From Candidatus Binataceae bacterium (GTDB lineage: Bacteria; Desulfobacterota; Binatia; Binatales; Binataceae), in assembly GCA_030041155.1 (NCBI GenBank), contig JASHOJ010000219.1, positions 1 to 42,788 on the forward strand: DNA of 42,788 nucleotides. Direction: 5' to 3'. A model generated the notes under the pieces. That model ran no database searches and was not told the DNA's origin. It saw only the letters and a program-made list of their open reading frames with translations. The position numbers were made by a program, and so were the translations under genes. This document shows, in pieces, positions 1 to 42,788 of the stretch (position 1 is its first letter; every line of letters begins with the position of its first letter).

Positions 1-312
1 GGCCACCGCCGTGAAACCGCCGGCCGCCGCCGCGCGCAACCCGGTTGCGATCGTTTCCTTCTCCGGAAAGCCGGGATCGCGCAGATGGACATGCGGATCG
101 ACCAGCCCCGGCACGACCCAGCATCCGGCCGCGTCGACAACCTTCGCGCCTTCGGGAACTCCGAGCCGGCCGGGATGTTCGATCGCCTCGACCTCACCTT
201 CGGCGATGAGCACGTCGCAGGTCTCATCGACCGCGCGCGCCGGATCGATAAGCCGCCCGCCGCGCAGCAGGATTCGATTCGGCGGGATTCGATTCGGCAC
301 GTTTGTGCTCAT
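1..312 (-). CDS. pyrC: Dihydroorotase, N-terminal part (cut by window edge)
   Basis: The third step of de novo pyrimidine synthesis, closing carbamoyl-aspartate to dihydroorotate. Only the first 104 codons are in the window. They read like the start of a class I dihydroorotase of the amidohydrolase superfamily: a small beta domain, then VVPGLVDPHVHLRDPG, whose HxH supplies two metal ligands, then a Gly/Ala-rich helix ending in GGFTAVA. The ATG at 312-310 overlaps the stop of the upstream pyrB fusion as ATGA, so translation is probably coupled. The N-terminus carries a small in-frame duplication (NRIPP, NRILL). The metal-binding Lys and the rest of the barrel lie outside the window. The family assignment is firm. 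Confidence 0.93.
   Translation of the reverse strand, partial: MSTNVPNRIPPNRILLRGGRLIDPARAVDETCDVLIAEGEVEAIEHPGRLGVPEGAKVVDAAGCWVVPGLVDPHVHLRDPGFPEKETIATGLRAAAAGGFTAVA
271..300. repeat. 15-bp tandem duplication in the pyrC start region
   Basis: The 13-mer GATTCGATTCGGC occurs at 271-283 and again at 286-298, so a 15-bp unit is present twice in tandem. It is in frame and adds five residues to the dihydroorotase N-terminus, just after the start codon. It looks like a slippage duplication in a stretch under little constraint. Confidence 0.85.
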
Positions 313-2261
313 CCCGCGTCCTCTCCTTCCTTGAGCGACTCGACCATCGAGTAAATGACCACGCAGTCCTGCGTCCTGGCACGTCCGGGCGCCACGCCCT
401 GGGGCGGCGCGAGGCGGACCTGGACGCGCTCGGCACGCGCGGTGGGGATGTTCTTGCCGACGTAGTTGGGCCGGATTGGAACGGCGCGATGGCCGCGGTC
501 GATCAACACCGCGAGCTTGACCGCGGCGGGACGCCCGCGCTGCCACAACGCGGTCATCGCGCGCTGCACGGTCCATCCGCTGTTGATCACGTCGTCGACA
601 ATCACGATCGTGCGATCCTCGGCGACAAACGATTCGGCGCTGTCCAGACGCATCACCGTTTCGGCGGGATTGTACACGTCAATTGCTGCGGACGGCGGAC
701 GCACTCCGGCTTTTTGCTGGATCAGGTCGCAAATTCGGGACGCTAGAATCGCGCCGCGGCTGACCACGCCAACAATCGACACGCCGGTCAGGTCGGGCAG
801 GTCCGCGATCACCTGCTCCGCCATCGAATCGAGAGCCCGCGCAATCGCGGGTGCGTCCATGACCTCGCGCTGAGGGCCGCGCCGGTACGGTTCGTAGCCT
901 TCTTCCTCGGCCTGCTTGACGCTGTCGAACACCGCAAGCGTTCCTTCTTCGATCCACTGCCGCACATAGCCGTGAAGGGTCTCGTCATAGCGATAGTAGC
1001 GGCGCCTGCTCGCATGGCCGACGAACTCGATTCGCATCTCGCGGTCGCAATAATCGCATCGCAGCGCAAGCAGGTTGCGATCGACGCCGGGCGCGAGGCG
1101 AAACCGCGGACGCAGATAGCCGGCTTCGAAGCGGGTGACGCAATTCGGGCTGGCGCATCGCGGCGGCGCCGCGGACTTGAACACAATCGCGGCGTTTTGA
1201 GCATTGGTGCGACTGCGCGGCTCTCCGCTTCGTTCGATAATCCACGCGATTAGCGCCATCCGCACCGGAACGCCGGCAGCAGCCTGCTCGAAGTAGACCG
1301 CGCGCGGGTCGCTGTCGAGCTCGTAGGCGAGTTCGGTAGTGCGCGGCAGCGGATGCATCACCACCGCCTCCTGCACGCGATGGCCCTTGAGCGCGTGCGC
1401 GTCGAAGCGGACATATTCCGACGTCGGCGCGTCTTTTGATTGCAGCCGCTCTTTCTGCAGCCGCGTGACGTAGAACGCGTCGAGCGCGGGTGGCGGCTCG
1501 GCAGTGGGAATTTTCTCCAACGGAGCGTCGCCCGTGAACAGCGCCATCTGATGCGGGGCGCTGGGCGTTAGGTACAGCGCATCGAGTCCGCCCGCGAGCG
1601 ACTTGAGCTCGTCCATCGTGACGGTGGAGAAATTGTAATTGCGTTCCGCCGCCAGCCGCTCGAGCACATAATCGGGCACATCCATACCGGCGGTTGGGAC
1701 CGCAACGATATTCGCGCCAAAGCGGGCGAGCGCATAGATCAGCGAATGGACGGTGCGGCCGAATTTGAGATCGCCGCAGAGCGCGACCGTGAGGCCTTTC
1801 AGGCGCCCCTTCTTGCGTCTCAGAGTGAACAGGTCGCACAGCGTCTGGGTGGGATGTTCGCGGCTGCCATCACCCGCGTTGAGCACCGGGCACGAGGCAT
1901 ACTCCGCCGCGACGCGGGCCGCGCCGTCATGCGGATGCCGCAGCACGATCAAGTCCGCGTAGCCGCTTACGATTCGCGCGGTATCGGCAAGACTTTCGCC
2001 CTTGGCGGCGGAACTCGCGTTCATATCCGCGGAGCTGATAACCGCGCCGCCCAGCCGATGCATCGCAGATTCGAAGCTGAGCCGGGTGCGGGTTGAAGGC
2101 TCGTAGAACAGCGTCGCCATCACCAGGCCGCTTGCCACCGCCGGCGGCTTGCCGGCTTCCAGCGCGGCGGCGTACTCGTCTGCGAGGGTAAAGATGCGCT
2201 CGATCTCAGCGGTTGCGAGATCCTCGATCGAGACCACATCGATTTTTGACAGCCGAGGCAT
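309..2261 (-). CDS. pyrB: Aspartate carbamoyltransferase fused to a PyrI-type zinc module and a PyrR-like domain
   Basis: 650 residues, about twice the usual PyrB. Residues 1-345 are a complete catalytic chain for the first committed step of pyrimidine synthesis: STRTR at 56-60 (carbamoyl phosphate), HPTQT at 136-140, HPLPR at 303-307. Residues 369-405 hold Cys-x4-Cys and Cys-x2-Cys (C369, C374, C402, C405), the arrangement of the PyrI zinc domain, but PyrI's N-terminal allosteric domain is absent. Residues 412-465 are an unassigned basic/aromatic linker. Residues 466-640 match PyrR, with a PRPP-type loop IVIVDDVINSGWT at 552-564 and the C-terminal signature LAVLIDRGHRAVPIRPNYVG. The loop deviates from canonical DDVLYTGRT, and the SYRDD motif of the neighbouring PyrR is missing. 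The ATG follows a GAAGAG ribosome site. pyrR lies 34 bp upstream; pyrC overlaps downstream. Domain calls are firm; a regulatory role for the PyrR part is inferred. Confidence 0.9.
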   Translation of the reverse strand: MPRLSKIDVVSIEDLATAEIERIFTLADEYAAALEAGKPPAVASGLVMATLFYEPSTRTRLSFESAMHRLGGAVISSADMNASSAAKGESLADTARIVSGYADLIVLRHPHDGAARVAAEYASCPVLNAGDGSREHPTQTLCDLFTLRRKKGRLKGLTVALCGDLKFGRTVHSLIYALARFGANIVAVPTAGMDVPDYVLERLAAERNYNFSTVTMDELKSLAGGLDALYLTPSAPHQMALFTGDAPLEKIPTAEPPPALDAFYVTRLQKERLQSKDAPTSEYVRFDAHALKGHRVQEAVVMHPLPRTTELAYELDSDPRAVYFEQAAAGVPVRMALIAWIIERSGEPRSRTNAQNAAIVFKSAAPPRCASPNCVTRFEAGYLRPRFRLAPGVDRNLLALRCDYCDREMRIEFVGHASRRRYYRYDETLHGYVRQWIEEGTLAVFDSVKQAEEEGYEPYRRGPQREVMDAPAIARALDSMAEQVIADLPDLTGVSIVGVVSRGAILASRICDLIQQKAGVRPPSAAIDVYNPAETVMRLDSAESFVAEDRTIVIVDDVINSGWTVQRAMTALWQRGRPAAVKLAVLIDRGHRAVPIRPNYVGKNIPTARAERVQVRLAPPQGVAPGRARTQDCVVIYSMVESLKEGEDAG

Positions 2262-2295
2262 CGTGCTCTTCGCTGATCAACCCCTATCCGCGGCG

Positions 2296-2844
2296 TTACT
2301 TGCCATTGCCGTTGCCAATCACCACGGCGTCGGCGCCGTCGACCTCGGTCAATCGCACATACACGCGATGGCCGGGCGGCGCGGAAATGTTTTTGCCGAC
2401 ATAATCGGCGCGAATCGGAAGCTCGCGTTCGCCGCGATCGACGAGCACCGCGAGCTGAATCGAGTCGGCGCGGCCAAGATTCGTGAGCGCATCGAGTGCG
2501 GCGCGCACGGTCCGCCCGGTATAGAGCACGTCATCGATCAACAGGACCGTTTTGCCGTCGAGCGAGAACGGGATATTGCGCGCGATAAGCCGTGGGTCGC
2601 CTGGCCGGCCGCGGCCGTCATCGCGGTAGGACGAGATATCGAGGGTCCCGACCGCGATTTCACGAGGCGAGAGGCCGCGAATCTCCACGGCAATCCGGTC
2701 GGCCAGGTACGCGCCGCGCCTTACGATTCCAATCAGCGCAAGCGCCTTCGCTTCAGGATTGCGCTCGACGATCTCGTGAGCGATACGTTTGACCGCTCGG
2801 GCTATCGCGACGCTATCAAGGGCGGTTTCGGGCCTGGGCGTCAT
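2296..2844 (-). CDS. pyrR: Bifunctional pyr operon regulator / uracil phosphoribosyltransferase PyrR
   Basis: A canonical stand-alone PyrR of 182 residues (family about 175-180). It carries IGIVRRGAYLADRI, the substrate motif SSYRDD, the PRPP loop LLIDDVLYTGRT at about residues 101-112 and the C-terminal LAVLVDRGERELPIRADYVG. In known systems PyrR binds pyr mRNA leaders with UMP or UTP as co-ligand to promote attenuation, and some members also convert uracil and PRPP to UMP. I prefer the ATG at 2844-2842 because AGGTGA lies just before it; a GTG two codons upstream (2850) is an alternative. It is first in the pyr operon, 34 bp before the pyrB fusion, and a terminator-like hairpin lies in its leader, which fits autoregulation by attenuation. 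Confidence 0.95.
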   Translation of the reverse strand: MTPRPETALDSVAIARAVKRIAHEIVERNPEAKALALIGIVRRGAYLADRIAVEIRGLSPREIAVGTLDISSYRDDGRGRPGDPRLIARNIPFSLDGKTVLLIDDVLYTGRTVRAALDALTNLGRADSIQLAVLVDRGERELPIRADYVGKNISAPPGHRVYVRLTEVDGADAVVIGNGNGK

Positions 2845-2876
2845 ATTCACCTATGGCGCCGCGCCGGGAGGCGGTC

Positions 2877-2906
2877 AAAAAAATCCCGGCAGCGGACGCG
2901 GCCGGG
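2877..2906 (-). terminator. T-tailed hairpin in the pyrR leader (terminator or attenuator)
   Basis: Read on the minus strand, CCCGGC pairs perfectly with GCCGGG across a 10-nt loop and is followed by ATTTTTTT. This is a classic intrinsic terminator layout, ending about 33 bp before the pyrR start. Its place in the leader of a pyrR-led operon is where a PyrR-controlled attenuator is expected. It could instead end the transcript of the coiled-coil gene about 330 bp upstream. I did not find a clear PyrR anti-antiterminator consensus. Confidence 0.65.
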
Positions 2907-2914
2907 CGCAACAT

Positions 2915-2937
2915 TGTGAGGATCGATCATCTTCACA
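2915..2937 (-). promoter_or_regulatory. Second hairpin in the pyrR leader
   Basis: On the minus strand, TGTGA at 2937-2933 pairs with TCACA at 2919-2915. An inner GAT/ATC pairing after one mismatch leaves a 5-nt loop. It lies directly 5' of the T-tailed hairpin, so it could be the upper arm of an antiterminator or a protein-binding hairpin. The stem is modest and the role is inferred only from position. Confidence 0.35.
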
Positions 2938-3098
2938 CCTTCCCGCCATCGCAGTAGCGGATTAAAGGCAAACAAAATGTAGCACGCGCGGATGCGCGCG
3001 TCAATGGGACACCGGATCGTTTGGCGGGGATTCCTCGCGCGCCGGGCAACTAGAGACGCGCGGGAAGGACAAGGAGCTCGTTTGGCGGCGGTTCGCCC

Positions 3099-3180
3099 TC
3101 ACCCTCGCGTCACGATTCCTGCGACAAAGGAACGCAGGAATCGCACCGCTCTCCCTCTCCCGGTGGGCGAGGGTATCGGG
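3099..3180. repeat. Two-hairpin dispersed-repeat-like element
   Basis: Two strong inverted repeats stand side by side. GATTCCTGCG (3114-3123) pairs perfectly with CGCAGGAATC (3133-3142) over a 9-nt loop. CCCTCTCCC (3153-3161) pairs with GGGCGAGGG (3165-3173) with one mismatch and a 3-nt loop. The flank CCCTCACCCTCGCG and the CTCTCCCTCTCCC run resemble intergenic REP-like elements seen in many high-G+C genomes. Only one copy is in this window, so the repeat nature is inferred. Confidence 0.5.
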
Positions 3181-3239
3181 ACGCGCTGCGCCCGGAATAA
3201 TACCTGACGCGTGCGAGTCGATAGAACGGCGCGCGGCGA

Positions 3240-3836
3240 TTATGAGGCGCGGCGTTTTTTCTGCTCGAGCTTGCGAATGCGCTGGTCCTGGTCCTTGCTC
3301 TGCACGGTGATTCGATCGTCAAAGCGCTCGAACTTGCGCATCAGGGTTTGCAGCGCCTTGTTGGTTTTGGCGAGCTCGGCATTAATCTTACTTGCCGCCG
3401 CGTCGCCTGCCCCGGCGCTCTCCGCGGCGCCGTTGCCCGATGTCGCTGTCCTTTCCGCGGTTTTAGCTGCAAGCGCCTCGCTATGCTCGCGCGCCTCGGC
3501 GGCGCGTGCCGCTATTTCCTGCCGGAGCGCATTCTCGGTTGCGCCAAACCATTCACGGAACTCGACCCGGGTTCGTCCCAGAGTCTCGCCGAGCCGCACC
3601 ATCTCGGCGCCGAGGTCCGCGCGCATCGCGGCCAACCCTCCCCTATTTTCGCCAATCTGATCGGAAAGAAAGCGAATCTGGCTGCCGACCTCCGCAAACT
3701 GGCCGATCAATTCCTGGCGCAGCGCATCGAGTCGGCCCCCATAGCCGGAAACCGCCTCGATAACGAGATCGAAGCGCGCTCCCAATTCCTCAAGCATCGT
3801 TCCAATCCTGGTTACGGCGTCATCACCGGAAGCCAC
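3240..3836 (-). CDS. Coiled-coil protein of unknown function
   Basis: 198 residues, not recognised. The first ~110 residues are rich in Leu, Glu, Arg and Ala with heptad-like spacing (EELGARFDLVIEAVSGYGGRL). A low-complexity Ala/Gly/Ser linker covers about 130-150. A second amphipathic helix (NAELAKTNKALQTLMRKFERF) leads to a strongly basic end, RKLEQKKRRAS. There is no signal peptide or membrane segment, so it is probably cytoplasmic and oligomeric. The start is GTG at 3836, chosen because GAGGGGGAG lies about 8 bases upstream. It follows lepB by 53 bp on the same strand, separated by a perfect hairpin, so co-transcription with lepB is uncertain. Confidence 0.7.
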   Translation of the reverse strand: MASGDDAVTRIGTMLEELGARFDLVIEAVSGYGGRLDALRQELIGQFAEVGSQIRFLSDQIGENRGGLAAMRADLGAEMVRLGETLGRTRVEFREWFGATENALRQEIAARAAEAREHSEALAAKTAERTATSGNGAAESAGAGDAAASKINAELAKTNKALQTLMRKFERFDDRITVQSKDQDQRIRKLEQKKRRAS

Positions 3837-3876
3837 TGTTGATGCTCCCCCTCGCTCATAAGTTTAGCTGTTCTCT

Positions 3877-3896
3877 CCGGTAAGCGTGCTTACCGG
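3877..3896 (-). terminator. Perfect hairpin spanning the lepB stop codon
   Basis: CCGGTAAGC (3877-3885) and GCTTACCGG (3888-3896) form a perfect 9-bp stem with a 2-nt spacer. The lepB stop codon lies inside the stem. No T-run follows, so it is not a standard intrinsic terminator; it could protect the 3' end or bind a dimeric protein. Confidence 0.45.
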
Positions 3897-4606
3897 ATGA
3901 TTCCGCCGAATCGCGACCACCTGGCCGCTATGAACCAGTCGAGCCAGTTACTATCCGGGTTGCCGGAATAATAAATGACCATCGCGCGGCCTTCAACATT
4001 GTCGTGCGGCACAAATCCCCAGAAGCGGCTGTCGTAACTATTGTCGCGATTATCGCCCATCACGAAGATTTTTCCGGGCGGCACCGTCACCGGACCGAAA
4101 TTGTCGCGCGGCGAGACGGTGGTCCGCTGATCGTCCGGGACCTCGAAATGGCCATGCGGATCGGGCATCGGCTTGCCATTTAACCACGGGTGGCCGTTCT
4201 TGATCTGCACCACGTCGCCGGGAATTCCGATCACGCGTTTGATGAAATCCTTGGTCGGATCGGGCGGAAAGACGAATACGACCACGTCGCCGCGATGGAT
4301 TGGTTCGAGATCGAACAGGTAATGGCCAAGGTCGATGCCGGGAACATACAGCCCGAAGATGGAATCCGGCATGCGAAGGCCGAAGACCACCTTGTTCACC
4401 AGGATGTGGTCGCCGACCAGGAGCGTCGGCTCCATCGAGCCTGACGGAATCTGATACGCCTGCACCAGGAAGGTGCGGATCACGAGCGCGAGCACCAGCG
4501 CGATAATCAGCGCCTCGGCATACTCGCGCGCGATCGATTTTCCACTTTCATGCGCCTGGGGGCGCTGCTGGTCGGGATGTTTGAGCGAATGCGAAGCCTG
4601 CGCCAT
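3890..4606 (-). CDS. lepB: Signal peptidase I
   Basis: Membrane-bound serine protease that removes signal peptides from exported proteins. 238 residues. A basic, hydrophilic N-terminus leads to one membrane helix at about 30-48 (EALIIALVLALVIRTFLV). Then come IPSGSMEPTL with nucleophile Ser57, KDFIKRVIGIPGD with general base Lys123, and the conserved GDNRDNSYDSRFWG. A single N-terminal anchor is common outside enterics. The ATG at 4606 lies 6 bp after the lepA stop, the usual lepA-lepB pairing, so the two are almost certainly co-transcribed. A hairpin overlaps the stop codon. Confidence 0.96.
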   Translation of the reverse strand: MAQASHSLKHPDQQRPQAHESGKSIAREYAEALIIALVLALVIRTFLVQAYQIPSGSMEPTLLVGDHILVNKVVFGLRMPDSIFGLYVPGIDLGHYLFDLEPIHRGDVVVFVFPPDPTKDFIKRVIGIPGDVVQIKNGHPWLNGKPMPDPHGHFEVPDDQRTTVSPRDNFGPVTVPPGKIFVMGDNRDNSYDSRFWGFVPHDNVEGRAMVIYYSGNPDSNWLDWFIAARWSRFGGIIR

Positions 4607-4612
4607 CTGCTC

Positions 4613-6415
4613 CTACTCCCCGACCTTGAGCAGGGCCAGAAAGGCCTCCTGCGGAATCTCGACGCGGCCAACCTGTTTCATCCGCTTCTTGCCTTCTTTC
4701 TGCTTCTCGAGGAGCTTGCGCTTGCGGGTGATATCGCCGCCGTAGCATTTGGCGGTGACGTTCTTGCGCAGCGGCTTGACCGACTCTCTGGCGATGATTT
4801 TAGCGCCGATCGCGGCCTGAATCGCGACCTCAAACATCTGCCGCGGGATCAGTTCGCGCATTTTCTCGCACAGCGCGCGGCCTCTTTCGTAGGCCTTGTC
4901 GCGATGCACGATTATCGAGAGGGCGTCTACTACCTCGCCATTGATCCGGATGTCCAATTTAACCAGAGGCCCGGCCCTGAAGTCCAGAAATTCATAGTCG
5001 AGCGACGCGTAACCGCGGCTGACCGATTTCAGGCGGTCATAAAAATCGAACACGATCTCCCCGAGCGGCAGCTCATAGTGGAGAATCACCCGATGGTCGC
5101 CGAGGTAGCGCAGGTCGCGCTGAACGCCGCGGCGCTCTTCGCAGAGCTTCATCACCGCGCCGAGAAATTCCTCGGGCATATGGATCGAGGCCAGGATAAA
5201 CGGTTCCTCAATCGCCTCGATACCGTTTTCGTCCGGCAGCAACGCGGGATTATCGACCATCGTGGTTTCGCCGCCGATACTGCGCACTCGATACGCGACG
5301 GTCGGCGCGGTCACGATAAGGTTGATTCCAAATTCGCGCTCGAGCCGCTCCTGCGCGATTCCCATGTGCAGCAGCCCGAGGAATCCGGCGCGAAAGCCGA
5401 AGCCCAGCGCCTGCGACGACTCCGGCTCGCACACCAGGCTCGCGTCGTTCAAGGTGAGTTTCTCGATCGCGTCGCGCAGCGCCGGATACTGATTCGCCTC
5501 GGTCGGGTAAAGCCCCGCGAAGACCATCGGCTTTAGTTCCTTGAACCCGGCAAGCGGCTCGGGAGCTAGGTTTTGCGCATCGGTAACGGTGTCGCCGACC
5601 CGCATGTCGGCCACGGTCTTGATTCCGGCGACGACGTAACCGACCTCGCCTGGCCCGAGCGCATCGGCGGCCTCTTCGTGCGGAGTAAAGCATCCAAGCC
5701 GCATCACCTCGCCTGCCGCGCCCGTCGCCATCAGGCGGATTTTCTGCCCCTTCGCGATCGTGCCGCCGAACACGCGCACCAGCCCGATCACGCCCTCGTA
5801 GCTGTCGTACCAGCTATCGAAAATCAGCGCGCGCAAGGGTTCGTGATGGAGCGGCTTGGGCGCCGGAATGCGCGCGAGGATCGCTTCGAGCACGTCGTCG
5901 ATCCCGACCCCCTCCTTCGCGCTGGTCAGAATCGCGTCGTCGGCGGGCAACCCGATCACGTCCTCGATTTGCGATCGGACGCGTTCGATATCCGCGCCGG
6001 GAAGATCGATCTTGTTGATCACCGGCACGATTTCGAGACCGTGATCGAGCGCGAGGTAAACGTTGGCGAGCGTCTGCGCCTCCACGCCCTGGCTTGCGTC
6101 GACGACCAGCAGCGCGCCCTCGCACGCGGCGAGGCTGCGCGACACTTCGTAGGCAAAATCGACATGGCCGGGCGTGTCGATCAGGTTCAGCACGTAATTT
6201 TGGCCGTTTTTCGCCTGATAATTCAGGCGGACGGACCGCGCTTTGATCGTGATGCCGCGCTCGCGCTCCAAATCCATCGAGTCGAGAAACTGATCCTTGA
6301 GCTCGCGGTGCGAGAGCGCGCCGGTGCGCTCCAGCAGGCGATCGGCGAGCGTGCTCTTGCCGTGATCGATATGCGCGATAATGGAGAAATTGCGTATCGA
6401 CGCAGGGTCAGTCAT
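4613..6415 (-). CDS. lepA: Elongation factor 4 (back-translocating GTPase LepA)
   Basis: Translational GTPase that acts on stalled ribosomes and in ribosome biogenesis. With the ATG at 6415 the protein has 600 residues, the family length. G motifs are intact: AHIDHGKST (G1), RGIT (G2), DTPGHVDF (G3), NKIDL (G4), SAKEG (G5). The family's C-terminal region is present, including [20 protein letters not shown], and ends with [20 protein letters not shown]. An in-frame TTG at 6430 would add five residues; the ATG gives the standard start [15 protein letters not shown]. It sits between a galE-like gene (36 bp upstream) and lepB (6 bp downstream). Confidence 0.97.
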
Positions 6416-6451
6416 CGTGTTTCGCCGCAAGCGGGCCGCGCAGCCGGATCC

Positions 6452-7384
6452 TTATTTCCTGTGGCTCTTGAAATATTGAAAAGTCTCGGCAAGTCCCTGC
6501 GCGAGTGTTTTCTCCGGCCGCCATGAAAGCTCCCGCGCGGCCAGCGCGGGCGAGATCACGGAGCGGCGTTGCTCGCCCGGCCGCGGTGCGCCGTGCTCTG
6601 CGGCGGTTGGAAAATCCGCGATCGCGGCCAGGGTCGAGTAGACGGCGTTTACGTCGGTCTCGACTCCGGTGCCGACATTGATCGCGATTCCGGATGCCTT
6701 CGCCGAAAGCGCGGCCACGTTGGCACGCACCACGTCGCCAACGAACACGTAGTCGCGGGTCTGATCGCCGTCACCATAGATCGTACACGGCTGGTTCTCG
6801 AGAATCCTGCCGCAAAAAATCGCGACCACGCCCGCCTCGCCGTAGGGATCCTGCCTTGGGCCGTAAACATTGGCGTAGCGCAGCGCCAGATAGTCGATGC
6901 CGTACTGCGCGCGATAAAAGAACAGATAATTTTCGGTCGTGAGCTTGGCGATCCCATAAGGGCTTACGGGGCGGCAGGGATGCTCTTCGGAGGCCGGAAA
7001 AGCGTCCTGCTCGCCATAAATCGCGCCGCCGGTTGAAGAGAACACGACGCGCTTAAGCCCATGCTGGCGCGCGGCCTCGATCAGGTTCAGAAAGCCGACC
7101 ACGTTGACCTGCGCGTCGTAAGCGGGATCGGCAACCGAGCGGCGCACGTCCATTTGCGCGGCGAAATGATAGATCACCTCGGGACGCTCGCTCGCGACCA
7201 TCTCTGAAAGCGCGGCGGCGTCGCGCAAATCGATCTGATAAAAGCGCGCTTTGGGATTGACCTGGCGGCGCTTGCCCGCGGACAGATTATCCACCACGAC
7301 CACCTCGCCCGCGCCGGCGCTAACGAGCGCATCGACCGTATGCGAGCCGATAAAGCCCGCGCCTCCTGTCACCAATATTCGCAT
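6452..7384 (-). CDS. NAD-dependent epimerase/dehydratase, UDP-glucose 4-epimerase type
   Basis: An extended short-chain dehydrogenase of 310 residues that interconverts nucleotide sugars in the cytoplasm. It shows the Rossmann loop GGAGFIGSH at 7-15, FAAQMDVRRSV, SSTGGAIYG at 116-124, catalytic Tyr143 and Lys147 in YGIAK, and RYANVYGPRQDP, typical of GalE and related WbpP/Gne enzymes. The exact substrate (UDP-Glc, UDP-GlcNAc or UDP-uronate) cannot be fixed from sequence. It follows ugd by 24 bp and precedes lepA. Together with ugd and the glycosyltransferase it suggests supply of uronic-acid or galactose-type donors for a surface glycan. Confidence 0.9.
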   Translation of the reverse strand: MRILVTGGAGFIGSHTVDALVSAGAGEVVVVDNLSAGKRRQVNPKARFYQIDLRDAAALSEMVASERPEVIYHFAAQMDVRRSVADPAYDAQVNVVGFLNLIEAARQHGLKRVVFSSTGGAIYGEQDAFPASEEHPCRPVSPYGIAKLTTENYLFFYRAQYGIDYLALRYANVYGPRQDPYGEAGVVAIFCGRILENQPCTIYGDGDQTRDYVFVGDVVRANVAALSAKASGIAINVGTGVETDVNAVYSTLAAIADFPTAAEHGAPRPGEQRRSVISPALAARELSWRPEKTLAQGLAETFQYFKSHRK

Positions 7385-7408
7385 GGGTGTGTTTTTCGCG
7401 TCTGGCGC

Positions 7409-8716
7409 TTAAACCGGGGAGCGCCCGATCGAGTAGTATTTGAAGTCGAGCGCCTTCATCAGATCGGGATCATACAGGTTGCGTCCGTCGAAGATCACCG
7501 GATTGGCGAGCTCGGCCTTGATCCGCTGGAAATTCGGATGGCGGAATTCGTTCCATTCGGTACAGATGAGGAGTGCGTCGGCTTTCTTCAGCGCCTCGTA
7601 ATTGGTTTTGTGGTAGGAAACCCGATTGCCGAGAATCGCGCGCGCGTTGTCCAGCGCTTCGGGATCATGAACCTGGACCTTCGCTCCGGCGGCGAGCAGC
7701 TCTTCGATAACCACCAGCGAAGGCGCCTCGCGCATGTCGTCAGTGCGCGGCTTGAACGCGAGTCCCCAAATCGCAAAGCGGCGTCCGGAAAGATCCGCGC
7801 CGAAGTGCTGCTTGACGCGATCGGGCAGCAGGCGTTTCTGCTCGGCGTTAACCTCGTCGGCGGCTTTGAGCACGGAAAAGTTGAGTCCCTGTTCGGCGGC
7901 GGTATGAATCAGCGCCTGCACGTCCTTGGGAAAGCATGAACCGCCGTAGCCGACGCCCGGAAACAGGAACTGCGAACCGATTCTGTGATCCGAGCCGAGG
8001 CCGCGGCGCACCGCGTTGATGTCCGCGCCGACCGCGTCGCACAAATTCGCAATCTGGTTGATGAATGAGATACGCAACGCGAGCATCGCATTGGCGGCGT
8101 ACTTCGAGAGCTCCGCGGATTTCGGATCCATCACGAGGATGGGATTGTCGGTGCGCACGAACGGCGCATGAATCTCTCGCAGGATCGCGGTCGCGCGATC
8201 CGAGAGGCTGCCGATTATCACCCGATCGGGGCGCATAAAATCCTCGACCGCGGAACCCTCCTTCAGAAACTCGGGCACCGAGCAGACATCCACCTGATGT
8301 TTCGCGTGGCGTCCTACGATCTCGCGAATCCTATCGTTGGTGCCGACCGGTACGGTGCTTTTTACGACGATAACGTGATAGCCGGTGACCGATTTGGCGA
8401 TTTCCTCGGCCGCCTTAAACACCCCGCTTAAATCAGCCGCGCCGTTTTTGCTCATCGGCGTGCCGACCGCGATAAACGACACGATCGACTGCGCGATTGC
8501 CTCCGCGGAGCTCAGGGTGAACTGAAGGCGGCCTTCTTTGGTGTTGCGGCGCACCAGCTCCGCGAGACCGGGCTCGTAGATCGGGATCGTGCCCTCATTG
8601 AGCGCAGCGATTCGTTTGGGATCGATATCAACGCAGATAACTTCGTTGCCGCTTTCGGCGTAGCAGGTGCCGCTGACCAGGCCGACGTATCCGGTGCCGA
8701 TTACCGCGATATTCAT
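7409..8716 (-). CDS. ugd: UDP-glucose 6-dehydrogenase
   Basis: Oxidises UDP-glucose to UDP-glucuronate in two NAD+-dependent steps. 435 residues, normal length. N-terminal Rossmann motif GTGYVGLVSG at 7-16, catalytic Cys261 in GVGYGGSCFPKDV, and a second nucleotide-binding domain with AIWGLAFKPRTDDMREAPS. UDP-ManNAc dehydrogenases share the fold, but the overall pattern fits Ugd. It lies 14 bp after the glycosyltransferase and 24 bp before the GalE-type gene, a compact nucleotide-sugar block. Confidence 0.94.
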   Translation of the reverse strand: MNIAVIGTGYVGLVSGTCYAESGNEVICVDIDPKRIAALNEGTIPIYEPGLAELVRRNTKEGRLQFTLSSAEAIAQSIVSFIAVGTPMSKNGAADLSGVFKAAEEIAKSVTGYHVIVVKSTVPVGTNDRIREIVGRHAKHQVDVCSVPEFLKEGSAVEDFMRPDRVIIGSLSDRATAILREIHAPFVRTDNPILVMDPKSAELSKYAANAMLALRISFINQIANLCDAVGADINAVRRGLGSDHRIGSQFLFPGVGYGGSCFPKDVQALIHTAAEQGLNFSVLKAADEVNAEQKRLLPDRVKQHFGADLSGRRFAIWGLAFKPRTDDMREAPSLVVIEELLAAGAKVQVHDPEALDNARAILGNRVSYHKTNYEALKKADALLICTEWNEFRHPNFQRIKAELANPVIFDGRNLYDPDLMKALDFKYYSIGRSPV

Positions 8717-8730
8717 GTGACTCGTCCTGC

Positions 8731-9669
8731 CTAGAACTTTTCCTTAATCACGTAAATTTCCTTGCCCTGCGACTCGTGATACGTCCGCGCCAGCATCTCC
8801 CCCAGAAGCCCGATACTGATTAGCTGGACGCCAACCACGACCAGCAGCACGGCCAGCAGCAGCGCGGGGCGGTCGCCGAGCGGACGTCCGAGAGCGATTT
8901 TTTCGAATACCAGCCACGCGGTCCATATGCCGCCGAGCGCGCCGATGACGACGCCGATTGCGCCGAAGACCTGGATCGGGCGAGTCGAGTAGCCTGACAA
9001 AAAACGCACCGTTAGCAGATCGAGCAAGGTGCGCAGGATTCGTCCCGGTCCGTATTTCGACGCCCCGGAGCGGCGGGGCTTGAAGCCGACTTCGACTTCG
9101 GTGATTCGAGCGCCCTGCTCCGCCGCGATTGCGGGGACGAACCGATGCATCTCGCCGTAGAGCCTCAGGCTTCTTGCCAGATCTCCACGATATGCCTTGA
9201 GGGTGCATCCGTAATCGTGGAGGCGGACGCCGGTGAACCGCGAAATAATCGAATTGGCGGCGACGCTCGGCGCGCGGCGCATCAGTTTTGCGCCTTTCCA
9301 CCTTTCCGTGCGCCATCCGCTCACCAGATCGTAGCCGTCATCGAGGCGCTTAAGCAGGCGCGGGATATCGGCTGGATCGTTCTCGCCGTCGCCATCGATC
9401 GCCACCACCACGTCGCCCGCGGATTGCTGAAAGCCGCAGGCGAGCGCCGCGGTCTGCCCCGAGTTGCGCGCCAGCCGTATCACGCGGACGTGTGGATCGC
9501 ATCGCTGCACCGCGCGCAGCACCTCGAGCGATCCGTCAATCGAGCCGTCGTCGATAAACAGGATTTCATAAGATCGCCCGAGCTGCTGGAGCTCGCGCGA
9601 AAGATCCTGATGCAGCGGCGCGAGGTTATCCCGCTCGTTGTACAGCGGGACGACTATTGAGAGATCCAT
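8731..9669 (-). CDS. Family 2 membrane glycosyltransferase (DPM1/ArnC-like)
   Basis: 312 residues from the ATG at 9669. The GT-A domain has MDLSIVVPLYNERDN, FIDDGSIDGS and the DxD-type AIDGDGENDP at about 91-99. Two C-terminal membrane helices follow (around FGAIGVVIGALGGIWTAWLV and LLLAVLLVVVGVQLISIGLL), the layout of polyprenyl-phosphate glycosyltransferases such as ArnC and GtrB that load a sugar onto undecaprenyl phosphate. Its start overlaps the end of the PfkB gene by 16 nt. An in-frame TTG at 9732 would add 21 unsupported residues. With ugd and galE downstream it probably acts in surface-glycan or lipid modification; the sugar is unknown. Confidence 0.9.
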   Translation of the reverse strand: MDLSIVVPLYNERDNLAPLHQDLSRELQQLGRSYEILFIDDGSIDGSLEVLRAVQRCDPHVRVIRLARNSGQTAALACGFQQSAGDVVVAIDGDGENDPADIPRLLKRLDDGYDLVSGWRTERWKGAKLMRRAPSVAANSIISRFTGVRLHDYGCTLKAYRGDLARSLRLYGEMHRFVPAIAAEQGARITEVEVGFKPRRSGASKYGPGRILRTLLDLLTVRFLSGYSTRPIQVFGAIGVVIGALGGIWTAWLVFEKIALGRPLGDRPALLLAVLLVVVGVQLISIGLLGEMLARTYHESQGKEIYVIKEKF

Positions 9670-10577
9670 CGGGAATGATGCGAATCGGTAAGTTCGATAA
9701 AGGCGCGGTAACGGTTGTCGATCTCCTCCCAACTTAGCGACAGCAGCCGATCGAGTCCGAATTTTTCAACCACGAACGAGGCCATCACGCTGCCGTAAAC
9801 GACCGCGGTGCGCAAGGTGGACTCGGTAACGCGGCCGTTGCGCGCAAGGAAGCCCATGAAACCGCCCGCGAAGGTGTCGCCCGCGCCGGTCGGATCGATC
9901 ACCTCTTCGAGCGGATATGCGGGCACCGCGAACATCGATTCGCTGGAGAACTGCAGCACGCCATATTCGCCGCGTTTGACGAGCAGTGTTTTGGGACCCA
10001 TCTTGAGGATCGCGCGGCCCGCGCGCACCAGATTGTGCTCGCCGGAGAGCATCCGCGCCTCCTCGTCGTTCAGCGTCAGAATATCGATTCGAGGCAGGAG
10101 CTTTTTGAGCACGGCGCTCGACTCCGCGATCCATTTGTTCATCGTGTCGCCGGCGACCAGCCGCGGACTCTGCGTCTGATCGAGCACGCTTGCCTGGAGC
10201 TCGGGATTGATATTGGCGAGGAACAGGTAATCGCAGCGCCGCTGATCGGGCAAAAGCGTCGGCCGGAAGCCCTCGAACACATTGAGCGCGACGCTCAAGG
10301 TGTCGCGAGTGTTCATGTCTTCATGATAGCGCCCGTGCCATCTGAAGGTCTTGCCGGGGCGCTGCTCCAGGCCGCGCAGATCGATATTGTGGCTGGAAAG
10401 GACCTGGCGCGACTCGGCCTTGAAATCCGATCCGACCACCGCGACGACACTTACCGGCGCGAAAAATCTCGCCGCGATCGAGAAATAGGTTGCCGCGCCG
10501 CCAAGGATATCCGGCGCGCTGCCAGCCGGCGTCTCCACCGAGTCATACGCGACCGAACCAACCACCACGATACTCAT
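9654..10577 (-). CDS. PfkB-family sugar or nucleoside kinase
   Basis: 307 residues of the ribokinase/PfkB fold: early glycines with LGGAATYFSIAARFF, WHGRYHEDMNTRDT in the lid region, and the C-terminal ATP/anion-hole signature VIDPTGAGDTFAGGF with catalytic Asp234. The substrate is not evident. The gene lies 27 bp after mtnP, so it may act on a product of methylthioadenosine breakdown (ribose- or adenosine-like), but that rests on position alone. The 3' end overlaps the glycosyltransferase start by 16 nt, indicating translational coupling. Confidence 0.87.
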   Translation of the reverse strand: MSIVVVGSVAYDSVETPAGSAPDILGGAATYFSIAARFFAPVSVVAVVGSDFKAESRQVLSSHNIDLRGLEQRPGKTFRWHGRYHEDMNTRDTLSVALNVFEGFRPTLLPDQRRCDYLFLANINPELQASVLDQTQSPRLVAGDTMNKWIAESSAVLKKLLPRIDILTLNDEEARMLSGEHNLVRAGRAILKMGPKTLLVKRGEYGVLQFSSESMFAVPAYPLEEVIDPTGAGDTFAGGFMGFLARNGRVTESTLRTAVVYGSVMASFVVEKFGLDRLLSLSWEEIDNRYRAFIELTDSHHSRWISQ

Positions 10578-10604
10578 CTGCTGCCCACGCTCCGGCTTTG
10601 AAAT

Positions 10605-11471
10605 TCAACCCAGATACTTGCCGACCAAGGGCCGGAGATCCCGCTTGAGCGCGGCGGGAATCACCGCCGGGTCGGTGATGATCGTTCCGGCCAGCGCCGC
10701 GGCGCATGGGCATTTGCGCTCGCGCCCCGCGATCGCCCGCGCAAGGTTCACGATCGTTTTCTGCGCCTTGTCTACATTGGCGCGCATCACCCGCAAGATC
10801 TCGCCGATATCCACTGTGGCCTCCGTGAGATGCCAGCAGTCGTAGTCGGTCACCAGGGTCAGGTTCGCGTAGCAGAGCTCAGCTTCGCGCGCCAGGCGCG
10901 CCTCCTGCATCGCGGTCATGCTGATCACATCGGCTTTCCAGGAGCGGTAGAGATGGGATTCAGCGCGGGTGGAGAATTGCGGACCCTCGATACACAGGTA
11001 GGTGCCGCGCGGATGCAGCGACGGATCGACATCGCGCCCGGACGCGGCGAGTGCATGCGCGAGATCGGCGCATACCGGGTCGGCAAGCGACACGTGAACG
11101 ACAATTCCTCTGCCGAAAAAGCTCGACGGACGGCGAAACGTGTGATCGATAAATTGGTCGGCCACTACGAGCTCGCCGGGATGAATCTCCTCGCGCAGAG
11201 AGCCGGCGGTGCTTACCGAGATCAGGTACTCGGCGCCCAAAAGCTTCATTCCGAACACGTTGGCGCGAAAGTTAATCTCATCGGGAAGAATTCGATGGCC
11301 TTTGCCGTGGCGAGCCAGAAAGACGACCTCAACCTCGCCGATCCGCCCGCGATAGAACGGGTCTGAGGGCTTGCCGAACGGGGTCTCGAGCTCGACTTGC
11401 TCAACGTGGTCGAGCCCGGGCATCTGATAGAAGCCGCTGCCTCCGATCACACCCAGTACTTTCCGCGCCAT
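10605..11471 (-). CDS. mtnP: S-methyl-5'-thioadenosine phosphorylase
   Basis: Cleaves methylthioadenosine, a by-product of polyamine synthesis, with phosphate to adenine and methylthioribose-1-phosphate. 288 residues of the PNP/MTAP family. Hallmarks are IGGSGFY at 9-15 (phosphate binding), LARHGKGHRILPDEINFRAN, SVSTAGSLREEIHPGELVVADQFIDHT, CIEGPQFSTRAES and SMTAMQEARLAREAELCYA. TDYDCW fits MTAP rather than guanosine/inosine phosphorylases. It lies 39 bp after rlmN and 27 bp before the PfkB gene in the same operon. No mtnA or mtnK is present here. Confidence 0.93.
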   Translation of the reverse strand: MARKVLGVIGGSGFYQMPGLDHVEQVELETPFGKPSDPFYRGRIGEVEVVFLARHGKGHRILPDEINFRANVFGMKLLGAEYLISVSTAGSLREEIHPGELVVADQFIDHTFRRPSSFFGRGIVVHVSLADPVCADLAHALAASGRDVDPSLHPRGTYLCIEGPQFSTRAESHLYRSWKADVISMTAMQEARLAREAELCYANLTLVTDYDCWHLTEATVDIGEILRVMRANVDKAQKTIVNLARAIAGRERKCPCAAALAGTIITDPAVIPAALKRDLRPLVGKYLG

Positions 11472-11510
11472 GTTTCGATTTGTCTCTTTCTAAAGTTTTA
11501 CTTGAGCTTT

Positions 11511-12665
11511 TTACCGGGCAATCTCCGAGCTTGATTCGGAGACGCGCGGTTGCGCGACTGCCGCATGATGCTCGGCGTAAAGCTGTCCGCATGCAGCAGC
11601 GATATCAAGTCCCCTGCTCTCGCGAATGGTAGCCGTCAAGTTACCGCGCCGCAGGATGCCTTGAAAGATCTCCACCGCCTCGCGCGGACTGCGCTCAAGC
11701 ACGGCGCCGGGAAACGGATTGAAGAAAATCAGGTTTACCTTGGCGCGCATCGGATGAAGGAGCTTTACCAGCCGCCGCGCGTCGTCAACCGAGTCGTTTA
11801 CCCCGGCCAGCATCACGTACTCGAAAGTCACCCGGCTGCGGTTTTTGAGCGGCAGACGCCGGCATGCGGCGATCAGTTCTTGAAGCGGATAGCGGCGGTT
11901 GATCGGCGCGAGCCGGTCGCGCAGCGCGTCGGTCGTGGCATGCAGCGAGACCGCGATATTGACCGGAATCTCGGCGACGAGCCGCTCCATCATCGGAACG
12001 TGGCCGACGGTCGAGACGGTGATGCGGCGTGGCGAGATGCCCATCGCCCACGGCTCGGTCATCGCGGCCAGGGTGCGGATGAGGCGCGGATAATTCGCAA
12101 GCGGCTCGCCCATCCCCATGAACACGTAATTGGTAATCTCTTCTGAATCGTCGAGTTCGCGGCGCGCCGCGAAAATCTGCCCGGCTATCTCGGCGGTGGT
12201 CAGGTTCCGATGCAGCCCCATCCGGGCGGTGGCGCAGAACTCGCACCCCATCGCGCATCCGGCCTGCGAAGACAGACAGAGGGTTACGCGGTTCTCGCCG
12301 GGGATAATGACGGTCTCGATTTCTTCGCCATCCGAGAGGCGCAGCAGAAGTTTGCGAGTGCCGTCGCTGGAGCGCCGCACGCTTGCCACCTCGGGAGACG
12401 CGAGAGTGAAGCGCGAGCCAAGCGTTTGGCGCAAAGCGGCGGGCAGATCGCTCATTGCGTCGAAGGAGTTCGCGCCACGCCGCCATATCCATGACGCGAT
12501 CTGGCCCGCCCGGTATGGGCGCTCTCCAGCCGCGACGACGGCGGCCTCCAGTTCGGCAAGGGTCAGATCGCGCAAGTCGGAGCGGTCGGTCGCGTCGGCC
12601 CTCGTATGGCGTGCTGAGATATTCACGCGAAACCGATTGTAACGGAAAAGCGCGCGCGCGCGCAT
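11511..12665 (-). CDS. rlmN: Dual-specificity 23S rRNA/tRNA adenine-C2 methyltransferase RlmN
   Basis: Radical-SAM enzyme methylating C2 of A2503 in 23S rRNA and A37 in some tRNAs. With the ATG at 12665 the protein has 384 residues. The start is chosen for the strong upstream site AAGGAAGGGG; an ATG at 12716 is in frame but unsupported. Cluster cysteines are C137, C141 and C144 in GCAMGCEFC. The methyl-carrying and resolving cysteines are C359 (ACGQL) and C130 (TLCLSSQ). FMGMGEPLANY is also typical. It is the first gene of the long minus-strand run rlmN-mtnP-pfkB-GT-ugd-galE-lepA-lepB. The last ~20 residues (VAQPRVSESSSEIAR) are an unconserved tail. Confidence 0.96.
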   Translation of the reverse strand: MRARALFRYNRFRVNISARHTRADATDRSDLRDLTLAELEAAVVAAGERPYRAGQIASWIWRRGANSFDAMSDLPAALRQTLGSRFTLASPEVASVRRSSDGTRKLLLRLSDGEEIETVIIPGENRVTLCLSSQAGCAMGCEFCATARMGLHRNLTTAEIAGQIFAARRELDDSEEITNYVFMGMGEPLANYPRLIRTLAAMTEPWAMGISPRRITVSTVGHVPMMERLVAEIPVNIAVSLHATTDALRDRLAPINRRYPLQELIAACRRLPLKNRSRVTFEYVMLAGVNDSVDDARRLVKLLHPMRAKVNLIFFNPFPGAVLERSPREAVEIFQGILRRGNLTATIRESRGLDIAAACGQLYAEHHAAVAQPRVSESSSEIAR

Positions 12666-13076
12666 GGTCCCCTTCCTTGGCGGTTCCGGACTGCCCTTCG
12701 GGCGGTTTCCCGGCATCTATGAGGTCGGGCGGCGATGGCTACGCACGACAGAGCGTGTACGGCCAAGATAAGGCTGATTTGAAATCCATATCACCCCCTA
12801 TGGACAGGCAGAACAAATTGCGCTTAAACAATTAGTAGGATTTAGCGGAGGGGAGGATGGCGTGGGGGCGGACGCTGAGCGGTTCTTTCAGTTAAAAATT
12901 CATTCTCAAATTTTCTCGCAGCCGCGAACAGCCGGCTTCGGATTTGTCGCGCCGGGCGTTGCGGGCGGTCGCGGTGAGATCGTTTCTGACCATCCAAGCA
13001 GGATGCTCTTGAAGATTAACAGTCTGGTTGTCCGAGGCCGGCCGCACACTTCTGCCAAAACTGTGGGTAGGGTCCT
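12666..13076. other. Divergent intergenic region between rlmN and the thaumatin-like gene
   Basis: 411 bp without a supportable gene. An AT-rich island at 12890-12918 contrasts with the G+C-rich surroundings and could be a promoter or UP element for the plus-strand lipoprotein gene. AATTG and CAATT flank 12817-12832. The open frame at 12862-13080 has no recognisable protein character. I found no convincing -35/-10 pair in either direction. Confidence 0.5.
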
Positions 13077-14954
13077 ATGAACAATCTGAGCAGGTTTCTC
13101 TGGCGCCTGATTCCCGCGATCGCGCTCGCTCTGATAGTCACGATGGCGACCGCTTGCGGACACGACAGCGATTCCTCCAGCGGCCATCACCATCGGCATA
13201 CTCCGACTCCCACGCCGACGATGAACCCGACTTCCACTCCGACCTCGACCCCCACTGGTACACCCACCAGTCATCCCACGCAGACTCCGACTGGTACGCC
13301 AACCGGGACTCCAACTTCAACCCCAACGGCGGTAGTTCCGACTCCAACGCCGACCCCCACCCGGACGGCAACTGCAACTGCAACCGCGACGGCGACCACG
13401 ACTGCGACCGCCACGGCGACCGCGACTGCGTCGCCTACGCCGACCGCAACGTGTACCAATGGCGCTGAGTACACGTTCCAGAACGACAACTCGTACGCGA
13501 TCTGGCTTAGTGAGTATTACCAGGGCACGAATCCCCTGAGCAGCAACCTGATAGCGCCGCCAGGCAATGATTGGGAGCTGCCGCAAAATTCATCGGTAAC
13601 GCTGTGTATGCCAGAGGGCTGGACCGGACGCTTCTGGGCGCGGACCGAGTGCGATTTCAGCATGATGGTGCCGGAAGACCAGAACTTCACAACCTGCAGC
13701 AGCAATGCCGATTGTACGAACGCCGGATACAGCGGAGACATCTGCTTCGGCGGATCATGCGTGGCGGATTGCTCGTCGGGTGATGTGGACTGTACGAGTG
13801 TGCTCGGCAATCCGAATGCTGTTTGCGAGACCGAAGGCGGGCAACAGTTCTGCGGCTTCGCATCAGGCACGGTGTGCCAGACAGGTGATTGTGGCTTCGG
13901 GCTCTATCAATGCCAAGGTACATGGAATGGCACTGACTTCGGTATCACTGGAGATGCACCAACCTCGCTGTTCGAGGCTACTATTAGCACTACCAGCCTG
14001 GCGACCGTGAACTACGACGTAAGCCTGGTCTCTGGCTACAACACCCCGATAAGCGCCTCGCCATCGGCGTCTGGCTGCTACGCGCCCGCTTGCACTAGTG
14101 ACCTGAATGCGACTTGCCCGACGAATCTACAGGTCACCGAGGCACCGACGGCAATCGGCACCATCCCATGCGGTACCAACACCTTCTGTGAGAGCGGTGC
14201 GTGCGTGAGTGGAGAGTGCGTTGTCGGATGCAACGATCCTGGCGATCAGTGCAGCGCCACGAGCCCGCCGACTGCGTTGGACTGCAATACCGCGGTCCCA
14301 AGCGGCGACAATTCCACATACTTCGATATGTACACGGCGGCGAACAAGAGCGGCAAAGGGACTAATGCCGGTAGCGACATAGGCGCCGCGATGTCATCGG
14401 GAAATCAGGGTACGCCCACCTGCTGGGGCAATGCGGATTGCCTGCCTAGCGAGACCTGCGAGATGGGGGTGATTTCGGGCTTTCCGGCAGGTCTGGGAAT
14501 TTGCGCATCAAGCACGAGCCCGACATTCCAGCCGCAGATCAATTGCTCAGGCGCCTCCGATGTCGGCAACGCCTGTGGAGGATACGAGGGTGCGGGATAT
14601 CCGAACGCTCAGGGTGATGTCTGCGAGGCGGCGACATTGACCGGCCCGTTGAACGGCACATATTACGTGTGCGTGCCGCCATACAATCCGGCGATTAATG
14701 GAATGGGTTCGCCTCAGACTCCGACTGGTGGTGGTACAACGCTTTTCACCGGCCCCGCGTGTCCCGCTAATCCCGAATGGCTGACTGCTGCAACCAACGC
14801 GGGAGGCGGCACTACGCCGTGGTACGAAACCTTCTCGAACGCCTGCCCTCATCAATATGGCTGGCAATACGACGACCATGCGGGAGACATCGGATGCACT
14901 CCGGGAGGTACGACTCCAACTGATATGACGGTGACGTTCGGTCTCTCGCAGTAG
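13077..14954 (+). CDS. Lipoprotein with Thr-Pro stalk and thaumatin-like domain
   Basis: 625 residues. A lipoprotein signal ([16 protein letters not shown]) gives acylated Cys27. Residues 42-125 are a Thr-Pro then Thr-Ala stalk. From about 128 a thaumatin-like domain is recognisable in order: [67 protein letters not shown], and at the end [15 protein letters not shown] with CTPGGT and MTVTFG. Candidate acidic-cleft residues are R189, E300, D314 and D599/D600; the Asp of the plant LVDGFN motif is Ser319. Three Cys-rich inserts interrupt the fold (about 207-260, 365-403, 449-516). Thaumatin-like proteins in plants and fungi include antifungal and beta-glucan-binding or -cleaving members. Here it is probably surface-anchored; its ligand is unknown. 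The gene stands alone between minus-strand neighbours. Confidence 0.85.
13201..13452 (+). repeat. Low-complexity Thr-Pro/Thr-Ala coding repeat
   Basis: Degenerate 6-bp units (ACN CCN, then ACN GCN) encode the stalk of the lipoprotein. The first part is PT/TPT/TPTGTPT-like and the last part is a run of about eleven Thr-Ala pairs. Such DNA is prone to slippage, so copy number may vary between strains. In eukaryotic proteins similar stretches are mucin-like O-glycosylated spacers; here a rigid spacer is the simplest reading. Confidence 0.85.
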
Positions 14955-14972
14955 CTGCTTCGCGAATTCCGA

Positions 14973-14999
14973 GCGGCGCGCTCAGTCCGGGCGCGCCGC
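14973..14999. terminator. Hairpin between convergent genes, over the prmC stop
   Basis: GCGGCGCGC (14973-14981) pairs perfectly with GCGCGCCGC (14991-14999); the prmC stop codon lies in the 9-nt loop. The thaumatin-like gene ends 18 bp before it on the opposite strand. It could serve both converging transcripts, but neither side has a T-run. Confidence 0.45.
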
Positions 15000-15878
15000 G
15001 ACGAGGGCGCGCGGGATGCCTGTCAGGTCCTTGATCACGTCCGTGACGCGCAGGCCGGAATCGGCGAAAATTCCCGCAATCTGGGCCGCCTGCTCCGCGC
15101 CCACTTCCACGACAATCTCGCCGCCGCTTTCGAGATGCCGCGGTGCGGCGTGAGCTATCCTACGGTAGGATTCGAGAGCGCCGCCAGAATTGTTAACCAG
15201 CGCAACGCGCGGCTCGAAATTTCGGACCTCGGGATCGAGCTTCTCTATCTCGCGAACATCGACATAAGGCGGATTAGAAACGATCAGATCGAATCTGCCG
15301 AGCAAGCACCCTGGCTCAAGGGGTTCGAAGAAATCGGCCCGCAGCAGCCTGAATCTTTGGCCGGAAAGCAGACGATCCGCGTTGAGCCGCGCTACCGCGA
15401 GTGCGTCCGCGGAAATATCGGTCGCGGTCACGATGCTATCCGGCGCGGATGCGGCGATCGCGATCGCAATCGCGCCGGAGCCGGTGCCCAAATCGAGCAC
15501 GCGCGTCGCGCCGCGGCGTCGCGACAGGCACTCAAGGGCGCGCGCGACCACGACCTCGGTCTCGGGGCGCGGAATCAGCACCGCGGGCGTGATCTCGAAA
15601 TCGAGCGAGAAGAACTCCTTGTGACCGACAATGTATGCAACTGGTTCGCGGGCGAGCCGTCGCTCGACCATCGCGGCAAAGCGCCGCGCCGCATCATTGG
15701 AGATTCGCGCGCTACCCGCCGCGACCTCGACCCGCGTCGAGCCCGCCGCATGCGCGAGCATCACTTCCGCGTCAAGCCGCGCGGTATCGATTCCAGCGCT
15801 TAAGAGGCGCGCCTGCGCCTCCGCGATCAATTGCCTCGGCGCGACGATGCCGGAATGGTCTGGCGCTGAGCGCGGCAT
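14982..15878 (-). CDS. prmC: Release factor glutamine methyltransferase
   Basis: Methylates the glutamine of the GGQ motif of peptide release factors using SAM. 298 residues, slightly over the usual ~280. An N-terminal helical substrate domain is followed by the Rossmann methyltransferase domain with RPETE at 104-108, VLDLGTGSGAIAIAIA (SAM binding) and catalytic NPPY at 202-205. It lies 9 bp downstream of prfA, its own substrate's gene, the common bacterial order, and the two are almost certainly co-transcribed. Confidence 0.95.
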   Translation of the reverse strand: MPRSAPDHSGIVAPRQLIAEAQARLLSAGIDTARLDAEVMLAHAAGSTRVEVAAGSARISNDAARRFAAMVERRLAREPVAYIVGHKEFFSLDFEITPAVLIPRPETEVVVARALECLSRRRGATRVLDLGTGSGAIAIAIAASAPDSIVTATDISADALAVARLNADRLLSGQRFRLLRADFFEPLEPGCLLGRFDLIVSNPPYVDVREIEKLDPEVRNFEPRVALVNNSGGALESYRRIAHAAPRHLESGGEIVVEVGAEQAAQIAGIFADSGLRVTDVIKDLTGIPRALVAARPD

Positions 15879-15887
15879 CGTCAGCGC

Positions 15888-16952
15888 TCAGGCACTTAGA
15901 AGCTGCGCCTGCTCCTGAGTGGCGAGCGCGTCGATCAGCGGATCGATCGCGCCGTCGAGGAACTGATCGAGCTGATGGATAGTCACGTTGACGCGATGGT
16001 CGGTTACCCGGGATTGCGGAAAATTGTAGGTGCGGATTCGCTCCGAGCGATCGCCGGTCCCGACCATCGAGCGGCGGGTGGCGGCGATCTGCGCCTCCTG
16101 GTCGGCGCGGGCCTTGTCGAGCAGGCGCGAGCGCAGGATCTTTAGCGCGCGGGCCTTGTTCTTGTGCTGCGATTTTTCGTCGCGGCATACGATAACCATC
16201 CCGGTCGGCAGATGGGTGATTCGCACGGCGGAATCCGTGGTGTTGACGCTCTGTCCGCCGGGGCCGGACGCGCGCATCACGTCGATCCGCAGATCCTTTT
16301 CCTCGTTGATATTTACCTCCACGTCCTCCGCTTCCGGCATCACCGCGACGGTCACCGCCGAGGTATGGATGCGGCCGGCGGCCTCGGTCGCGGGCACGCG
16401 CTGCACGCGATGCACTCCTCCTTCGTACTTGAGCCGCGAGTAAGCGCCGCGCCCGGAGATCATCGCGATTACTTCCTTGATGCCGCCAAGGCCGGTGTCG
16501 GAGAGGCTCATCGCCTCGATCTTCCAGCCATGGCGCTCGGCGTAGCGCGAGTACATCCGGTATAGATCGCCCGCGAACAGCGATGCCTCGGCGCCGCCGG
16601 TGCCGGCGCGAATCTCGAGCAGCACGTTCTTGTCATCGTTCGGATCGCGCGGAATCAGCAGGCGTGTGAGCTTTTCTTCGAGCGGCGCCTGCTGCTTCTG
16701 GAGCGCGGGCAAATCGGCCTTGGCGAGTTCGCGCAACTCCGCGTCGTCGCCTTCGAGCAGCGCCTTATGCTCGGCGATATCGGACAGGAGCTTGCGATAC
16801 TCGCGCGCGGCGGCGGCAAGTTCGGACATGCCCGCACGCTCCTTGGCGAGCTTTGCGTACTCGCGATTATTCGAGGTAACCGCGGGATCGAGAAGCTTGC
16901 GCTCAAGATCCGCGTAGTGCTCCTCTATTCCTTTGAGCTTATCCAGCATCAT
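15888..16952 (-). CDS. prfA: Peptide chain release factor 1
   Basis: Recognises UAA and UAG and triggers hydrolysis of the finished peptide. With the ATG at 16952 the length is 354 residues (family about 355-360). The anticodon-like tripeptide PAT is at 187-189 in RVPATEAAGRIHTS, which marks RF1 rather than RF2. The catalytic GGQ is at 232-234 in GPGGQSVNTTDSAVR. The start is one of two adjacent ATG codons, preceded by AGGGCGG at a suitable distance. A TTG at 16982 would add ten residues but is less likely. An intrinsic terminator lies about 30 bp upstream, between rpmE and prfA. Confidence 0.95.
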   Translation of the reverse strand: MMLDKLKGIEEHYADLERKLLDPAVTSNNREYAKLAKERAGMSELAAAAREYRKLLSDIAEHKALLEGDDAELRELAKADLPALQKQQAPLEEKLTRLLIPRDPNDDKNVLLEIRAGTGGAEASLFAGDLYRMYSRYAERHGWKIEAMSLSDTGLGGIKEVIAMISGRGAYSRLKYEGGVHRVQRVPATEAAGRIHTSAVTVAVMPEAEDVEVNINEEKDLRIDVMRASGPGGQSVNTTDSAVRITHLPTGMVIVCRDEKSQHKNKARALKILRSRLLDKARADQEAQIAATRRSMVGTGDRSERIRTYNFPQSRVTDHRVNVTIHQLDQFLDGAIDPLIDALATQEQAQLLSA

Positions 16953-16981
16953 CAGTCGAACCGCCCTGCATGCATCACCCA

Positions 16982-17012
16982 AAAATAAACGCGGCGGGAG
17001 ATGACCCGCCGC
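16982..17012 (-). terminator. Intrinsic terminator after rpmE
   Basis: On the minus strand GCGGCGGG and CCCGCCGC form a perfect 8-bp stem (arms 17005-17012 and 16991-16998) with a 6-nt loop, followed by GTTTATTTTTG. It lies about 60 bp after the rpmE stop and ends only about 30 bp before the prfA start. That leaves little room for a separate prfA promoter, so partial read-through is possible. Confidence 0.8.
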
Positions 17013-17073
17013 AAGACCAATCCCCCGCTCACCCGCGTGGCGCAGAGCGCCTTCGGGCGGCGGGAGTACTATG

Positions 17074-17274
17074 CTACTTCATGCCGTATTTGCGCTTGAA
17101 GCGCTCAACGCGGCCGGCAGTATCGACCAGGCGCTGCTGTCCGGTGTAAAACGGATGGCACTTGGAGCAGACTTCCACCTGCATCTCGCTGGCAGTCGAA
17201 CGAGTTTCAAAAGTGTTGCCGCACGCGCAGGTAACCACGCAGCGGTGGTATTCAGGATGGATTCCCTGTTTCAT
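17074..17274 (-). CDS. rpmE: 50S ribosomal protein L31, zinc-binding type
   Basis: 66 residues from the ATG at 17274, giving the standard start [10 protein letters not shown]. An upstream ATG at 17298 would add eight residues. Cysteines in [11 protein letters not shown] and [10 protein letters not shown] include the four-cysteine zinc ribbon of the C+ type of L31. The end FKRKYGMK is typical. The protein sits at the subunit interface (bridge B1b). C+ L31 is usually replaced by a cysteine-free paralogue under zinc starvation; none is in this window. It is followed by a strong intrinsic terminator. Confidence 0.97.
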
Positions 17275-17323
17275 TGACTCAACTTTAAGCAAAACCATCT
17301 GCTGACCGAAAGGATATCATCCG

Positions 17324-18880
17324 CTGCGATATCAAACAATTCGCATCATTGGCGGCTTCCTCGCGATTTCTGTTGCAATCTCCTTCCTGATCGTCGCGAT
17401 TCTGGGCGCTGACTCTCGCGCGCCGAGGCCCGCAGCCTCTTGCCCACCCTCCGGCATGGCTGGTCCGGGCTTCGCGCCCGACAGCGAGACGGCTTTTTCT
17501 CCAGTGGTCGCGCTCGCTCCACCGGGTCCGAACCGCGCCGCGCGTGCGGTCGAGCTTCTAAACCGCCAGCTCGATTTTCAGCGCGCCATCTGGTTTCATC
17601 CGGCGCTCGATGCTCCGCTGGAGGCGCTGGTCGATCAGCTTCCGCCGCGCGAGTCGACGCTTATCCGCGCATCGGCGCTCTACTCGGACCCGTCCATACC
17701 GTGGCAGGTTCCCTCGGCCCGCGTGCATCAGATCTCCGTGTCCGGCGCGCCGCGCGGCTCGGAATATCTGTACAAGCTCTCACGAAAATACGTTCCGCCC
17801 GAGAGTGCCGAGCACATGGCCGGCGAATTTTCGCTCGCTCCCGCGACTGCGACCTCGGACGGCGCCGCCAGTGTTATCGGCACGCTGAGCGGTGAGATGA
17901 TGTCGGATACATTCCCCGCAAGCGCGGGAGTCGATCTCGCCGCACAGGCGCTAAGGCAGCTTCATGGCGACCTGAAGCCGCCGTGGGACACGAAACCGGG
18001 AAAATTTAATCATCATGACCGCGCGGCGCTGGCACGACTGCATCGTGATATGCCGGCGCTCGCGGCAAAGCTCGATCACTATTTTATTTTTTACAACGTG
18101 GTCGACGAATTCGACTCTCCGGACGGTCCGATCGTACTGCTCAACCTCGATGTCCAGGTGAGACGGGGCGCACTCAAGAAATATCCGGATCTGCGCGATT
18201 TCTATCGGCAACTCGCCCCGATTGTGACCGTACAGTCGGACATTACCGATCGCGCGGGGCATTACTGGATGCGCACCAGGTTCGCGCACGGCCATCTGCA
18301 TGTAACCCTGATGGATCGCGACGGAATGCTTACGCCCTTCGACGATCGGGACCTGCCGGCAGGAACAAGTGTCGAGCTCGAAAAAATCGCGCATGGCACT
18401 TATCGCACGGCTTCATCGGCGGTGATGTCGCATCTCGGGATGACGTTCGGATTAGGCAATCTTGCGTTCAAGACCGATTATCGGCGCGACGGCGACCGGC
18501 TGCTGGCGGTGAGCACGATGGACACGGTGCCGGAGCTTATCGCTCCGCCTGGAATCCACAAAGTGATCGATTTACTGGCGGGAGAGTTTCTGCGGGTTAT
18601 GGCGCACGGAGACGGCGGCTTCCGTTCGATTTTCAGCTCGGGTCCGGTGCAAAGCGGACTCTACGCCTATTCAGTGAACGTGATGGGCGAGTTCGAGTAC
18701 TCGCCTACTCTGGAATTTCTGGCGCGAATCGGCGACGAGATGGCGGACAAGCACAACGAGCAGGTCCGACTGGAGGAACGCGAGTTCGGCGAAGAACTTT
18801 TCGACGCCTTCGAGAGCGACTACAATCATGCGCGGCCATCGATAATCGCGCTGGACCGGGGGCAGGCGCATCCGCAGTGA
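17324..18880 (+). CDS. Membrane-anchored protein of unknown function
   Basis: Not recognised. The first ATG in frame is at 17456 (474 residues), but the frame stays open upstream and encodes a clear N-terminal anchor (RYQTIRIIGGFLAISVAI, then a second hydrophobic half ending ILGAD). No ATG, GTG or TTG precedes it. CTG at 17324 has AAAGGA nine bases upstream, so I propose a CTG start and 518 residues. The anchor would span about 8-28, with the bulk outside the cytoplasm: a mixed alpha/beta domain with no Cys cluster or enzyme motif I know, ending in a Glu-rich helix. The stop overlaps the next lipoprotein's start as GTGA, so the two are coupled. If the CTG start is wrong, a base error near 17330-17450 is the alternative. 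Confidence 0.75.
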   Translation: MRYQTIRIIGGFLAISVAISFLIVAILGADSRAPRPAASCPPSGMAGPGFAPDSETAFSPVVALAPPGPNRAARAVELLNRQLDFQRAIWFHPALDAPLEALVDQLPPRESTLIRASALYSDPSIPWQVPSARVHQISVSGAPRGSEYLYKLSRKYVPPESAEHMAGEFSLAPATATSDGAASVIGTLSGEMMSDTFPASAGVDLAAQALRQLHGDLKPPWDTKPGKFNHHDRAALARLHRDMPALAAKLDHYFIFYNVVDEFDSPDGPIVLLNLDVQVRRGALKKYPDLRDFYRQLAPIVTVQSDITDRAGHYWMRTRFAHGHLHVTLMDRDGMLTPFDDRDLPAGTSVELEKIAHGTYRTASSAVMSHLGMTFGLGNLAFKTDYRRDGDRLLAVSTMDTVPELIAPPGIHKVIDLLAGEFLRVMAHGDGGFRSIFSSGPVQSGLYAYSVNVMGEFEYSPTLEFLARIGDEMADKHNEQVRLEEREFGEELFDAFESDYNHARPSIIALDRGQAHPQ

Positions 18881-19548
18881 AGACCGATCAAATTGTTGTG
18901 GTACTCGCGGCGATCGCGATACTCGCGGCCGCCGTGGCGGGATGTAGTTCCAACTCGAACCAGCAGCCGCAGGCGACAGCGACGCCGCATTTCGTGACCG
19001 ACCTGTCATCGCTTTCGCCCGCGCCGATTAGCCCGCTGGTGGATCCCTCCGCCGCGTTTGCCGCGACTCACGACAACCGGGACCAGGACGCGCGCGCATC
19101 CGAAGGGATGACAGGCGACTACATCAGCGTCGGCACCGATCGGAGTCCGGGAATTCTGACCCTGACGAATCCCAAGGCGGCGGAATTTAAGACCTTCTCG
19201 TTCGTGCTTCTGAGCCATCTGTTCGCGGCGGTGCGCGATCGCGAACAATCGGACGAAATCACCCGGCTCAAGCTGCCCTCAAACCTTAGGAGCGCGATCA
19301 TCACGGCGACGCTCGACAAGGACGGCAAGCTGAAAGAGATAGTCGTCGAGCAGCATTCCGGCAAAGGCGCGATCGATCAGTTGCTGGTAAGCGCGGCCAA
19401 GCAATCGTTGTGGGCGCCCAATCCGCCAAAAGAGGCGGCGGAGACGACCGGCAATTATCAACTGCGAATCAACTTCAAGATGGAGAATTTCGCGTCGGTG
19501 GATGGCAGGTGGGTGTTCAAGACGTACATCGGGCTCGCGCTTCTGTAG
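18877..19548 (+). CDS. Lipoprotein with TonB-C-like domain
   Basis: 223 residues. The start GTG at 18877 overlaps the stop of the preceding gene (GTGA). The signal peptide VVLAAIAILAAAVAGC gives lipidated Cys23. After a disordered Gln/Thr/Pro linker, residues about 130-205 resemble a TonB C-terminal (energy transducer) domain: a strand pair around ITATLDKDGKLKEIVVEQHS, then GAIDQLLVSAAKQSLWAPNPP and a last strand YQLRINFKM. Having that domain on a lipoprotein rather than behind a TonB membrane helix suggests a periplasmic binding or scaffold role with the coupled upstream protein. The domain call is a judgement by eye. Confidence 0.75.
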   Translation: MKTDQIVVVLAAIAILAAAVAGCSSNSNQQPQATATPHFVTDLSSLSPAPISPLVDPSAAFAATHDNRDQDARASEGMTGDYISVGTDRSPGILTLTNPKAAEFKTFSFVLLSHLFAAVRDREQSDEITRLKLPSNLRSAIITATLDKDGKLKEIVVEQHSGKGAIDQLLVSAAKQSLWAPNPPKEAAETTGNYQLRINFKMENFASVDGRWVFKTYIGLALL

Positions 19549-19612
19549 GCGGCTGATGCGCGAATGGCGGAGATCGCCGCGCGTGCGTGGTTTTTGCTAG
19601 GATTTAGCCCCA

Positions 19613-20752
19613 ATGGAATCGCTCGACGAATATCTTCCGCGTCCGGGCCTCTCGACCCCGCTGATGACGATCTTCGATCGCGACGGCCGCGTGCTCGAAG
19701 ATGAACAGCGCGCGCTGGTTAGATTCCTGGTACAGGATGGCCGCGGCGCCGACATCCTGTTTGCGGCGGGAACTACCGGAGAATGGGACAAGATAGATAA
19801 TCCGCGCCGGCAGGCCGTCACGCGTATCGTGATCGACGAGTGCGCCCGCGTGTCGCGCGATATCGGCCGCAAAATCGAAGCATGGGCCGGAATCACGGCG
19901 CATACGCGCGCCGACACGATCGAGAATCTGGAGCATGCGCTCGACACGGATGCGGACGCGGTGGTGATAGCGCCGCTTTCGATCCGAGACCTGGATTCGC
20001 CGCCCGATTTCCTGGCGCGCGAGATGGGCCAGGTCTTCGAGCAGCGCGGCCGGATGCTCCCCGTGTTTCTCTACGATAACGCCGATATCTCGGCGCCCGG
20101 CAAGGCGGCTCATCTGCATACCCGCGACGTAAAGGAGATGGCGCGGCTGCCGTATGTGCGGGGTGTTAAAGTCACCGCGGGCAAAGCGGTGCTCGGCAAC
20201 TACACTCGCGCCGCATCGCACTACAAACTCTCGCACGAGTTTGCGATTTACGCGGGAAATCCGTACCTGATTTTCGATCTGTTCGCGCCGGCGGGAGGAA
20301 TCTCGCGCACCATTCATCATCGATGGAACCGCTATCTGACTCAGCGCGCGATGCCATACGGCGTGGTCGCCGGACCCTCCAACGTAATGCCGCGCGAATG
20401 GCAGCGTGCATGGCGGGTCTGCCGCGCCGGCAATCCCGATCTGATGGAGCGATATTCCGCGGCGGTCAACGAGCTATTGCACGCGTGCGAATTCAAGCGG
20501 CGCGGAAAGCCATACACACCCTTCAACGCCTGCTACAAGGTTGCGCTGCGCGAGTTCGGCGTCATTCGCAGCGAGGCGATGGCGCCCGGCAGCGCCACGC
20601 TGGAGGCCGCCGAACGCCGTGAATTCCTGGTGCGGCTGCGCGCGATGCGCCGGCATGGCGAAGAGCTTCTGGAACCCGGATGGCAAAGCGCGACGGCCTC
20701 GCGTCCGGTCCTGCGCGAAATGGCTCGCGCCGCCGCGGCTCCCAATGCCTGA
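19613..20752 (+). CDS. DHDPS/N-acetylneuraminate lyase family aldolase
   Basis: A class I aldolase-type TIM barrel of 379 residues, longer than DapA (~290) because of a C-terminal extension. It has FAAGTTGEW (pyruvate-carboxylate binding GTTGE), LPVFLYDNAD with Tyr154, and RGVKVTAGK with Schiff-base Lys186. These point to a pyruvate- or keto-acid-using aldolase or dehydratase (DapA, NanA, KdgD or KDG-aldolase type). True DapA motifs around the YNVP and IKE loops are altered, so I do not call it dapA. Its end overlaps the PfkB-SIS fusion by 8 nt, linking it to sugar-acid or keto-deoxy sugar metabolism. Confidence 0.85.
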   Translation: MESLDEYLPRPGLSTPLMTIFDRDGRVLEDEQRALVRFLVQDGRGADILFAAGTTGEWDKIDNPRRQAVTRIVIDECARVSRDIGRKIEAWAGITAHTRADTIENLEHALDTDADAVVIAPLSIRDLDSPPDFLAREMGQVFEQRGRMLPVFLYDNADISAPGKAAHLHTRDVKEMARLPYVRGVKVTAGKAVLGNYTRAASHYKLSHEFAIYAGNPYLIFDLFAPAGGISRTIHHRWNRYLTQRAMPYGVVAGPSNVMPREWQRAWRVCRAGNPDLMERYSAAVNELLHACEFKRRGKPYTPFNACYKVALREFGVIRSEAMAPGSATLEAAERREFLVRLRAMRRHGEELLEPGWQSATASRPVLREMARAAAAPNA

Positions 20753-22403
20753 GCCGAGACTTGATGTCGCCGGATGCGGCAGTATGGTGGTGGATCTTTT
20801 CTACCGTGCTCCGCGAATTATTCGCGCCGACGAAAAAACCATTCTGCATGCCCACGACTCGGACGGAACCGTAGAGCGAGCGCGCCTTGGCGGGCTGGTG
20901 CTGAACCATCTCGGATGGGCGCGCGTGCTGGGTCTCAGGACCGGAATTTTCGGAAAAATGGGCGACGACCGCCACGGCCAGTTTCTCCGCGCCGGGATGG
21001 ATCGGTTCGGGATCGCTCACAACCTGACGCTCGACGGCAGCGCCAGTTCATTTGCCAACGTAATGATCGACAGCCGAGGTAATCGCGCGATCTACATGGC
21101 TCGGGGAGCAACCGCCGAACTTACTCCGGGCGAGATTCGGCGGAGTCACGCAAAGTTCATCCGGCGCGCGCGCCTGGTCTCCACCGAAATTTCGCAGCTC
21201 CCCCTGCCCGCCGTAATCGCGATCCTGCAACTGGCGCGGCAATACTCAATTCCCACGATGCTCGACGTGGATCTGCCGCTCGAGGAGGCGGCGTCGATGC
21301 TCGGAACGCGCGTTGAGCTCAACCGCGCCCTGAGACTCGCGACTATCCTGAAGCCGTCTAAGAGCGTCGCCGCGAGTATCGCGCCCGGCAAGGCGAGGAG
21401 TCCGATCGCGCAGGCCGAAGCCATTCGCGCGAAATACAAAAGCGACGCGGTGATCATCACGCTTGGCGCCGTAGGATGCGCCGTAGCGGCAAAAGACGGC
21501 TCGCTGCGATCCCCGGCCTTTCGGGTCAAGCAAATTGACTCGACCGGCGCCGGCGACGCATTCATGGGCGGAATGCTCGCCGCGCTCAGATGGGGCTTTA
21601 CGTGGGAAAAGGCGGCGCGGCTCGCCAACGCGGCCGGTGCTGTATGTGTACAACAGCTTGGCGCGTTTCCAGAGCGCTTCGAGCTGCGCGGCGAGATCGC
21701 GCGGCTGTTCGGCGAGTCTCTGCCCGAGCCGATAGCAGCCATTCCCGAGGTTAATCCGCCCTCGCCGCACGAGCAGGCGCGGCGCGAGGTACGGGAGATC
21801 GAGCGCTTCTTCGAGCAGTCGCTGGACGAGCTTGCCGCGCTCCATCGCGGGCTCGATCTCGACTCGATCGGGCGCGCGGTCGAGATGATTCGCGCGGCGC
21901 AGGCGCGCGGCGGACGCGTGCATGTAACCGGCGTCGGCAAGCCCGAGCACGTGGCGCGCTACGCGGCGAGCCTGTTCTGCTCGGTCGGCACGCCGGCCAC
22001 GTTTCTCCACGCGACCGAGGCGCTGCACGGAAGCCTGGGGCAAGTGCATCCGCACGACGTGGTGATCGCAATCTCAAACAGCGGCAACACGAGCGAACTC
22101 ACCCAGGCGGCCCACGCGATTAAAGCGCAGGGCGCGGATATCGTCGCGGTGACCGGCGACGGTGGATCGGAACTGGCGCGCCTTGCCGACCTTGTGATGA
22201 GCGCGCCGGTGCGGCACGAAGGCGGCGGACTTGGGCTTGCACCGCGCATCAGCGTGCTTGCGGAAGTTTTCGTGCTGGCGGGACTATCGGTCGCGCTGGA
22301 AGTCGCCCGCGGACTCACGGTCGATGAGTACAGCCGGTTTCATCCCGCGGGCGCGCTCGGCGAAACTGCTCGCAAGCTTTCCACCCTCAAGCGCCGAGCT
22401 TAA
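20745..22403 (+). CDS. PfkB kinase fused to a KdsD-type SIS isomerase domain
   Basis: 552 residues from the ATG at 20745, overlapping the aldolase stop by 8 nt. Residues 1-322 are a PfkB sugar kinase: GCGSMVVDLFYRAP, GIFGKMGDDRHGQF, and the ATP signature IDSTGAGDAFMGG with catalytic Asp271. Residues 350-548 are a SIS domain like KdsD/GutQ arabinose-5-phosphate isomerase: VTGVGKPEHVARYAASLFCS, GTPATFLHATEALHGSLGQV, ISNSGNTSELTQA and FHPAGALGE. The two CBS domains usual in KdsD are absent. Joining a kinase and a sugar-phosphate isomerase suggests they handle the same phosphorylated sugar in sequence, with the upstream aldolase making or splitting a 2-keto-3-deoxy sugar. The pathway is inferred; the domain calls are firm. 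Confidence 0.9.
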   Translation: MPEPRLDVAGCGSMVVDLFYRAPRIIRADEKTILHAHDSDGTVERARLGGLVLNHLGWARVLGLRTGIFGKMGDDRHGQFLRAGMDRFGIAHNLTLDGSASSFANVMIDSRGNRAIYMARGATAELTPGEIRRSHAKFIRRARLVSTEISQLPLPAVIAILQLARQYSIPTMLDVDLPLEEAASMLGTRVELNRALRLATILKPSKSVAASIAPGKARSPIAQAEAIRAKYKSDAVIITLGAVGCAVAAKDGSLRSPAFRVKQIDSTGAGDAFMGGMLAALRWGFTWEKAARLANAAGAVCVQQLGAFPERFELRGEIARLFGESLPEPIAAIPEVNPPSPHEQARREVREIERFFEQSLDELAALHRGLDLDSIGRAVEMIRAAQARGGRVHVTGVGKPEHVARYAASLFCSVGTPATFLHATEALHGSLGQVHPHDVVIAISNSGNTSELTQAAHAIKAQGADIVAVTGDGGSELARLADLVMSAPVRHEGGGLGLAPRISVLAEVFVLAGLSVALEVARGLTVDEYSRFHPAGALGETARKLSTLKRRA

Positions 22404-22409
22404 GCGCAA

Positions 22410-23183
22410 TCATCTGCCGGTAAATTTCGGCTCGCGCTTCTGCTGAAACGCGCTGATTCCTTCCTTGTAATCCGCCGTGCGGCCCGCCGCGCCCTGGGCG
22501 CGCGCTTCGCACTTGAGCACCGCAAACAACCCGAGCGCCTCTTCGTCGATACGCCTGACAATTCGCTTCGATTCCATGAACGCCGCGGTTGGACCCGCGG
22601 CGACCCGCGCGGCAAGCGCGCGCGTATGCTCCAGTAGCCGCTCGCGAGGCATGCTTGCATTTATCAATCCGAGGTTCGCGGCTTCGGCGCCAGAAATCAG
22701 CCGCCCCGTGTAGATCAGTTCGAGCGTGCGGTGCGAGCCGATGCGCGAGACCATGAATGAGTGGCCGCCAGAATCAAGCACCGCGCCGATACGCGCGAAC
22801 GGAGACCCGAACTTTGCGTCCTCGGCGGCATAGACCACATCGCAGGCAAGCGCGATTCCGAAACCCGCTCCAAGGCACGCACCATGAACGGCGGCGAAGG
22901 TTGGCACCGGAAACGAGGCGATTCTTTTGATGATCGGATTGAGGACTTCCTCGATAAGCGCCTCCGCATCCTCTTTGCCGGGTTCGGCCTCGGACAAATC
23001 GCGACCCGCGCAGAAGCCCGCCCCTTCGCCGCGCACCAGCAGCGCGCGAATTTCGGCGCGCTCAGCCCGTTCCAGGGCCTCGCCCAGCTCCGCGAACGCC
23101 GCGTTGTTGAGCGCGTTGAGTTTGGTGGGGCGATTCAGAACCAGTTCGCCCAGCGACCCGGAAAAATTCAGATCGATCGCCAC
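22410..23183 (-). CDS. Enoyl-CoA hydratase/isomerase family protein (PaaG-like)
   Basis: A crotonase-fold enzyme acting on acyl-CoA. 257 residues from the GTG at 23183, chosen because AGAGGA lies seven bases upstream and it gives the usual start AIDLNFSGSLGELVLNRP. A TTG at 23234 is less likely. The oxyanion-hole segments are GAGFCAGRDLSE and HGACLGAGFGIALACD. The second catalytic Glu of true hydratases is absent. The segment FARIGAVLDSGGHSFM has Asp137 where PaaG/enoyl-CoA isomerases have their catalytic Asp, so an isomerase is more likely than a hydratase. It lies downstream of the diiron gene and tetR, and is convergent with the PfkB-SIS gene (6-bp gap). Confidence 0.88.
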   Translation of the reverse strand: MAIDLNFSGSLGELVLNRPTKLNALNNAAFAELGEALERAERAEIRALLVRGEGAGFCAGRDLSEAEPGKEDAEALIEEVLNPIIKRIASFPVPTFAAVHGACLGAGFGIALACDVVYAAEDAKFGSPFARIGAVLDSGGHSFMVSRIGSHRTLELIYTGRLISGAEAANLGLINASMPRERLLEHTRALAARVAAGPTAAFMESKRIVRRIDEEALGLFAVLKCEARAQGAAGRTADYKEGISAFQQKREPKFTGR

Positions 23184-23268
23184 GGTATCGTCCTCTCTGG
23201 TCGGCTTCGCACACGCGCTCGGACGCGCGCTCAAATTTCAGAAAGACTGGCAAATAAAAACCGACAAA

Positions 23269-24297
23269 TCAAAAAACCGGAATGATATCTTCGGCGCTGA
23301 TATCGCCCACGTCAACGCCGGCAATATCGAGTTCCGGGATCGCGGGAAATTCAATTCCCCAGCGCTCGACCAGTTTTCGCACCCGCGCGATCGCGAGCTT
23401 CCAGTTATCCGCCTGCTGATCATAGGTGAGGATTCCCAGGCCCGCGCCCCGCGCGACATCCAGCAGAATGCGATGGTTGTGCAGAAAGTAGTCGGGCAGT
23501 TCCCAGAATTGCTTCGGCGGCTCCCATAGCACCATCGAAAGAAAGACAAATCCCGCCCGAAGCTGTTTGGTCACGAACGCGCGATGCTCATCGGTCAGGC
23601 CGGGCCACTGCTTCTCAAGCAGGCTGATGCATATCTGCAGATGCCGCGCCTCGTCGCGCCCGATGCAGGTGAAAATCTGGCGGAACACGGGATGCGTGGT
23701 CGCGCGCGCCATCCCATGAAACAAAGTCGACGACGCGACCTCGCCCATCATGAACGAGGTGAAGATAATCGCGAGCGGATAGCGCTCTATCGCGCGATTA
23801 TATCCGGACCAATAGCGACCGCCGTTGTGATAAAGCCAGCCGATATTGTTGAGCGCGACTCGTTGCAACTCGCTTGTAGGGGTAAAGCCCTGCGGACCGC
23901 CCGGAACCAGGCGCTGGATGACGCGCTGACAGCATTCTTCGTGATTGGTCTCGTCGCGGGTGATGGAGAAGAAGCATTTGCGGATGGGATCCTCCTCGTG
24001 CGTTTCGAAGGCGCGAATCATCGCTCGCGCGAACACCGCCGGGCCTGAGGAATCGAAATTGGACAGGAGCGCCCACCAGTACATCAGCGCGACCTTCTCA
24101 TCGTCGCTCCAATCTTCGGGGGAAAGGTCGTTCCAAGAGATATCCGCGGGATTGAAGCCCTCGCGCTTGGCGCGATCGTAGATCTCGCGCAACTTCGGCG
24201 TCTCGCAGCGCCACTCCATCGGAAAGATGTTGGGCTGCTCGACCTCAGGCGCGGCTATCAGGCCGCTTTCAGGAATAATGAACTCGTCCATTGCCAC
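23269..24297 (-). CDS. Ferritin-like diiron protein, oxygenase or desaturase type
   Basis: 342 mostly helical residues with two ExxH pairs typical of a diiron four-helix bundle: E116/H119 in RDETNHEE and E216/H219 in RDEARH. Additional likely ligands are E98 (AFETHEED) and E186 (MMGEVASS). This is the ribonucleotide-reductase-R2/AurF-like pattern; such proteins do O2-dependent oxidation, desaturation or N-oxygenation. No membrane segment is seen. Substrate unknown, but the neighbours (TetR regulator, PaaG-like enzyme) point to acyl chains or acyl-CoA. The GTG at 24297 is chosen because GGAGG lies six bases upstream; an ATG two codons in is the alternative. A 24-bp palindrome lies between it and tetR. 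Confidence 0.82.
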   Translation of the reverse strand: MAMDEFIIPESGLIAAPEVEQPNIFPMEWRCETPKLREIYDRAKREGFNPADISWNDLSPEDWSDDEKVALMYWWALLSNFDSSGPAVFARAMIRAFETHEEDPIRKCFFSITRDETNHEECCQRVIQRLVPGGPQGFTPTSELQRVALNNIGWLYHNGGRYWSGYNRAIERYPLAIIFTSFMMGEVASSTLFHGMARATTHPVFRQIFTCIGRDEARHLQICISLLEKQWPGLTDEHRAFVTKQLRAGFVFLSMVLWEPPKQFWELPDYFLHNHRILLDVARGAGLGILTYDQQADNWKLAIARVRKLVERWGIEFPAIPELDIAGVDVGDISAEDIIPVF

Positions 24298-24317
24298 CCA
24301 AGGCCTCCAGATCCATC

Positions 24318-24341
24318 TTTATCAACCATTTGGTAGATAAA
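24318..24341. promoter_or_regulatory. 24-bp palindrome, candidate TetR operator
   Basis: TTTATC and GATAAA form the outer arms and ACCA/TGGT the inner arms around TT, with a single A/A mismatch on each side of the centre. It sits exactly between the tetR stop and the diiron gene's ribosome site. Size and symmetry fit a TetR-family dimer site. It would control the diiron gene, or diiron plus isomerase, from an internal promoter. Confidence 0.6.
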
Positions 24342-24950
24342 TCAAGGCCTCGGCGGATGACGCCGATCCAGGCCCTCGAACGCGAGCCTGAACACCGCGG
24401 TCGCGATATCGTCGGCGTCAAGCTCGCCGCCGACCCGGTACCATTCGGTTATCGAGTTGAGCATCCCGAACAACAGCCGAGCCGCGAGCCGCGGATCGAG
24501 ATCGCGCCGGATCTCGCTGGCGCGCTGGGCGCGTGCCACGTGCGCCGCCATCTCATGATCGAAAGCGCGGCGGCGCGCCACGATCTTGCGCTCGGCGCGC
24601 GTATTGCCACGAACTCTCAGCAGCAGCGCGACTTCCGGCAGCATCGCGACCGTGATCTCGACCGTGCGGCGCACGATATGCCTAAGCCGCGCCTCGGCGC
24701 CGCCGCTGGTCGCGCCCGGCTCGCGCATCGCTGCCGCCAGCGCGTCAAGCGCGCGTCCGACCCCGCGAGCCAGCAGCTCCTCCTTGCTGCGCACGTGATA
24801 GTAGATGCTCGCCTTGGTGATGCCCGCCGCGCGCGCGATATCGTCGAGAGAAGCTCCGTCATAGCCGCGCGCGAGGAAGACTCGCACCGCTCGATCCAAA
24901 ATGGCGTCGCTGTTATAGGGTTTGCGTTCCTTCGCAGAGGGTCTCCCCAA
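24342..24950 (-). CDS. TetR-family transcriptional regulator
   Basis: 202 residues. An N-terminal helix-turn-helix (about 15-62) has AILDRAVRVFLARGYDGAS, LDDIARAAGITKASIYYHV and RSKEELL, the TetR signature. The C-terminal ligand domain is helical and Arg-rich with LLFGMLNSITEWYRVGG, often seen in regulators of acyl-CoA or aromatic catabolism. The start is TTG at 24950, supported by AGGAGG seven bases upstream. It is first in the tetR-diiron-isomerase run and divergent from the LLM gene. A palindrome follows its stop and three short direct repeats lie in its promoter region; both are candidate binding sites. Confidence 0.93.
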   Translation of the reverse strand: MGRPSAKERKPYNSDAILDRAVRVFLARGYDGASLDDIARAAGITKASIYYHVRSKEELLARGVGRALDALAAAMREPGATSGGAEARLRHIVRRTVEITVAMLPEVALLLRVRGNTRAERKIVARRRAFDHEMAAHVARAQRASEIRRDLDPRLAARLLFGMLNSITEWYRVGGELDADDIATAVFRLAFEGLDRRHPPRP

Positions 24951-24970
24951 GAGTCATCCTCCTGATTGTT

Positions 24971-25005
24971 CGTTGCCGATTTCGTTTGCCAGCGTTTGCC
25001 GATTT
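24971..25005. promoter_or_regulatory. Three short direct repeats in the tetR/LLM divergent promoter
   Basis: CGTTGCC (24971), CGTTTGCC (24983) and CGTTTGCC (24993) recur at 12- and 10-bp steps, about one helical turn apart. The 10-mer TTGCCGATTT appears at 24973 and 24996. They lie in the 124-bp gap between the tetR start and the divergent LLM gene, so they may be an operator for one or both. Confidence 0.45.
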
Positions 25006-25074
25006 GTAGTTTGACGCGCACCCGTCACCCTTGCCAGTCTTGCAGTCAATCTTCAAGCCGGATCCAGGTGACAT

Positions 25075-25902
25075 ATGAAATACGGCATCGCGATTCGCAA
25101 CATGGGACCGCAATCTCAGGCGTCGACGCTGCTATCCTGTGCAAAGACGGCGGAACGCTGTGGCTTCGACGCGGCTTTTGTCTCCGATCACTTGTGCATC
25201 CCGCCCGACCAGACCGAAGGTTCAGGCGGCCGTTATCTTGACGTCCTGACGACGCTCGCGTTCCTTGCCGGAGCAACCAGCCGTATTCGGCTTGGAATAT
25301 CGGTGCTGGTGCTGCCATACCGGCCCGCGGTTCTGACCGCAAAACAGATCGCCACGATCCAGGAATTGTCGGGCGGGCGGATGATTCTCGGCGCCGGGGT
25401 GGGATGGATGAAGCCGGAGTTCGAAGCCTTGGGCGCCGACATGAAAAAGCGCGGCGCCATGACCAGCGAAACTTTGCGCGTCATCCGCCACTTGTTCGAC
25501 CACTCCGAGCCGGCGGCATTCCACGGCAAGCTCGTGAGCTTCCCGGCTTTCGTGTTCGAGCCCCGCCCTGCCCGTCCGCCCATCTGGATCGGAGGCGGCA
25601 GCGAGATGGCGATGCGGCGGGTGGTCGAGTTCGGCGACGGATGGCATCCGATGCAGCGCGCGGCAGAACTTAAACCTTTGGTTGAAGATTTGCGCGGCAT
25701 GATGCGCGTTGCGGGACGCCCGGAGCCGGAGATTATAGTGCGTAGAGGACTCAGGCTCGACGATATCGGCGCGGCGCGCGCCCGGCTTGACGCCGAGCGA
25801 GAGGCGGGAGCGACTTACTTCATTCTCGATCTGGGCCGCTATCCCGACGAGCGCGAGTTCGCCCGCGCCGCCGAAACCTTCATGAGCAAGGTTGTAAGCT
25901 GA
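25075..25902 (+). CDS. LLM-class, probably F420-dependent, oxidoreductase
   Basis: 275 residues of the luciferase-like monooxygenase superfamily (TIM barrel). Typical segments are KYGIAIRNMGP, ERCGFDAAFVSDHLCIPP, ATSRIRLGISVLVLPYRPAVLTAKQIATI, SGGRMILGAGVGWMKPEFEALG and PPIWIGGGSE. The GAGVGW segment and overall pattern match F420-dependent members, which reduce or oxidise carbonyl or alkene groups via reduced F420; FMN use cannot be excluded. The ATG at 25075 follows AGGTG. It is divergent from tetR and convergent with the CaiB gene. No F420 synthesis genes are in the window. Confidence 0.9.
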   Translation: MKYGIAIRNMGPQSQASTLLSCAKTAERCGFDAAFVSDHLCIPPDQTEGSGGRYLDVLTTLAFLAGATSRIRLGISVLVLPYRPAVLTAKQIATIQELSGGRMILGAGVGWMKPEFEALGADMKKRGAMTSETLRVIRHLFDHSEPAAFHGKLVSFPAFVFEPRPARPPIWIGGGSEMAMRRVVEFGDGWHPMQRAAELKPLVEDLRGMMRVAGRPEPEIIVRRGLRLDDIGAARARLDAEREAGATYFILDLGRYPDEREFARAAETFMSKVVS

Positions 25903-25922
25903 CGTCTTTTCCCGAGCCGGGT

Positions 25923-27161
25923 TCAGATCACTTTCGCGGCCTTCAGCTCTTCGATCTCACGCTCGGCAAGTCCGAGCAAGCCGCCATAGACGCGCGCATT
26001 ATCGTAGCCGAGGCTCGGCGAACCGCGCACGACCTTGCCGGGAGTAAGCGAAAACCTCGGCACGATTCCGGTGCCCTTCACGCGCCCGACCTGAAGGTCT
26101 TCCCACTCGGCGTGGATGCCACGCGAGCGATAGTGCGAATCTTCGGCCATATCCTTGCTGGTCATGATCGGCGAGCACGGAACTTTTGCATCCGCCATTA
26201 TTCGAACGACCTCGGCCACCGTGCGCTCGCTGACCCATCCGCGAAGGATTGCGTCGAACTCGATTCCTTCCACCGATTCGAGGTTGGTCCGCGCGCTCTG
26301 CCATTTTGGATCGGCCGGATCGAGCCCGATCGCGCGCACGATCCTGTCGTACACGTCGCCGAGCGCCCCCAGCACAACCCATCCGTCCTTAGCCGCAAAG
26401 CTATCCAGCGGCTGAAATCCCTGCGCGCGATTTCCAGATCGCTCGCGCACGATTCCCTGCTGAAAATACTCCAGCATCGTGCCGCCCAGGGTTTTGTGAA
26501 TCGCCTCGTATTGCGCGAGGTCGATCGCCTGTCCCTTGCCCGTCGCGCGCGCATAGGTCAGCCCCGCAAGCGACGACCACAGCGTGAAAAGCGCGGTGAT
26601 ATAGTCGCCGGTCCATGGCGCGGCGCGAGTCGGCGCGGTCTCGGGATAGCCGGTCTGATACATCATCCCGCCGGCGGCTTGACCCACGATGTCGTACGAT
26701 GCGCGGCCGACGTAATCCGGATCGCCAATCTGGCCGAAGCCGCTTACATGGGTGATGACGAGCTTCGGGTTTGCCTTCCAGACCGTCTGGTCGTCCAATC
26801 CCCACTTCGCGTAGGTTCCAGGTTTGGAGCTCTCCATCCAGATGTCCGCGCGAGCGGCAAGCTTGAGCAGAAGATCGCGGCCACGCGGCTTCGACATGTC
26901 CAGCGTGATGCAAAAGACGTTGCGCCGCTCCTGAATCCAGCTCGTAGCGACTGGAGCACCGCCGTCGCGCGTGGGTAGCCGCACTCCGATCGTGCGCCAT
27001 CCGACGTCGCCGACGACCGGACGCTCGATCTGAATCACCTCGGCGCCCATCTCAGAGGCAAGTTCCGCCCCAAAGGGTTGCGCTATCAGTGATCCGGTCG
27101 AGACGATTTTTACGCCCTGCAAAGGGCCGAATTGTTCCGAGAGCAGAGTCTTGTCAGCCAT
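25923..27161 (-). CDS. CaiB/BaiF (family III) CoA-transferase
   Basis: 412 residues. Family III CoA-transferases move CoA between carboxylic acids through an aspartyl-CoA thioester. Here Asp186 in PWTGDYITALF sits where CaiB has its nucleophile. Other marks are FGPLQGVKIVSTGSLIAQPFG, ASEMGAEVIQIERP, the SGFGQIGDP loop and YEAIHKTLGG. The pattern is closer to CaiB (carnitine/betainyl-type) than to formyl-CoA transferase; the acid substrate is unknown. The ATG at 27161 follows GGAG. It is convergent with the LLM gene (20-bp gap) and divergent from the methyltransferase gene. Confidence 0.92.
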   Translation of the reverse strand: MADKTLLSEQFGPLQGVKIVSTGSLIAQPFGAELASEMGAEVIQIERPVVGDVGWRTIGVRLPTRDGGAPVATSWIQERRNVFCITLDMSKPRGRDLLLKLAARADIWMESSKPGTYAKWGLDDQTVWKANPKLVITHVSGFGQIGDPDYVGRASYDIVGQAAGGMMYQTGYPETAPTRAAPWTGDYITALFTLWSSLAGLTYARATGKGQAIDLAQYEAIHKTLGGTMLEYFQQGIVRERSGNRAQGFQPLDSFAAKDGWVVLGALGDVYDRIVRAIGLDPADPKWQSARTNLESVEGIEFDAILRGWVSERTVAEVVRIMADAKVPCSPIMTSKDMAEDSHYRSRGIHAEWEDLQVGRVKGTGIVPRFSLTPGKVVRGSPSLGYDNARVYGGLLGLAEREIEELKAAKVI

Positions 27162-27268
27162 CGCAGCTCCATATCGCTTGCAAGCGTAACGCTAAATCGA
27201 TGATGCCGCATCGAAACGCGGCGCTGCAACATGGCGCGCCGCCATGTATTATCCGGATCGGGTTGACG

Positions 27269-27952
27269 ATGCTGACACTGAAACTTGTCGGCGCGGCAAT
27301 TGCGCCGGCGGTTATTTTCGGCACCCTGTTATTGATTCCCGCCGGGACCTTGAACTGGTGGCGCGCCTGGGCGTTCATAGTGGTGGTCCTCGCCTGCAAC
27401 GCAGTCACAATCTTCGGGATTTTCTCCAGCAATGAGGAATTGCTCAACGAGCGCTACAAACCCGGCATCCAGAAGGGTCAGCCTCTTGCCGACAAGGTAG
27501 TTCTGAACGTCTTCGTGATCTGTTTCTTCCTCGTGATCGCGATGATTCCGATTGATGTCTTTCGGCTCCATCTGATGGCCGCGCCGGCGCCTATCGTCTC
27601 GCTTTTCGGATTGCTTCTGTTTATCGCGGGATGGCTGCTAATCGCGATGGCTTTTCGCGAGAATTCTTTTGCCGCGCCGGTCGTCAAGCTCCAGGAAGAG
27701 CGGAATCAGAAGGTCATAGACTCGGGCGTCTATCGCGCTATCCGGCATCCGATGTACGCAAGCTGTCCGCTTCTGCTGATCGGCATGACCCTATGGCTTC
27801 AGTCGACAGCGGCAACTTTGCTCGCGGTAGTTCCGATCGCCGCTATTATGCTGCGCATCGTTTTTGAGGAACGCTTTCTTGCAACCAGGCTTCCCGGCTA
27901 CGGCGATTACATGCGACGGGTTCGCTATCGGATGATCCCGTTCGTCTGGTAG
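27269..27952 (+). CDS. Isoprenylcysteine carboxyl methyltransferase-like membrane protein
   Basis: 227 residues with about five membrane helices. The C-terminal SAM-binding signature is RAIRHPMYASCPLLLIG followed by EERFLATRLPGYGDYMRRV, the ICMT/PEMT-type motif. Bacterial members methylate lipids, small thiols or unknown membrane substrates. I chose the ATG at 27269 because the hydrophobic N-terminus begins there; the frame is open further upstream (to 27089), but that part overlaps the divergent CaiB gene and lacks protein character. The neighbours give no clear substrate. Confidence 0.82.
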   Translation: MLTLKLVGAAIAPAVIFGTLLLIPAGTLNWWRAWAFIVVVLACNAVTIFGIFSSNEELLNERYKPGIQKGQPLADKVVLNVFVICFFLVIAMIPIDVFRLHLMAAPAPIVSLFGLLLFIAGWLLIAMAFRENSFAAPVVKLQEERNQKVIDSGVYRAIRHPMYASCPLLLIGMTLWLQSTAATLLAVVPIAAIMLRIVFEERFLATRLPGYGDYMRRVRYRMIPFVW

Positions 27953-27975
27953 TCGGCAGGCGGGCCAAATCGGCG

Positions 27976-27998
27976 GCGGCGCGTCAAAAATGCGCCGC
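27976..27998. terminator. GC hairpin after the methyltransferase gene
   Basis: GCGGCGC (27976-27982) pairs perfectly with GCGCCGC (27992-27998) over a 9-nt A-rich loop, 23 bp after the stop codon. It lacks a downstream T-run, so termination is only possible. The rest of the 180-bp gap to the FHA gene becomes AT-richer near 28070-28120, a likely promoter zone. Confidence 0.4.
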
Positions 27999-28132
27999 GC
28001 GGTGCAGGGGACAGCGCGCAGGAAGATGGCTGCGGAGCCATATGCCGCATGCATTTTATAGCAACAGCGGGCGGGCTATTATTATCCGCGTGCCGCGCGC
28101 GGATTCTTTATTGGGCGAGGCGCGTATTCTGA

Positions 28133-29422
28133 ATGAACAGCACAATTAATCGGCGCGAGCTTGCCTACAAAGCGATCGCGGGATTGCTAGGCGGCGCGCT
28201 CGGATGGCTCCCGGTCGAGTTGGTGACTCATAACGAGAGCCTGACCCAGGCAGTTTCCAGCTTCGACGCGGCCGCGTCGTATATCACGATGGCTTTGCTG
28301 TCGGGACTTATCGGCGGTTTTATACTCGCCGCGGGCGGCCAGCGGCTCGAATGGTCGGACACGACAAAGAAGAACCTTCTGCGCGGCTTCGTGGTTTGCT
28401 TTCTGCTCGCGCTGCCCGCCGATTACTTTTCGAACTACGTATTCACGATCGTGCTCAACGCCGGCGGATGGAGCGTCGGACACTCCGGCTCCAGCGTCTA
28501 TTTGTTTGTCGCGCGAGTTCTGAGCTGGGTCATCATGGGCGCGATTTTGGGCGCCGGCGTCGGCCTGTCCTCCAAATCGATTCCGAATGTCGGCAAGGGC
28601 GCACTCGGCGGCCTGATCGGAGGATTTGCAGGTGGCTTCCTGTTTGATCCGATTAACTATGCGACCGGCGGCGGATTGGTATCGCGGCTGGTCGGCCTCA
28701 GCCTCATCGGCCTTGCAATCGGGTTCTTCATCGGGCTGGTGCAGGAGCTGACCAAATCGGCATGGGTCACGGTGGAACAGGGGCGGCTTAAGGGACGGCA
28801 ATATAGAATCGAAGGCGCGCGCGCGGCAATTGGACGCGCCGAGGAAAATCCGGTCGGGCTTTTCGGCGATCCCGCCGTGCAGCAGCGGCACGCGATTATA
28901 GAGCGGTGCGGTGCTGATTTTGTGCTGAAAAGTCTTGCGGTGCAGGACGGAACGTTCGTCAATGGCAATCGGATAGAAAGCGTCGATCTTCACGACGGCG
29001 ATCGAATTGGAATCGGCGGCTACGAACTGACGTTCCATTTGCGCCAGGGTTCAGCCGCAGCTCGCGCGCAGGTTTCGCTGGCTGCCGACACGCCAAGCGC
29101 CGCTCACGTCGCAACCCGCCTTGCCGGTTCGCGAGCCGATATCAGCGGCCCCTGTCTGGTCGATGCTGCGGGACAGCGATATGCGCTCCGGCACGGAGCG
29201 GAAATTAGACTTGGACGCGCGCTCGACAACGACATCGTGGTTAACCATTCGTCGGTGTCGCGGCATCACGCGACGATCCTTGCCCTGAATGGCGCTTTCG
29301 CGCTCAAGGACCTGAACAGTCAGAATGGAACCTATCTTCGTGATCGGCGGGTGACCGAGGCGCAACTTTCCGACGGCGACGCGCTGCGCCTTGGACAGGC
29401 ACCATTTACCTTCCGTGCGTGA
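28133..29422 (+). CDS. Membrane protein with two C-terminal FHA domains
   Basis: 429 residues. The first ~205 hold five or six membrane helices with Gly-rich packing (GAILGAGVGLSS, GALGGLIGGFAGGFLFDP). The cytoplasmic part has two FHA domains, which bind phosphothreonine. FHA-2 (about 345-428) is canonical: IRLGRALDNDIVV, SSVSRHHATI and LNSQNGTYL. FHA-1 (about 212-305) is divergent: AIGRAEENPVGLF, VQQRHAII, QDGTFVNG, lacking the usual Ser before the His. The zinc-ribbon gene overlaps its stop by 8 nt and a Ser/Thr kinase follows, so the obvious reading is a membrane receptor for proteins phosphorylated by that kinase. The N-terminal domain resembles no transporter I recognise. Confidence 0.88.
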   Translation: MNSTINRRELAYKAIAGLLGGALGWLPVELVTHNESLTQAVSSFDAAASYITMALLSGLIGGFILAAGGQRLEWSDTTKKNLLRGFVVCFLLALPADYFSNYVFTIVLNAGGWSVGHSGSSVYLFVARVLSWVIMGAILGAGVGLSSKSIPNVGKGALGGLIGGFAGGFLFDPINYATGGGLVSRLVGLSLIGLAIGFFIGLVQELTKSAWVTVEQGRLKGRQYRIEGARAAIGRAEENPVGLFGDPAVQQRHAIIERCGADFVLKSLAVQDGTFVNGNRIESVDLHDGDRIGIGGYELTFHLRQGSAAARAQVSLAADTPSAAHVATRLAGSRADISGPCLVDAAGQRYALRHGAEIRLGRALDNDIVVNHSSVSRHHATILALNGAFALKDLNSQNGTYLRDRRVTEAQLSDGDALRLGQAPFTFRA

Positions 29423-29798
29423 TCGAGAGACAGAAAATCCGCGCTACTGCTCGCAATGCGGCCAGGCGGTAACGGTAGCCGGAGCGGGATTCTGCAAGAG
29501 CTGCGGCGCACCGCTGAGCAACACCCGCATCTTCATTCGCGATCCCGGCTTTAATCCGGTGCTTGCGTTCGCGCTGAGCATCGTGCCGGGTCTAGGCCAC
29601 GTTTATAAAGGCCGGCCCGGACGCGGCGCGCTGTGGTTCATCGCGGTTGGTGCGGCATATGTGACGATGGGGCCGCTCGGACCTCTGCTTCACTTTATCT
29701 GCGCGATCAATGCCGCCCTTCAGGGCGCGCTGCACGATCATGTGCTCGGCCGGCGCGCTCCGCGCCGCGAGCCGATGCCCTCGGACCAATGGCAATAG
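29415..29798 (+). CDS. Zinc-ribbon and TM2-type membrane protein
   Basis: 127 residues from the GTG at 29415, which overlaps the FHA gene stop by 8 nt. An N-terminal zinc ribbon YCSQCGQ...FCKSCG (Cys-x2-Cys, ten residues, Cys-x2-Cys) is followed by two membrane helices with the TM2-domain signature FALSIVPGLGHVYKGRPGRG between them. A basic tail ends the protein. Proteins of this layout are small membrane partners of unknown function. Its place between the FHA protein and the kinase suggests a shared complex. The kinase has its own zinc ribbon, so the two may associate or bind the same partner. Confidence 0.82.
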   Translation: MRDRETENPRYCSQCGQAVTVAGAGFCKSCGAPLSNTRIFIRDPGFNPVLAFALSIVPGLGHVYKGRPGRGALWFIAVGAAYVTMGPLGPLLHFICAINAALQGALHDHVLGRRAPRREPMPSDQWQ

Positions 29799-29811
29799 AG
29801 GCGTCGGCGCG

Positions 29812-31338
29812 ATGATCGCGGCCAACACGATAATCGGCGGACGCTACCGGGTTGTGAAACCGCTCGGCGGCGGCGGGATGAAGATGGTTTATCTCGCCGA
29901 GGATCTCCGGCTGGCCGCCCGCCCCTGCGCGCTGGCGGAGATGGTGGATTCATTCACCAGTCCGGCAACCCAGCAGCAGGCGGTGACAGCCTTCCAGCGC
30001 GAAGCGGACATGCTCGCGACGCTCAGCAACGAGCACATTCCGCGGGTGTTCGACCGCTTCAGCGACGAAAACCATCACTACCTGGTGATGGAATACATCG
30101 AGGGCATCACCCTTGAAGACAAGCTCAGGATCGCGGGCGGCAAGCTGCCGGAAGCGGAAGTAGTTGAAGTATCACTTCAGGTTTGCGACACGCTGGTTTA
30201 TCTGCATCACTTGTCCCCGCCGGTGATCTATCGCGATCTGAAGCCGTCGAACGTGATGCTCTCTGCTCAGGGCCAGGCCAAGCTCATCGATTTCGGTATC
30301 GCGCGCCATTTCCAGCCAACCCAGAACGCCACGATGATAGGCACTCAGGGCTACGCGCCGCCCGAACAGTATCGGGGCAAGGTGGACGTCCGGTCGGATA
30401 TCTACGCGCTCGGCGCGACCATGCATCACGCGATTTCTGGGCGTGATCCCGCCGCGGAACCGCCGTTTAGCTTTCCGCCGCTGCGCAGCGTCGCTCCGTT
30501 TGTGACCGCGGCGCTGGCGGAGTTGATTGACCAGGCGTTGCAATATGACTCCACGCTCCGTCCCGCTGACGCCACCGAATTCAAGATGCGCCTTACGAGG
30601 ATTGCGGCCGGCGAGGTTACGCCGCCCGATCTTGGCGCGGCGGCGCAAATCGCTCTGGCTGATTCCGCGGCGAACGCGCAAAACTCAGCGCGTCCGCAAC
30701 TGCGGCTCCCGCTTTCGAGCGCCGCGTCCAAAGCCGCGTCGGCGTCCGCTCCCACGATGCTGACCGATCTGGCGGATATCGGGTGTCCGCGATGCGGCCG
30801 GCAGATTCCCGGTGATTCGCGGTATTGCTCGTTCTGCGCCGCCGATCTCCATTACGAATTGCGCCCGGAACACGTCGCTCCCGATGCGCGAACAGCAGAC
30901 CTGCCGAGCATCGGCAGCCCTGCCGAGCTTCCACCGCCGCCATTTCGTCGATTACGCCGCGGGCGCGGCATGCCCTTCTATATCGCCACGCTCATCGCGT
31001 TTTCAGTGTTCGGATTCATGCTGACCGGTATTTTCCGGTATTTCTCCGCAGCGCCTTCGGACGCGCCAGTTCCCGCCGCGGCACCGGTAAATCCGATTCC
31101 GATTCCGGACTTTGGCGCTCCGCCCGATGCGGCGCAGATGCAGCTCTTGCGGCAGGAGCTAAACAACGACGGCTATAGCGCGGTGCAGTTCCGCCTCGAC
31201 GGCGACACGCTGATCCTCTGGGGCACAGTGCCGAGCGAGCTGGATCGCGCCAACGTGCGATGGATCGTGCTTCGGGTGACGGGGATCGTATCGATGGTCG
31301 ATCACATCCAGACGCGCGACGCGTTCGCGATGCCATAG
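29812..31338 (+). CDS. Membrane Ser/Thr kinase-like protein with zinc ribbon and BON-like tail
   Basis: 508 residues from the ATG at 29812. Kinase domain about 8-262: Gly loop LGGGGMKMVYLAE, catalytic loop IYRDLKPSN with Asp142, DFG at 160-162, GTQGYAPPEQ and RSDIYALG. At the VAIK position the sequence is CALAEM, with Ala42 instead of Lys. It may be a pseudokinase, or a neighbouring residue may replace the lysine as in WNK kinases (Lys24 in the Gly loop is a candidate). After an Ala/Ser linker comes a zinc ribbon (CPRC 325-328, CSFC 339-342), one membrane helix at about 388-408, a Pro-rich spacer and a C-terminal BON-like domain (about 440-500). It completes the cassette with the FHA and TM2 genes, 13 bp away. 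Confidence 0.88.
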   Translation: MIAANTIIGGRYRVVKPLGGGGMKMVYLAEDLRLAARPCALAEMVDSFTSPATQQQAVTAFQREADMLATLSNEHIPRVFDRFSDENHHYLVMEYIEGITLEDKLRIAGGKLPEAEVVEVSLQVCDTLVYLHHLSPPVIYRDLKPSNVMLSAQGQAKLIDFGIARHFQPTQNATMIGTQGYAPPEQYRGKVDVRSDIYALGATMHHAISGRDPAAEPPFSFPPLRSVAPFVTAALAELIDQALQYDSTLRPADATEFKMRLTRIAAGEVTPPDLGAAAQIALADSAANAQNSARPQLRLPLSSAASKAASASAPTMLTDLADIGCPRCGRQIPGDSRYCSFCAADLHYELRPEHVAPDARTADLPSIGSPAELPPPPFRRLRRGRGMPFYIATLIAFSVFGFMLTGIFRYFSAAPSDAPVPAAAPVNPIPIPDFGAPPDAAQMQLLRQELNNDGYSAVQFRLDGDTLILWGTVPSELDRANVRWIVLRVTGIVSMVDHIQTRDAFAMP

Positions 31339-31427
31339 GCGGGCGCGCATCACGTGATCGAAATAGCCGTTCGTCTCCGATCGTCTCAAAGCATAGGCTG
31401 TCGCGCAAAGCTTCCACAACTTCGACC

Positions 31428-32090
31428 ATGATTGTTGATCTGCACGTGCATACCAGCCTGTCCGCTGATTCGCGAACCAGCGCCGAGCAATATCTCGAAT
31501 TCGCGGCGCACAATAAATCGAGCCTCGGCGCGATCTGTTTTACGGAACATCGGATATTCCCGACCGGTGCGGAGATCGACAAGAGCTATGCGGAACTTTC
31601 GGATCGTTTCGGAATCCTGATTTTCAAGGGGATCGAGGCGGACACCGACCTGGGCCATCTGCTCCTGTTCGGCATAAATCACGAAGTGTTGCGCCGGTTC
31701 GACCTGACCTCGCGGATGCTCAAAAGCGAGCACCTGATTGACGTGCTTTACGATCAGGGCGGCATCGCGATTCCTGCGCATCCGTTTCGCGACTCCGGTT
31801 TCGGCGTGCGGCTTGATGCGCTGCTTGCGCGCCACGGCGCTGCCTTGTCGGCGGTCGAGGCGCTTAACGGGCAGAACTCGCCCGCCGAGAACGAGCGCGC
31901 CCGCGACACCGCATTCAAGCTCGGGCTGACGGCGGTTGGCGGCAGCGATGCGCACTTTCCCACCGCGAAATGGTTTCTTACCTGCGCGACCGAGCTGGAT
32001 CGCGACGTTGTGACGGTTGAGGAGATGTGCGCGGAACTGCGCGCCGGACGTGCGCGTCCTTACGTCTTCGCACGCGATCCGTTGGCCTGA
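31428..32090 (+). CDS. PHP-domain metal-dependent hydrolase
   Basis: 220 residues. PHP motifs: DLHVHTSLSADS at 4-15 (first metal site), FTEHRIFP, GIEAD, AIPAHPF and GGSDAH near the end. Family members are phosphoesterases or phosphatases with a tri-metal centre (histidinol phosphatase, TrpH/YciV-type nucleases, DNA polymerase proofreading domains). The short single-domain form and the motif order resemble TrpH/YciV-type proteins, but the substrate cannot be named. The ATG at 31428 is chosen because the first metal motif begins five codons later. The 3' end overlaps the ClC gene's 3' end by 31 bp. Confidence 0.87.
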   Translation: MIVDLHVHTSLSADSRTSAEQYLEFAAHNKSSLGAICFTEHRIFPTGAEIDKSYAELSDRFGILIFKGIEADTDLGHLLLFGINHEVLRRFDLTSRMLKSEHLIDVLYDQGGIAIPAHPFRDSGFGVRLDALLARHGAALSAVEALNGQNSPAENERARDTAFKLGLTAVGGSDAHFPTAKWFLTCATELDRDVVTVEEMCAELRAGRARPYVFARDPLA

Positions 32091-34156
32091 GCGGCTTCTC
32101 CGCCGCGCTGGAGCACGCGCTCGAAATGCCGGATATCAGACGGCCGTCCCGCCGCTACCACCAGGTCGCCGGCCTTGAGCCGCCGGTCGGGCGCGACCGG
32201 CACAAAACCGGTGTCAGGCTCGCCCGCGCTTTGGAGCGCCAGCACGCTTACGCCAAATCGCGCACGCGGATCCAGCTCGCGGATGGTCTGACCCGCGGCG
32301 GCCTCGGAGACCTCAAGCCGCACCACCCGGTATCCGGTTGCCCAGTAGATATTTTGATCGCGCGTCGCGAGAGCCGAAAGCGAAAGCGTGACGCGGTTTA
32401 GCGCCTGAGCGATATGCTGCCGCGTCAGCATCCCCAGAAATCGTCCCCCATAAAGCTCGGCGACCACCGGCAACTCATCCAGACCCTCGTGCTCCATCAT
32501 CTGGCTCGCGAAATCCAGGTTCTGGTCGGGAGTCAATTCGGGACATTGCATCTTGGCGATATCGAAGGCGTTGGCCAGCGGCCCCAGATCGCCTCCGCCC
32601 AGCAGCGCGAGCAGGTCGCGAGTGATAATAAGTCCGCTCAGATAGCCGTCGGAGTCGACCACCGGCAAGGTCGATTGATGCGTCTGTCCCGCGATATGCA
32701 GTACGTCGGACACGCGCGTGTTCGCGCTTACCACCGTCACTTCCTTGGACATCACGGAGCTGACCGGAATCTGAGTGAGCGCCAGCCGTTCCTGCGATAG
32801 CTGCAGAGTCTTGCCCTCGCGCGCAAGGCTGTAGGTATCGATTGATTCACTTTCGATCGCGCGCGCGACGATCAGCGCTGCGACCGCTGCGATCATCGCG
32901 GGCAGCGCGACATTGAAGTTGCGCGTCATCTCGAACAGCAGGAACAGCGCCGTGAGCGGCGCGTGTGTCGTGCCGGCCAGGAAAGCGCCCAATCCCACCA
33001 GCGCATACGAGCCGCGCGGCCCGGTCAGGTGGGGCAAAATCAGAGCCGAGACTCGATGAAACGCGCCGCCTGCCATCGTGCCGATGAAAAAAATCGGCCC
33101 GAATACTCCCCCCGGCGCGCCTGATCCGAGCGAGAGGCTGGAGGCGAAGAATTTTGCCGCGCACATCGCAACCAGCATCCCGAGCCCGAACTCGCCCGCC
33201 ATCGTGAGATTGATGATCGGATAGCCGTCGGAGAGGTTTGCCGGCAGAAAAATGGCGATAACTCCGACCAGAAACAAACCTATTCCCAGCTTGCTCCATA
33301 CCGGAATCGGCAGGCGACGGAAGAGGCTTCCGGTTTCATTGAAAAATCGGATGTACAGCGCCCCCAAAGCGCCCAGCACCCCGCCCATCAGGGCGTAGGT
33401 GAACATCTCCCAATAGCTTTTAATCACGAACAGCGGCGGCGCGAAGACGGTGGCGTTGCCCAAGACCGCGCGCGAGGTCACTACCGCGGTGAAGGTCGAG
33501 ATGATCAGCAGCGCAAGATTCGCGGTCTCGGTCTGGCCGAGCAGCACGATCTCGAGCGCGAACATCAGGCCTCCAATCGGCGCGTTGAAGGTCGTCGCGA
33601 TTCCCGCACCGGCTCCTGCCGCGACCAGAACCTTGGCGCGATCCGCGCTAAGTCCGCGCAACTGCGCAATCGCGGATCCGATTGCTCCGTCGATCTGCGC
33701 GATCGGTCCTTCGCGGCCAACCGACGCGCCCGAGCCGAGCGACAGCGCCGCACCGAGCGCCTTCAGCACGATCCAATTTCTGCGGATACGCGCGCTGCTC
33801 AGATTCACCTGTTCGAGGAACTTGGGAAATCCGTAGCCTAAGATGTCTTCGGGAAAGAACCAGTCGAGAGCCACCAGCAGCGCGCCGCCGCTCAGCAGGA
33901 CTACCGGCATCAGGATGCGGAACAAACCGCCCTTTTCTATCCCGAGCAGGTTCGATTCGAGATGCAGGAAAATCCAGGTGAAGAACTCGATTAACGCGCG
34001 GAATCCCAGGTTCCCGAGCGCGCCCAATGCCCCGACCGCGGCCGCCAGCAGGATTAGCTGGACGTACTCGAACTGATCGGCGCGCAGGCCTAAACGCGGC
34101 GGTTTCACGGAAGCGCTTCCAGCTTCACCGCGGACCGCCCGGGTGCTCGCGGACAC
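32060..34156 (-). CDS. ClC-family anion channel/transporter with CBS pair and TrkA-C region
   Basis: 698 residues. The ClC membrane domain (about 30-445) has GSGASVGREGP at 141-151 with gating Glu149 and GSGAPGGVFGP. The GSGIP selectivity segment reads GYGFP, and FNAPIGGLMFALEIVL has Ile at the position of the proton glutamate (E203) of ClC-ec1, so it may be uncoupled and channel-like. A CBS pair follows (about 460-590: VSSVMSKEVTVVSANTRVSDVL...). The last ~80 residues look like a TrkA-C/RCK-C domain (GQTIRELDPRARFGVSVLALQ, LKAGDLVVAAG), unusual cytosolic regulation for ClC. The start is GTG at 34156, 7 bp after the hydrolase stop; no better start is visible. Confidence 0.92.
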   Translation of the reverse strand: MSASTRAVRGEAGSASVKPPRLGLRADQFEYVQLILLAAAVGALGALGNLGFRALIEFFTWIFLHLESNLLGIEKGGLFRILMPVVLLSGGALLVALDWFFPEDILGYGFPKFLEQVNLSSARIRRNWIVLKALGAALSLGSGASVGREGPIAQIDGAIGSAIAQLRGLSADRAKVLVAAGAGAGIATTFNAPIGGLMFALEIVLLGQTETANLALLIISTFTAVVTSRAVLGNATVFAPPLFVIKSYWEMFTYALMGGVLGALGALYIRFFNETGSLFRRLPIPVWSKLGIGLFLVGVIAIFLPANLSDGYPIINLTMAGEFGLGMLVAMCAAKFFASSLSLGSGAPGGVFGPIFFIGTMAGGAFHRVSALILPHLTGPRGSYALVGLGAFLAGTTHAPLTALFLLFEMTRNFNVALPAMIAAVAALIVARAIESESIDTYSLAREGKTLQLSQERLALTQIPVSSVMSKEVTVVSANTRVSDVLHIAGQTHQSTLPVVDSDGYLSGLIITRDLLALLGGGDLGPLANAFDIAKMQCPELTPDQNLDFASQMMEHEGLDELPVVAELYGGRFLGMLTRQHIAQALNRVTLSLSALATRDQNIYWATGYRVVRLEVSEAAAGQTIRELDPRARFGVSVLALQSAGEPDTGFVPVAPDRRLKAGDLVVAAGRPSDIRHFERVLQRGGEAAQANGSRAKT

Positions 34157-34163
34157 GCCATAA

Positions 34164-35036
34164 TCACGCGCCGAGGAAGCGGTCGACGTGAGTCATGAAT
34201 TCGCGAAGTTGATCGTGATGAACCCAGTGACCCGCCTTTTCGATCGTGACGCTTCGCGCGTTTTGGAACGCTGAGAAACGCCCATCCTTGACCCAATCGC
34301 CCGCCCATGATTCCGCGCCGCGGATAAGCAGGGTCGGGCTCGTGATCCGTTCCCATATCTCGCGCGCATCGCGCATGTTGAAGGTATAAGGCGAGGTTGC
34401 GTGCACGTAGTTGTCGAATTTCCACGAGTAGGTCCCGTTCTCGTTGCGCCGCACGCCCCAGATCGTCAGATGGCGCGCTTGCTCATCGCTGAGATGCGGA
34501 TTCGCCTCGCGCATCCGCCTGAGCGCCGCATCGATACTCGGGTATTCCCGCACGTGCCGGTTCGCCATCTCCCGCATCTGATCGATCCAATCGCGCATCC
34601 GCTGGTACGCGGGCGTGGTCCTGATCATGTGCGGCGGCGGCCCCATCCCCTCGATCGAAACCACTTCCTTGACGGCATTGGGAAACACTCCCGCATACTG
34701 CAGGACGATATTGCCGCCGAGCGAATGCCCGATCAGCGACGCGGGCTCGTGCGCGATAGCTTTCATGAGCTGCGCCAGGTCGAGCACGTAATCGATCATG
34801 GAGTAGCTGCCGCCGATCGCCCAATCGGAGTCGCCATGCCCGCGCAAGTCGGGGGCGATCACGTGGTATCGGCTCCGCAACTCGAGCGCGACCCAATCCC
34901 AGTTGCGGCAATGATCGCGCCCGCCGTGAACCAGCACCATCAACTGACCGCCGGCATTGCCCCAGTCGACGTAATGAAGCTTGAGTCGCTGCGAATAGAA
35001 GTAGTGAGAGGTCGGCCCGATTATGCTATCGGCCAT
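34164..35036 (-). CDS. Alpha/beta-fold hydrolase
   Basis: 290 residues. LVHGGRDHCRNWDWVA gives the oxyanion region, IAPDLRGHGDSDW is typical, GHSLGG carries nucleophile Ser105, and His270 in EKAGHWVHHDQ completes the triad; the acid is probably around 240-248 (LLIRGAESWAGDW). The closest types are epoxide hydrolase-, esterase- or C-C hydrolase-like; the substrate cannot be set. No signal peptide. It lies 7 bp before the ClC gene and 43 bp after the aminotransferase on the same strand, so the three may form one transcript. Confidence 0.9.
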   Translation of the reverse strand: MADSIIGPTSHYFYSQRLKLHYVDWGNAGGQLMVLVHGGRDHCRNWDWVALELRSRYHVIAPDLRGHGDSDWAIGGSYSMIDYVLDLAQLMKAIAHEPASLIGHSLGGNIVLQYAGVFPNAVKEVVSIEGMGPPPHMIRTTPAYQRMRDWIDQMREMANRHVREYPSIDAALRRMREANPHLSDEQARHLTIWGVRRNENGTYSWKFDNYVHATSPYTFNMRDAREIWERITSPTLLIRGAESWAGDWVKDGRFSAFQNARSVTIEKAGHWVHHDQLREFMTHVDRFLGA

Positions 35037-35079
35037 CAGTTGCGGTCTCCATCGGCGAAACTAAATTTCTCCTTGCCGG

Positions 35080-36402
35080 CTAAAGGCTCGGACCAATCTC
35101 GTCCAGTGCATCGCGAGCGGTGCGGACCATGAACTCGATCTCGCCGTCGCCGATAACGAACGGCGGCGTCAGCATCATCGCGTCGCCGCCTGCCTTTCCC
35201 GCCATTCCGGATGACGGATAAAAGAACAGGCCGCGACGCAGCGCGGCGCCCAGAACTCGATTAGTGACTTTCTTTTCCGGCGCGAATGGCACCCGCGTCG
35301 TCTTGTCATGCACCAGTTCCACGCCCCAGAACAGTCCCGACCCGCGGATATCACCGACCATCGGATGGCCCGAAAGCTCTTCGCGCAGATGGGCTCCGAG
35401 CCGCGCGCCTATCGTCGCGGATCGCTCCACCAGATGCTCTCGCTCCATAATTGCGAGCACTCCGTCGGCGACCGCGCACGCTACCGGATGAGAGCTGTAG
35501 GTGTAGAACATGAAATCCGCTTTGGAGCGCTCGATCTCCTGGACCAGATCGCTGCGCACCGCGATCATGCCCATCGGCATGTAGCCGCCGGTAAGTCCCT
35601 TGCCGCCCACCAGAATATCCGGCGTGACATTCCAGTGATCGACGGCGAACCGCTTGCCGGTGCGTCCGAAGCCGGTCATCACTTCATCGGCGATGAGCAA
35701 TATGTCCTGGCGATCGCAAATTTCGCGCAGCTTTGGCCAGTATTCCTTGACCGGCGGCACCGCCGCGCCCGACGATCCCATCATCGGCTCGGCGATAAAC
35801 GCCGCGATCGTATCCGCGCCATTTTCGAGGATCGTCTTCTCCAGCACAGTCGCGCATTCGAGGTCGCATCCGGGGTAAGTCTTTCCCCACGGGCATCGGT
35901 AGCAGAACGAAGGCGGGATCTTGGGCCAATCGAGCAGCACATGCTCATAGTCAGCGCGTCTGCCGCTGCCGCCGGCCGAGAGCGCCGCGATCGTGTTGCC
36001 GTGATACGAAAACTGCCGTCCGATGATCTTGTTTTTAGACGGCTTGCCGCGAACCTTATGCAAAAGGATCGCGAACTTCAGTGCCGCCTCAACCGATTCC
36101 GAGCCGCCGCTGGTGAAAAAGAATCGATCGACTCCTTCAGGACTCCATTTCTTAAGCCGCGCCACCAGCGCCTCGCGCTCGGGCGAGGTCCAAACCGGCA
36201 CGATATAGTCGAGCTTGGCGATCGTTCTGCGCGCGATTTCGGCGATTTCCTCTCGACCCTGGCCGATATTGACAACCACCGCGCCCGCGCCACCGTCGAG
36301 GATTTTTCGGCCGTCTTTCGCATACAGCCAGGCACCTTCGGCCCGCTCGATCGCGATCGGTTCGTGCGGTCCGCGAATAAACATCGCTTCTTCGTGCGGC
36401 AT
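35080..36402 (-). CDS. Class III PLP-dependent aminotransferase
   Basis: 440 residues, fold type I. PLP Lys268 in VGGKGLTGGYMPMG, Asp239 in LIADEVMTGFGRTG, and the phosphate-binding SGGSES at 98-103. A Cys-rich insert CYRCPWGKTYPGCDLEC at 167-183 marks a subgroup of omega-amino acid, beta-alanine or 4-aminobutyrate-type transaminases. Substrate unknown. The ATG at 36402 is the first; a second in frame at 36384 is possible. It is divergent from the Rieske gene with a 123-bp shared promoter region, so the two may belong to one amine or aromatic degradation pathway. Confidence 0.92.
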   Translation of the reverse strand: MPHEEAMFIRGPHEPIAIERAEGAWLYAKDGRKILDGGAGAVVVNIGQGREEIAEIARRTIAKLDYIVPVWTSPEREALVARLKKWSPEGVDRFFFTSGGSESVEAALKFAILLHKVRGKPSKNKIIGRQFSYHGNTIAALSAGGSGRRADYEHVLLDWPKIPPSFCYRCPWGKTYPGCDLECATVLEKTILENGADTIAAFIAEPMMGSSGAAVPPVKEYWPKLREICDRQDILLIADEVMTGFGRTGKRFAVDHWNVTPDILVGGKGLTGGYMPMGMIAVRSDLVQEIERSKADFMFYTYSSHPVACAVADGVLAIMEREHLVERSATIGARLGAHLREELSGHPMVGDIRGSGLFWGVELVHDKTTRVPFAPEKKVTNRVLGAALRRGLFFYPSSGMAGKAGGDAMMLTPPFVIGDGEIEFMVRTARDALDEIGPSL

Positions 36403-36410
36403 GGGGCAAT

Positions 36411-36492
36411 GATAGTTGCGCCCGAATACCCTTACAATCGGGCGGCTTCGCGCGATATCGCAAGCGGTTCGGGCGCGCTAGAGTTAACTATC
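36411..36492. promoter_or_regulatory. Separated inverted repeats in the aminotransferase/Rieske divergent promoter
   Basis: GATAGTT (36411-36417) and AACTATC (36486-36492) are exact inverted copies, each near one of the divergent start codons. They could be half-sites for a looping regulator, but a 7-bp match in 123 bp could arise by chance. Confidence 0.25.
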
Positions 36493-36525
36493 GGACGCGG
36501 TGCTTGCGCGAAGGCCGGTCAACCC

Positions 36526-37530
36526 ATGATCCCGAACCAGTGGTATCCGATCTACGACGCGCGATTGCTCAAGCCCGGCCGCCCAATCGCCGTGCGCAGG
36601 CTCGCGCAAGATCTGGTGCTGTGGCGCGACCTTGACGGACGCGCAGCCGCGCTACCCGACCGATGTCCTCATCGCGCCGCACGCCTGTCGCGCGGATCGG
36701 TTCGCGATGGATGTATCCAGTGTCCGTATCACGGCTTTCGCTTCAACTCGCGCGGCGAGTGCGTGCTGGTTCCGGTCGAGGGACCCGGCGCTCCGATTGC
36801 GAAAGGTCTCGCGGCAGCGCCTGCCCTCCTGCGCGAAGAACACGGTCTGATTTGGCTATGGTACGGCGACTCCGCCAAAGCCGCCTCCGAGGTTCCCTGG
36901 CTCGCACCGGCGCCTTGGGAGAACGGCTCGGTCTTTATGACGTCGTTCGACATCGACGTGTCGTATCTTCGCGTCATCGAGAATATGGGCGACTTCTTCC
37001 ATCTGCCGTTCGTTCATCGGCGATGGTTCCGCGGCGTGGGCGAGCGGCTTGTCAACTTCGACGCGCACGTGGAGGACGACATCGTCAAGCTCTCAGGCAC
37101 TCTGAGCCACGATGCCAGGCGACGATGGCAGTATGACTACCGGCTTAGCGCCGAGTTGCGTCTGCCCGCGATCGCGCGCGTGCAGGAGGCAGCAAAACTG
37201 CATCTGCTGATTAGCGCAACTCCGATCGATCGCGACCGGAGCTGGATCTGGCTGCGCTACTCTGAGGGCTATGTGCCGCGATGGCTCGGCGGCGCGTTGC
37301 TTGCGCGCGGGATCGCGTGGTTCGACATAAACCCGGTGTTCAAACGGGGCGATGTCCCGACGCTTAAGAGCCAGCAGTTGTCCGATCCCGGCGACATCAG
37401 CGGTTACCATCTAACCCACGCTGATCGAGCAATCGCGCTGTACTTCGGGATGCGCAAGCGCGCGTTCGAGGCCGCAGGCGTTCAGCCCCACGAACACGAG
37501 CATCACGCACTGTCCGCCGCCGGCAAGTGA
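36526..37530 (+). CDS. Rieske non-heme iron oxygenase, alpha subunit type
   Basis: 334 residues from the ATG at 36526. The N-terminal Rieske domain has CPHR and CPYHG giving the [2Fe-2S] ligands C47, H49, C66 and H69. The catalytic domain has the mononuclear-iron motif ENMGDFFHLPFVH with H159 and H164, plus bridging Asp156. This resembles PaO/VanA/choline- or steroid-type oxygenases with an unfused reductase; none is encoded here. The frame is open far upstream through the aminotransferase antisense, but protein character begins at this ATG (NQWYPIYDARLLKPGRPIAV). Convergent with the AMACR-like gene (7-bp gap). Confidence 0.92.
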   Translation: MIPNQWYPIYDARLLKPGRPIAVRRLAQDLVLWRDLDGRAAALPDRCPHRAARLSRGSVRDGCIQCPYHGFRFNSRGECVLVPVEGPGAPIAKGLAAAPALLREEHGLIWLWYGDSAKAASEVPWLAPAPWENGSVFMTSFDIDVSYLRVIENMGDFFHLPFVHRRWFRGVGERLVNFDAHVEDDIVKLSGTLSHDARRRWQYDYRLSAELRLPAIARVQEAAKLHLLISATPIDRDRSWIWLRYSEGYVPRWLGGALLARGIAWFDINPVFKRGDVPTLKSQQLSDPGDISGYHLTHADRAIALYFGMRKRAFEAAGVQPHEHEHHALSAAGK

Positions 37531-37537
37531 ACGCGGT

Positions 37538-38746
37538 CTACTTAATCGATCCTTCGTCGCGCCACTTCTGGATCTGCTCCAACGTGTAGCCAAGTCCGGT
37601 CAGAATTTCCTCGGTATGCTGCCCGAGCGCGGGCGCGAGTGAACGAATCGATCCCGGCGTTTCCGACAATTTAACCGAAATTCCGACCTGTTTGACCTTC
37701 CGCCCGTCTTCGGCGTCCAGATCGACGATCATCTTGCGTGCGCGCACCTGTGGATCATTCGCGACCTCGTCGAGCGTGTTCATCCTGCCCACGCAGATAT
37801 CGGTTTTGCTCAGGATCTCGAACCACTCGTCGCGCGTCCTGGTCTTGAATGCTTTCGTGAAGACATCTCGAATTTCATCGCGCTTGGCGGAATTGAATTC
37901 GTGCTCGATTAGATCCTCTCGGCCGAGCGCGCGGCACAGGTTTGCGAAGAACCACGGCTCCAGCGCTCCGATCGTTATCATCTTGCCGTCCCTGGTCTCG
38001 TAGACGTTGTAATTCGGAATCGCGCCGTCAAGCGGCGTCTCGCCGCGTTTCGGAATCGCCCCGGTCGCGAAGAAAGTCGAAAACGATTGCGCCATCAGCG
38101 TGAGCGCCCCATCCATCATCGAGATGTCCACGTATTGCCCGCGCCCGGTATGCTGCCGCGCGACCAGCGCCGCCAGAACTCCGATCGCGCCGTGCATCCC
38201 GCCGCCCGCGTAGTCGGCGATTATGTTGTGCGGAATCGTCGGCATCTGCCCCGCGCGCCCGAGAATCGAGAGCACGCCGGCGGTCGCGATATAGTTGAGA
38301 TCGTGCCCGACCAGGTCGCGATATGGGCCGTCCTGACCGTAGCCGGTAATCGCACAATAGATGAGGCTCGGATTTCGTATCGAAAGCTTCTCGAAACCGA
38401 TTCCCAGGCGCTCGGCGACGCCGGGACGATATTCCTCCACGATAACGTCGGTCCGCTGAGCGAGCCTGAGGAAAATCTCCTTGCCCGGTCCGCTTTTCAA
38501 ATTGAGCCCGATCGATTTCTTGTTGCGATTAAGCGCGTTGAACGGCGATCCGCTGAACGCGCCCGCCGGCCCCTGCGTTCCAGCCTTGCCCGCCTGCTGC
38601 GCGCGCCGTCCGGTCGGCGGTCCGGGCTCCTCGATCTTGATAATGTCAGCGCCGAGATCGCCCAGAATCATGGTGCAGAACGGACCGGGCGCGAGCTTGG
38701 TAAGGTCAAGGACTTTGATGCCGCTGAGAGGCGCTGATCCAGCCAT
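37538..38746 (-). CDS. Alpha-methylacyl-CoA racemase-like CaiB/BaiF protein
   Basis: 402 residues. The same fold as CaiB, but the active site fits alpha-methylacyl-CoA racemase: His148 in VGHDLNYIA and Asp178 in IIADYAGGG, 30 residues apart as in the mycobacterial enzyme MCR. The N-terminus LSGIKVLDLTKLAPGPFCTMILGDLGADIIKIE is typical. AMACR epimerises 2-methylacyl-CoA so that branched or sterol side chains can be beta-oxidised. The insert at about 47-68 (RRAQQAGKAGTQGPAG) is more common in CoA-transferases, so transferase activity is not excluded. The ATG at 38746 follows GGAGAAG; a TTG at 38794 is less likely. Confidence 0.9.
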   Translation of the reverse strand: MAGSAPLSGIKVLDLTKLAPGPFCTMILGDLGADIIKIEEPGPPTGRRAQQAGKAGTQGPAGAFSGSPFNALNRNKKSIGLNLKSGPGKEIFLRLAQRTDVIVEEYRPGVAERLGIGFEKLSIRNPSLIYCAITGYGQDGPYRDLVGHDLNYIATAGVLSILGRAGQMPTIPHNIIADYAGGGMHGAIGVLAALVARQHTGRGQYVDISMMDGALTLMAQSFSTFFATGAIPKRGETPLDGAIPNYNVYETRDGKMITIGALEPWFFANLCRALGREDLIEHEFNSAKRDEIRDVFTKAFKTRTRDEWFEILSKTDICVGRMNTLDEVANDPQVRARKMIVDLDAEDGRKVKQVGISVKLSETPGSIRSLAPALGQHTEEILTGLGYTLEQIQKWRDEGSIK

Positions 38747-38860
38747 CTTTTGAATCTTCTCCGCTGATTTTTTCGCCAGAGGATACCCACGCAAGAGAAT
38801 ATCCGCGAATTCCGAATTGAGGTTTAGTGCGCAAGCGGCGCGCGCGCAAACTCCGCGCGA

Positions 38861-39703
38861 TCACACCAGCGCCGCGCGCACCCGCGCAAGTCTTTGCGCC
38901 AGCGCCTTGAGCCCGTTCCTCATATGCGCGCCGTACCAGTGCAAATCGCGGCCGTTCACAATCAGCACCCGGCGCGAGAGCGGCTGCGGCAGCGCCATCT
39001 TAAGCTCCTCAACGTCGCGATCGGTGAACTCGTAAGGCTCGTCGGGCAGCAGAACCACGTCGGGGCGAAGCTCCAGCGCCGCCTCCAGCGTCGTCATCGG
39101 ATATCGCTCGCCCGCGGCGGCGAACACGTTGTTGTACCCGAGCATCCTGAGCACGTCATGCGCGTAGGTGTCGGCGTTGAACGCCATCCACGGCTTCTTC
39201 CAGATCGGGCAGAACACCCGAAGCCTGAGCTTCGCCCACACGCCAATCCCGGCTTCGATATCGCTGACCGCGTAGGTGATTTCGCGCGCGAGAACATCGG
39301 TCTGGCTTTCGCATCCGATTGCCCGGCCGATCTTGAGCATCGACTCGACCGCCGAAGGAACGGTGCGCGGATAAGTGGTCAGCACCGCGATATCGTGCGC
39401 GCGGATACGTTCGATATCCTCGCGCCGATTCTCCTCGGCGTTAGCGATAACCAGGTCGGGCGCCAGGCTCAGTATCGCCCGGATATCGGGATTCTTGGTG
39501 CCGCCAATCTTCGGCTTGTCCGCCACTTCGTCGGGTGCAACGCAGAACTTGGTCACCCCAGCAACCCGCTCGCCCGCGCCGATCGCGAACAAAGTTTCGG
39601 TCCAGCTTGGCACCAGCGACACGATCCGCTCCGGCGTGCGTTTCAGCTCGACCTTGAAGCCAAGGTCGTCGGTAATCGATGCCGGCGCGCCCGCGGTGTT
39701 CAT
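38861..39703 (-). CDS. BtuF-like helical-backbone metal-chelate binding protein without signal peptide
   Basis: 280 residues of the ABC-type cobalamin/Fe3+-siderophore binding fold (BtuF/TroA-like): RIVSLVPSWTETLFAIGAGERVAGVTKFC, GGTKNPDIRAILSLAPDLVIA, and WMAFNADTYAHDVLRMLGYNNVFA. The N-terminus MNTAGAPASITDDLGFKVELK has no signal peptide or lipobox, unlike exported members, so it is predicted cytoplasmic. No BtuC/BtuD is next to it. The ATG at 39703 overlaps the upstream gene's stop by one base (TGATG); GTG at 39706 is also in frame. Confidence 0.87.
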   Translation of the reverse strand: MNTAGAPASITDDLGFKVELKRTPERIVSLVPSWTETLFAIGAGERVAGVTKFCVAPDEVADKPKIGGTKNPDIRAILSLAPDLVIANAEENRREDIERIRAHDIAVLTTYPRTVPSAVESMLKIGRAIGCESQTDVLAREITYAVSDIEAGIGVWAKLRLRVFCPIWKKPWMAFNADTYAHDVLRMLGYNNVFAAAGERYPMTTLEAALELRPDVVLLPDEPYEFTDRDVEELKMALPQPLSRRVLIVNGRDLHWYGAHMRNGLKALAQRLARVRAALV

Positions 39704-40035
39704 CACTTCGCCTTGCGACGCAAAATCTCGTCGAGTTGCTGGCGATCGCTGTCGCTAAGATGCTCGCCCGACTCTGGTGCGCGATTTTGCACTGCCGATA
39801 CCGCGGCGCCGGGCGCGTTTCCCGGCGCTCCGGCAGGACGCGCCGCGGGCACGGGGCTCGGCGGATAATCGGGCGCGGGCATCGGCCCGTGGTCAACCGG
39901 CTGATACGCGAGATAATGGAGCGTACGTGGCACGACCGTCCGCCGGATAAGAAATCCCGCGATCAGAAGCGCGATCGCGGCCATCACGATTATACGACCG
40001 CCATGCCAGCGCCGCTTGCGTTTTCGCTTCGCCAT
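39703..40035 (-). CDS. Small single-pass membrane protein of unknown function
   Basis: 110 residues, not recognised. A very basic start (AKRKRKRRW) leads to one membrane helix at about 14-31 (IIVMAAIALLIAGFLI). A Pro/Ala-rich region (MPAPDYPPSPVPAARPAG) and a charged helix with LSDSDRQQLDEILRRKAK follow. Predicted N-in, with the C-terminus in the periplasm. Its stop overlaps the BtuF-like gene's ATG, so the pair is translationally coupled. It could be a small anchor or accessory protein. Confidence 0.7.
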   Translation of the reverse strand: MAKRKRKRRWHGGRIIVMAAIALLIAGFLIRRTVVPRTLHYLAYQPVDHGPMPAPDYPPSPVPAARPAGAPGNAPGAAVSAVQNRAPESGEHLSDSDRQQLDEILRRKAK

Positions 40036-40137
40036 CCAAACCCCACGCGGCGGAAACTGTCCGCCTTCCTCCTCCCGATTGCGAGCGGCGGCCTTTTTTG
40101 GTGCCGCCGGAGTTCTTCGATACTGCCGCCTTCGATG

Positions 40138-41376
40138 CTACCGGACGGGTGCGCGGAAAAAAATCGCCCGCGCCCATAGTGCGACCAGAGCGCGCATCGA
40201 TCGCTCGTCCGTATGGCGCACGCCATTGTACCAATCCACGCCGATCTCTTGCGCGCGCAAGCTTAGCCGCGCCAGACGAAAAAATCTCCGATGCCGCGCT
40301 CCATAAAAATGGCGCGCCGCAAACTTAAGCTTCCTTAGCTTGCGACCGACGTGACCTCGATGCAGCGCGCGATCGTACCCCTTGAGCGCCGCGCGGTCTC
40401 CCTCAAGAGTCGCCGCTATCGCCCGCGCGGCGAGCTTGCCGTGCTCGAACGCGCACGAAATCCCCTCGCCCATCAGCGGATCTACACCCGCCGCATCGCC
40501 CGCCAGCAGCACCCGCCCCATAACGTAGGAGTCGCGCGGATTGAACCATCTGATCGGAAATGCGCGAAACGGCTGAGTCCGATTTTCCAGCATGTACAAC
40601 GGCAGTTCGGGAAAGGCCGCCCGAAGCTCGGTGAGCATCAGCGCCTGCTCTCCGCCCGCGGCGCCGGTGGCGCGTGGATGCTGGTCGTAGATGCCGACGT
40701 TCAGATGCGGCGTTCCATCGACGATGCATGGGAATGACCACGCGTAGCCCGGCACCCCCGCGCTGACACATCGGAAGTCGAAGCGATAGCAGTGGTCCTT
40801 GAACTCGGGCGCGCGCTCAGGATCGACCGCGATATCGGCCATCAGCGCGCGCCCGAGCGACTCCTTGCCGCCGGGAAAAACCGACGCCCGCACCCGGCTT
40901 CCCGAGCCATCCGCGCCGACCAGTAATTGCGAGTCGATCGCGCCGCGATCGGTCTCGATTCGCACCCGCTCCGAGGTTTGCTCAACGTCCAGAACGCGCG
41001 TGTGTTCCGCGATTATCAGTCCCGCCTCGCGTGCGGCGCGCGCAAGGCGCGCGTCGAACTCGTCGCGCCTGATAATCGTACACAGCGTCTCGCCGCCGCG
41101 TTCCAGCCTGACCGTGCCCGCTGGAGTATGCGCCTCTCCGCGAGTCACGATAGCGGCGGGAACCTCAAGCGGCAGATCCAATTCCTCCAGCGCCAGAAGC
41201 GTCTTCGGGATTAGTCCGCCGGCGCAGGTTTTGAAGCGCGGATGAGCTGATTTTTCGAGCGCGACCACGCGTCCACGAAGATCGGGACGCGCGCGCAGCA
41301 GGTACAATGCGGTCGCGAGGCCGGCCGGACCTGCGCCCGCTATCACGACCTCGCAAGCGGAAATCGAATCAACCAC
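40138..41376 (-). CDS. Geranylgeranyl reductase family flavoprotein
   Basis: 412 residues from a GTG at 41376. N-terminal FAD motif EVVIAGAGPAGLATALYLL, then the GGR/PHBH-like segments CAGGLIPKTL, RRDEFDARLARAAREAG, LLVGADGSGSRVR and a C-terminal GRVLLAGDAAGVDPLMGEGIS. The CAGG segment near residue 50 fits the geranylgeranyl-reductase group, which saturates isoprenoid chains, rather than ring hydroxylases. GTG at 41454 would add 26 residues without recognisable features; the true start is uncertain. First gene of the operon with the small membrane protein and BtuF-like protein, separated by a 102-bp gap. Confidence 0.88.
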   Translation of the reverse strand: MVDSISACEVVIAGAGPAGLATALYLLRARPDLRGRVVALEKSAHPRFKTCAGGLIPKTLLALEELDLPLEVPAAIVTRGEAHTPAGTVRLERGGETLCTIIRRDEFDARLARAAREAGLIIAEHTRVLDVEQTSERVRIETDRGAIDSQLLVGADGSGSRVRASVFPGGKESLGRALMADIAVDPERAPEFKDHCYRFDFRCVSAGVPGYAWSFPCIVDGTPHLNVGIYDQHPRATGAAGGEQALMLTELRAAFPELPLYMLENRTQPFRAFPIRWFNPRDSYVMGRVLLAGDAAGVDPLMGEGISCAFEHGKLAARAIAATLEGDRAALKGYDRALHRGHVGRKLRKLKFAARHFYGARHRRFFRLARLSLRAQEIGVDWYNGVRHTDERSMRALVALWARAIFFRAPVR

Positions 41377-41474
41377 CGGCTCAAAGAGGTAGCATCGAGA
41401 ACCCCCGCGAGAAAGATGCGATCCAGCGCGGCAGGTAATTGCCTGGGTGACCACCAGGAACTACCATCGGATTG

Positions 41475-41774
41475 ATGAAATCGGTCGGCGTCAAACAACT
41501 AAAGTCCCGGCTATCGGAGTATTTACGGCTGGTGCGCAGCGGTGAGACAGTCCTGGTCACCGATCGCGACGAAGTCGTTGCGGAGCTTCGCCCCACACGC
41601 CGGCAAACTGTACCCGCCGAGTCACCGGATGAGCTCCTCGACGCACTGGCTGAACGCGGCGAGCTAACCCGCGCCAGCCTGCCCAAGCGGCACTGGAGAT
41701 GGAGACCTAAGGGGCTCGGTTTTGACCCCGGTTTCGCATCCGCGCTACTCGACGAAATTCGCTCGGACCGGTGA
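41475..41774 (+). CDS. Phd/YefM-family antitoxin (orphan)
   Basis: 99 residues from the ATG at 41475. The N-terminal DNA-binding part KSVGVKQLKSRLSEYLRLVRSGETVLVTDRDEVVAELRP is characteristic of Phd/YefM antitoxins. Its tail is RWRPKGLGFDPGFASALLDEIRSDR, with the Leu/Asp/Glu pattern of the toxin-binding peptide that partners VapC-type PIN toxins. No toxin gene follows; only a 29-codon ORF starts at the overlapping GTGA. It is divergent from the flavoprotein gene. Confidence 0.85.
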   Translation: MKSVGVKQLKSRLSEYLRLVRSGETVLVTDRDEVVAELRPTRRQTVPAESPDELLDALAERGELTRASLPKRHWRWRPKGLGFDPGFASALLDEIRSDR

Positions 41775-41860
41775 GCCAGTGCGCGGTAGTGAATCTTTTT
41801 CTTTTTTATCAGCGATCCAAAGCGACCTCGCTGGCAGCATATATCGTCATGAACGCCTAA
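41771..41860 (+). pseudogene. 29-codon ORF where a toxin gene would start
   Basis: GTG at 41771 overlaps the antitoxin stop as GTGA, the arrangement of many antitoxin-toxin pairs. The frame encodes only 29 residues (starting SQCAVVNLFLFYQRSK) before TAA. The first strand is hydrophobic but lacks the Asp expected at the start of a PIN domain. It may be the remnant of a lost toxin or meaningless. Confidence 0.3.
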
Positions 41861-41867
41861 TGAGCGC

Positions 41868-41904
41868 GCGGCGCGGCGGCCTGATGACCGCCACGCCGCG
41901 CCGC
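41868..41904. terminator. Strong GC hairpin between convergent genes
   Basis: GCGGCGCGGCG (41868-41878) pairs perfectly with CGCCGCGCCGC (41894-41904) over a 15-nt loop. It lies between the antitoxin locus and the end of the protease gene, which converge. It has no T-run on either side and may act on both transcripts or with Rho. Confidence 0.45.
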
Positions 41905-41957
41905 AGATTCGTATTGCGCGCGCAATTTATCGCGCGCGCTTTCGTTAACTCTTCAGA

Positions 41958-42788
41958 TCATCCTTCGCCGCCCGGCTTGATTACCGTGTATAGCGTCGCG
42001 TTGCCGCGCTGCACCAGGAGCAGCGCCGACTTATTGCCCTTCTTCGCCTCGGTGGCCTTCGAGACGAAATCCTTCACGTTGTTCACCTTGTCGTGATTGA
42101 TTTCGAGCAACACGTCGCCCGGCTCTAATCCTGCGTCCGCCGCCGGACTGTCTGGTTGCACGCGCCGGATGACCACTCCCTTGTCGGCTTGCAGATGGAA
42201 TTGCTGCACCAGATCGGGCGTAATCTCGCCAACCTGCATGCCCCAGTTTAAGCCGGGTTCCTCGGCCTTGGCGCTCGCCACCTGCTGCTCCTTGAGCTCG
42301 CCGACTTTGACCTTAAGCGTCATGCTCTTGCCGTTGCGCAGGAGCTGCATCGGTACGGTCTGATTGACCGGCGTCTCGGCGACGAGCTCCGGCAGCTCAT
42401 GCTCGTCCTCAACCTCGTGGCCGTTGAACTTGGTGATGATGTCGCCGCGCTCGATGCCGGCCTTCGACGCAGGGCCGCCCTTCTCAACGCTGGCCACCAG
42501 CGCGCCTTCGGGCTTGGGCAAACCGAACGACTGCGCCAAGTCGGCGGTGACCTCCTGGATCTCGACGCCCAGCCATCCGCGGATGACGCGTCCGTGCGCC
42601 TTTAGCTGGTCCATCACGCTGCGCGCGAGGTCGATCGGGATTGCGAAGCCGATACCGTTGTTCGCGCCAGTGCGGCTGTAGATAGCGGTATTGATTCCGA
42701 TCACCTGGCCGGCGGTATTGAACAAAGTGCCGCCCGAGTTGCCGGGGTTAATAGAGGCATCGGTCTGCAGGAAATCGTCATAGTTGCC
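41958..42788 (-). CDS. DegP/HtrA-family serine protease, C-terminal part (cut by window edge)
   Basis: The frame is open to the window end; 276 codons are present and the N-terminus is missing. The first visible residues are [19 protein letters not shown], the strand and loop with the nucleophile Ser, followed by [15 protein letters not shown] and [17 protein letters not shown]. Two PDZ domains follow: PDZ1 with [16 protein letters not shown]2 with [18 protein letters not shown]. Periplasmic Do-like proteases (DegP, DegQ, MucD) degrade or refold misfolded envelope proteins. The catalytic His and Asp and the signal peptide lie outside the window. The 3' end faces the orphan antitoxin and a hairpin. 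Confidence 0.95.

Follow-up and report, generated by a model that had tools for sequence, protein, structure and literature searches.

Work on thaumatin-like proteins (TLP) has dealt almost exclusively with those of plants, fungi and animals. The plant TLP, or PR-5 proteins (PF00314; osmotin, zeamatin, Pru av 2, banana TLP), are soluble proteins of about 200–220 amino acids with 16 cysteines. In thaumatin, the first cysteine (C9) is disulfide-bonded to the last one (C204). Many TLP bind or cleave β-1,3-glucans (PMC3048497; PMC13251364). The GH64 β-1,3-glucanases are grouped with the TLP by fold in a GH64-TLP superfamily (PMC13251364, PMC13106811). The fungal SUN domains combine a thaumatin-like fold with a disulfide-rich module, and their thaumatin-like domain lines a canyon that fits β-1,3-glucan (PMC13251364). 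The TLP from the fungus Puccinia graminis (PDB 7p23; about 240 residues) has fewer disulfides and altered cleft residues, according to a review (PMC13148976). A bacterial structure with the thaumatin fold is that of the TLP from the actinobacterium Amycolatopsis rifamycinica (PDB 7p22), a 244-residue chain of ordinary size; a literature search on the Amycolatopsis thaumatin-like protein found no paper.

The window, i.e. the whole stretch of 42,788 nucleotides analysed here, is the entire contig C310 of a Candidatus Binataceae bacterium, an uncultured organism of soil or tailings, and contains a gene for a thaumatin-like protein. The window protein has the block order and the barrel of the plant TLP, the equivalents of C56, C66, C71, C77, C121, C126, C134, C177 and C193, and the Arg, Glu, Asp and Asp residues of their acidic cleft. 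On the other hand, it consists of a 500-residue head with 35 Cys, a stalk and a predicted lipid anchor, and, unlike the plant TLP, has no C9–C204 pair, a Ser in place of the third cleft acid and a domain II that is several times longer. The Amycolatopsis chain matches it both by fold and by profile (E = 8.5e-19) but is too short to accommodate either the expanded domain II or the stalk. The Puccinia protein is among its top sequence and fold matches and lacks the stalk, the anchor and the large Cys-rich inserts. The SUN domains are a separate fungal family without the REDDD residues, in which the sushi-like module is N-terminal and not inserted; they gave no sequence match here.

The protein is, therefore, an unusual variant of the thaumatin-like family and not a new kind of protein. 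The initial annotation described it as a bacterial thaumatin-like lipoprotein. The family assignment stands, whereas bacterial TLP as such are not novel, since the Amycolatopsis structure and the recognition by the Pfam profile indicate that they were already known.

The gene and its genomic setting

The coordinates first assigned to the gene (13077–14954, +) are exact. They encode 625 amino acids from an ATG start in a frame that runs uninterrupted (Table 1). L044, from genome G003, is the nearest relative. It shares 67% identity with the window protein, and over the 486 codons compared the differences amount to 25%, 20% and 48% at codon positions 1, 2 and 3, respectively. The corresponding dN (0.25) and dS (1.39) yield a dN/dS of about 0.18, which indicates purifying selection on a real gene. 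Its G+C content is about that of the flanking genes. The gene is solitary and stands between rlmN and the pair prmC-prfA, all ordinary bacterial genes, and the stop of prmC lies 27 bases past its own. No glycan-utilisation genes adjoin it and, by Pfam, no secretion or lytic genes are found among its neighbours.

Table 1. Features of the thaumatin-like gene, its product and its neighbours (nucleotide positions in the window unless given as protein residues).
Feature	Position	Strand	Basis
rlmN-like radical SAM gene, neighbour	11511..12716	-	Pfam RlmN_N, Radical_SAM
Signal peptide and lipobox Cys27	13077..13157	+	sequence; PROSITE PS51257 by hand
Thr/Pro/Ala stalk, residues 41–125 (85 aa)	13197..13451	+	composition
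Thaumatin barrel, first part (126–192); GRFW (R185), RTEC (C192); Asn138 at the C9 position	13452..13652	+	Pfam, alignments
Cys-rich insert 193–266 between RTEC and CQTGDC; CSSNADC...CFGGSC...C module	13653..13874	+	alignments, sequences
Thaumatin core 267–348; CQTGDC, E300, D314, Ser319, 16-residue motif	13875..14120	+	Pfam, PDB profile alignments
Enlarged domain II 349–589, at least two Cys modules	14121..14843	+	sequence, alignments
C-terminal thaumatin part 590–625; 11-residue motif (D599/D600), C607; Gly622 at the C204 position	14844..14951	+	alignments
prmC, convergent neighbour	14982..15878	-	Pfam PrmC_N
prfA (release factor 1), neighbour	15888..16982	-	Pfam PCRF, RF-1
Motif GRFWARTEC	184–192 (protein)		sequence
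Motif CQTGDCG	267–273 (protein)		sequence
13-residue motif	313–325 (protein)		sequence
16-residue motif	333–348 (protein)		sequence
11-residue motif	590–600 (protein)		sequence
Motif CTPGGT	607–612 (protein)		sequence

Family assignment and predicted fold

The six thaumatin motif blocks listed in the initial annotation are all present in the 625-residue protein and in the order given there. The search with the PF00314 (Thaumatin) profile that it proposed scored 78.2 bits (E = 9.2e-22; cut-off 27.4 bits) over three stretches, the best of which covers residues 255–393. No other Pfam family, GH64 included, matched the protein up to E = 1. The relatives likewise pass the PF00314 cut-off. A phmmer search of the PDB with the window protein gave matches to thaumatin-like chains, among them those of cherry, juniper and Puccinia. 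A profile built from 11 relatives retrieved 26 thaumatin-family chains, with apple TLP as the best (3e-35), cherry TLP at 2e-33 and thaumatin at about 1e-20. These PDB and Pfam matches are far beyond chance and, by sequence, support membership of the thaumatin family. Weak NCBIfam matches to SslE and GltJ were rejected because they fall on the low-complexity signal and Thr/Pro stalk; the PDB match 8zvk was discarded as it falls on the stalk too.

The AlphaFold model of the window protein, built from an alignment of ten rows (the window protein and its named relatives), has a mean pLDDT of 58.6. All 29 PDB matches to this model with E ≤ 0.001 are thaumatin-fold structures, and the next match is at 0.17. 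With a TM of about 0.42 by target length and an rmsd of about 10 Å, the fold class is supported but the cleft geometry and the domain arrangement are not. The structure prediction that had been called for agrees on the fold class. A missing profile hit together with a different fold had been named as the outcome that would speak against the assignment; the searches returned a profile hit and a model whose significant fold matches are thaumatins. A second model, of the relative L061, is poor (pLDDT 42).

Architecture of the head and presumed pairing of the cysteines

The head comprises residues 126–625. The barrel and the early domain II are recognisable against solved thaumatins up to the CP at residues 347–348. 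Domain II then extends over about 240 residues, compared with a few dozen for the same stretch in plant TLP, and after this Cys-rich expansion the thaumatin C-terminus resumes at a 12-residue stretch. Among the paralogues there is strong variation in domain II and in the inserts, whereas the core is retained. The barrel insert of about 75 residues has the same form and place within the window clade (L043, L044, L045, L047/L106). In the alignments, the sister lineage L036/L037 has a similar Cys module but places it before GRFW. This difference in location indicates that the modules entered different loops of one fold.

The canonical pattern of 16 Cys in eight disulfides is not reproduced. Nine of the 16 positions can be assigned, five domain II cysteines have no assignment because the domain is expanded, and C9 and C204 are jointly absent, both end cysteines being replaced (by Asn138 and Gly622, respectively). 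Of the 23 proteins in a hand-curated table, 13 have both cysteines and 10 have neither, with no mixed case. Five more proteins (L099, L101, L102, L103 and L106) agree, so that C9 and C204 go together in 28 of the 28 scorable proteins, a count that leaves out four further, non-scorable ones. The Fisher value for the co-occurrence in the 23 proteins is 9e-7, with relatedness ignored. On a tree built from the other blocks the pair underwent about three changes, and at least three, and three independent changes are too few for significance in a sign test. The joint loss is as predicted if the two cysteines pair as in thaumatin. The initial annotation overlooked the expansion of domain II, the insertion of modules and the loss of the closing disulfide. 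With these and the changed cleft acid, the protein belongs to the family but is not a plain thaumatin.

Signal peptide, lipobox and stalk

The lipobox MATA-C27 satisfies the pattern PS51257, applied by hand, and Arg6 lies near the start of the protein. Its position −3 is Ala, less usual than the customary Leu, and residue +2 after Cys27 is Gly. A short His/Ser-rich stretch leads from the lipobox to the stalk, and residues 33–125 contain 39 Thr, 18 Pro and 12 Ala out of 93. Both the lipobox and a stalk of about 85 residues had been noticed at the outset, and both were confirmed. Several relatives have canonical lipoboxes (LAGC, LSAC or VAGC) and others have ordinary signal peptides. The window protein is probably an exported lipoprotein that would be anchored in the outer membrane.

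In some relatives the Thr/Pro/Ala stalk is C-terminal instead (L033, L034, L045, L046 and L050). In L033, an ASH (ASPM-SPD-2-Hydin) Ig-like domain comes after the stalk; L034 and L045 resemble L033 in their C-terminal sequence. The arrangement of L033 is an alternative way to display the same thaumatin head.

The acidic cleft

We take the REDDD positions to be Arg43, Glu83, Asp96 and Asp101 of banana TLP and the last Asp of the near-terminal DD. In the profile alignment, with banana TLP numbering, the first four are located in GRIW, LAEF, FDIS and VDGFN, respectively. By the alignments with banana and cherry TLP, four of the five residues are kept in the window protein (R185, E300, D314 and D599/600) and the third acid is Ser319, so that one residue of the plant cleft is missing. 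A loss of the cleft Arg was considered and rejected, as the banana TLP numbering puts this residue in GRFW, where it is kept as R185. Among the relatives that were read, E300 is invariant (22/22) and D314 is kept in 20 of 21. The sequence extends to the YDD motif in 20 of the relatives, and all of these retain its aspartates. The third acid is Asp in few relatives and Ser or Asn in most, and the Arg is conserved in about half of them. Two nematode TLP with measured β-1,3-glucanase activity have an Arg, Glu, Asp, Asp set with matching spacing, named as their putative catalytic site (PMC13106811). On the other hand, the SUN domains have been proposed to bind glucan without REDDD, which makes the motif an unreliable predictor in either direction.

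Distribution and relatives

PF00314 was found in 26 of the 148 genomes of the class, 21 of them among the 41 genomes of the window's family and 5 among the 107 elsewhere in the class. It occurs in 10 of 297 sampled genomes of the phylum and in none of 14 control genomes. The copy number reaches about four or five per genome. In the window's uncultured 'deltaproteobacterial' family, the genes are patchy and multicopy and do not lie at conserved sites. The bacterial relatives are 28–68% identical to the window protein, and the window clade consists of five sequences (support 100/99). A single-protein query against the named genomes returned zero matches, whereas the alignment search recovered five relatives, in metagenome assemblies labelled Deltaproteobacteria or Proteobacteria. 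By their record titles (YP3, FK3, Centralia, palsa), these are environmental metagenome assemblies.

The window shares no neighbouring gene with the copies in its clade, and in none of the 29 relatives with prmC surroundings read does the gene lie within 1.5 kb of prmC. Consequently, the gene appears to come and go and to act alone. L036 and L037, a closer pair outside the window clade, have an ATP synthase operon around the gene in common, in keeping with ordinary vertical descent in that pair. A plasmid or phage origin was rejected, since the gene was found neither in the plasmid and phage collections nor in the viral contigs.

Possible function

The head may well be a cell-anchored binder of β-1,3-glucan or a similar polysaccharide through its retained cleft, perhaps with weak hydrolysis, a reading that we favour and in which we place about half of our confidence. 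It is based on what is known of the family, on the near-invariant E300, D314 and YDD and on the display architecture. The unstructured 85-residue stalk would hold the thaumatin-fold head, with its enlarged and presumably disulfide cross-linked domain II, off the membrane. R185, E300, D314 and D599/600 would then bind β-1,3-glucan or a similar polysaccharide of the surroundings, for example in exopolysaccharide or in the walls of fungi or algae. This binding would serve attachment or weak hydrolysis, and the added Cys modules may widen or tune the binding groove. In a bolder and rather unlikely form, the proteins would be rapidly diversifying, multicopy, cell-anchored heads whose disulfide modules, placed in different loops, alter the specificity, a bacterial counterpart of PR-5 that recognises or grazes fungal or algal glucan from the cell surface.

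The main rival to glucan binding is a surface adhesin or recognition protein with a protein or another glycan as ligand, in which the fold serves as a scaffold and the Cys-rich domain II as a variable binding face, or, in the extreme form, an inhibitor of foreign glycanases. The variable domain II and inserts on a constant core, the several copies per genome and the unretained third acid agree with it, and the wheat protein TLXI, a xylanase inhibitor without a well-defined acidic cleft (PMC3048497), is a precedent. However, the near-invariance of E300, D314 and YDD across diverged bacterial paralogues suggests that the cleft matters, and we hold this alternative to be somewhat unlikely. The retained R/E/D/D and the glucanase or glycoside hydrolase activities measured for Rhizoctonia (PMC11135045) and nematode (PMC13106811) TLP would also suit a lytic effector used against fungi or in predation, with the β-1,3-glucan of prey or competitors as the substrate of hydrolysis. 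Such a role is improbable for a protein that is anchored to the cell and not released, that has Ser at the third acid and no GH64 match, and whose gene has no secretion or lytic neighbours.

A structural surface protein that serves against acid or desiccation by binding the cell's own exopolysaccharide, foreign glucan being irrelevant, would be in line with the very acidic head (45 Asp/Glu and 4 Lys/Arg; the pI was computed as about 3.2) and with the environmental origin of the named relatives. On the other hand, about half of the genomes in the family lack the gene, which indicates that its product is not a core part of the envelope and leaves this role quite improbable. The patchy distribution and a fold best known from eukaryotes could point to a recent acquisition from a eukaryote or to eukaryotic DNA contamination. 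Both are disfavoured, and indeed very improbable, given the flanking rlmN, prmC and prfA at similar G+C content, the uninterrupted frame, the bacterial lipobox and stalk, and the diverged bacterial relatives with their well-supported clade. The tree covers bacterial sequences, and a transfer in the distant past, in one direction or the other, would be compatible with it. The variants of the family (stalks, disulfide modules, lost closing disulfide) offer natural material for testing which elements of the fold glucan binding requires, and thaumatin-like genes may mark contacts of bacteria with fungi or algae in soils and tailings.

Additional observations

Elsewhere, the window codes for a 474-residue protein with zero Pfam matches (17456–18880, +). 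It overlaps a small lipoprotein-like gene (18877–19548, +) that has a TonB C-terminal domain match below threshold. In L054, from a distant genome, a Pfam match next to prfA was rejected as a syntenic copy, since it scores 26.5 bits, below the cut-off, and has no tblastn match to the window protein. In genome G007 (contig C11), the ortholog L047:8901-10388 is split by an in-frame stop into frames of 211 and 405 aa, while the copy of the sister genome (L106) is intact; the split copy is either a recent pseudogene or an assembly error. L104 and L107 form a divergent thaumatin-like group with the N-terminal motif LVNCSSQ or LVNESAA and an unusual C-terminus, and the frame of L107 appears broken. 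In genome G010, which has at least four thaumatin-like genes, two distinct thaumatin-like lipoproteins are encoded adjacently at L051:7359-12387 (contig C63), in frames of 1030 and 728 aa.
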